Source of the DNA: Patescibacteria group bacterium
Lineage (GTDB): Bacteria > Patescibacteriota > UBA1384 > 2-12-FULL-50-11
Assembly: GCA_022843855.1 (NCBI GenBank)
Contig: JALHMV010000001.1
Coordinates: 66,780 to 109,143, forward strand
Direction: 5' to 3'
Length of the DNA: 42,364 nt
The notes under the pieces were generated by a model. That model saw only the letters and a list, made by a program, of their open reading frames with translations, was not told where the DNA came from and made no database searches. The translations under genes were made by a program, and so were the position numbers. Position 1 is the stretch's first letter. Each line of letters begins with the position of its first letter. Positions 1-42,364 of this stretch are shown here, piece by piece.

Positions 1-1
1 A

Positions 2-343
2 CCCAAGCTCAACGGCAACAGCAGTCAGACCGATTGGCTCTGGGGCTTTGCCGACAACAGAGATTTGGGTGTATCAGCCTTGGAATTTCGAACGGTGCCG
101 ACGGCGAGTGCTCTGACGAATATCAGCAACCGTGATCCGCTCCGGGTGGCCAATATCGGCAAGACCACCTCCTGCCAGGACACGAATCGATGCCTCTATA
201 CCACTGGTCCGTATTCGTGGGTGACGTTTCACGAGTGGGACGAGGCCCGAAACGGCAAGCATGTCAACGTTGGTTCGATTATCCCACTCAAGTGGACAGT
301 TACTGGTTTCCTCTGTGAGCCCGGCGACAATCGCTGTAACTAA
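2..343 (+). CDS. C-terminal part of an unidentified protein, truncated by the window edge
   Basis: Frame is open from base 2 (PKLNGNSSQTDWLWGFADNRDLGV...) to the TAA at 341-343; no start seen in the window. Confidence 0.55.
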   Translation, partial: PKLNGNSSQTDWLWGFADNRDLGVSALEFRTVPTASALTNISNRDPLRVANIGKTTSCQDTNRCLYTTGPYSWVTFHEWDEARNGKHVNVGSIIPLKWTVTGFLCEPGDNRCN

Positions 344-391
344 CCGTCGCTCGCTTCACATCTACCCCGTTCTTCTGTAAGATATCCGTAC

Positions 392-464
392 GCGCTCGTA
401 GCTCAGCTGGTAGAGCACTTCCTTGACGTGGAAGGGGTCTCTGGTTCAAGTCCAGACGGGCGCA
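392..464 (+). tRNA. tRNA-Val(GAC)
   Basis: Acceptor gcgctcg/cgggcgc, D-arm tagctcagctggtagagca, anticodon loop ttgacgt, T-arm ggttcaagtcc. Confidence 0.92.
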
Positions 465-466
465 CA

Positions 467-1063
467 ATGAAAAACATCCCCATCGGTATCGTTGTCGTAC
501 TGCTTGTTCTCGGCGCTTTCTTACTTATTCCTCGACAAGAGAGCACGAATCAATCAAATAATACAAAGGAGTGTGAAGCGATGAAGATCGACCCGACCAA
601 GCTCGAACAAATAAGCGCGACGAGCGCAACAATGAAAACTGATAAAGGCGATATCGTACTCGATCTTTACCCAAGCGATGCGCCCAAAACAGTCACCAAT
701 TTCGCGACGCTCGCTAAGGGTGGCTTTTACGACTGCCTCACTTTTCACCGGGTTGAACCGGGCTTTGTGATTCAGGGGGGCGATCCAGATGGCAACGGCA
801 CCGGCGGAGCCTCGATCTACGGGGCGGAGTTTGAGGACGAACTAAACGAAAACGCAGCCTCATACCAAAACGGTTACCGTGAAGGCGTCCTGGCGATGGC
901 CAATCGCGGTCCCAACACAAACAGCAGCCAATTTTTCATTATGCTTGCTGATAACGAGACTCTCCCGAAGAACTACACTATCTTCGGCAAAGTCAAAGCT
1001 GGTATGGATGTTGTTCGGACAATTGTTCGCGGTGACGTGATCCGCGGCATTACGGTCGAATAA
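467..1063 (+). CDS. Cyclophilin-type peptidyl-prolyl isomerase with N-terminal membrane anchor
   Basis: [22 protein letters not shown] and NSSQFFIML motifs; start moved to 467 because the listed ORF start lies inside the tRNA. Confidence 0.93.
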
Positions 1064-1071
1064 ACCGGCTA

Positions 1072-1096
1072 ACGGGTACCTCAACGAGGTACCCGT
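1072..1096. terminator. Perfect 11-bp stem, 3-nt loop, between convergent genes
   Basis: acgggtacctc-aac-gaggtacccgt; no strong T-run, so terminator role is probable only. Confidence 0.5.
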
Positions 1097-1121
1097 CTCC
1101 AGGCGACCGAGCACAGATAGC

Positions 1122-1574
1122 TTATCCGTTCTTTTTGACCACTATCTTCTTAGTCTTTGGCTTAACTGGTTCGACCTTCGGCGCGGTCACCGTCAAGGTG
1201 CCGTTCTCGAGTTTGGCCTCAACCTTGTCTTCGGCGATCGGTGTGGCAAAGCGGATCGAACGAGTAAACTCGCTGTGTTGCCATTCCCGGCGAATCAAGC
1301 TCTTGCCGTTTTTCTCGATGTCCTCGTGCTTTTTGGTGCCAGTAACCGTCAGAGTGTCTTCGGTCATCTCGATCTGAAGGTCGTCGTCGCTGTACCCGGG
1401 GACTTGGAGCTCGATCTCGTACTGCTTCTCGGTTTCGTGAATATTCATCGCGCCGGCAACGGTGCCCAGCGCTCGCGACCAATCACCGCGACCGAAATTG
1501 CGGTTGATGAGCTCGCTCATCTCGTCTTGCATCCGATCGATCGCTTGAAACGGACTCCACGGAGCTAGTTGCAT
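1122..1574 (-). CDS. Possible internally initiated stand-alone Hsp20
   Basis: Internal ATG (1574-1572) preceded by AAAGGAGGTGAT (1592-1581 on minus strand) at 6-nt spacing. Confidence 0.6.
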   Translation of the reverse strand: MQLAPWSPFQAIDRMQDEMSELINRNFGRGDWSRALGTVAGAMNIHETEKQYEIELQVPGYSDDDLQIEMTEDTLTVTGTKKHEDIEKNGKSLIRREWQHSEFTRSIRFATPIAEDKVEAKLENGTLTVTAPKVEPVKPKTKKIVVKKNG

Positions 1575-1826
1575 TGTCTCATCACCTCCTTTCTGGGGCT
1601 CTTCAACACTTCTACTCGCTTGAATCTTGACGCCCTCAATCAACTCAGGCAGCGAACAGTTAAAAAATTCCATCAGGGCAATCAAGACCGGAGCGCTCGG
1701 CAGATATTCCCCGCGTTCAAGCGAGATAATCGACTGTCGAGAAACGTTGAGCGCTCGAGCCAGTTCTTCCTGGCTGAGCGATTGATTCTGTCGCAGCTGA
1801 CGGAGCATCAATCGGAACCGGGGCAT
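1122..1826 (-). CDS. XRE-type HTH domain fused in frame to Hsp20/alpha-crystallin domain
   Basis: N-terminus LRQNQSLSQEELARALNVSRQSIISLERGEYLPS is an XRE HTH; C-terminus has Hsp20 pattern (YEIELQVPGYSDDDLQIEMTEDTLTVTG...LENGTLTVTAPK). Listed ORF starts at 1865; MPRFRLML start at 1826 preferred. Confidence 0.85.
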   Translation of the reverse strand: MPRFRLMLRQLRQNQSLSQEELARALNVSRQSIISLERGEYLPSAPVLIALMEFFNCSLPELIEGVKIQASRSVEEPQKGGDETMQLAPWSPFQAIDRMQDEMSELINRNFGRGDWSRALGTVAGAMNIHETEKQYEIELQVPGYSDDDLQIEMTEDTLTVTGTKKHEDIEKNGKSLIRREWQHSEFTRSIRFATPIAEDKVEAKLENGTLTVTAPKVEPVKPKTKKIVVKKNG

Positions 1827-1838
1827 TGTACCTAATAA

Positions 1839-1856
1839 TGTAAAGGAAGCTTTACA
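1839..1856. promoter_or_regulatory. Candidate operator palindrome upstream of the XRE-Hsp20 gene
   Basis: TGTAAAG-GAAG-CTTTACA, perfect 7-bp arms, 12 bp upstream of the 1826 start. Confidence 0.55.
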
Positions 1857-1906
1857 ATACGTCAAGATTGCATCGTGCCAAAGTCTGGGTGTACGATGAC
1901 TTGGAT

Positions 1907-2647
1907 ATGGACAGGAAGCTTTCTATCCCGACGGTGGTCGTTGTCTTCTTAATTGCGATTATCGGGTTTTGGCTGTATACATCTCAAATGTTTCAGGCGG
2001 CGACGTCGATGCCGCCCGGTGAAGGTGACTCGGGGCAGGGCTCAGGCTCAAATGGCTCAACGGGTGGCGGGTCGAGCGGTGGTGGCACAGGAGGTGGCGG
2101 CTCTACCGGTGGCGGATCAGGCGGCTCCAGCGGTTCCACCAGAAGCAGCGGCGGAGCCAGCGGTAGCGACCAGGCATCTTCACAAACGACGACACGCGAT
2201 AATGCAACACAGGCACCGAGCCAGTCTCCGACTAGTCCGATTGCCAGTTCGCCAGAGAGTCAGCGAGTTCAGATTGGTTCACTTTTCTCGTCAGCCAACG
2301 GCGGATTCTGGTGGCTCATCTTTGTGCCGCTTTTACTCCTCGATCTCCTTATATTAATGCTTCTTATTGACGTCCGCCGGCGTGTTAAGAAGATCGAGCA
2401 GTCGACCGACGATGATCACCGACAGATCGACGCAGACAACGCTCAATCGAGCGAACCGTCGCCGTCAATCCCTGCCAATGCAGCAGTACCGCCTCCGGTT
2501 CCACCGATGGAAGAAGCGGTAGCGGTCCCAGCACCGGAGCCGATCAGCCCCAGCCAGCCAACTGAACCGCCTTTGATCCTGCCCGAGGCAGCTGCCCCGG
2601 TCCCCCAGAGCCCACCTCCACCACCAACTACCACAATTCAGCAATAA
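1907..2647 (+). CDS. Membrane protein with Gly/Ser-rich linker and Pro-rich C-terminus
   Basis: Two hydrophobic segments (VVVVFLIAIIGFWLY; FWWLIFVPLLLLDLLILMLLI) separated by a long Gly/Ser low-complexity stretch. Confidence 0.7.
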   Translation: MDRKLSIPTVVVVFLIAIIGFWLYTSQMFQAATSMPPGEGDSGQGSGSNGSTGGGSSGGGTGGGGSTGGGSGGSSGSTRSSGGASGSDQASSQTTTRDNATQAPSQSPTSPIASSPESQRVQIGSLFSSANGGFWWLIFVPLLLLDLLILMLLIDVRRRVKKIEQSTDDDHRQIDADNAQSSEPSPSIPANAAVPPPVPPMEEAVAVPAPEPISPSQPTEPPLILPEAAAPVPQSPPPPPTTTIQQ

Positions 2648-2700
2648 CGCGCGTTCACCCCGGTGCTATCCTCGGGGCGGAGGGAGATTGAGGGTGCTGA

Positions 2701-3897
2701 CTATTCAAATCGTAACGCGTCGACAGGATTCTTTCGGGCTGCCCGGATCGCAGGAAATAGACCGAAGATTATTCCTGTCAGGACGGCCATGCCGATTGCC
2801 AGTAGAAATGTCTCAGCGCCGAGGACAGGATCAAGCGGCGAAACGCGCGCTACAATTGCACCGGTTACGAGCGCCATGCCGATCCCGATTAAAGCACCAA
2901 TAACTGTCAGAACAATCGCTTCGATGAGGAACTGGAGAAGAATCGCTCCTTCCGTTGCTCCGACCGCTTTGCGAATACCGATCTCCCGAGTTCGCTCGGT
3001 AACAGTGACGAGCATGATGTTTGAGATACCGATTCCACCAACCAATAAGGAAATCGCGGCGATACCCACAACCATCAATGTCAGGATGTCTGTGATCTCG
3101 GTAAACTGTTTCAACAGATCGGTCGGAAGTAGAATGGTAAAGTCGGCGACGCCGTGAGCATCGGTCAGCAGTTTCGCGATTTGGTCCTTGGCGGCAATAA
3201 CGGAATCGGCGTCCTTGGCCTTGAGCATTATTTGGCCGATTTGTTCGGATTGGTTGAGCTCGTGCGCAAGTGTTGCCGGAATAACAATCGAGTCAGAGCT
3301 AGTTGGGTCGAGCTTTGCTTCTTCTTTGACGCGGAAGATACCTTCGACGGTCAATTCGGTTACACCAAGCGTAACAGTGTCGCCCACGGTCGCGCCCAAC
3401 TTTTCGGCCGATTTCTCAGTAATAAAGACGGTTCGGCTCTTGGTCGCCATATCGTTCTCGGTCATCTGTCGTCCGCTGACTCTCTCGAGGCTGAGGTACG
3501 GAAAAACCTCCGGATTGCCGCCGAACGGAAAACCGCTCAGTTTCTTGTCGCCCTTTTTGAGCGCGCCGCCAGTGTACGAGACGTAACCAATTGAATCGGG
3601 CGCAACTAAGTCAGCCTTTTCCTTGAGCAGCTCAACGTCCTTGACGAACAGTGTTGATGGAGCAAACGCCGAGCCGACGTTAAACGCCCCCTCACCGGTA
3701 TCTTCACCCGGCATGATCATAATGAGTGTTGGCCCAAAGCCGTCGACGGCTTTGGTGACTTGTCCTTGAACGCCGCGCGCCAGCGAAAGAAGCGTTACGA
3801 CGGCGTAAATCCCGATCATGATACTGAGAAGGCTTAAGAAGCTTCGTAAGCGGTTGGTCCAGAGGGATTTAAGTGCGTTTTTTATTGCGTCGATCAT
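2701..3897 (-). CDS. MacB/FtsX-type ABC transporter permease
   Basis: MIDAIKNALKSLWTNRLRSFLSLLSIMIGIYAVV..., TERTREIGIRKAVGAT motif, C-terminal TM segments; start chosen at MIDAIK. Confidence 0.93.
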   Translation of the reverse strand: MIDAIKNALKSLWTNRLRSFLSLLSIMIGIYAVVTLLSLARGVQGQVTKAVDGFGPTLIMIMPGEDTGEGAFNVGSAFAPSTLFVKDVELLKEKADLVAPDSIGYVSYTGGALKKGDKKLSGFPFGGNPEVFPYLSLERVSGRQMTENDMATKSRTVFITEKSAEKLGATVGDTVTLGVTELTVEGIFRVKEEAKLDPTSSDSIVIPATLAHELNQSEQIGQIMLKAKDADSVIAAKDQIAKLLTDAHGVADFTILLPTDLLKQFTEITDILTLMVVGIAAISLLVGGIGISNIMLVTVTERTREIGIRKAVGATEGAILLQFLIEAIVLTVIGALIGIGMALVTGAIVARVSPLDPVLGAETFLLAIGMAVLTGIIFGLFPAIRAARKNPVDALRFE

Positions 3898-3922
3898 CGC
3901 GTTACTCCGTTCTGACGAATCA

Positions 3923-4606
3923 TTATTTTTTCCTTTCGTCCTTAACGATCCGGCCATCCTTCATCGAAATGACCCGCGTGGCGTAGGTGAGAAGTTCGTT
4001 ATTGTGAGTAACCATAACAATTGTTGTGCCGGCTTCGTGGATCTTCTTAAAGAGCTCCATAATCTCGAGCCCAGTTTTAGTGTCGAGATTGCCGGTTGGC
4101 TCGTCGGCGAGGATAATCTTTGGGTCGTTAACGAGCGCTCGAGCGATTGCGACGCGTTGCTGTTGTCCGCCGCTCAGTTGATTGGGTTTGCTTTTGAGTC
4201 GGTCAGTTAAGCCAACGCTGGCGATCACTTCACGAACCTTACCGTCACGATGATCGCCGCGCCGGTATTTGAGTGGCAACATGACGTTGTCGTACGTCGT
4301 GGTACGTGGCAAAAGATTGAACGATTGAAAGACAAAGCCGAAGACTCCGTTCCGAAACTGAGCGCGCTGTTTTTTTGACAAGTCATCGACGCGTTTATCT
4401 TCGATTGTGTACTCACCACTATTTGGCACATCAAGAAGCCCGAGAATATTGAGCAGCGTCGACTTACCGCAGCCGCTTGGTCCGATAATGGCGACAAACT
4501 CGCCTTTTTCGATAGTCAGCGACAGGTCGTCGAGCGCATGAATAGTTTCGCCTAGTTTATATTCGCGTCGGATATTTGTCAGCGATAGCATACCGTCATT
4601 ATACAA
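3923..4606 (-). CDS. MacB/LolD-type ABC transporter ATP-binding protein
   Basis: Walker [10 protein letters not shown], signature [15 protein letters not shown], Walker [12 protein letters not shown]. Confidence 0.96.
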
Positions 4607-4622
4607 GAGATGGGGATAGAAA

Positions 4623-4650
4623 ACTCCCTCCGCCAGTTGACAGAGGGAGT
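4623..4650. terminator. Hairpin between genes
   Basis: actccctc-cgccagttgaca-gagggagt. Confidence 0.4.
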
Positions 4651-4660
4651 GATGGGAGCC

Positions 4661-5332
4661 CTAGAGCTCCTCGACCGGTCGGTGACGGACGCTACCGTCC
4701 AGGTAGAGGGCGTTGATCGCCCGTCCACCCTGGTGGTTGCCAGTCAGGCGATTGACGCCTGGAGGCGCCGTCTCGTCTGGCCAGATCGCATCGGAGAGGT
4801 AGACAGTCTGCGACGGTCCGAGCGGCCAGCGTGGAGGCAGCGATGTCAGGTTGAGGCGAAACACCCCGTCCTTCGAGCCGAATTGAGCCCCGCCGAAGGA
4901 CGGGTTCATCAGGTAGCTCGTCTCTTTCCACCGCAGACTTGTCGGCGGCTCGCCGAAGCCGTGGAACTCTTTCCCGCGATGCGGATCGAGATCGCACCAG
5001 TACTGGGGTTCAGTCGTTCCGTAGGCTGTGAGCGCCTGCTTCCAACGTTTCGCATCGCCCTTGAAGTGCCACCCTTCGTGGCCCTTCATGACGCTGACTG
5101 CCGAGTCGTGGGTTGCCCACGGCGGCGCCCAGTCGTTGTTGTCCGCTCCGTACATCGCCAGCGCCGTTCCGATCTGCTTGAGGCTAGTCGCGCAGCTCGT
5201 GACGTGGGCGCTCTTGCGGGCAGCCAGAAGAACCGGGAAGAGGATAGCGGCGATGATGGCGATGATGGCGAAGACGCAGATCACCTCGGTCAGCGTCATC
5301 GCTCGAGCGTGTCGATGTTTCATCTTCATCAT
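4661..5332 (-). CDS. Type II secretion/pilin-like prepilin (H-X9-DG/DUF1559-like)
   Basis: Prepilin-like MTLTEVICVFAIIAIIAAILFPVLLAARK and C-terminal ALYLDGSVRH. Confidence 0.8.
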   Translation of the reverse strand: MMKMKHRHARAMTLTEVICVFAIIAIIAAILFPVLLAARKSAHVTSCATSLKQIGTALAMYGADNNDWAPPWATHDSAVSVMKGHEGWHFKGDAKRWKQALTAYGTTEPQYWCDLDPHRGKEFHGFGEPPTSLRWKETSYLMNPSFGGAQFGSKDGVFRLNLTSLPPRWPLGPSQTVYLSDAIWPDETAPPGVNRLTGNHQGGRAINALYLDGSVRHRPVEEL

Positions 5333-5790
5333 CAGATCGGCTCGATGCCGACGTCGGTGCCGATCGGCTTAGGCTTCTTGCAGCCGCGCCGGTCGACCTG
5401 GCTGTCCTCCAGTGGATCGCCGGTGCAGTCGGGGGTGACGTAGGTTGTGACCCTACACTTGACATCGTAACAATCCCTCGTGTTGTCCTTGCAAGCAGGG
5501 ATCTGATTGCCACGTATCCTCTGCGACCCGCCCCCGAAAACCCTGAAGCAGCCGAGACGGCTACCGCAGGAGGAGACGGAGGCGCAGTTGCGGTCGGCCT
5601 CGATCGGTCCGGTGCTGGCCAACAGCTTGGCCAGGCCTTCGCTGGTCAACGGCTGGATGTCGGTGACTGAGCACGGCGTGCTCGTCGTGACCGGCTCGTG
5701 TGGACGGACCGTCGTCGTGTGGATGGAGATCGCCCAGGCGACCATCGCTAGCAGCGACAGCATCCAGGCGGGGAGCGCGCGTTTTGTCAT
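5332..5790 (-). CDS. Secreted Cys-rich hypothetical protein
   Basis: N-terminal signal-like MTKRALPAWMLSLLAMVAWAI, many Cys, adjoins the prepilin gene. Confidence 0.55.
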   Translation of the reverse strand: MTKRALPAWMLSLLAMVAWAISIHTTTVRPHEPVTTSTPCSVTDIQPLTSEGLAKLLASTGPIEADRNCASVSSCGSRLGCFRVFGGGSQRIRGNQIPACKDNTRDCYDVKCRVTTYVTPDCTGDPLEDSQVDRRGCKKPKPIGTDVGIEPI

Positions 5791-5952
5791 GTCGATGTTC
5801 CTCAGTTACCACCGGGCGGTAACCAACAGGCATATTTTACGCCAATCAGAGGCTGAGTCAATCATTTTCGGATAACTTTTTGTGTGGATATCGCTTCACA
5901 TCCAGGCGTCGTAGCTTGACTTTTCAGGGTAAACGTGGTATAACGACCGCAT

Positions 5953-6381
5953 GGGCCTGCACTGGCTTCGACGGGAACATTGACATCGAAAACTGCAAGC
6001 GGACGCGCCTGCCTTAGAGCGCAAGACAAATACGTGCAAACGCATTTGAAACTGCCAAAGCTCGTGTCGCGAACTTGTTCGCTACCCCTGCTTTTGCAAC
6101 AGCAGTTGCCTAACAGCATTCTGCCGTCTTTCGGTCTGATTCTACTACGATCGTAAGGCGTCATATTTGTAGATGTGCCTCACGGCACCTGGCCTAGGAC
6201 TTGTTCTGCGCCAGTAGCAAGAAGTTACATCGCTCATTGCTGAAATAAAATTGATGTTGCGGTCGTGAGTGTTTTGAATCTTTTCTAGCTCACGCACTTA
6301 AGTCAAATAAAGTTTCTACGCTTGTAGACGTTTTCGGTCGTCGGTTTTCGGACAGGGGTTCAATTCCCCTCAGGTCCACCA
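5953..6381 (+). ncRNA. ssrA: tmRNA (one-piece), tag ORF 6036-6113
   Basis: gggcctg...ggcttcgacggg 5' end, T-arm ggttcaattcc, acceptor caggtcc + A + encoded CCA; tag reads ANAFETAKARVANLFATPAFATAVA*. Confidence 0.9.
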
Positions 6382-7907
6382 AATGCGTCTTGATCGTGTT
6401 GGATTGCAAAAATAGCCTGGTAGAAAGGGCTATTTTTGGTGTTCGAATAGCCAGGATAGCTCCACACCATTCCAGAGGGGAATATCGAACACAACAGGAC
6501 TCGTTTCTCCTCTAATTCACCTTCGTCGAAGGTTTTTGATAGGTCCGGAAACTTAGCAGAGATAAAATCAGTAATAGCCTTCAGGTTGTACTTCTCAACC
6601 ACCGAATCGCTTTTTGTGATTTGAACAATCTTAATCTTCTCCTCCAAGATCTTGTTTTGCTCCTTGAAAACATCGTCGGCGTACACCCCATTGAGATTCT
6701 TTTCGACCAACGCCTGACGCAATGTATAGAGTTTCTTTAGAGCCTCATCAGCTTCCTCGCGTCTCTTTTGCAAGCTACTAACGCGGTGGTAGTAAGTACG
6801 TCGAAGATAGGCATTAAGTAGCTCGATTGTTTGTGGTAATAAGGACATTGACCGCAGTTTCTTCATTGCCAACTCATAAATTGTTTCCGCTGGTATTGAG
6901 GTTCCTTCACAGCAACGGCCTTGGCAGAAGTAATACGCATATTTCTTGAGCTTTCCCTTGCTCCAAGCGGCCGTAAACGAACGACCACACCTGTCGCACT
7001 TTACCAGTCGACGGAGCGGAAATTGAGGATTATCAGGATTTCTTCTCCCAAGAGTCGGCCCAATATTGCGATTTCGACCATCGATTATTGCCTGAACTTT
7101 GTAAAAGAGTTCTTCGGTAATCATTTGCGGGTGTTGCCCCTGGACTTCCTCACCGTACCGTTTGGAAGTAACCTTGCCACAGTAGAATCTGTTTCGAAAG
7201 ATGCGAGCTAGAGTTTGCTGTCTGAGCATGTGTTCCTTGCCCCCGTGTCGCTGCTCACGTAGTCCTCTTGCGTTTAGATGATCGGCCATTGCTTGTAGGC
7301 TTTTGGTACCAGTTGCCATAAGCTCCCATGCTTCTTTCATGATCGTGAATTTTTCCGGATCTTTAACCGCGTAACCGTTTTGTGTCACGTAACCGAGAGG
7401 AACACTACCGGCTGGTAGTCCAGCTAGAAACCGTGCTCGCATTCCGTTGGTAGTTCGTTCGCTTCGTACGTCGTTATCCATTTGAGCAAAACCAGCCAGC
7501 ATTGTTTCAATAAACTTCTCCGTTGGGCTATTACCCGTTGGCTCACTGGCTGAAACTAACGCAATCTCCGCTTCGGCTAGTTTTTTCCGAATAGCTAAAT
7601 AATCAGCCGTCTGTCGAGAAAGACGATCAAGACGATATACGATAATAGCTCCGATATCTTTCTTGTTTTTTCGACAGTACTCTAGCATTTCAATTAGTCC
7701 CGGCCGCCCTTTGATCGTCTTAGCTGAACGCCCTTCTTCTCGAAAGACTTTTACGACCTCTAGTCCGCGCCGTTCTGCTTCCTTTCGACAAATTTCTTCC
7801 TGCGTGTCGAGTGAATAGTTGTCGACCTGTTCTTCGGTTGATACCCGAAGATAAATCACAGCCTTGTTAGACTTAATTTTCATCTTTCCCCCTGCCTGCT
7901 GATACAT
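6360..7907 (-). CDS. Large serine recombinase (integrase), integrated-form C-terminus
   Basis: KAVIYLRVSTEEQ, RLDRLSRQ, recombinase domain, Zn-ribbon CDRCGRSF...CQGRCC; last codons are antisense to ssrA 3' end. Confidence 0.95.
   Translation of the reverse strand: MYQQAGGKMKIKSNKAVIYLRVSTEEQVDNYSLDTQEEICRKEAERRGLEVVKVFREEGRSAKTIKGRPGLIEMLEYCRKNKKDIGAIIVYRLDRLSRQTADYLAIRKKLAEAEIALVSASEPTGNSPTEKFIETMLAGFAQMDNDVRSERTTNGMRARFLAGLPAGSVPLGYVTQNGYAVKDPEKFTIMKEAWELMATGTKSLQAMADHLNARGLREQRHGGKEHMLRQQTLARIFRNRFYCGKVTSKRYGEEVQGQHPQMITEELFYKVQAIIDGRNRNIGPTLGRRNPDNPQFPLRRLVKCDRCGRSFTAAWSKGKLKKYAYYFCQGRCCEGTSIPAETIYELAMKKLRSMSLLPQTIELLNAYLRRTYYHRVSSLQKRREEADEALKKLYTLRQALVEKNLNGVYADDVFKEQNKILEEKIKIVQITKSDSVVEKYNLKAITDFISAKFPDLSKTFDEGELEEKRVLLCSIFPSGMVWSYPGYSNTKNSPFYQAIFAIQHDQDAFGGPEGN
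6376..6382. repeat. Candidate attL core, CCACCAA
   Basis: Direct repeat of 28573-28579; within TCAGGTCCACCAA vs TCAAGGCCACCAA (11/13). Confidence 0.75.
6408..6437 (+). terminator. Element-encoded hairpin just downstream of ssrA
   Basis: aaaaatagcc-tggtagaaag-ggctattttt, perfect 10-bp stem ending in T-run. Confidence 0.65.
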
Positions 7908-8264
7908 TTAACCCTCCTTTAATAGTTGTTCTAACGTTTTTCCTTCAAAAAGTTGTTTCTCGTACCCGTCCATCCAGGCATTAATTAGAAATTGAAACTC
8001 GGTTAAGTAGGCATCAAGCTCTTCATCTGAGAGTTTTAAGACCGCCTCGCCCATGATCCGCCGGGCAATCTGCACGCGAGTTTCTTCTCGTTTTTCCGGG
8101 AATATTCGTTGCAATTCCGTCTGCAACGCGCCAAGCGGGCTAGGAACAGAACTGACTTTCAGCTCCGCTTTTCCGGCCTGACCCTGAGGCTCGTATCGAA
8201 CACCGGCATCCTTTGGTGCCCTGATACCGTTCCCATAATTTAACGCCAACGGTAAAGTATTCAT
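7908..8264 (-). CDS. Hypothetical protein encoded immediately upstream of the recombinase
   Basis: MNTLPLALNYG start preceded by GGAGGG; stop directly abuts recombinase ATG (TAAATG), with the recombinase SD in its last codons. Confidence 0.75.
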   Translation of the reverse strand: MNTLPLALNYGNGIRAPKDAGVRYEPQGQAGKAELKVSSVPSPLGALQTELQRIFPEKREETRVQIARRIMGEAVLKLSDEELDAYLTEFQFLINAWMDGYEKQLFEGKTLEQLLKEG

Positions 8265-8343
8265 AACCCTCCTACTATCACTATATGGATATACCATATA
8301 TCCGTATTTGGATAGTGTCAAGTAGTATTTACACAAAGAGTTT

Positions 8344-8450
8344 GAACCTGTTATCGCAACTATCGAACGCTTCTAACTAGCCACAAATTAAGATGGTTTG
8401 GGTAATTTGTACCGACTCAGAACCGTTCGATATTTTCGATAGCCAGGTTC
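8344..8450. repeat. Imperfect long inverted repeat (26/27-bp arms, 54-bp spacer)
   Basis: gaacctgttatcgcaactatcgaacg ... cgttcgatattttcgatagccaggttc. Confidence 0.65.
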
Positions 8451-9081
8451 AGAGATTGGGGTCGCCAGTCAGAAAGATTCTAGGGTTGATTGGTATATAG
8501 AAAATACGGATTTCAAAGTGAAGGTGTGGACCAGAAGACGTGCCAGTGTCGCCCATTGTGCCGATTGAGTCGCCCATCAGTAAGTCTTGCCCTTCAGTGG
8601 CTATTGGAAAATCAAGGTGAGCATAGGTTGAGGTTAAATAGGGTTTGTGCTGAACAACAACATGGTTTCCGTACCCATCTTCGTCGGCTATAACGGATTT
8701 AACCTTACCGGCCATAAACGCCACTACTTGAGAACCAATTTGACCTTGGGGGTTGGCAATGTCGATACCAGTGTGAAACAGGTAATAGGGCAGATTAGGT
8801 TCGCCAAACTCTAAGGTTACTACTCCGTTGGCCGGCCAGACCCTTGGCTCTGATATTTTATCAATCGTTTCGCCGTTAGCTGGGTTATGTATCTCAACTT
8901 CCTGGGTCTGTGGATCATTTGTTGCGAGTGCGTCAGAAATAATATTAAAACCGGCTTGAGTCAGAACAATGACAATCAATATCGGCACCAAAAAGATGAC
9001 GAGAAACGTATAAAAGATGTATTTAATCTCGCTTCTCATTGAGAAAAGTCCGTAAATGACTTTAAGAGTCCCTGGGTTCAT
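8449..9081 (-). CDS. M23-family peptidase with N-terminal TM
   Basis: HTGIDIANPQG, VVVQHKPYLTSTYAHLD, GTSSGPHLHFEIR. Confidence 0.93.
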   Translation of the reverse strand: MNPGTLKVIYGLFSMRSEIKYIFYTFLVIFLVPILIVIVLTQAGFNIISDALATNDPQTQEVEIHNPANGETIDKISEPRVWPANGVVTLEFGEPNLPYYLFHTGIDIANPQGQIGSQVVAFMAGKVKSVIADEDGYGNHVVVQHKPYLTSTYAHLDFPIATEGQDLLMGDSIGTMGDTGTSSGPHLHFEIRIFYIPINPRIFLTGDPNL

Positions 9082-10859
9082 TGTTTTCGACGTTCGGACG
9101 GATCAGTTGTAATTAGTGGATGTTCAAATTCAGATGCAGTGACTTTCACCGCCACATGGTGTTGGTTGGCGATGATTAAGGCTTCGCCGCGCTCGCAAGT
9201 TAAAAGGAAGCGTTGTTCGTACTCACTTAGTCGAAACTCAGAGGCAACGTTCTTAATTGTGGTTGTGTCTTGTCGCATTAAAATACGGAGAGCGCTTTGC
9301 GAGGCGATGGCTCGACCGTAGGCATTCTGCAAAAAGTCGCTAGCCTGCTGAGAAATAATACTGACGCCGAGGTAATACTTCCGCGCCCTACGTACTAATC
9401 CGGCAATAAATCGGGCCGATTCTTCGTGTTCTAGCATCAACCAGGCTTCATCAATAACCAGAATTCGCTTGGACGGGTCGGATTTAACCTGGTTTTGAGT
9501 GAACTGAGCGACAACCAGGTGCATGATCTGTCGCAGAGATTCCGGCAAGTCCTTCGTGTCAAAAACAACCAAGCGGTTACTTAGCTCAATATTCGTTTGG
9601 GAGTTAAACACTTCGGAAAGTGAACCCTTAGTGTATTTCTCTAATCGCTGGCAGAGTTTTGTTTGTTTCAGTGCCTTGAGTTCCTTATGAAGGTCGCTTA
9701 AGAGTGGGTACTTACCCTCTGTTCTCTTGGAGTTCTTCTTCGTCCAGCCAAATCTTTTATAGGTTGTAAGAATTGCCCTATCCACGACTGACTTTTCTTC
9801 GGCATTCAGACCGTCAGCCATCAAAGAAATAATTTCAGTCAACGACTGAACATGATCGGCAAAGCTGTCGGCCTCGTTGTAAGCATTAACCGACAAGTCG
9901 AACGGATTGATTTTTTCCTTCGAGTGGACCGAAAGTTTGATGTAGGTACCCTTAACCGATTCGGCCAACTGCCTATACTCACGCTCTGGGTCGATAACAA
10001 TGACTTTGGTGCCTTGCATTAAGTGGCGTAGGATTTCGACTTTGGCTGTATAGCTCTTACCAGCGCCCGACTGAGCAAAGAGGATACTGTTAGCATTCGG
10101 TAAGCTGAACCGATCGAGAATAACCAGCGAGTTATTAGATTTATTAATCCCGTACAGCACACCTGATTCTTGGACTAACTCCGAAGAGATAAACGGAAAC
10201 ATTAGAGCCGCTGACGAGCTGTCGAGGTTACGTTTTTGAGCTAGTAAATTGTCGCCACGAGGCAGAACGGATTGCAACCCTTCCAGCTGCTGGAAAATCG
10301 CTGGCTTAGTATAAAAAAGTCTGGTGGCCAGCAATGTTTCCAGCAACTTCACGGTTTTATCCAGCTCAACCGGTGTATCGGCCGAGACGGTAATATACAA
10401 AGAGATCTGAAACAGGTTCTCTTGGCCACGCTGAATTTTGTCCCGCAGTTCGATCGCCGACTCCAGCGGATCAAGCAATTCGGCACCAATAATCCGACCG
10501 GCTCGCTCCATCGCCCGTTTGGTCGAAGTCATTTCCGTAATCTTTCGATTTAATTTAGGTAGCGCGAAAGTTGCCTCGACCGGTTCAATGTGGAACGAGA
10601 TATCGACGTTGTAATTAAAGTTGATTAGGTGGTTGAGCCAGCCACTGGAGGCAGTGTATGGATATCCTGAAATATAGAGCGTTCGAATGTACCGACCATC
10701 AATAACGAGCTGCTTAACCTGCTCCTCAAGCCCTGAGTAAGTTACGAAGTCGAGCTGATCTTGTTCACCAACGTGGAAGGCGAGTTTCTTCGGCTTCTCA
10801 CGCCGTTGTTTCTTCCAGCGAGTTAATCCTTTTTTAATTTTAGAGATAATTGGTGGCAT
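9078..10859 (-). CDS. VirB4/TraC-like T4SS ATPase (C-terminal portion of split VirB4)
   Basis: Walker A AQSGAGKSYTAK, VIDPEREY, LVIDEAWLML. Confidence 0.92.
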   Translation of the reverse strand: MPPIISKIKKGLTRWKKQRREKPKKLAFHVGEQDQLDFVTYSGLEEQVKQLVIDGRYIRTLYISGYPYTASSGWLNHLINFNYNVDISFHIEPVEATFALPKLNRKITEMTSTKRAMERAGRIIGAELLDPLESAIELRDKIQRGQENLFQISLYITVSADTPVELDKTVKLLETLLATRLFYTKPAIFQQLEGLQSVLPRGDNLLAQKRNLDSSSAALMFPFISSELVQESGVLYGINKSNNSLVILDRFSLPNANSILFAQSGAGKSYTAKVEILRHLMQGTKVIVIDPEREYRQLAESVKGTYIKLSVHSKEKINPFDLSVNAYNEADSFADHVQSLTEIISLMADGLNAEEKSVVDRAILTTYKRFGWTKKNSKRTEGKYPLLSDLHKELKALKQTKLCQRLEKYTKGSLSEVFNSQTNIELSNRLVVFDTKDLPESLRQIMHLVVAQFTQNQVKSDPSKRILVIDEAWLMLEHEESARFIAGLVRRARKYYLGVSIISQQASDFLQNAYGRAIASQSALRILMRQDTTTIKNVASEFRLSEYEQRFLLTCERGEALIIANQHHVAVKVTASEFEHPLITTDPSERRKQ

Positions 10860-11460
10860 GGGTGTGTTTTATTAGTTCTTGGGTCAACGGTTGAGTCTTA
10901 GCCTGTTCAGGGCGATAGAAACTGTAGAACAGCTCGAGGATTTCCAGGCTTGATAGTGGGCGTGCCGTCATCCCAAGTTTTTCTAAACCTTTAATAACGA
11001 TCTCTTGCTCGAGCTGAAGCTGCTCTCGAACTAACGGGAAGTCGGTAACGTTACGGTTTTCGTAAGGAATAACCACGTAAAATCGTCGCGAAAGGATCTT
11101 GTTACCCGATACCAATTTTCTGATGAATGCGCCGTAATCCTGCATTTGTTTCTTGTAAACGGCGTGAGTTTCGCTCGCCCGCGCTTCCTGGAAGTCCTCA
11201 ATATAACGGTCGACGTCTAGTTCGCGGATACGAACCAGAATCTGTATCGGTGTCGTTAGGGAGTTCAGGAACGACTGGAAGGTATCAACCAGGGCATCTT
11301 GCTCGTCAGCACTTTGGAGCTCGAAGTTTACTGAGGAAGTAGTTAGAACTGCCCGGTAGCGATTGTCCGGCAAAATTAGAATGTTGTCGCGGACACCTTT
11401 GATGGCAATCTGCGACCGGGCTGATCCCTTAGTCTTTGACCGGCGTGAGCGAAACATCAA
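10840..11460 (-). CDS. VirB4 N-terminal-like/TraC-like protein
   Basis: Overlaps the ATPase gene; LTTSSVNFELQSADEQDALVDTFQSFLNSL... resembles the N-domain of VirB4/TraC. Confidence 0.7.
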   Translation of the reverse strand: MMFRSRRSKTKGSARSQIAIKGVRDNILILPDNRYRAVLTTSSVNFELQSADEQDALVDTFQSFLNSLTTPIQILVRIRELDVDRYIEDFQEARASETHAVYKKQMQDYGAFIRKLVSGNKILSRRFYVVIPYENRNVTDFPLVREQLQLEQEIVIKGLEKLGMTARPLSSLEILELFYSFYRPEQAKTQPLTQELIKHTHATNYL

Positions 11461-11935
11461 TGCCTCCTTTCTTAGCTAATTCAAATGAAACAGTTAGTGA
11501 GGGGTTGGTGAGTAAACCGGCAACTTTTACTTCTTCGGTGATGGGAATTGTTGGGAAAACGGTTTTAGTTTCCTTCTTCGGCTCGGCAATAATATCTTCT
11601 TGCTTTCCTGCCACTGGGACTTTTTCTCGTCCGGTCTCATCGTTTTTGGTAAAGACATAAAATTGCGGCCGTTTAGAATAGCGCCAGTAGGTTGCTAACC
11701 ACTCGGCGACTATCTTGCCGTTAATTCGAATTGCTAGTCCGCCAATTACAACGAATTGAAAAACGATGAGTGCTAGCTTGAGCGATCCAAGGTGCATCCG
11801 AGGTGGAAGAACAACGTAGATTACCGTTCCTAAAATCAGAGCCACAATCATCAGAAAAATCTGAGCGAAGGTGAAATTACCAGCAATGCGGTCCTCAACA
11901 GTGGTTATCTGGGCTGGCACGACAGTAGTTTTCAT
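11429..11935 (-). CDS. PrgI-family T4SS membrane protein
   Basis: Short protein with two TM near N-terminus (VEDRIAGNFTFAQIFLMIVALILGTVIYVVLPP), located next to virB4-like genes. Confidence 0.75.
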   Translation of the reverse strand: MKTTVVPAQITTVEDRIAGNFTFAQIFLMIVALILGTVIYVVLPPRMHLGSLKLALIVFQFVVIGGLAIRINGKIVAEWLATYWRYSKRPQFYVFTKNDETGREKVPVAGKQEDIIAEPKKETKTVFPTIPITEEVKVAGLLTNPSLTVSFELAKKGGIDVSLTPVKD

Positions 11936-13215
11936 GCTGCGGCTCCCTTTTTAACGCTGGCCGCTTTAGCTCGTGATGAGCTGACTTCGGCCGGAGCCGG
12001 ACTGACGACATTCAGGAACTGACCACCGAACTTCTTGAAGATGCCAGTCGCTTGGGTCGCTAAGGTCAGCTGCACCGTCATCGCTGTACTCTTTAAGAGA
12101 ATCGAGAAGAGGGCGATGCCAATTAATATCGAAACAAATGGGTTGGTATTAACCTGGTTTGGTATCGTGAGAAACGCCGAGGCCAATTGAATGATGACAA
12201 CGTGAATAAACAAACTGAAAATCATCACGATATACGTCTTCGCTGCCGCTTCGGCAAAGTCGCTCATCTTCGGCATTAGCCAAAGCAGGCAAAGAAGTGG
12301 CGACAGTACGGCCCCAAACGCCAAGATCATGAGACGGCTAATGTAGAACAGCAGTAGAACGACCGCCAGGAGGATGAACACGACCATAAAAATTAGTGTG
12401 ATTAACAGTGTGCCACCAGTAGCTAGAGCTGCAGGATCGAAAGCATTTAATATCCAAGCCTGACCTATCCCACCAGTTGAGTGAATGACCGCATCGATTA
12501 GTAGCTGGCAAAGCTTTATCACCCAATCTATTAGGAAAATGGATGTGTTAGCGAGCAGGAAAGCTAGACCGATTCTCGGCAGCAGTTGTTTTAGTGGTAC
12601 GTCCTCAAAGCCAAAAGTCGAAGCGCTCATCACCTGAAAGCCTAGTAGCGCAATAACAAGAGCGAAAAGCGAGTCAGTGATTCCGACCATTACTAGCCAA
12701 AAGTTAAAGACAACTGAATTAGTTGATAGCGCCGGGGTTGTTGTCAGAAAGTGAATAATGCCATCAATGATCGGCTTGGTTGCGGATTGGACAATATTTT
12801 GTAGGAACCCAGCGATCGCATTCAGAATGATTCGAGCCAATGATCCGTCATCCGGTTGCGGTTCGATCGGAGTGAGATTAATTGCGGTACCTAAAGCTGG
12901 CGTATTGGGCTCAGTGAAAGCCGAGGAGAGCATCGAGGAGAAAACAGCCGCCGCAATCACAATTACCAACCCAATTAATGCCTGGCGAATTGTTCGCTTA
13001 GCTTCCGATAGTGCTTCCGGCTTGCCGGTGGATGTGATGTAGACGTAACCGCCACGGATCAAGAAGAAGGCGGCAGCTAATCCGGCTACCGATATAAATA
13101 CCGTTAAGGTGTCTTGAGTGAATCGGGCAACCTCGCCATTAGAAGCAGCGAAGGCGGTAGCAGGCAGGAGCAAGGTCGTTCCCGCCAAGATAAGCGCGGA
13201 AACAAGCTTGTTCAT
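11932..13215 (-). CDS. TrbL/VirB6-like polytopic membrane protein
   Basis: Signal peptide plus many TM segments; T4SS neighbourhood. Confidence 0.75.
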   Translation of the reverse strand: MNKLVSALILAGTTLLLPATAFAASNGEVARFTQDTLTVFISVAGLAAAFFLIRGGYVYITSTGKPEALSEAKRTIRQALIGLVIVIAAAVFSSMLSSAFTEPNTPALGTAINLTPIEPQPDDGSLARIILNAIAGFLQNIVQSATKPIIDGIIHFLTTTPALSTNSVVFNFWLVMVGITDSLFALVIALLGFQVMSASTFGFEDVPLKQLLPRIGLAFLLANTSIFLIDWVIKLCQLLIDAVIHSTGGIGQAWILNAFDPAALATGGTLLITLIFMVVFILLAVVLLLFYISRLMILAFGAVLSPLLCLLWLMPKMSDFAEAAAKTYIVMIFSLFIHVVIIQLASAFLTIPNQVNTNPFVSILIGIALFSILLKSTAMTVQLTLATQATGIFKKFGGQFLNVVSPAPAEVSSSRAKAASVKKGAAA

Positions 13216-13221
13216 TCTTCT

Positions 13222-13551
13222 TTATTTACCGAATGCGGTTGAGGCCAACTCCGAAATGGCGTTGCTCAGGACAAAAGCCCCGATCGAGACCGCTAGGCCG
13301 ATTCCCGAATAGATAATTGTTCGTTTCGAACGATCCAAGTGCTCCGGATTGCCGGAACTGGTGATGTAACCAATCCCGCCCATTACAAAAAACCCGGCTG
13401 CAAGCAGGCCGGCAAAAGTCACGAGAATCTGGATGGCGTTCTGAATAAAGTTCTGTACCTTGGCTACATCTTCGGAGGCCGCAAAGGCCGGCGCGATCCA
13501 GACGAGCGCTAATAGTAGCGATAGACCTAAAGTGCGGAGGCGAATGGGCAT
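13222..13551 (-). CDS. VirB2-like pilin/TM protein
   Basis: Signal peptide and two TM; same fold plan as N-terminus of the adjacent VirB6-like protein. Confidence 0.7.
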   Translation of the reverse strand: MPIRLRTLGLSLLLALVWIAPAFAASEDVAKVQNFIQNAIQILVTFAGLLAAGFFVMGGIGYITSSGNPEHLDRSKRTIIYSGIGLAVSIGAFVLSNAISELASTAFGK

Positions 13552-13779
13552 AAAAAATCTCCTTTCCCCTCCGACCGAAGACGATCACTCGTCACTCGGG
13601 ATTAAACTTTATTATTAAATGAACGGTCGAACTTCTTACTTGCAAATTATTTATCATTAATAGCATATGTTGTCAAATTTCCAAGTCAAATAATCTCTTT
13701 ACTGACATATACTATTGTGTTAAACCTTCCATAAAGAAGCACCAGTCCGTTATCGGAGGGGTAAATACGGAAAGCAATA

Positions 13780-16305
13780 ATGAACGTATTTCCCTCAATT
13801 ACTATCAGCCTTGAAACAATCCGCGCTTTTGGATTGTACTTGCTCGGGGCTATTGGAATTTGGATCGTTCTCGCCTGTGTCACCCGGTTAATAGCTTTAT
13901 TCCAACGGTTGCGCCAGGAGTCAGTAACGCTTGAGGTGATGCCACCGACTGATACCGAGATACCGGCAGTCTCGACCGCCCAATTATTTACTCTGATCTA
14001 TGGGTTACTTCGCCAACGTTCAGTAGCTGATCGTATACTGCTAAGACAGCCTTCGTGTTCATTGGAGATCGTCTCCCATAAAGAAAGCGGAATTCGTTAT
14101 CTAGTGCATGTCCCGAAATCACTTGCTGAACCGATGGAGCGAAGTTTACGGGCGTATTTACCAGCGCTGAAGGTTAAAGAGGTTGCTGACTATTTGCCGT
14201 CAGACCTTCCAGTAGGATTGAAGACGAGAGTCTTAGAGTTCGGCCTATCTGGACATTCGGCGTTACCTTTAAACCACCAAACAGACCTAGGGAGACACGA
14301 TCCGTTACTTTATTTAGCCGGCAACATGACCCAGCTGAATAGTAATGAGCTCCTGACCCTACAGATTGTTGTCCAGCCTGTTGGCAAAAGAAAACAATCA
14401 CGTATCAAGCACCAAGCCACAAAGATGCAACCGTCTGCCTTGGCTTCCCAACGAACTATCGACAGAGTAGCTAACGTCGTAGAGGTCGCGATCGGATTAA
14501 TAATGATTCCACTTCTGGCAGCATCTGAATTTGTCACAAGCCAGAAGCCAACTGTGCCTAACCGGAAAATTAGTCCAGCTAGTGCGACACCGGCCCACCA
14601 ATCACTAGAAGAACTTATTAAGTCAAAATTTGATCAGCCGCTTTTTGAGTCTTCGGTTCGGGCGTTGTTAGTTGTTGAGCCAAACAAGCTAAAAACTCGC
14701 CAGCAAGGACTGATGTCCGCATTTATGAGCTTCACTCATCCCTCCGGACAAGCCTTGGTGGTCAAGAAGAACTGGCTAGGGAAACATGGGCAACAGTTGC
14801 GTTGGTGGAAGTTAAGAAATCGACTCAACTCCGGCCAGTTACTGCTATCAACCTCTGAAGTTGGAGCGCTCTATCACTTCCCGTACGCCAAGATGACGCG
14901 AACAGAAGATCTTATAAAATCTAAGAGCCGCGAACTGCCAGCGCCACTATCACTTAAAAATAGTCTTGGGTTAGATACGGTTTTTGCCACTAACCATTAT
15001 GGCAATACGGAAACAAAAATTGGTTTAACGGATGACGAGCGGTCACGGCATATGTATTTGATCGGCCAGACGGGTTCAGGTAAATCAACGGCAATTTATC
15101 ACGTTGCCAGTGGGGATATTGATAAGGGTCGGGGGCTGGCCGTCATCGATCCACATGGCGATCTGGCAGAGGATCTTTTGGCCAATGTACCCAGATCCCG
15201 AATTAACGATTTAATTTACTTCAATCCCTTCGATATCAAATATCCCATCGGTATTAACTTGTTGGAGTTGCCTCAAGGCTTAGATGAAGACGAATTGGAG
15301 CTAGAGAAAGAATTAGCATGCGAGAGCGTTGTCTCGGTTTTCCGGCGTATTTTTAACAAGGAAGATAATAACGATGCCCACCGGATTGAGTACGTTCTAC
15401 GAAACGCTATTCACACAGCGTTTACGGTCGAAGACGCGACTATCTTTACAGTCTATGAGTTGCTGAATAACCCAAACTTCCAAAAGAAAGTAATTAGTCG
15501 CCTCAAAGATCAGAATCTTCGTAATTTTTGGAAGAATGAGTTCGGCAAAGCTGGCAACTACCAAATTGTGAAAATGGTCAGCGGTGTCACCGCTAAAATC
15601 GGCCGCCTGCTTTTTTCGCCAATCGCCAAACGGATTCTTGAACAACCAAAATCAACTGTCAATTTCGATAAGCTCTTGGACGAAGGCAAGATTCTCCTCT
15701 GTAATTTGGCGGAAGGAAAGCTCGGTGAGGACACCTCACAATTACTTGGGACGATGGTTATCGCCAAGATCCACCAAGCCGCATTGCGGCGTTCGCGTAA
15801 AGCCCTGAGCGATCGCAAACCGTTCTATCTATTCGTCGACGAGTTTCAAAACTTTGCGACCTCCTCGTTTACTAAGCTAATGTCAGGCGGGCGGAAGTTT
15901 GGTCTTCGGATTACGATTGCCGAGCAATCAACGGCTCAGCAATCTGACCGCTCTACCGTAGAAGTGATTTTGGCTAACACCGGCGTGGTTGTTTGCTTCC
16001 GCACCGCCAGCCCGGTTGATGAAGAAACGATGCTGGCCCAGTTCGCCCCATTTGTTAGGGCCGGAGATATATCCAATCTTCCCCGACACCACTTCTATAT
16101 GCGCTTGGCTTCGGTCGAAGCTGAAGATCCCTTCTCTGGCATTACTATTCCAATTAACCCTATCAGGGACTTGGAAAAGTTTAATCGACTTATTGAAGCT
16201 TCTCGAGCCAACTACGCTCATCGCTACCGAGATGACGAAGCGAAGGTTGAGGAAGTTACTGAGGCTCCTGAACTAGTTGTTGAAGAGCATCACCTGCTCA
16301 CATGA
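13780..16305 (+). CDS. VirD4/TraG/TraD-like coupling ATPase
   Basis: Walker A IGQTGSGKSTAIYH, GLAVIDPHGDLAEDLL, FYLFVDEFQNFAT, N-terminal TM. Confidence 0.9.
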   Translation: MNVFPSITISLETIRAFGLYLLGAIGIWIVLACVTRLIALFQRLRQESVTLEVMPPTDTEIPAVSTAQLFTLIYGLLRQRSVADRILLRQPSCSLEIVSHKESGIRYLVHVPKSLAEPMERSLRAYLPALKVKEVADYLPSDLPVGLKTRVLEFGLSGHSALPLNHQTDLGRHDPLLYLAGNMTQLNSNELLTLQIVVQPVGKRKQSRIKHQATKMQPSALASQRTIDRVANVVEVAIGLIMIPLLAASEFVTSQKPTVPNRKISPASATPAHQSLEELIKSKFDQPLFESSVRALLVVEPNKLKTRQQGLMSAFMSFTHPSGQALVVKKNWLGKHGQQLRWWKLRNRLNSGQLLLSTSEVGALYHFPYAKMTRTEDLIKSKSRELPAPLSLKNSLGLDTVFATNHYGNTETKIGLTDDERSRHMYLIGQTGSGKSTAIYHVASGDIDKGRGLAVIDPHGDLAEDLLANVPRSRINDLIYFNPFDIKYPIGINLLELPQGLDEDELELEKELACESVVSVFRRIFNKEDNNDAHRIEYVLRNAIHTAFTVEDATIFTVYELLNNPNFQKKVISRLKDQNLRNFWKNEFGKAGNYQIVKMVSGVTAKIGRLLFSPIAKRILEQPKSTVNFDKLLDEGKILLCNLAEGKLGEDTSQLLGTMVIAKIHQAALRRSRKALSDRKPFYLFVDEFQNFATSSFTKLMSGGRKFGLRITIAEQSTAQQSDRSTVEVILANTGVVVCFRTASPVDEETMLAQFAPFVRAGDISNLPRHHFYMRLASVEAEDPFSGITIPINPIRDLEKFNRLIEASRANYAHRYRDDEAKVEEVTEAPELVVEEHHLLT

Positions 16306-16308
16306 AAC

Positions 16309-16328
16309 CAGTGTCAGGGCTGACACTG
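16309..16328. repeat. Perfect inverted repeat
   Basis: CAGTGTCAG-GG-CTGACACTG. Confidence 0.6.
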
Positions 16329-16420
16329 AAAAGTCGATCTTTGCAGGTTAAGAACCAAAAAATTACTATGCTTTCTTTATATATTACTCGCCGCTTATCT
16401 TGCCCAATAGGCTCTTGCTC

Positions 16421-17155
16421 ATGAAACAACTCTTCATTCCCAACCAACGCCAAACTGATATCCTTCTTCTTCTCTTCCGCTTCCGTTTTTTAACTCGCCC
16501 ACACTTCCAACTACTGCTTAACCATAAATACCACAGCAAAATAATTCTCTGGCTTAACGAACTAGCTAACTCTAAGTACATCAAAAAGCAGCAAACCTCA
16601 GATACGTCAGCAGCATACTACTCACTAGGTAATGAAGGACGTAAATGGCTGATCAAAAATAAGCTCATCAAACGACCAAAACTTCTGGATCGGATCTGGC
16701 AGGAATCAGGCTATTCCTCAACTTTCCGAGAAAAATGCGCCTTCATTGCCGAACTCTACCTGGATTTGTTGGCTCGATCAGGAGGGGCGCTTCGCTTTTG
16801 GACCAAAACCGATCTGTCCGGTATTGAGCATGTGATCGTGCCAGCGCCGGACGCCTACTTTGTCATCGACCAAAAAAGCGAAGCGGAGCGGTTTTTCGTC
16901 GAGATTCCCTCCACCCCTCGAACGAAAAACCTCATTGATCACATTGAGCGCTACACAGAATACTTTTTCTCCAACGACTGGCAAGAGAACGTCAGTGAAG
17001 AATTTCCGAAAGTGGTCATCCTCTGCTCAAATGTTTCTGCCGTGAAAACCGCCCGACGCCATATAAAGGAGAATTACTCCGACGAGTCCGATCTCCACTT
17101 TGTTGTTAGTTCCGATCGGACCCTGGAGAAGATCCTGCCAAAGAAAAAGGCCTGA
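16421..17155 (+). CDS. Replication-relaxation-family-like protein
   Basis: N-terminal wHTH (RQTDILLLLFRFRFLTRPHFQLLLN...), YSLGNEGRKWLI, follows coupling ATPase. Confidence 0.65.
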   Translation: MKQLFIPNQRQTDILLLLFRFRFLTRPHFQLLLNHKYHSKIILWLNELANSKYIKKQQTSDTSAAYYSLGNEGRKWLIKNKLIKRPKLLDRIWQESGYSSTFREKCAFIAELYLDLLARSGGALRFWTKTDLSGIEHVIVPAPDAYFVIDQKSEAERFFVEIPSTPRTKNLIDHIERYTEYFFSNDWQENVSEEFPKVVILCSNVSAVKTARRHIKENYSDESDLHFVVSSDRTLEKILPKKKA

Positions 17156-17179
17156 GGCAGCTAACCTCAAGCCTGATTC

Positions 17180-17494
17180 TTAATACTCAGAAGCCAACAT
17201 CACCGTTAAAACCCGCTTGCAGTTATCTGAAAGCGGATCGCACCAGCCGGAGAACGATGGATTGTAGTAGTCGATCTTCCAAAAGATCTTCTTCCCGTAC
17301 CAATTGAACGACCCAAAGTCGTGCTCACCGTACGGATCGTTCTTCTCAGTGAAATCGTTATAATTTCGTACGATGTGAAGCAATCCTTCAACGTTCTTAA
17401 GGCCGTGAACTCCCTGAGTCAGCGTGATCCCGAACCCTAACTCTCGAAACCGATCGTTGGCTTTCGCCTCTTTTGACAATAACTTTGTACTCAT
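17180..17494 (-). CDS. DUF3768-like small protein
   Basis: FTEKNDPYGEHDFGSFNWYGKKIFWKIDYYNPSF...RVLTVMLASEY; SD gaggagg before ATG at 17494. Confidence 0.8.
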   Translation of the reverse strand: MSTKLLSKEAKANDRFRELGFGITLTQGVHGLKNVEGLLHIVRNYNDFTEKNDPYGEHDFGSFNWYGKKIFWKIDYYNPSFSGWCDPLSDNCKRVLTVMLASEY

Positions 17495-17694
17495 TGGATA
17501 CCTCCTCTCAAAACTTCTTTTCGTTGGGCTTGGTCGACCTGCCTGCCCTTCGACAAAAGAGCAAGGGCAGCATGCTGGCGGGGTCAAGGTGGAGCCCTTC
17601 CTTAGCGGCTATATGAAAAAGGGACGACCTTGAGGCCGACAGACCTGTCCTTACGATGAGGAGAGAGGGCAGGAGAAAAACCTTTGAAAAATTC

Positions 17695-17724
17695 TATGGT
17701 TCAATTCATAGTCAACGAACCATA
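17695..17724. promoter_or_regulatory. Inverted repeat upstream of hsdR
   Basis: TATGGTTC-N14-GAACCATA, 61 bp upstream of hsdR ATG. Confidence 0.4.
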
Positions 17725-17784
17725 TTACTGCTAAGATTTAAGGAGAAAATGGTCAGAATAAGGATAGTTTCCAACTAGCAACCT

Positions 17785-20598
17785 ATGTTCAAAAATACTG
17801 AAGAAAAAACACGCCAAGAAATAATCGACATTCGACTCCAGCAGGCTGGGTGGAATGTTAATGATGTTTCACAAGTTACTTCAGAGCTAGACATTTGGGT
17901 TGGCCTACCCGAAACTGTGTCGGAACCGGAAAACCCTTACCAGGGACATCAATTTGCTGACTACGCACTGCTTGGCGATGACGGATATCCACTTGCGGTA
18001 GTAGAAGCAAAGAAAACTTCTCGAGATGCAAGGATCGGACAGGAGCAAGCACGCCAATACGCAGAGAACATCAAGGGTGACTCCAATAAGGATATGCCGT
18101 TCGTCTTTTACACAAACGGTCACGATATTTACTTCTGGGATACCGAAAAGTTTCCACCAAGAAAGGTGTACGGATTTCCAACTAAAAAAGATCTTGAAAG
18201 GATGCTCTTTTTACGCAAAAACGAAAAACCTCTTTCCCAGGAACTAGTTAATAAAGACATTGCTGGCCGCCCTTACCAAATCGAAGCGATTCGCTCTGTG
18301 TTTGAGAATCTCGATAAGGGTAAACGGAAGTCTTTGCTCGTAATGGCGACAGGAACCGGAAAAACAAGAACCTGCGCCGCGATGATCGACTCGCTTATGC
18401 GCGCCAACAAGGTACAAAAGATCCTCTTTCTTGTAGATCGCATCGCTCTACGGAACCAAGCCCTTGATGCATTCAAAGAGTACTTACCGAACGCTCCTGT
18501 ATGGCCGAAGGTAGGCGAGCAAGAGATCGCAACAGACAGACGTATTTACTGCGCGACGTACCCGACGATGCTGAATATCATCGAGGATAAGGATTGCCCA
18601 CTCAGTCCGCACTTCTTCGATTTGATCGTGGCCGATGAAAGTCACCGGTCGGTCTACAACGTGTACAAAAACATCTTCGATTATTTTGACACGATCCAGC
18701 TCGGTCTCACCGCCACACCAAAAGATGCGGTTGAGCATAATACCTTTGGTCTCTTTGACTGCGAGGAAGGTGTCCCAACTTTTGCCTACTCCTACGAAGA
18801 GGCGATCAATAATAAGCCACCCTACCTCTGTGATTTTGAAGTTCTTAAGGTAAAAACAAAGTTTCAAAAAGAAGGTATTCGAAAGAATAATATTTCCGTT
18901 TCAGAACAGCAAAAGCTTCTTGCTGATGGAAAAGAGCCGGAGGAAATAAATTACGAAGGAAGTGAAATCGAAAAGAGAGTTTCTAATAAGGGCACCAACG
19001 CCCTGATTGTCCAGGAGTTCATGGAGAACTGCATAAAGGATGAAAGCGGAACGCTGCCCGGAAAGACCATATTCTTTGCCATGACTATGAAGCACGCCCG
19101 CAGGATTCAAGAAGTCTTTGACGATCTTTACCCTGAGCATAAAGGCAACCTCGCAAAGGTCATTGTGTCTGACGACTCACGAGTTTATGGAAAAGGTGGT
19201 TTACTAGATCAATTCATTAATAAAGATTTCCCACGGATCGCTATCAGCGTAGACATGCTTGATACCGGTATCGATGTGCGCGAGCTGGTAAACCTTGTGT
19301 TTGCCAAGCCGGTTTTCTCTTACACAAAGTTTTGGCAAATGATCGGCCGCGGAACGCGGCTCTTGGAGCCAAGTAAAATCAAACCTTGGTGTAAGGAAAA
19401 AGACAAATTCCTAATCATCGATTGTTGGGATAACTTTGAGTATTTTCAGATGAATCCAACTGGCAAGGTCGATAAACCATCGAAACCAGTGCCGGTTCGT
19501 CTGTTTGAAACGAAACTGGAAAAACTCAGAGTCGCTCAAGAACAGAACCTCTTTCCAGTTGTAGACGCTACCCTTCAGAAAGTTAAAGAAGACATTAAAA
19601 AGTTGCCACAAAACAACGTTGTTGTCTTAGATGCTCAAAGCAAAATCAGTAAGTTAGACGAATCCTTCTGGCATAAGCTCACCGAGGATAAGATGCTTTT
19701 CCTACAAAAGGAGATCGCGCCACTCATGCGAACACGCACGGGCGAAGACTACAAAGCGATGGGCTTTGAGGTAAGGGTAATGAATTACTCAATTACTAAG
19801 CTTCTTGAAACAGATGAGTCGGCGGAGAAGGTACAAATCCTACGGGACGTAATTATCGAAATGGTCTCCGACCTTCCACTTTCGATCAACGTTGTGGCTA
19901 AGGAAAAGGAACTTATCGAGAGTATTCTTAACGCTGCCTACCTCGACAAGGCAGACGAAGATCAGCTTAATACTATAATTGAAAAAATTGCCCCGCTCAT
20001 GAAATATCGAGAGGAAGGTATCAAGCCAGACCAGGACGAGCACAACTTCAAAGATGAAACCAGTGAGCGAGAATATATCAAATTTGGACCAGCGCACGAG
20101 CGGATTACTATCCTTAAATATCGAGAAAAAGTTGAATCACTCGTAAAAAGTTTGGAGCAAGAGAATCCTATCTTGCAGAAAATAAAGCAGGGTGAAGAAA
20201 TCACTCGTGAGGAAGTTGAGCAACTCGCCACTACACTTGGCGAGTACGAGCCGTATCCAACCGAAGAGAATCTTCAGAAGGCTTATGACGCGCGTAAGGT
20301 CGCCTTCCTTGATCTTATTAAACACATCATGGGTATAGGCGGACTAGTTACATTCCCAGAGAAGGTATCGGAAGCTTTTGCCGAATTTATCGCTGATCAT
20401 AATACTTTGGCTCCAAACCAAATTCAGTTCCTAATAGTGCTTCGTGATTTTATTATCAATAACGGAGATTTGACCAAAAAAGATCTTGTACAAGAACCGT
20501 TTACCAAGTTGCACGCTCGAGGCTTCCTTGGACTCTTTTCCCCACAACTTCAGACCGAGATCCTAACTCTCACTAATAGGGTTCTCCAACATGCTTAA
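17785..20598 (+). CDS. hsdR: Type I restriction enzyme R subunit
   Basis: MATGTGKTRTCAAM, VADESHRSVYN, LGLTATPKDA, QMIGRGTRLLEPS. Confidence 0.95.
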   Translation: MFKNTEEKTRQEIIDIRLQQAGWNVNDVSQVTSELDIWVGLPETVSEPENPYQGHQFADYALLGDDGYPLAVVEAKKTSRDARIGQEQARQYAENIKGDSNKDMPFVFYTNGHDIYFWDTEKFPPRKVYGFPTKKDLERMLFLRKNEKPLSQELVNKDIAGRPYQIEAIRSVFENLDKGKRKSLLVMATGTGKTRTCAAMIDSLMRANKVQKILFLVDRIALRNQALDAFKEYLPNAPVWPKVGEQEIATDRRIYCATYPTMLNIIEDKDCPLSPHFFDLIVADESHRSVYNVYKNIFDYFDTIQLGLTATPKDAVEHNTFGLFDCEEGVPTFAYSYEEAINNKPPYLCDFEVLKVKTKFQKEGIRKNNISVSEQQKLLADGKEPEEINYEGSEIEKRVSNKGTNALIVQEFMENCIKDESGTLPGKTIFFAMTMKHARRIQEVFDDLYPEHKGNLAKVIVSDDSRVYGKGGLLDQFINKDFPRIAISVDMLDTGIDVRELVNLVFAKPVFSYTKFWQMIGRGTRLLEPSKIKPWCKEKDKFLIIDCWDNFEYFQMNPTGKVDKPSKPVPVRLFETKLEKLRVAQEQNLFPVVDATLQKVKEDIKKLPQNNVVVLDAQSKISKLDESFWHKLTEDKMLFLQKEIAPLMRTRTGEDYKAMGFEVRVMNYSITKLLETDESAEKVQILRDVIIEMVSDLPLSINVVAKEKELIESILNAAYLDKADEDQLNTIIEKIAPLMKYREEGIKPDQDEHNFKDETSEREYIKFGPAHERITILKYREKVESLVKSLEQENPILQKIKQGEEITREEVEQLATTLGEYEPYPTEENLQKAYDARKVAFLDLIKHIMGIGGLVTFPEKVSEAFAEFIADHNTLAPNQIQFLIVLRDFIINNGDLTKKDLVQEPFTKLHARGFLGLFSPQLQTEILTLTNRVLQHA

Positions 20599-22111
20599 TA
20601 CCAAGCTAAAATCATCGATTGGTCGCCTGTGGGATAAGTTCTGGAGCGGCGGCATTTCAAACCCTCTCACCGCCATTGAGCAAATTTCGTACCTGCTCTT
20701 TATGAAACGGTTAGATGAGATGGATATAAAAAAGAAACAGGACGCCGAATTTACCGGCGAAGCCTATCAGCCGATATTCCACGATGAATATGAGACGTTT
20801 CGTTGGAGCCATTTCAGACATATGGAGGGCGGCGAAATGCTCACTCATATTCAAACAAAAGTTTTTCCGTTTCTAAAAACACTTGGCAAAGAAGAAAGCC
20901 CATTTGCAAAACACATGGGCAATGCCGTATTTATTATTTCCAAGCCTTCTCTCCTCGTAGAGGCAGTCGGAATAATTGACGAGATATTTGAGGAAATCTC
21001 TACTCAAGACGCTAAGGGTCAGGGCTTTCAAGATACTCAGGGGGACATCTACGAATACCTTCTCTCAGAAATTACGAGCGCTGGTAAGTTGGGTCAGTTC
21101 CGGACACCGCGCCATATTATCCAGCTCATCTGTGAATTGGTAGATCCTAAGCTTGGCGATACTATCTGCGACCCTGCCTGTGGTACAGGCGGGTTTCTCC
21201 TTGGTGCCTACCAACACATCGTCACCGCCTACACGAGCAAAGAGCACCAAAAGACTGATGAAAATGGCTTAACTCGCGGCGATTTAGGAGATAGGCTCAC
21301 CGATGAGCGCCAGTGGCACCATCTTAAGGAGAAAACCTTCTATGGTTACGACATAGATGAAAGTATGGTTCGCATTGGCCTTATGAACTTGATGATGCAC
21401 GGCATCTCAAGCCCTAACATTGAACAGAAAGACACTCTTTCGAAGAAGTACGACGAAGACGGCCGCTACGATGTCATTATGGCTAACCCTCCCTTCAAGG
21501 GAAGTATTGATAAGGGAGACATCAACGAGTCACTTTCCCTAAATACAACAAAGACCGAGCTACTGTTTATTAACAAGATTATTCAGTCCCTCAAAATTGG
21601 AGGCCGAGCCGGTGTAATTGTGCCGGACGGTGTACTCTTTGGCTCCAGCAATGCCCATAAACAAGCGCGCCAGATGCTCCTCAACGACTGTGAGCTTCAG
21701 GGTGTTATTTCCATGCCGAGCGGTGTGTTCAAGCCATACGCCGGAGTCAGTACCGCTATCCTCATATTTGTAAAAGGTGGTGAGACTGAAAAGGTCTGGT
21801 TTTACGACATGCAATCAGATGGTTACACCCTAGATGACAAACGTACCAAGAACGATCATGGCGGAGATTTGCCAGACATTGTCCAGAAATGGAAAACCAG
21901 ACAAGAACAGACAGAAAACAAATTGAACAGTAAATTCTTTTACGTTGATAAGAAAGAGATCGAAGGCAACAGCTTTGACCTGAGCATTAATCGCTACAAA
22001 GTTACTGATCACGACGAGATGGTTTACGAAAATCCGAAAGTAATTATTGAAAAGATCGAGACGCTCGAAGATGAAATTCTTGCCGGGCTTAATGATTTGA
22101 AAAGTCTGTGA
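20591..22111 (+). CDS. hsdM: Type I DNA methyltransferase M subunit
   Basis: GQFRTPRHIIQLICELV, DPACGTGGFLL, MANPPFKGS; overlaps hsdR by 8 bp. Confidence 0.96.
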   Translation: MLNTKLKSSIGRLWDKFWSGGISNPLTAIEQISYLLFMKRLDEMDIKKKQDAEFTGEAYQPIFHDEYETFRWSHFRHMEGGEMLTHIQTKVFPFLKTLGKEESPFAKHMGNAVFIISKPSLLVEAVGIIDEIFEEISTQDAKGQGFQDTQGDIYEYLLSEITSAGKLGQFRTPRHIIQLICELVDPKLGDTICDPACGTGGFLLGAYQHIVTAYTSKEHQKTDENGLTRGDLGDRLTDERQWHHLKEKTFYGYDIDESMVRIGLMNLMMHGISSPNIEQKDTLSKKYDEDGRYDVIMANPPFKGSIDKGDINESLSLNTTKTELLFINKIIQSLKIGGRAGVIVPDGVLFGSSNAHKQARQMLLNDCELQGVISMPSGVFKPYAGVSTAILIFVKGGETEKVWFYDMQSDGYTLDDKRTKNDHGGDLPDIVQKWKTRQEQTENKLNSKFFYVDKKEIEGNSFDLSINRYKVTDHDEMVYENPKVIIEKIETLEDEILAGLNDLKSL

Positions 22112-22112
22112 T

Positions 22113-23210
22113 ATGGAGGTAAAAAAAGTAAAACTTGGGGAACTGGTAAACATTAAAACTGGGAAGCTCGATGCAAACGCCAGTTCAAAAGACGGCAGAT
22201 ATCCATTTTTTACTTGTTCCCGGCAGACTCTCAAAATAAATTCATACTCTTACGACTGCAGGTGTGTGCTGGTCGCTGGGAACGGTGATCTTAATGTTAA
22301 ATATTATGAAGGCAAGTTTGATGCATACCAGCGCACATACATAGTGGAAAGTAGGGACGAAAAAGTATTAGACACACGCTATTTGTACTGGTTTATGTAT
22401 AAATACGTGGAAAAACTACGAAAGCTTTCAATCGGCGGAGTAATAAAGTACATCAAGTTAAATAATTTAACCGACCCAGAAATTCTCCTCCCAGACCTGG
22501 AAGGGCAACGGAAGATTGTAAATATTCTAAATAAAGCCGATGGCATACTCAAAAAACGTAAGGAAGCGGTCGAACTTCTCGACGATTATTTGAAATCGCT
22601 ATTCTTGGATATGTTTGGAGATCCTGTGAAAAATCCTAAAGGGTGGACTAAGCTACCATTAAAAGAAGTAGTCGATATTCAGTCTGGACAAGTAAACCCA
22701 AAGGTTGAGCCATATGCTTCCATGATTCATGTAGGTGGAGCCGATATTCAGAGTAGGACTGGAAAGATTTTCCGTAAGATTCTAGCAAAAAACGCAGGGC
22801 AGATTAGTGGAAAGTATTTGTTTGACGAAGGATATCTTTTATATAGCAAAATTCGTCCCAACCTAAACAAAGTTTCTCTACCTGATTTTAAAGGAATTTG
22901 TAGTGCTGATATCTATCCAATCAAGCCAAAGGGAAATCTTAGTAAATATTTCTTGGCATTTATATTAAAGTCAGATGGTTTTTTAAAATTTGCAATTGAA
23001 AACTCTGGAAGAGCAAATATACCAAAAATAAATAGGCTCGATTTATTAAAATATGAAATTATTGTACCTCCGATAGATTCACAAAATATTTTTGAAAAGA
23101 CATGGCAGAAAACAGAATTGCTAAAACAAATAATGCTCACACAATCTAGAGAAATAGAAAGTCAGTTCCACGCTTTAATGCAAAAGTCATTTAGTCACAA
23201 AGTTTCTTGA
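22113..23210 (+). CDS. hsdS: Type I specificity subunit with two TRDs
   Basis: Two TRD halves with repeated spacers (LEGQRKIVNILNKAD...). Confidence 0.92.
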   Translation: MEVKKVKLGELVNIKTGKLDANASSKDGRYPFFTCSRQTLKINSYSYDCRCVLVAGNGDLNVKYYEGKFDAYQRTYIVESRDEKVLDTRYLYWFMYKYVEKLRKLSIGGVIKYIKLNNLTDPEILLPDLEGQRKIVNILNKADGILKKRKEAVELLDDYLKSLFLDMFGDPVKNPKGWTKLPLKEVVDIQSGQVNPKVEPYASMIHVGGADIQSRTGKIFRKILAKNAGQISGKYLFDEGYLLYSKIRPNLNKVSLPDFKGICSADIYPIKPKGNLSKYFLAFILKSDGFLKFAIENSGRANIPKINRLDLLKYEIIVPPIDSQNIFEKTWQKTELLKQIMLTQSREIESQFHALMQKSFSHKVS

Positions 23211-23908
23211 TGCCTATTAAAGATGTCGACACCCCTCTTAGCGCTGATAAGCTTCCTGAGCAACAGTTAGACCTACCAGATAAGTCGAAATCCCTCCAAA
23301 ACGAACTGTTAGACCGTGGGTATAAATTGTGCCAAGGAACACACGAAGGAATATGGAAGGCTTTGTTAGCTAAACCCTACAAAGAATCACATTCGCACGC
23401 TGCCTTATCCGCCCGAGGGTTAATGGGCTATGTGCTTACTGAGATAGCCGCACTTCCAACAGAGAAGAGATTTGGGGAAGTAATTAACGAGATACGAACC
23501 CTATCTGCTGAATGGAACAGTTTAAACGTTTCCGGGACCGTAAACCATGAGAAAGTCTGTTCACTTCCCTGTGAAACTGTTAGCAAATTAGATTCATTCT
23601 TCGGTGGGTTCTCAGATCAGTACCAATCTAGGCCTCGTCAGGTAGGTGAAATGTTGTCCAAGACTGATCCGAGCGGCCAGCCCATACCCGAACATATTAC
23701 TGAGGAAATGATAGCTGAGTGGATGGAGTTAGATGTGTACTTTAATAATGTATTGCACCATTACGGCTCAACCAGTGAGGAAGAATTGAAAAAATATGTA
23801 GGAAGGCTTGAAACAATAACGCTGGAATACGTACTGCATTCAAGCCCGGCCAGCCAAAATCTTCAGGAATTTGATGGGCTAATTGAGGAAATGGAGAAGC
23901 ATGAGTGA
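23210..23908 (+). CDS. Uncharacterised helical protein coupled to hsdS
   Basis: ATG overlaps hsdS TGA (TGATG); no recognised family. Confidence 0.8.
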   Translation: MPIKDVDTPLSADKLPEQQLDLPDKSKSLQNELLDRGYKLCQGTHEGIWKALLAKPYKESHSHAALSARGLMGYVLTEIAALPTEKRFGEVINEIRTLSAEWNSLNVSGTVNHEKVCSLPCETVSKLDSFFGGFSDQYQSRPRQVGEMLSKTDPSGQPIPEHITEEMIAEWMELDVYFNNVLHHYGSTSEEELKKYVGRLETITLEYVLHSSPASQNLQEFDGLIEEMEKHE

Positions 23909-26453
23909 CGAATCACTCACAGCAAAAGTTGAACAGCTTAAGGTGCTCATAAAGAAGGAGCCAGCAGGGTACGCATATTTCTTTAAAGAGCTAAAGACCC
24001 CTAAGCTTATTGCTCCACTTATTGAGGGAGGATTTTTCACTGAACCCCTGCAACCAATTCGAGATGGTAATTATATTAGCTTTCCTTTTTGGCCAGAGAT
24101 GGGATATCTGGTTAGGGTTGCAGATCAAGCTCAGGATGACGCAGTAGCTGCGTTGAATAAAATCGGCGATACCGACAATCAGCAAATACTAAATGACTAT
24201 ATACGGGTGCTCTTAAAAATCGATAATGCCAAAGCCGTTCAGTTCACAGAAAAAATAGCAGAATTCCTAGATAAACCCTACCCTCCTGACTCCGATCTGG
24301 TTTGTGAATTAATTATTAAACTCGCAACCGATCGTTTTGGAAAATCCCTAAAACTTGCCGAATCCTTGTTGGCAGTTAAACCCGACCCGCAAGTTGAGGA
24401 GTCGAAAAAAGATAAAACACCGCTAACTTTTCTTGAACCGCAAATCAAATACCGAGACTACGATTACGAAGAGGCGCTCAAGAAAATTACACCAGTCCTA
24501 TCGGAGTTATCACCGATTCCGACTATAAAAGTATTTGGCAATCTTCTTGAACAAACTATTAATTACAAGCTAGTTGGCTACTCTGAAAAAGTCACTGATG
24601 ATGAAAGCTCCTGGCAGGACTACTCATCTATATGGAGACCCGATATTGCCAATGAGCGCCACCGCTATCAAGATCAGCCTCGCCAAGGTTTGGTTTCAGC
24701 GCTACGAGACAGCTTAACGGTACTTCTTCAGTCCTCTCAGCCAGTCGAGAAAAAGGTAGAGGTACTACAAAACGTTGCTTCGAAAAAATACAAGGTATTT
24801 GGCCGAGTTGTTGAGTACGTCCTTAGAGATTACAAGGAGAATTCTAGTTTTAAGGCTCTCTATGATGACCTGAATAAAAAAGTCCAACCAATAACGGACA
24901 AGAAGATATTAGAGCTTGATCTATACGAAGTTAAACATGAAATCGGACCAAAATTTGAGGAACTTAGTAAACTATCCGACAAAGAGTTTGTTGAAGCCAT
25001 TGGTAGCTACAAACCTGATCCTAGCCGACCAGCTCCTTGGCGGTTTGATGATACGTACGAAGCGGCGGAGTCAGTGATTAAAGGAGACGTAAAGCGCTTC
25101 ATAAAGATATCTGACCAGCTCAACAGGCTAAACAAGCGATATGTTAACGCTTTAATTGGTGGGGCTGATGATAAAGCGAACGAGCTAAGCGCAGAAGAAA
25201 TAATTACCGTGCTGAAACTGGGCGGGGCAATACTTCAAGAACCAACAGACTCAGAAGATCAGTATTCAGGTTGGGCCAGAATGTCGCTTTCTCGTCTGCT
25301 GCATAAGATAGTTGGTCAGAAAGAAGATAAAAGCGAGTACCTACCAAAAGAGAATACCGACCTCCTTGCTGGCCTATTTCTTTCACTATTAAAAGACTCC
25401 GACCCCACTCCCGAACAGGAGAAGAAATACGGTGGAGACAATATGGATGCAGTTACTCTTTCTCTTAACACTGTTCGCGGTGAGGCACTTATAGGCTTTG
25501 TCCGGTTCATTTTATGGATGCGTCGAAGCAACTTAGAAGAAGCCTTAATCGATAAGGCCTATGTTGAGCTAAGTTGGCACCTCGATACTAAGAATGACCC
25601 CTCATTAGCAATTCGTTCAGTTTACGGGCAGATGCTTCCCTACTTATGGGTAGGGAAAAAAGCCTGGGCTGAAAAAAACCTGTTAAAAATATTTTCTGAT
25701 GACGAATATGGGAAAACTGCGTGGGATAGTTATGTTAGTTTTAGCCAGCCCTTTACTGACGTCCTCACATTAATTCAACCTGTACTCGAACGGCAAATTA
25801 AGTACCTCGCCATTCCCCCAGAGAACGAAAAAAGGTCTAGGGATGCTGAGGAACAATTTGTTCATCATCTAATGATCTACTACTGGAATGGGCACCTTGA
25901 TCTTAGCGAAGGCAGCCCGATACTCATGTTTTTCGAAACAGCCCATATAAAGTATCGATTGGCGGCATTACACTTTATTGGTTTTCAGCTTCGCGATCAT
26001 GGATCTAAATTAGAGGACAAGATTCGTCAGCGACTCCTCAAGTTATGGCAGTACCGGCTAGAAACGTTTATGAAAACGCCTGCGATTGGCAGTGAGGAAC
26101 TTGAAGAATTCGGAAGTTGGTTTTCGTCTGATGCTTTCGAGGGTAAATGGGCTATCGATAATTTACTAAAGGTTCTACTAATTACCCATAACGCAAATCC
26201 TGACTTCATGGTTTTGCAAAAGCTGTGCGCTGTAGCAGAACAATATCCCCTTGAGGCCATTCAGTGCTTAAAAGAACTTATTGTGGGAGCTAGGGAGCGT
26301 TGGTCGATCAGTAGTTGGGCGGGTGAGGCAACTACAGTAATCAAGGCTGCTTGGAACTCAAATGATTCTGAAGCGAAAAGACTAGCCAAAGAGCAGGTAG
26401 ATACTCTTATTCGCAAGGGCTACTACAATTTTCGAGACGTGATTAAAGCCTAG
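23901..26453 (+). CDS. Large uncharacterised, helical-repeat-like protein (850 aa)
   Basis: ATG overlaps upstream stop (ATGAGTGA); no Walker A seen. Confidence 0.8.
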   Translation: MSDESLTAKVEQLKVLIKKEPAGYAYFFKELKTPKLIAPLIEGGFFTEPLQPIRDGNYISFPFWPEMGYLVRVADQAQDDAVAALNKIGDTDNQQILNDYIRVLLKIDNAKAVQFTEKIAEFLDKPYPPDSDLVCELIIKLATDRFGKSLKLAESLLAVKPDPQVEESKKDKTPLTFLEPQIKYRDYDYEEALKKITPVLSELSPIPTIKVFGNLLEQTINYKLVGYSEKVTDDESSWQDYSSIWRPDIANERHRYQDQPRQGLVSALRDSLTVLLQSSQPVEKKVEVLQNVASKKYKVFGRVVEYVLRDYKENSSFKALYDDLNKKVQPITDKKILELDLYEVKHEIGPKFEELSKLSDKEFVEAIGSYKPDPSRPAPWRFDDTYEAAESVIKGDVKRFIKISDQLNRLNKRYVNALIGGADDKANELSAEEIITVLKLGGAILQEPTDSEDQYSGWARMSLSRLLHKIVGQKEDKSEYLPKENTDLLAGLFLSLLKDSDPTPEQEKKYGGDNMDAVTLSLNTVRGEALIGFVRFILWMRRSNLEEALIDKAYVELSWHLDTKNDPSLAIRSVYGQMLPYLWVGKKAWAEKNLLKIFSDDEYGKTAWDSYVSFSQPFTDVLTLIQPVLERQIKYLAIPPENEKRSRDAEEQFVHHLMIYYWNGHLDLSEGSPILMFFETAHIKYRLAALHFIGFQLRDHGSKLEDKIRQRLLKLWQYRLETFMKTPAIGSEELEEFGSWFSSDAFEGKWAIDNLLKVLLITHNANPDFMVLQKLCAVAEQYPLEAIQCLKELIVGARERWSISSWAGEATTVIKAAWNSNDSEAKRLAKEQVDTLIRKGYYNFRDVIKA

Positions 26454-26512
26454 TAACGTACCCGGACTGTGGAACGATTCACCCTTTTGTGTTTCTGTAC
26501 AATTAAAGAATA

Positions 26513-27817
26513 ATGACAGGAGATTTTCGCAAATTTTTACGAGGGTTACTTTGGTTCTTAGTAATTGCCGCTGGCCTTCTATTCCTGCCCTGGGTTACTG
26601 TTGGGTTCGTTTTTGCTTGGTTACTTTATAAGGCATTCAAAAGTAGCCGGACAAGTTACGCTCACCACTCGGGAAAACTAACAAATGACCAATATACTCA
26701 AGTCCTTGCTCATATGTTTCATCGAATAAAAACCAATAGGATTATTCAGAGAATCTGGAGAGGCGGCCTATTCACGTCAAGATGGATCGTTCGGCTAAGT
26801 ATTCTCCTGTCGTTAATCCTTAATGTCATTTTGCTGTGGTACGTCTACCAGTATCGGAGCGGCCAGGTTGATTACGAATTGAAATGTGGCCAGGCCGATA
26901 TCCAAACTGCTTCTGATTCAGTCGTCTTAATTGAAGGCGAGGAAGGTGTCGGTAGCGGGTTCTTTGTTGAGAAAAACTTTATTGTCACCAACAATCACGT
27001 TGTTGACCACAATCCCATCACCAAAATCCTGATCGGCGACCAAGACTTAGCTTCAGTCGCGAGAGTAGTTGCTACTGATTCCCTCCGTGATATCGCCTTA
27101 ATCAAAATCTCCAGCTACAACGACATGCCGTTCTTGCATGGAGCAACCCGGCCAGTCGTGCCGGTTGATGAAGTCTATGCGATCGGCTACCCACTTGGCC
27201 GGAATCTGTCGATCTCCAAAGGTATTGTTTCGGCTCTAACACTAGACGATTACGACGATCGTCGCTTTATTCAGACTGATGCGGCTATCATCCCCGGTAA
27301 TTCTGGCGGACCGCTCGTTGATATCTGCGGCAAAGTCGTCGGCATGAACACTCAGACCCTCCAGGGGCAGGAAAACGTCGGTTTCGCTATAGAGTACTCC
27401 CAGCTCAACGATCGCATCCAGGCGATGATTAAAACGGCCGAGGGCGCTACTCCGCAAGAAATCCAGCTCAACTACCCATCCGAGCAAGCCGAGGTCGTAG
27501 CGAAATACTACACGACCTTAGGCGGCGGCGCGTTGCAGGAAGCTTATGACTTCTACGCCTCTGTTAGAAAAACCAAGTTACCGTTTGAAAGCTGGCAGAA
27601 AGGGCTGGATCGAACGATATTCATTCGCCTTGTTTCTGTTGAGTTAACTGACAAACCCAATACGATTAAGGTTCACTTTTACGCTACCGAAGAAAAAGAA
27701 GATAATCCGTGGGAGTGGAAGACCGGAGAGTTTGAAGGGACCTGGACGCTAATGCGCGAAGGCGGTTTGTGGAAGATGAATGAATCGAATATTAAAGATA
27801 TAACTAAGCCCCAATAA
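26513..27817 (+). CDS. Membrane-anchored trypsin-like (S1C/HtrA-type) serine protease
   Basis: Two N-terminal hydrophobic regions, triad contexts TNNHVVD, LRDIALIKI, PGNSGGPLVD; C-terminal NTF2-like-looking domain rather than an obvious PDZ. Confidence 0.88.
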   Translation: MTGDFRKFLRGLLWFLVIAAGLLFLPWVTVGFVFAWLLYKAFKSSRTSYAHHSGKLTNDQYTQVLAHMFHRIKTNRIIQRIWRGGLFTSRWIVRLSILLSLILNVILLWYVYQYRSGQVDYELKCGQADIQTASDSVVLIEGEEGVGSGFFVEKNFIVTNNHVVDHNPITKILIGDQDLASVARVVATDSLRDIALIKISSYNDMPFLHGATRPVVPVDEVYAIGYPLGRNLSISKGIVSALTLDDYDDRRFIQTDAAIIPGNSGGPLVDICGKVVGMNTQTLQGQENVGFAIEYSQLNDRIQAMIKTAEGATPQEIQLNYPSEQAEVVAKYYTTLGGGALQEAYDFYASVRKTKLPFESWQKGLDRTIFIRLVSVELTDKPNTIKVHFYATEEKEDNPWEWKTGEFEGTWTLMREGGLWKMNESNIKDITKPQ

Positions 27818-27820
27818 ACA

Positions 27821-28021
27821 ATGAAACCGTTATTTGAATACGACCGCAAACTGATTTCTATTCTGTCGCCGCGCGAACAGAAAATTATTACCATGTACTT
27901 TGGTTTGACTGGTAGGAGCTATACTTTGAAGGAAATAGCGAAAGATTTTGAGATATCGTCCCAAACCGTTACTAAATACCGGAATATTGCCCTACAAAAA
28001 CTCGAAAAACACGAGAAATAA
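27821..28021 (+). CDS. Sigma-70 region-4-like HTH protein (66 aa)
   Basis: LSPREQKIITMYFGLTGRSYTLKEIAKDFEISSQTVTKYRNIALQKLEKH; 3 bp after protease stop. Confidence 0.75.
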   Translation: MKPLFEYDRKLISILSPREQKIITMYFGLTGRSYTLKEIAKDFEISSQTVTKYRNIALQKLEKHEK

Positions 28022-28024
28022 GGT

Positions 28025-28171
28025 TTATTTCGTTATTTTATAGGTTTCGAGCTTCTCAATTTCTTCTTTAGTTTTGGCCTCGTAATTACATTGGGAGCAA
28101 CGGTAAAAAGAGGGTCGGTCTTTGATCCCAATCATTGTTCCTCGGCATTTCGGACACTTTTTGTATTGCAT
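28025..28171 (-). CDS. Zinc-ribbon microprotein, 48 aa (absent from ORF track)
   Basis: Translates as MQYKKCPKCRGTMIGIKDRPSFYRCSQCNYEAKTKEEIEKLETYKITK*; two CxxC. Confidence 0.7.
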   Translation of the reverse strand: MQYKKCPKCRGTMIGIKDRPSFYRCSQCNYEAKTKEEIEKLETYKITK

Positions 28172-28266
28172 ATTGCTTTACCAAACCTAATAGAAAAAGC
28201 CCCTTCTTTCAATGATTAGCGAAAGGTGAACTGTTTTTTCAGGGAGCGGTGCTATAATATCCGTAT

Positions 28267-28485
28267 ATGGCTAGTAGTAAGATTGGAAAAAGTCGGAAAG
28301 AGCTTGGCGAAAAACTTCGACGGGTGCGTGAGGACTTAGGTTTGACGCAAGCCGACGTTGCCGAGAAGGCCGACCTTCATGTTAATTACTATGCTCGAAT
28401 CGAGCGTGGCGAAGAGAATCCCTCCTTCGAGAAACTCCAAGGAATTATGAAAGTCTTAAAAATTAAGTCCCTTGATCTACTCTAA
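28267..28485 (+). CDS. XRE-family regulator
   Basis: LRRVREDLGLTQADVAEKADLHVNYYARIERGEENPS. Confidence 0.88.
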   Translation: MASSKIGKSRKELGEKLRRVREDLGLTQADVAEKADLHVNYYARIERGEENPSFEKLQGIMKVLKIKSLDLL

Positions 28486-28579
28486 TCTTCTTCCTCCACC
28501 TCCTTCTTCTCAAAACCCTGTCTAATTTGCTCTAGCCAACCAAGAAGGTGTTCGAAAGAAAGTGCATCAAGGCCACCAA
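28482..28579 (-). pseudogene. Separated 3' exon-like end of the serine recombinase, rejoined only in the circular element
   Basis: Start-less frame GGLDALSFEHLLGWLEQIRQGFEKKEVEEED* in phase with the recombinase across the shared CCACCAA core. Confidence 0.75.
28573..28579. repeat. Candidate attR core, CCACCAA
   Basis: Matches 6376-6382; offset 22,197 bp. Confidence 0.75.
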
Positions 28580-28585
28580 GAAAAG

Positions 28586-28610
28586 ATCACCAGCAATGGT
28601 GGTTTTTTCT
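28586..28610 (+). terminator. Probable original ssrA terminator, displaced by the element
   Basis: atcacca-gcaa-tggtggt followed by tttttct; GNRA loop. Confidence 0.75.
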
Positions 28611-29182
28611 TATAGCCCGAGTTCTTCTGACTTGGCTTTCATCGCGTCAAGGACGATGCCAACAAATTCTTCAATGGGGATATCGAGCTCGGTTTCGCAC
28701 ATCTGAATCTGCTCCCGGTCGATAGCGGCAGCAAATGACTTGGAGCCGAACTTGTTCATCACATTTTCGACTGCGACATCATCCAACTTTTTGCTTGGCA
28801 TTACGAGCGTTGTTGCGACGATGAGGCCGGTTAGCTCGTCACAGCAAAAGAGTGCCCACTCCATTGTGTTTTGGGGCGGGTTGTGACCGTTGTGAAAGTG
28901 ATTGTGGGCGAGAATCGCTTTGTTGATCGTCTCGTCGCCGAGGTCGAGGTCTTCCAGCCACTCAACGACTTTCTTGGCGTGTTCTTCTGGTGCGTCGCGA
29001 GTGACTTCCCAGTCAGCGTCGTGCAGCAAGCCAGCGATGCCCCACGATTCTTCGTCTTCGTGGAAGTAGTTGGCCAGGGCCCGCATCGACGCTTCGACCG
29101 CCAGGCAGTGACGAACTAAGTTATCGTTCTTGACGTTATCGGTCAGAAGTTTGAAGGCCTGTTCACGGGTAACCATGGCCAC
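28610..29182 (-). CDS. HD-domain hydrolase
   Basis: VRHCLAVEASMRALA...GIAGLLHDADWE...AILAHNHFH. Confidence 0.88.
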   Translation of the reverse strand: MAMVTREQAFKLLTDNVKNDNLVRHCLAVEASMRALANYFHEDEESWGIAGLLHDADWEVTRDAPEEHAKKVVEWLEDLDLGDETINKAILAHNHFHNGHNPPQNTMEWALFCCDELTGLIVATTLVMPSKKLDDVAVENVMNKFGSKSFAAAIDREQIQMCETELDIPIEEFVGIVLDAMKAKSEELGL

Positions 29183-29225
29183 AGTCTAGCGTGAAAGTAT
29201 CGGAAATGTATACACTAATTGCACT

Positions 29226-30596
29226 ATGGCCGGCAAAGACATCGTGGAGGAAATCGCCGACGCTCCGGCCATCGCGGTAGAAAAAACGATCGAAACGACT
29301 CAAAAGATTCTCCATGACTTGCCCGGTCAGGGATCGATCAAAAAAGCCAAGCGATTTTGGCGGTCGCTCGGACCTGGTTTAACCACTGGCGCATCTGACG
29401 ACGACCCGTCGGGTATCGCGACGTATTCACAGACTGGCGCGCAGTTTGGCAATCAACTACTCTGGCTCTCAGTCTTTACGTTTCCATTGATGTCGGTGGT
29501 CCAGGAGATGTGTGCTCGAATTGGTCTGGTAACCGGCAAAGGTTTGGCGGCCAATATTCGGACCCACTATTCGCGAAAGGTGCTCTACCTGACGGCAGTT
29601 CTACTACTAGCGGCTAACTCGTTCAATATTGGCGCCAATCTCGGAGCGATGGCTGAGGGAACGCGGCTCTTGCTGCCCGATCTCAAGTTCAGTTTTCTCG
29701 TTGTTCTTTTCGCGGCTGTCTGCCTGCTGCTGCAGATATTTACGCCCTACGAGAAGTACGCTCGCTATCTCAAGTATCTGGCTTTTGTTCTGCTTGCCTA
29801 CATTTTTTCAGCGATCCTGGCCGGTTTGGATTGGGCGGCTGTCGGCCGAGCGACTATTCTTCCAAGTATTACCTGGTCGCAGGAGCAGATTATCTTGATC
29901 TGCGCCATACTCGGAACGACGATCTCGCCGTATCTTTTCTTTTGGCAGACATCTCAAGAAGTCGAGGAGCAAATCGCCATCGGGCGAACGACGTTGGCTG
30001 CACGGCAGGGCGCAACCGACGCGGAAGTGAAAGATATGCGCGTCGATGTCTGGTCCGGCATGCTCCTCTCTAATGTCGTGATGTTCTTCATCATCGCCGC
30101 TTGCGCCGCGGTCCTTTTTCCGCAAGGGATTACCCAGATCGGTTCAGCCGCTGAAGCGGCTGAGGCGTTGCGTCCGTTTGCCGGTGAGGCGACGTTTTTC
30201 CTCTTCGCAATCGGCATTATCGGAACCGGAATGCTAGCCATTCCGGTGTTGGCCGGGTCGGCCTCGTACGCGTTGAGCGAGAGTTTTGGCTGGCGCGCGG
30301 GTTTGGGCAAAACACTCAAGCAAGCGCACGGTTTTTACGGCGTCATTATTATTTCGATGCTTCTCGGGTTGGCTCTCAACTTTGTCGGACTCAACCCAAT
30401 GAAAGCGCTGATCTACTCGGCCGTTCTCAACGGCTTGATCGCGCCGATCGTGCTCGTATTGATCGTCCAGCTGAGCGGCAACCCCAAGTTGATGGGTGGG
30501 CGAGTTAATCGGCCGTTGACGACGGCAATCGGTTGGGGAGTAGTAGCGCTTATGACCGTCGCTGGCGTCTCAACCCTCGTTGCGCTCTTTGTGTAA
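29226..30596 (+). CDS. NRAMP-family divalent metal transporter
   Basis: GPGLTTGASDDDPSGIATYSQTGAQFG, polytopic. Confidence 0.9.
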   Translation: MAGKDIVEEIADAPAIAVEKTIETTQKILHDLPGQGSIKKAKRFWRSLGPGLTTGASDDDPSGIATYSQTGAQFGNQLLWLSVFTFPLMSVVQEMCARIGLVTGKGLAANIRTHYSRKVLYLTAVLLLAANSFNIGANLGAMAEGTRLLLPDLKFSFLVVLFAAVCLLLQIFTPYEKYARYLKYLAFVLLAYIFSAILAGLDWAAVGRATILPSITWSQEQIILICAILGTTISPYLFFWQTSQEVEEQIAIGRTTLAARQGATDAEVKDMRVDVWSGMLLSNVVMFFIIAACAAVLFPQGITQIGSAAEAAEALRPFAGEATFFLFAIGIIGTGMLAIPVLAGSASYALSESFGWRAGLGKTLKQAHGFYGVIIISMLLGLALNFVGLNPMKALIYSAVLNGLIAPIVLVLIVQLSGNPKLMGGRVNRPLTTAIGWGVVALMTVAGVSTLVALFV

Positions 30597-30654
30597 ACCC
30601 TCGTTCGCTGCGTCGATTTTTGCCGGCTAAGCTGGTATGATCCAGCTGTTTTAT

Positions 30655-30727
30655 GCCCCCGTAGCTCAACGGATAGAGCAAGTGCGTTCTAAGCACGTGG
30701 TTGGGAGTTCGATTCTCTCCGGGGGCG
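30655..30727 (+). tRNA. tRNA-Arg(TCT)
   Basis: gccccc/gggggc acceptor, loop gttctaa, T-loop gttcgattc. Confidence 0.92.
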
Positions 30728-30741
30728 CTATTCGAGTTCGA

Positions 30742-30834
30742 TCGAAGGAGAGAACAGCCACTCGGCTGATTCTCTCCCGGGCTACGAAAAAAGTTCAGTC
30801 GAAGGAGAGAACAGCCACTCGGCTGATTCTCTCC
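30742..30834. repeat. Two identical 36-bp hairpin repeats (30742-30777, 30799-30834)
   Basis: tcgaaggagagaacagccactcggctgattctctcc twice, 57-bp period; each folds ggagagaacagcc/ggctgattctctcc. Confidence 0.85.
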
Positions 30835-30930
30835 GGCGCCACCACGTAGGAAAACTCTTTAGTTTCCGCCAGCGCGGCTTCTTGACATCGCTCAACGACT
30901 GGGTGATTCTTGAGAAAGATGAAGGAGGGG

Positions 30931-31917
30931 ATGACTACTCGAAAATTGATAATATACGCGGGAGTAATACTACTCTCGCTGACGACGGTGTTTGCGATTA
31001 TCGCTCAGACTGGAAACTTTCGGGCGCAAGTAGCGCTTGAAGAGCCGTGCGATGAGGTCGCTCAGTCGCTTGACGCCAACGGCGACGGGGCGATCAATCA
31101 AAACGATTGTGGCGGCAACGGCGGTAGCGACAAGCCCGAGATCTGTCTTGATGAGGTCGAGGTTGAACCGCTTGGCAGCGAGTCGGAAGACAACGGCGCC
31201 GGTATCAGCCGGGTACCGAAGGTCTGTCAGGATGTCTGTCGAGTTGACGAAGACTTTCCTCCGGCTCATGACGCAGTGACCGAATCGACCCAGCAAGCTG
31301 CCGTTGCCCGAGCCGACGGCGAAAGTAAGGGTTCGCTCGATGCAGAGCTGCGGCGTTTGGCCAACGACGTTACCAGCGCCTATTACGAGCCCCTGAGACG
31401 TCTATTGCGGGTTATCGACGGGCGGGCGGTGACTCGCCAGGAGGCTCAGCAGGTACTTGACGCTTTCGCCAACGGTCTGAGTACCAATTTTAACGATCCG
31501 ATCAATTACGCCAAGATCCAAACAGGCGTTCTCGATCCGGTGACCTTACTAGCCAAGAGCTTCTACGAAGGCCTGACTCTGCCGAAGAAGGATCAACATT
31601 ATCGAGGCGACCCGCACGATGTGACGAACGGTCGTCAGTGGACGTTGTTGACAGGGCTTCAGCCGGCCTTCAGTGGCTGGCCTTCAAACCTTACCTTTGA
31701 GGGCCTGAAATTTGATGTCCTCAACCTCACGAGCAGCAACGGGTCGTACTCGCTCTGCGTCGGCGGCGGTCTCGGTACGGCCAACGGCAGCTGGAACTTT
31801 ACGATCGACAGCGTCGATCTGCGGGCGAAACTGTTTGGTGATAACTTTGAGCTCACCGCCGGTGTTGATGCTCACGGCCGGGCTCGAGCCGGTCTGTTTG
31901 GGACGTTCCGATTTTAG
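30931..31917 (+). CDS. Secreted hypothetical protein with EF-hand/dockerin-like motif
   Basis: SD aaggagggg before ATG 30931; signal peptide; LDANGDGAINQND. Confidence 0.7.
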   Translation: MTTRKLIIYAGVILLSLTTVFAIIAQTGNFRAQVALEEPCDEVAQSLDANGDGAINQNDCGGNGGSDKPEICLDEVEVEPLGSESEDNGAGISRVPKVCQDVCRVDEDFPPAHDAVTESTQQAAVARADGESKGSLDAELRRLANDVTSAYYEPLRRLLRVIDGRAVTRQEAQQVLDAFANGLSTNFNDPINYAKIQTGVLDPVTLLAKSFYEGLTLPKKDQHYRGDPHDVTNGRQWTLLTGLQPAFSGWPSNLTFEGLKFDVLNLTSSNGSYSLCVGGGLGTANGSWNFTIDSVDLRAKLFGDNFELTAGVDAHGRARAGLFGTFRF

Positions 31918-31939
31918 TCCCGAGGCTAATCGGATAAGG

Positions 31940-31973
31940 AAAGGGGGAGGCGCAGGTTGGCGGCTCCCCCTTT
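31940..31973. terminator. Hairpin terminator between convergent genes
   Basis: aaagggggag ... ctccccctttg. Confidence 0.6.
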
Positions 31974-31985
31974 GGGTCGGTCTGG

Positions 31986-32540
31986 CTAGTGATCAGTGAG
32001 GACTTCGATGTCCATCAAGCGCCAGCCCTTCCCTTCGTTATCGTACATATAGACGAAGAGAATCGTGCAGCGTGTGACGACTGCATCGGTCGCGGTCTTG
32101 AACTCCATCCGCATCGTGACGGGCATAACGGGTGTCGGTCCGTTGTCGCCGGCGGAGAAGAGCACGCCCTGGGGCGGGAGGGCGTATCCCCCGCTCTCGA
32201 TCAGAAGGGCGTTTACACCGAACGCAAATCGATCGCTCCGAATCAGCCCGTGCTCGCGACGAGTTTCTTCGAGTCGACCGAGCGTTCTAACGAGCGCCCT
32301 CGCTTCTGCTCGACTGCTGTCGTTGTACGGCCGAAAGACCTCAACTGCTCGTGTCGGTTCGGTCCGGGCCAGCGCGGTCGCGTTGGTAACGTAAAGGTAC
32401 GGTGGCAACACCACCAGCGCGATAATCAGTCCGGTCATCGTGTTCTCCAGTTGCGTAACGAGCATACGATAGCAGAAAGACTGACCGCTGTCAGCGAGGG
32501 AGAGGTATGAAACGGCTGGCCGCCTCGAGCGGATCACCAT
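31986..32540 (-). CDS. Hypothetical membrane-anchored protein
   Basis: Hydrophobic MTGLIIALVVLPPYLYV; C-terminus TILFVYMYDNEGKGWRLMDIEVL; start uncertain (possibly 32438). Confidence 0.5.
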   Translation of the reverse strand: MVIRSRRPAVSYLSLADSGQSFCYRMLVTQLENTMTGLIIALVVLPPYLYVTNATALARTEPTRAVEVFRPYNDSSRAEARALVRTLGRLEETRREHGLIRSDRFAFGVNALLIESGGYALPPQGVLFSAGDNGPTPVMPVTMRMEFKTATDAVVTRCTILFVYMYDNEGKGWRLMDIEVLTDH

Positions 32541-32598
32541 ATCAGCACCCTGATCGGAGGACTGGAAAGAAAAAGGGACGCCGTTTGGCGTCCATTAT

Positions 32599-33042
32599 CT
32601 AGGGGAGCGAGCAGTCTGAGAGTTTGCTGTGGGTGAGGGACCATTGCTCGTCGCTGCGACGACGGTAGATAAAGAGGAACGTCGCCGTAGCGAAGACTTT
32701 TCCCGATGCCTCGACGAACTGCGCCCGCAGGGTGACGCCTGCAGTATAGGCTCTGAACACGCTCCCGCGATGGCTGGGCTCTGGCCGGTAGCTAACAGCG
32801 ACGAGCTTCATATCACATACATTCGTCAAGCCGTAGCTCTCCGATCGCTTTAGAGCGTCTCTAATCTCTCTGAGAGTGATACCAGCCTGGCGACCGACCC
32901 GGGCATCAAGCGGCCGAAGTAACCACATCGCAGTATCGGGATCACCGGCGAGAGAGGCTATCGCGGCTCGATGGGTTGACCACACTACGTACTGTGGCGA
33001 CGAGCGCTGAAACAAAAAGAGCGTCAAACAGGCGATGACCAT
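32599..33042 (-). CDS. Hypothetical protein, likely distant paralogue of the preceding ORF
   Basis: Hydrophobic N-terminus; C-terminus ATFLFIYRRRSDEQWSLTHSKL. Confidence 0.5.
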   Translation of the reverse strand: MVIACLTLFLFQRSSPQYVVWSTHRAAIASLAGDPDTAMWLLRPLDARVGRQAGITLREIRDALKRSESYGLTNVCDMKLVAVSYRPEPSHRGSVFRAYTAGVTLRAQFVEASGKVFATATFLFIYRRRSDEQWSLTHSKLSDCSLP

Positions 33043-33097
33043 GATATGTACCTCTGACCGGACGGCCTGATTGTACCATAGAGCGCTGCGATTGTTC

Positions 33098-33586
33098 TTA
33101 CGGCCAGCGACTGATCAGCGAACCGATCGAGACGGCTATTCCGATAACGATGGCACCAATGGCCGTAATTTTGAGCGCTCCTTTTAACGGATGGCTGTGG
33201 ATAAAAAACCCTTTCACCAGGCCGACAGCAAAAAGGGCGATCAAGCTGGCGATAATTGACCAGTAGAAAGCGATATTGGTGTCGTCGAGGGCGATATAGG
33301 GCAATAGTGGGATCATACCGATGAGCGCGTAGGAAAAAAACATGACAGCGGCGTCGTTGAGCTGATTCTCTTTCTCGCTCGGGTCAATTTCCTTCTCCGT
33401 ATCCTCAGAGATATACACGCCGGCGGCCATCGAGATCGCTTCGACGATGATGAGGATAACGCCGCTGAGGATGATTTCGCGGGCGGCCAGTCCCGCAAAC
33501 GAGACGCCGGAGAGTAGGCCAACCGTTGACACTAGCCCGTCTTCGGCTCCAAAGACGAAGTTGCGAAAAAAACTTTTTCGTCGCAT
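33098..33586 (-). CDS. VIT1/CCC1-family transporter
   Basis: FVFGAEDGLVSTVGLLSGVS...AISMAAGVYISEDTEKE. Confidence 0.9.
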   Translation of the reverse strand: MRRKSFFRNFVFGAEDGLVSTVGLLSGVSFAGLAAREIILSGVILIIVEAISMAAGVYISEDTEKEIDPSEKENQLNDAAVMFFSYALIGMIPLLPYIALDDTNIAFYWSIIASLIALFAVGLVKGFFIHSHPLKGALKITAIGAIVIGIAVSIGSLISRWP

Positions 33587-33591
33587 ATCAT

Positions 33592-34170
33592 CTATCTTAA
33601 GCGTACCGTGGACAAAAGTAATCCCCGGCCGTTTGGCCGGGGGTCAACAAACTCCTGGGTAACAGACTCGATCAGTACTGCTTTCCCCGAGCGGGTATAT
33701 TCGATCGTCCAGCGGACAGTGCCGTAGCGTCGTCCGTCGTCAAGTTTGGTGAACGTGGCAGTGCCGGGCGCTTTCAGGATGACGAGAACGCTGTCGGTTG
33801 GTGCTCCGTCTGGGCCGATGACCCGTTCCAGTCGAAAATCAGAAGACTGGATCGTCGACCAAACGTTACCGGGACGAGCAGCACGTTGCTCGGTAATGTA
33901 CCAGAACCCTCGTCCGAACTTTTTGATCGCGGCGACGCGAGGGCTCTCGTCTTCGGTCGGTGGGTCGGGACGGATGAAGCGGTCGATGCCATCCTTCTCC
34001 TTGAACGCAGCAGTGATGATCTGCTCGCTCAGTATGATGAGCGGGTCGGGTGTCTCCTGATGGGCTTGCACCGGCCCGATCACGAAGGACATCAGCCACA
34101 CGAAGAGAGTCAATGTGCGGATTTGCATTTTTCCACCGTCTGCGGGAATGCAGGCCAATTTTCCGCTCAA
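33592..34170 (-). CDS. Secreted hypothetical protein
   Basis: Signal-like LFVWLMSFVIGPVQA; no family recognised. Confidence 0.55.
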   Translation of the reverse strand: MSGKLACIPADGGKMQIRTLTLFVWLMSFVIGPVQAHQETPDPLIILSEQIITAAFKEKDGIDRFIRPDPPTEDESPRVAAIKKFGRGFWYITEQRAARPGNVWSTIQSSDFRLERVIGPDGAPTDSVLVILKAPGTATFTKLDDGRRYGTVRWTIEYTRSGKAVLIESVTQEFVDPRPNGRGLLLSTVRLR

Positions 34171-34211
34171 ATCAAAAAAATTTCAAGCGATCCCGTTGCG
34201 TATAGAGATGA

Positions 34212-35177
34212 TTACCGCCAGGGGTAAACGTACCCGCGAATCACGCCGGAGTTGGTCGAGATTGTTCGCCGGCTGACGACGTACGGTCGGACGTAGTTCA
34301 TTTCACTAATGGTAATTGTACCGTTGTCGTTGACGGACTCGACAAAAGCGACGTGGCCGACACGAGCTTCGGTTGTTACAACGGCTGCGCCAGCCGCCGC
34401 TGTTGAACCGGTCTTAAATCCGTGTCTCCGGCCACTGGCCAGGTAATTACCGCCGTTACCCCAGACGAAACTGCGGAAGGCGGGGATTTTATGCTGAACG
34501 TAGCAGGTGCACTGACCGTTATAACCCGTCCCGCAGCTGAGATTACGGAAGACACCAAGCACGTCGACGCTACCGACGGTGCTGGCGATCCGGGGGAGAC
34601 GAGCTGAGGCGGCGGTATTACGCCGCTGTTGGGCGAGGCGCTGGAGTTCGGCCTGACGCGCTCGTTCGCGCTCTTCTTCTTTGAGCTGATTCAGTTCGTT
34701 GAGCCAGGCCAGCGAATTCTCCGAATCTTGTGACGGAATGACAAGGGCCGTCCCCGCTTTGATCTTTTCAATGTCGACGGTTTTAATACCGTTTGCTTCA
34801 ATGATCGTATTGACGTTGGTACTATACCGCTTGGCGATCGAGAGCAAGCTATCCCCGGGCTCAACGATATGAGTAATGGCTAGTTGCGTCTCACCAGTCA
34901 AAACGGTTTGGCCGATAACCTGCGGCTTTCCGACAAAACCGCTGCCGGTGCCGTTCTCAACCATCTCGTCGCTAATTGTGGCCGTCAGTTGTTCTGGGTC
35001 GTACGCTCGCCCTTCCCCAACAGAGAAGGTTAGAAAAATAAGTATAAACGATCCGAAGCCCAGCTGCGTCGAGTAGGCACGAACAAGTTTTCGTATCTTC
35101 TTGATACGGGGCAAACGTAAGAAGGACTGCAGTGCAGCGCTGATCGTTTGAACGCTGGCGGCAAGCCGAGCGATCAA
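34212..35177 (-). CDS. LysM + CHAP-domain cell-wall hydrolase
   Basis: HIVEPGDSLLSIAKRYSTNVNTIIEANGI (LysM); GQCTCYV...GHVAFVESVNDNGTITISEMNY (CHAP). Confidence 0.9.
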   Translation of the reverse strand: MIARLAASVQTISAALQSFLRLPRIKKIRKLVRAYSTQLGFGSFILIFLTFSVGEGRAYDPEQLTATISDEMVENGTGSGFVGKPQVIGQTVLTGETQLAITHIVEPGDSLLSIAKRYSTNVNTIIEANGIKTVDIEKIKAGTALVIPSQDSENSLAWLNELNQLKEEERERARQAELQRLAQQRRNTAASARLPRIASTVGSVDVLGVFRNLSCGTGYNGQCTCYVQHKIPAFRSFVWGNGGNYLASGRRHGFKTGSTAAAGAAVVTTEARVGHVAFVESVNDNGTITISEMNYVRPYVVSRRTISTNSGVIRGYVYPWR

Positions 35178-35323
35178 CGGACGGGCATAACGGGCGAGGA
35201 TTTGGGTTTTATGTTGAAGAAATCGAACGGTATCTTGTAGGATACTAATCTGCCTCCTTACTTGAGACGAAAGCTAGTGTATCGCAGCCGTGATGCTTGT
35301 CAAGTGTGTGATGGTCGAACAAT

Positions 35324-35713
35324 TCAGCTTTTCGAGAGGAAGTCGATATATACGCCGATCAGTAATGCGATGATGGACGAAGCAAAAATCACGACCGAGT
35401 TCCATTTCTCTTTACTCGAACGAAGGGTGTGAAAGATATACTCCATACTCGCTTTGTCGAGTTCGCTCAGGCCATCAGCTCGGTTGATCTTAGCCTCCAG
35501 GTTATTTTCAGTGATTAGTCTGCTCCGGCGCTCGGAAGTAGCGTATCGGTGGGCAAAGTAGACGACAAAGCCAATCGTCCCAAAATACCAGAGGATCTTA
35601 ATAACGATTGTGTCATCGATGACGCCGATTGCTCGATAGGCGAGCGTTGCCAGTACGCCGATCAAGAAATAGAGATTACGAATCAGTGACGAGTGAGTGC
35701 GAGGAACCTCCAT
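35324..35713 (-). CDS. Small membrane hypothetical protein
   Basis: Three hydrophobic segments; no family recognised. Confidence 0.5.
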   Translation of the reverse strand: MEVPRTHSSLIRNLYFLIGVLATLAYRAIGVIDDTIVIKILWYFGTIGFVVYFAHRYATSERRSRLITENNLEAKINRADGLSELDKASMEYIFHTLRSSKEKWNSVVIFASSIIALLIGVYIDFLSKS

Positions 35714-35897
35714 ACCACCAGCGTATCAGAACTCTTGTCAGGAGTGGATCTTTCCGATGGAATCTGGTACGATTGGATCACTTTATGCGCTCGTATGCGC
35801 TAAAGCCACAAACAAACTTTCGGATTGTGGCCCCACTCGTTCGTCAGGCGGCACTACTGTTCGGGAGTTCCAAACAGTAGAAAGGCTGTTATTCAAT

Positions 35898-37079
35898 ATG
35901 TATAGCAATGTTCGTAGTCGTGCCCGTGGATTCGGGCGTCGCCGTGGTTTTGGCGGCAGCTCGTCAAAACGTAGTTCCGTAACCCCAACCGACAAATATA
36001 TTAACAAGAGCGCCGACTTGCCGGTTGAAGCGCCGTATCAATCAACGCACACGTTTCGTGATTTTTCACTCAACACGCACATTGTCGAGCGGGTTGTGGC
36101 GCGCGGATATATTCATCCAACACCAATCCAGGATCAAGCTATTCCGCACGTGTTGGCGGGCAAAGACGTAATCGGTCTGGCTGATACCGGTACGGGCAAG
36201 ACAGCAGCATTTCTCTTGCCGTTATTGCACAAGATGTTACGCGACCCTGCACAGAAAGCGCTTATTATTGTGCCGACTCGGGAATTGGCGGTTCAGATCG
36301 GTGACGAACTCAAGGCGTTTTCGGCCGGTCTCAATATCCAGAGTGCGATTTGTATCGGTGGAAGTGGGTACGGCTCACAGATTCAGGCGCTCCGCCGCCG
36401 GCCGCAAATCATTATCGGCACGCCTGGTCGTCTTTGTGATCACCTTGGTCAGCGGACGTTGTCTTTGCGCGACGTTCAAAATTTAGTGATTGACGAAGCT
36501 GACCGACTGGTTGATATGGGCTTCATTAAAGATCTCCGTCGTTTAGTCAGCGAGCTTCAGCCGGATCGACAGACGCTCTTTTTCTCGGCAACGATGCCAA
36601 GTGAAGTCCAAGGCTTAGTTAATTCGTTTCTCAAAGAACCGGTTACTGTCGCGGTCAAAAAACGTGAGACATCGGTCAACGTCGACCAAGATATCATCCG
36701 ATATACCGATTCGTTTCACCGTATGACGCTCCTGCACGAGCTGCTCATCAAGCCGGAGTTTACAAAGGTGCTGATTTTTGGTCGCACCAAACACGGCGTT
36801 GAAAAGTTGCATCGGAATTTGGCTGAGCGTGGTTTTACATCGGTCTCAATCCACGGCAACAAATCGCAAACCCAGCGACAGCAGGCGCTCAATGATTTCA
36901 AATCCGACCGAGCGCAAATCATGGTCGCAACTGACGTCGCTGCTCGTGGTCTCGATATTCCTAATGTGACACACGTTATTAATTTTGAAGCGCCAGAGAA
37001 TTATGCAGACTATGTGCACCGCATCGGCCGAACTGGTCGAGCAAATAATAAAGGTACGGCCCTAACATTCGTTTCCTAA
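35898..37079 (+). CDS. DEAD-box RNA helicase
   Basis: DTGTGKTAAFLLP, VIDEADRL (DEAD), FFSATMPSE, HRIGRTGRA; start MYSNVRSRARGFGRRRG preferred over 35697. Confidence 0.93.
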   Translation: MYSNVRSRARGFGRRRGFGGSSSKRSSVTPTDKYINKSADLPVEAPYQSTHTFRDFSLNTHIVERVVARGYIHPTPIQDQAIPHVLAGKDVIGLADTGTGKTAAFLLPLLHKMLRDPAQKALIIVPTRELAVQIGDELKAFSAGLNIQSAICIGGSGYGSQIQALRRRPQIIIGTPGRLCDHLGQRTLSLRDVQNLVIDEADRLVDMGFIKDLRRLVSELQPDRQTLFFSATMPSEVQGLVNSFLKEPVTVAVKKRETSVNVDQDIIRYTDSFHRMTLLHELLIKPEFTKVLIFGRTKHGVEKLHRNLAERGFTSVSIHGNKSQTQRQQALNDFKSDRAQIMVATDVAARGLDIPNVTHVINFEAPENYADYVHRIGRTGRANNKGTALTFVS

Positions 37080-37080
37080 G

Positions 37081-37143
37081 ATGAATATCCGTAACGTCGC
37101 GATCATTTTGAGCACGAAGAGCGAGAAAGTGAGCAGCACATAA
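37081..37143 (+). CDS. 20-aa ORF repeating the TypA N-terminus
   Basis: [20 protein letters not shown]; begins 1 nt after helicase stop, stop overlaps typA ATG as TAATG. Confidence 0.55.
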   Translation: MNIRNVAIILSTKSEKVSST

Positions 37144-38960
37144 TGAACATCCGAAATGTTGCGATTATTGCTCACGTTGATCACGGAAAAACAACGTTGG
37201 TTGATGGATTGCTGAAGCAGTCAAAGATCTTCCGCGAAAACGAAGCAGTCATGAGCCAGGAGCTGATCATGGACTCTAACGACCAGGAGCGTGAACGAGG
37301 TATTACAATCTTAGCCAAGAACACGGCCGTTACCTACAACGACACCAAGATTAATATTGTTGACACTCCGGGTCACGCTGATTTTGGCGGCGAGGTTGAG
37401 CGCACGCTCAACATGACTGACGGCGCGCTGCTTATTGTTGACGCCAAAGAAGGGCCGATGCCCCAGACTAAATTTGTATTGAAAAAAGCACTCGAGTTGG
37501 GGCTGCGCCCAGTTGTGGTTATTAACAAGATTGACAAACCTGACGCTCAGGTTGATAAAGTTATTCGTGAAACAGCGGATCTATTCTTGGATCTGGCGAC
37601 CGACGAAGCTCAGCTCGAATTTCCCATTTACTACGCGATCGGTCGCGACGGAAAGGCTTGGGCACATCAACCAACCGCCGAAGAAATTGCTGGTGATGCT
37701 GATTTGACTCCGATTTTTGAAGCGATTTTGCATCACGTTCCCGCTCCCAACGGATCGGTGGACGCACCGTTTCAAATGTTGGTTTCTGCGCTTGATTGGG
37801 ACAATTTCCAAGGCAAGTACGCAATTGGCAAGATCTCACGCGGTGTCGCCAGACCAGGTCTAGCAGTTTCGATCGGCACTCCCGACGGGTGGCGCTCGAC
37901 CGCTAAGATTGACCGTGTTTATACGGGTCTTGGCCTCAAGCGGGCGGTAGTTGAAGAGGCTACGACCGGAGATATCGTGGCTCTTACCGGTCTCTCTGAC
38001 GTAAAGATCGGTGAGACCGTGGCCGATGCCAAGTCGCCGGAGGCGCTCCCAACTATTGCGATCGCCGAGCCAACGCTCAAGATGGCCGTCGCCGCGAGCA
38101 CCTCGCCGTTCGTCGGTAAGGAAGGTACGCAGCTCACCAGTCAAAAGATTTACGAGCGAATCCTCAAAGAACTTGAAGTCAACGTCTCCCTAAAGATGGA
38201 GAAGGGCGAAAACAACGAGTACATCCTCTCTGGTCGCGGCGAACTCCACTTATCTGTTTTTATCGAAGCACTGCGCCGTGAGGGTTTTGAGCTGCAAATT
38301 GGCAAGCCGCAAGTAATTACCAAAGTTATCGACGGTCAGCGCGTTGAGCCAGTCGAAGAGCTAACGGTCGATGTCGCTACCGAATACTCCAGTGCCGTTA
38401 CTGGCGAGGTGGGTAAGCGAAAAGGCATGCTTTTCTCGCAAACCGAAAATGAAGACGGGACCACACGACTTTTGTTTGAAATTCCAACCCGCGGCTTACT
38501 GGGTCTGCGTAACGTTTTGCTGACGCTTTCGCGGGGCACGGCTGTTATGAACTCGATGTTTTTGCGTTTCGATCCAGTCGGCGCGGCGCTGCCAAAGATG
38601 CGAAACGGTGTCCTAGTTGCCTCCGAAGGGGGCGTGGCTGTTTCGTACGGTCTCAACAACGCCCAGGCGCGGGGCATTACCTTTATTAACCCGCAGACAC
38701 CGGTTTACCAAGGGATGATCGTTGGCCTAAACTCACGTGAGGGCGATTTGGAGATTAACGTCACAAAAGAAAAGAAGCAGAGCAATGTTCGTTCTTCGGG
38801 AGCGGACGACGCGATTGTTCTCACTCCACCAACGATCTTTAGCCTGGAGCAGTGTATCGACTTTTTGGAAGACGACGAGCTTTTAGAAGTAACGCCAAAA
38901 TCCTTACGACTTCGCAAAAAGATTCTTAACGGTTCAGAGCGCGCCAAGTCTAGCCGCTAA
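37143..38960 (+). CDS. typA: GTP-binding protein TypA/BipA
   Basis: [48 protein letters not shown]. Confidence 0.97.
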
Positions 38961-39379
38961 GAATTGTTTTGAGGCTGGCCAAGCTTCTCTTTTAAGAAGC
39001 GTTCATACTTTTTGGGGTTGTAGACGCCAAACAACGTTGTCTTTTCCGTGTACCCGGATGATGAGAAAGTCAGGAGAATATTGCCGTAATTAAACAAGCG
39101 GCCAAACCATCCCTGATGAAGTTCGATGCTCTTAAGGTTCTCAAGATCAAAAATCGTTTCGTCTCTTCGACTAATTCCCACGTATCGGATGAGCTGTCTG
39201 TCGGTAATATAATAGTGCGTTGAAGCCCACGGTATAACGATTGTTAGAACTAGGCAGATTTCGACAAAGAACTTTAATGTTTGAGTCAACCACAAAACAC
39301 CAAGGGCCGCCAAGCGGTAACCCTCTAGCGGACTACTGCTTGCCAGAAAGATTAGAGCAGCAAAGGATGTTTCGACCAA
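38957..39379 (-). CDS. Bacterial PH-domain membrane protein
   Basis: YYITDRQLIRYVGISRRDETIFDLENLKSIELHQGWFGRLFNYGNILLTF. Confidence 0.8.
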   Translation of the reverse strand: MVETSFAALIFLASSSPLEGYRLAALGVLWLTQTLKFFVEICLVLTIVIPWASTHYYITDRQLIRYVGISRRDETIFDLENLKSIELHQGWFGRLFNYGNILLTFSSSGYTEKTTLFGVYNPKKYERFLKEKLGQPQNNS

Positions 39380-39499
39380 AAAAGCCCAAAAACAAGCCTG
39401 GCGATTAAAAGGACGGCGGAGTTACTGATGTGGTGGCTGCTCTTTTGTAGTGTTTCCTGACCCACTTCTTCCATAACCGTATTATACGCCTCTCTTTTG

Positions 39500-39574
39500 G
39501 GTGGCTGACTGGATTCGAACCAGCGACATTCTGGACCACAACCAGACGCTCTAACCAACTGAGCTACAGCCACC
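39500..39574 (-). tRNA. tRNA-His(GTG), with G-1 position encoded
   Basis: Reverse complement ggtggctgtagctcagttggttagagcgtctggttgtggtccagaatgtcgctggttcgaatccagtcagccacc. Confidence 0.93.
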
Positions 39575-39705
39575 GTACTCAGGTAGTTTACGCTAAATAG
39601 TCCTGGATTTGAATGGTCGAGCTTGGTGCATTATTTTCGATTTTTCGCTATAATAATAAACCGCTTACGGTGCGATCGTCGGCGGAGAACCTAACAGGAG
39701 CACGG

Positions 39706-40254
39706 ATGCAAACGCTACTGCCATCGTTATCGTCTCTCGCCAGAGACGTCGTCGTCGAGGCCATCGTTGCCACGCTTGCGCGTGAAGCGGAGGCCAATCG
39801 TCAAAGGCTCGCTCAAGTTCGTCAGGACTTGCGTCTCGCCGACGAGACTGATCGGGATGCGGTCAGCCTCGGTATCGCCGAAGCCGGTGGGCAGATCGCA
39901 ATCTACAAGAGAGTGATCGCTGACAACGAAGCGTTCAACCACTGGTTGGCCAATCAAGGGAGAGGAGAGGGGCCGGTTGATCCGGGCAACATCTGGGTCG
40001 TTGAGGTCGCTGGCCAGCGGGAAGTGTGGTTGTTCTACGACCCCGACGATGCCGGTAACGGCGCCCCGCTGCACGTCTCGCTCAACGACCGCGGCATCGA
40101 AACGCAACTCGGAATTCAGCGCGTGGCCACGATCTCGAGCTGCTGCGCGCTGTACGAGTGGCTGGCTGCCCAAGACATTCGTCCCGGGGCGCACATCACC
40201 TTCAGTGTCGAAGGCAACGATCCGCTCGTCTTCACCCTAGAGGAAATCCTCTAG
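39706..40254 (+). CDS. Hypothetical protein
   Basis: SD aggagc before ATG 39706; followed by a strong terminator. Confidence 0.6.
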   Translation: MQTLLPSLSSLARDVVVEAIVATLAREAEANRQRLAQVRQDLRLADETDRDAVSLGIAEAGGQIAIYKRVIADNEAFNHWLANQGRGEGPVDPGNIWVVEVAGQREVWLFYDPDDAGNGAPLHVSLNDRGIETQLGIQRVATISSCCALYEWLAAQDIRPGAHITFSVEGNDPLVFTLEEIL

Positions 40255-40261
40255 GCACCTG

Positions 40262-40294
40262 GCGGGCAGCACAACGTCGTGCTGCCCGCTTTTC
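40262..40294 (+). terminator. Rho-independent terminator
   Basis: gcgggcagcac-aacgtc-gtgctgcccgc-ttttc. Confidence 0.85.
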
Positions 40295-40350
40295 TTTACC
40301 CGATCCGACTTGGTGCGCTCAACCTGATCTTCCGGTAAAATAACAGGGAG

Positions 40351-40413
40351 GCTCAGATAGCTCAGTGGATGCTCGTTCAGTGGACGTCGTTCCACTGAAC
40401 CACGAGTGCTCAT
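40351..40413 (+). other. tRNA 5'-half-like fragment plus hairpin
   Basis: gctcagatagctcagtggat then ttcagtgga-cgtcgt-tccactgaa. Confidence 0.6.
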
Positions 40414-40420
40414 TACATTC

Positions 40421-40493
40421 GCCCACATAGCTCAGTGGATAGAGCGTCTGTCTTCGGAACAGAAGGTCGTAGGTTCGAATCCTACTGTGGGTA
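40421..40493 (+). tRNA. tRNA-Arg(TCG)
   Basis: gcccaca/tgtgggt acceptor, loop cttcgga, ggttcgaatcc. Confidence 0.92.
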
Positions 40494-40510
40494 CGGTCTA
40501 AAGATTTTTT

Positions 40511-40583
40511 GCCCTCATAGCTCAGTGGACGGTCGTTTTGCTCCGATCCACTTCGCTCCTCGGGCTCGTTCCTTCCAGTCACT
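40511..40583 (+). other. tRNA-Arg(CCG) 5'-half copy with divergent continuation
   Basis: gccctcatagctcagtgga repeats the first 19 nt of the tRNA at 40586. Confidence 0.6.
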
Positions 40584-40585
40584 TT

Positions 40586-40659
40586 GCCCTCATAGCTCAG
40601 TGGATTAGAGCGTTGGTTTCCGGTACCAAAGGTCGCTGGTTCGAGTCCAGCTGAGGGCA
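40586..40659 (+). tRNA. tRNA-Arg(CCG)
   Basis: gccctca/tgagggc acceptor, loop ttccggt, ggttcgagtcc. Confidence 0.92.
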
Positions 40660-40700
40660 CAGCTGTTTATGTGATCGTACTTGTTGGGTACCCTAGACGT

Positions 40701-41240
40701 ATGAGTCCGTGGCGGTATCCGAATATCTTTCTTATCTTCTTTAGCTTACTACTCACGCTTTTCATTCTTTACAGCGGCTGGCTTGATCAGCTTTTCGCGC
40801 CTATTAAGAGTTGGGGGTATCTTGGGACGTTCGTTATCGGAGTTTTCTTCGTCTCAACATTTACAGTTGCTCCGGCCGCCGCCGCGTTATTTGTCGTATC
40901 GGGAGAGCTTAACCCGGTACTGATCGGGTTCTCCGGTGCTCTTGGCGCGACGCTCGGTGACTATCTGGCCTTTCGCTTTATCCGCGAACGACTAATGGCT
41001 GAAATGAACCCGTTTCTGAAGATGCTGCACCTCTACCGACCGGTCAATGTGCTGCACAGTCGATATTTTGCCTGGCTCGCTCCGGTTATTGGTGCGGTTA
41101 TCATCGCGACGCCGCTCCCTGATGAGATCGGTCTTAGTTTGCTCGGCATGACCAAAATCAGTATCGTCAGGCTCGTGCTGCTGACGTTTGCGCTCCACGG
41201 TACGGCAATTTTTCTGATTGCGTTGGCAGCGCATCGATAG
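40701..41240 (+). CDS. Polytopic membrane protein (VTT/DedA-like architecture possible)
   Basis: FSGALGATLGDYLAFRFIRERL, multiple TM. Confidence 0.55.
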   Translation: MSPWRYPNIFLIFFSLLLTLFILYSGWLDQLFAPIKSWGYLGTFVIGVFFVSTFTVAPAAAALFVVSGELNPVLIGFSGALGATLGDYLAFRFIRERLMAEMNPFLKMLHLYRPVNVLHSRYFAWLAPVIGAVIIATPLPDEIGLSLLGMTKISIVRLVLLTFALHGTAIFLIALAAHR

Positions 41241-41265
41241 CCGGATTGTCTGGTAAAATGCAGGT

Positions 41266-41562
41266 ATGAAGATGACTGATACTGAGAAAGAGGGGATGCG
41301 CAACCTTGATCGGCTTGTCCGGGCTGTTGATAAGGCTTATCACCACCCTGGTCCGCTCGTCTGGCGCGGATTCCTCATCGGCCTCGCTTCTGGCGTAGGC
41401 GGGACGATCGGCGTCGCCATCGTCGTCGGCCTTTTAACTCTGCTTGTTGGTCAACTTGGCGGTATTCCAATAATCGGTGAGGCGCTTCGTGACTTGCTTC
41501 GGACGATTAACGGCGGAGCCGAATCGTCGATGCTGATCGAACTTATTCGATCGGTCGGCTGA
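41266..41562 (+). CDS. DUF5665-like membrane protein
   Basis: Short N-terminal helix then WRGFLIGLASGVGGTIGVAIVVGLL. Confidence 0.55.
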   Translation: MKMTDTEKEGMRNLDRLVRAVDKAYHHPGPLVWRGFLIGLASGVGGTIGVAIVVGLLTLLVGQLGGIPIIGEALRDLLRTINGGAESSMLIELIRSVG

Positions 41563-42167
41563 TGGCTGATTGGATTATTGACTTCATTGCCGTTGGTGGC
41601 TATCCAGCGATCGCGGCGTTGATGTTACTCGAAACAGTCTTTCCACCTATTCCGTCGGAATTGGTTGTGCCGTTTGCTGGTTTTGCCGCTGCTCAAGGTC
41701 GCCTCAGTATCGAATTGGTGGTTGTCTCGGCGTTTGTTGGCTCGCTCTTGGGAGCGTTACTTCTCTACTGGGTCGGAAAGTTGATCAAAGACGAGGCGCT
41801 CGAGTCGTTTATCGATCGTCACGGCCGGTGGTTGACTGTTGACGTCCACGACCTGCGCCGATCACGCCAATGGTTTGATCGGTATAGCCGAACCGCGGTG
41901 CTCTTCGGCCGGTTGATCCCCGCTGTTCGATCGTTAATTTCGATTCCAGCCGGACTGACTCGAATGAAAATCGTTCCATTTTTGGTTTTCTCGGCTATCG
42001 GAACTGGGGTGTGGTCATCGGTTCTGGCGATCGCCGGCTTCTTGCTCGGTCAGGATTATGAACGAATTCGCCATATCATCGACCCGCTCACGACCATAGT
42101 CGTCTGCGCTGTTGTGGCGATCTATCTCTACCGGCTTATTTTTCCCAGGCGCAAACCTGGATCATAG
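41562..42167 (+). CDS. DedA-family membrane protein
   Basis: LMLLETVFPPIPSELVVPFAGFAA; FGRLIPAVRSLISIPAGLTRM. Confidence 0.93.
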   Translation: MADWIIDFIAVGGYPAIAALMLLETVFPPIPSELVVPFAGFAAAQGRLSIELVVVSAFVGSLLGALLLYWVGKLIKDEALESFIDRHGRWLTVDVHDLRRSRQWFDRYSRTAVLFGRLIPAVRSLISIPAGLTRMKIVPFLVFSAIGTGVWSSVLAIAGFLLGQDYERIRHIIDPLTTIVVCAVVAIYLYRLIFPRRKPGS

Positions 42168-42201
42168 CGATCTCGTTCGGTATAATCAAAGCTATCGGTT
42201 T

Positions 42202-42273
42202 GGGCCATTAGTTCAGCGGTAGAACAACGGACTCTTAATCCGTGTGTCGGTGGTTCGATCCCACCATGGCCCA
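42202..42273 (+). tRNA. tRNA-Lys(CTT)
   Basis: gggccat/atggccc acceptor, loop ctcttaa, ggttcgatccc. Confidence 0.92.
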
Positions 42274-42364
42274 CAAGAAAATCCCGGTCTTCATGGCCGG
42301 GCTTTTCTTTTGCCTAATGTGGGGCGACCCAGGTCGAAGGCCGAGGTTCGACTGCGAGCGAACT

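Follow-up and report, generated by a model that had tools for sequence, protein, structure and literature searches.

The XRE-Hsp20 fusion protein described here is probably the heat-shock repressor of the class Candidatus Berkelbacteria (Patescibacteria/CPR), with its Hsp20 domain acting as a sensor of misfolding and an internal start giving rise to free Hsp20. The gene lies in a window of 42,364 nucleotides (the whole stretch of DNA analysed) from a genome of 855 kb and approximately 95% completeness, whose named relatives belong to Candidatus Berkelbacteria. From the fusion itself, a conserved candidate operator, its predicted regulon, the loss of HrcA and CIRCE and a conserved internal Shine-Dalgarno (SD) sequence, all of them features of sequence, we infer direct DNA binding, repression, a sensing step and the formation of two products.

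The gene is a single open frame of 234 codons and a stop, read on the minus strand (Table 1). As the original prediction had stated, this frame joins an XRE helix-turn-helix (HTH) to a full alpha-crystallin domain; Pfam matched HTH_3 to residues 8-62 with 60.1 bits (cut-off 23) and HSP20 to residues 129-230 with 70.3 bits (cut-off 20.8). Residues R30, Q31 and E37 of the XRE/HTH_3 domain were invariant across 28 homologues, and the closest solved HTH sequences were 2xiu and 1utx (CylR2 and similar). The AlphaFold2 (AF2) model consisted of a confident HTH, a disordered linker (pLDDT <50 at residues 66-87 and 89-91), a helix (residues 92-111) and a beta-rich crystallin domain. Small heat-shock proteins (sHSPs) were the top Foldseek matches in the PDB (E 1e-8), and the alignment showed IxI/V-type tails (KIVV / KIEV) together with a P-W-S-P-F N-terminal arm, the latter being absent from short fusion variants. 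The Pfam matches of the DNA-binding part were of the HTH_3 type and not of the MerR type that characterizes HspR, and neither the HrcA domain PF01628 nor the CtsR domain PF05848 was found among the Pfam matches of the protein.

Table 1. Features of the fusion gene and its upstream region (positions in the window)
Feature	Position	Strand	Evidence
XRE-Hsp20 fusion gene, 234 aa, putative heat-shock repressor	1122..1826	-	open frame; Pfam; 41/55 class genomes
XRE/HTH_3 DNA-binding domain, residues 8-62	1641..1805	-	Pfam, alignment, AF2 pLDDT >90
Linker, residues 66-91, predicted disordered; holds internal SD and start	1554..1631	-	AF2
Alpha-crystallin (HSP20) domain, residues 129-230, C-terminal I-V-V (IxI/V-type) motif	1137..1442	-	Pfam, Foldseek
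Internal Shine-Dalgarno AAAGGAGGTGAT	1581..1592	-	sequence; 16S 3' end; SD core in 29/38 fusions
Predicted free Hsp20, 150 aa, Met85 start	1122..1574	-	SD-ATG conservation; stand-alone hsp20 start elsewhere
Operator palindrome TGTAAAG-N4-CTTTACA	1839..1856		found before all 38 fusion genes inspected
-35 box TTGACG	1860..1865	-	consensus scan; TTGACA-like, equal spacing in most homologues
-10 box TACATT, overlaps one operator arm; 10 nt before ATG	1837..1842	-	

An in-frame fusion of HTH and HSP20 was present in 41 of 55 genomes, these being all genomes of Candidatus Berkelbacteria in the collection, and the 28 aligned members were 27-72% identical to the window protein. Among 380 genomes from the phylum, the full-length fusion was confined to this class. 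It had been proposed as an alternative that two genes had merely lost a stop codon, and that homologous loci be searched for a stop between HTH and Hsp20. Within the class the homologues keep the frame open, which contradicts this alternative, while in other classes of the phylum hsp20 is indeed a separate gene. The separate gene would fit an artefact in which sequencing or assembly had deleted the stop codon, but the identical in-frame architecture of 41 independently assembled genomes makes such an error practically inconceivable. Two candidates for a fusion outside the class to which a contig profile scan had pointed, in L124 (Acidobacteria) and L161 (Saccharofermentans), proved to be separate genes or frames; the 28-row alignment was too diverse to serve as a profile, and the scan used a 7-row subset that reaches close relatives only. 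In G025 the fusion region is broken by a contig end. In the genomes G011 and G028 the HTH was retained, but of the Hsp20 domain no more than a remnant; an intact crystallin domain is therefore dispensable in some members. Remnant proteins of this type were observed in L139 (2480-2908), L216 and L217, that of L139 with an IxI-like tail; XRE proteins with such a remnant may function through docking to free Hsp20.

Just upstream of the fusion's ATG, a promoter TTGACG-N17-TACATT was recognized, with the palindrome lying between and overlapping its boxes. The palindrome was found upstream of 37 of the 38 fusion genes inspected by a pattern that admits common variants, and upstream of the remaining one (G016) with one end mismatch; TTGACA usually stood three bases ahead of it. 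The conserved palindrome is a candidate operator for the XRE domain of the fusion. Repression by an operator lying between the -35 and -10 boxes is established promoter logic, and a protein sited there would act as a repressor by blocking RNA polymerase. The ATG followed the -10 box by exactly 6 nt in 10 of the 38 fusion genes, and the fusion message is therefore probably leaderless, or nearly so, in these homologues. An SD was generally lacking at the fusion's own start, being nearly absent in the window gene. The strand, this scarcity and the upstream operator and promoter had not been part of the original prediction.

With at most one mismatch, six operator sites were found in the genome of the window, located before dnaK (at this site preceded by grpE), groES-groEL, clpP, clpC, an ABC transporter gene and the fusion gene; the clpC site carried one mismatch, and a further site at dnaJ carried two. 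Five perfect sites were thus seen in 855 kb, compared with approximately 0.003 expected from simple base odds. Throughout the class, 83 of 89 non-redundant sites inspected were located upstream of heat-shock genes, the ABC transporter gene or an hsp20/fusion gene (dnaK 24, groES 14, hsp20 or fusion 12, clpP 9, dnaJ 9, clpC 7, ABC transporter 5, grpE 3). No target was assigned to the remaining sites, some of which were at contig ends. In the sample, the composite promoter-operator pattern occurred in 29 of the 36 genomes of the class but in only 7 of 344 others, none of the latter being perfect. A heat-shock regulon of the TGTAAAG-N4-CTTTACA operator is strongly supported by these site counts. 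The idea of a chaperone bound to its own repressor agrees with the operator in the fusion's own promoter, but was too narrow, as the predicted control extends beyond autoregulation to the whole heat-shock regulon. A stand-alone hsp20 of genome G013 (L106, around 1501-2000) also carried the operator; separate hsp20 genes can therefore join the regulon. An ABC transporter ATPase gene with the operator was observed in five genomes (L035 1486-2352, L083, L094, L096, L101), followed in L035 by a membrane-protein gene, which suggests that an export system forms part of the heat-shock regulon.

All 41 fusion genomes contained operators, and 40 of them had at least one besides the fusion's own. The six class genomes without an operator (G008, G012, G014, G026, G031, G034) were all without the fusion as well; the random chance that all six fall among the 14 fusion-less of 55 genomes is about 1e-4, a figure to be taken as a guide only, as the genomes are related. 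HrcA was found in none of the 55 class genomes, but in six of six genomes from the phylum's other classes. Likewise, the CIRCE operator TTAGCACTC-N9-GAGTGCTAA was absent from the 55 class genomes at up to two mismatches and was found in five of the six genomes of other classes. The best explanation would be that the fusion and its operator have replaced HrcA/CIRCE in Candidatus Berkelbacteria, and we hold this explanation as a whole to be probable.

Operators in genomes where neither the fusion nor a fusion-type HTH was detected would suit another stand-alone XRE protein that owns the operator and the heat-shock genes, the fusion being one more target. There were five such genomes: G001, of the same genus and approximately 95% complete, had operators at clpP and clpC (L045, L089), and G033, G049, G052 and G053 were assemblies of 71-86% completeness. 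Small stand-alone XREs do occur in several genomes. Yet G033, G049, G052 and G053, four of the five, are incomplete, the genomes devoid of operators are without exception devoid of the fusion, and the position of the operator in the own promoter of every fusion gene inspected fits autoregulation, which together make an independent owner of the operator quite improbable. The near-complete genome G001 nevertheless counts against the fusion as repressor and is unexplained.

Six nucleotides (N6) separate AAAGGAGGTGAT (minus strand, 1592-1581) from an ATG (1574-1572). The 3' end of the 16S rRNA of the same genome, GGATCACCTCCT, is complementary to AAAGGAGGTGAT, so that the near-complete anti-SD complementarity claimed in the original prediction was confirmed exactly. 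A correctly spaced SD core preceded the corresponding Met in 29 of the 38 fusions inspected. Anti-SD duplex energies averaged -9.1 kcal/mol for the best internal ATGs, a value slightly favoured by taking the best of the linker-region ATGs in each gene, and -2.3 for other ATGs of the same genes. Because of this frequency and this difference in energy, the internal SD is not a product of chance. The codon phase of the SD core varied by species (phase 0 in 12, phase 2 in 16), and it is therefore the nucleotides, not the residues, that are conserved. Synonymous recoding usually weakened the core (Fisher chi2 130, 62 df, the sequences not being independent). The predicted products are a fusion of 234 aa (~26 kDa) and a free Hsp20 of 150 aa (~17 kDa).

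The internal start was missing in at least eight shorter fusions (G006, G007, G019, G022, G024, G035, G040, G044), and free Hsp20 from the fusion gene is therefore not essential. A separate hsp20 gene was also present in most class genomes. Judged by this comparison, the fusion is the constant part and the free product is common but dispensable. The proposed stress-feedback switch, composed of a DNA-binding sHSP fusion and free Hsp20, is well supported by the comparison of genomes, except that the internal start is not universal; the two products and sensing of the chaperone type are predictions. The fusion could also be the sole product, with the internal SD a functionless relic of an ancestral separate hsp20 gene, as the SD-ATG matches the ancestral hsp20 start and the members that lost it persist. 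This is unlikely: the SD-ATG is retained in 29 of 38 fusions although their proteins share only about 30-40% identity, its codon phase varies, it exceeds synonymous recodings in strength, and the fusion's own start is mostly without an SD.

For the fusion as heat-shock repressor, the following course of events is proposed. In the unstressed cell the fusion would occupy TGTAAAG-N4-CTTTACA between the -35 and -10 boxes, blocking RNA polymerase at its own promoter and at dnaK (grpE), dnaJ, groES-groEL, clpP and clpC. Upon heat or misfolding, unfolded proteins would occupy the Hsp20 part, or the oligomer state would shift, and the fusion would leave the DNA, allowing the chaperone and protease genes to be transcribed. 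In most species free Hsp20 would be made from the same transcript by way of the strong internal ribosome site, whereas the fusion, whose message is nearly leaderless and has no SD, is expected to be the minor product. Unfolded protein would then be removed by free Hsp20 together with the induced chaperones, restoring repression.

Small heat-shock protein domains serve dimerization and oligomerization. The Hsp20 part may accordingly do no more than bring the HTH units together as dimers or oligomers and join them with free Hsp20, in a fusion that is still the heat-shock repressor, with temperature acting on assembly (an intrinsic thermosensor) and not on client binding. The diverged proteins of G011 and G028, which retain the HTH and only the final portion of the crystallin domain (with an IxI-like tail in G028), would be compatible with such a role, and intrinsic thermosensing has been reported for Campylobacter HrcA in an excerpt of PMC8533110. 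However, the client-binding N-terminal arm (the P-W-S-P-F region) is kept in most fusions and in both predicted products, and sensing by assembly alone appears possible but distinctly less likely than sensing of misfolded protein by the Hsp20 domain.

The known systems closest in logic differ from the fusion in several respects. Like the fusion system, HrcA/CIRCE exerts negative control of groESL and dnaK with feedback via a chaperone, which for HrcA runs through GroEL. HrcA is defined by PF01628 and binds CIRCE, whereas the fusion combines HTH_3 with HSP20 and is paired with TGTAAAG-N4-CTTTACA; in the fusion, repressor and chaperone are covalently joined, and HrcA itself is missing from the class. 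HspR, the MerR-type heat-shock repressor of HspR/HAIR, uses DnaK as co-repressor and thus also couples a repressor to a chaperone, but has a different fold, a separate DnaK and a different operator. CtsR and ClgR regulate clp genes, as is predicted of the fusion for clpP/clpC, and ClgR shares the XRE fold; both are without an Hsp20 domain, and ClgR is described as an activator. CylR2 and similar small stand-alone XRE repressors have, among solved structures, the HTH sequence nearest to that of the fusion, and no chaperone domain. An interplay of heat-shock repressors and chaperones in H. pylori is described in an excerpt of PMC6032397. In gamma-proteobacteria the small heat-shock protein IbpA represses its own expression, as stated in excerpted text of PMC10474464, a likeness to the fusion; unlike the latter, it lacks an HTH domain, and its target is the mRNA 5'-UTR instead of DNA. 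By analogy, the logic of the fusion resembles that of HrcA-GroEL, HspR-DnaK and the self-control of IbpA, and differs in the covalent join, the DNA-binding family and the operator.

Nothing relevant on an XRE-Hsp20 regulator, on heat-shock control in Patescibacteria/Berkelbacteria or on the operator sequence was found in the open-licence literature, and novelty is claimed within the genome collections and the open-licence literature searched. Little is known of stress sensing in candidate-phylum bacteria with minimal genomes; here a whole class has dropped HrcA/CIRCE, and a one-protein regulator is predicted, with a regulon and an operator that are readable from sequence. What emerges is a model of control by chaperone titration, simple and testable, in which one molecule is both sensor and repressor; it might be of use as a compact misfolding-responsive switch. 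We lean, with some reserve, towards the wider view that this covalent sensor-repressor is a heat-shock master regulator, that dual initiation (leaderless and internal SD) on one transcript yields both it and free chaperone, and that it represents a third route beside HrcA-GroEL and HspR-DnaK and the ancestral switch of this CPR class.

Elsewhere in the phylum, outside the class, the related hsp20 stands alone and starts at the alignment column of the fusion's internal start. The fusion is therefore a true gene fusion that occurred once or a few times, and the internal SD therefore represents the ancestral hsp20 ribosome site, which was kept; by this comparison, the locus would be a clear example of a fused gene retaining an ancestral ribosome site to make two proteins. 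In a tree of the alpha-crystallin domain all 38 fusions fell on one side of a branch with weak support (53/79), which is weakly consistent with a single fusion event. In several genomes outside the class, hsp20 followed hrcA-grpE or grpE (L205-L209, L212, L214), and a CIRCE-like element was found at hsp20 in L213 and L215 of other classes. The order hrcA-grpE-hsp20, observed in L207, L209, L212 and L214, is apparently the ancestral arrangement. A few kb from the fusion, the window also encodes a 515-aa protein resembling a large serine recombinase (6360-7907, minus strand), which suggests an integrated element adjoining the fusion gene.
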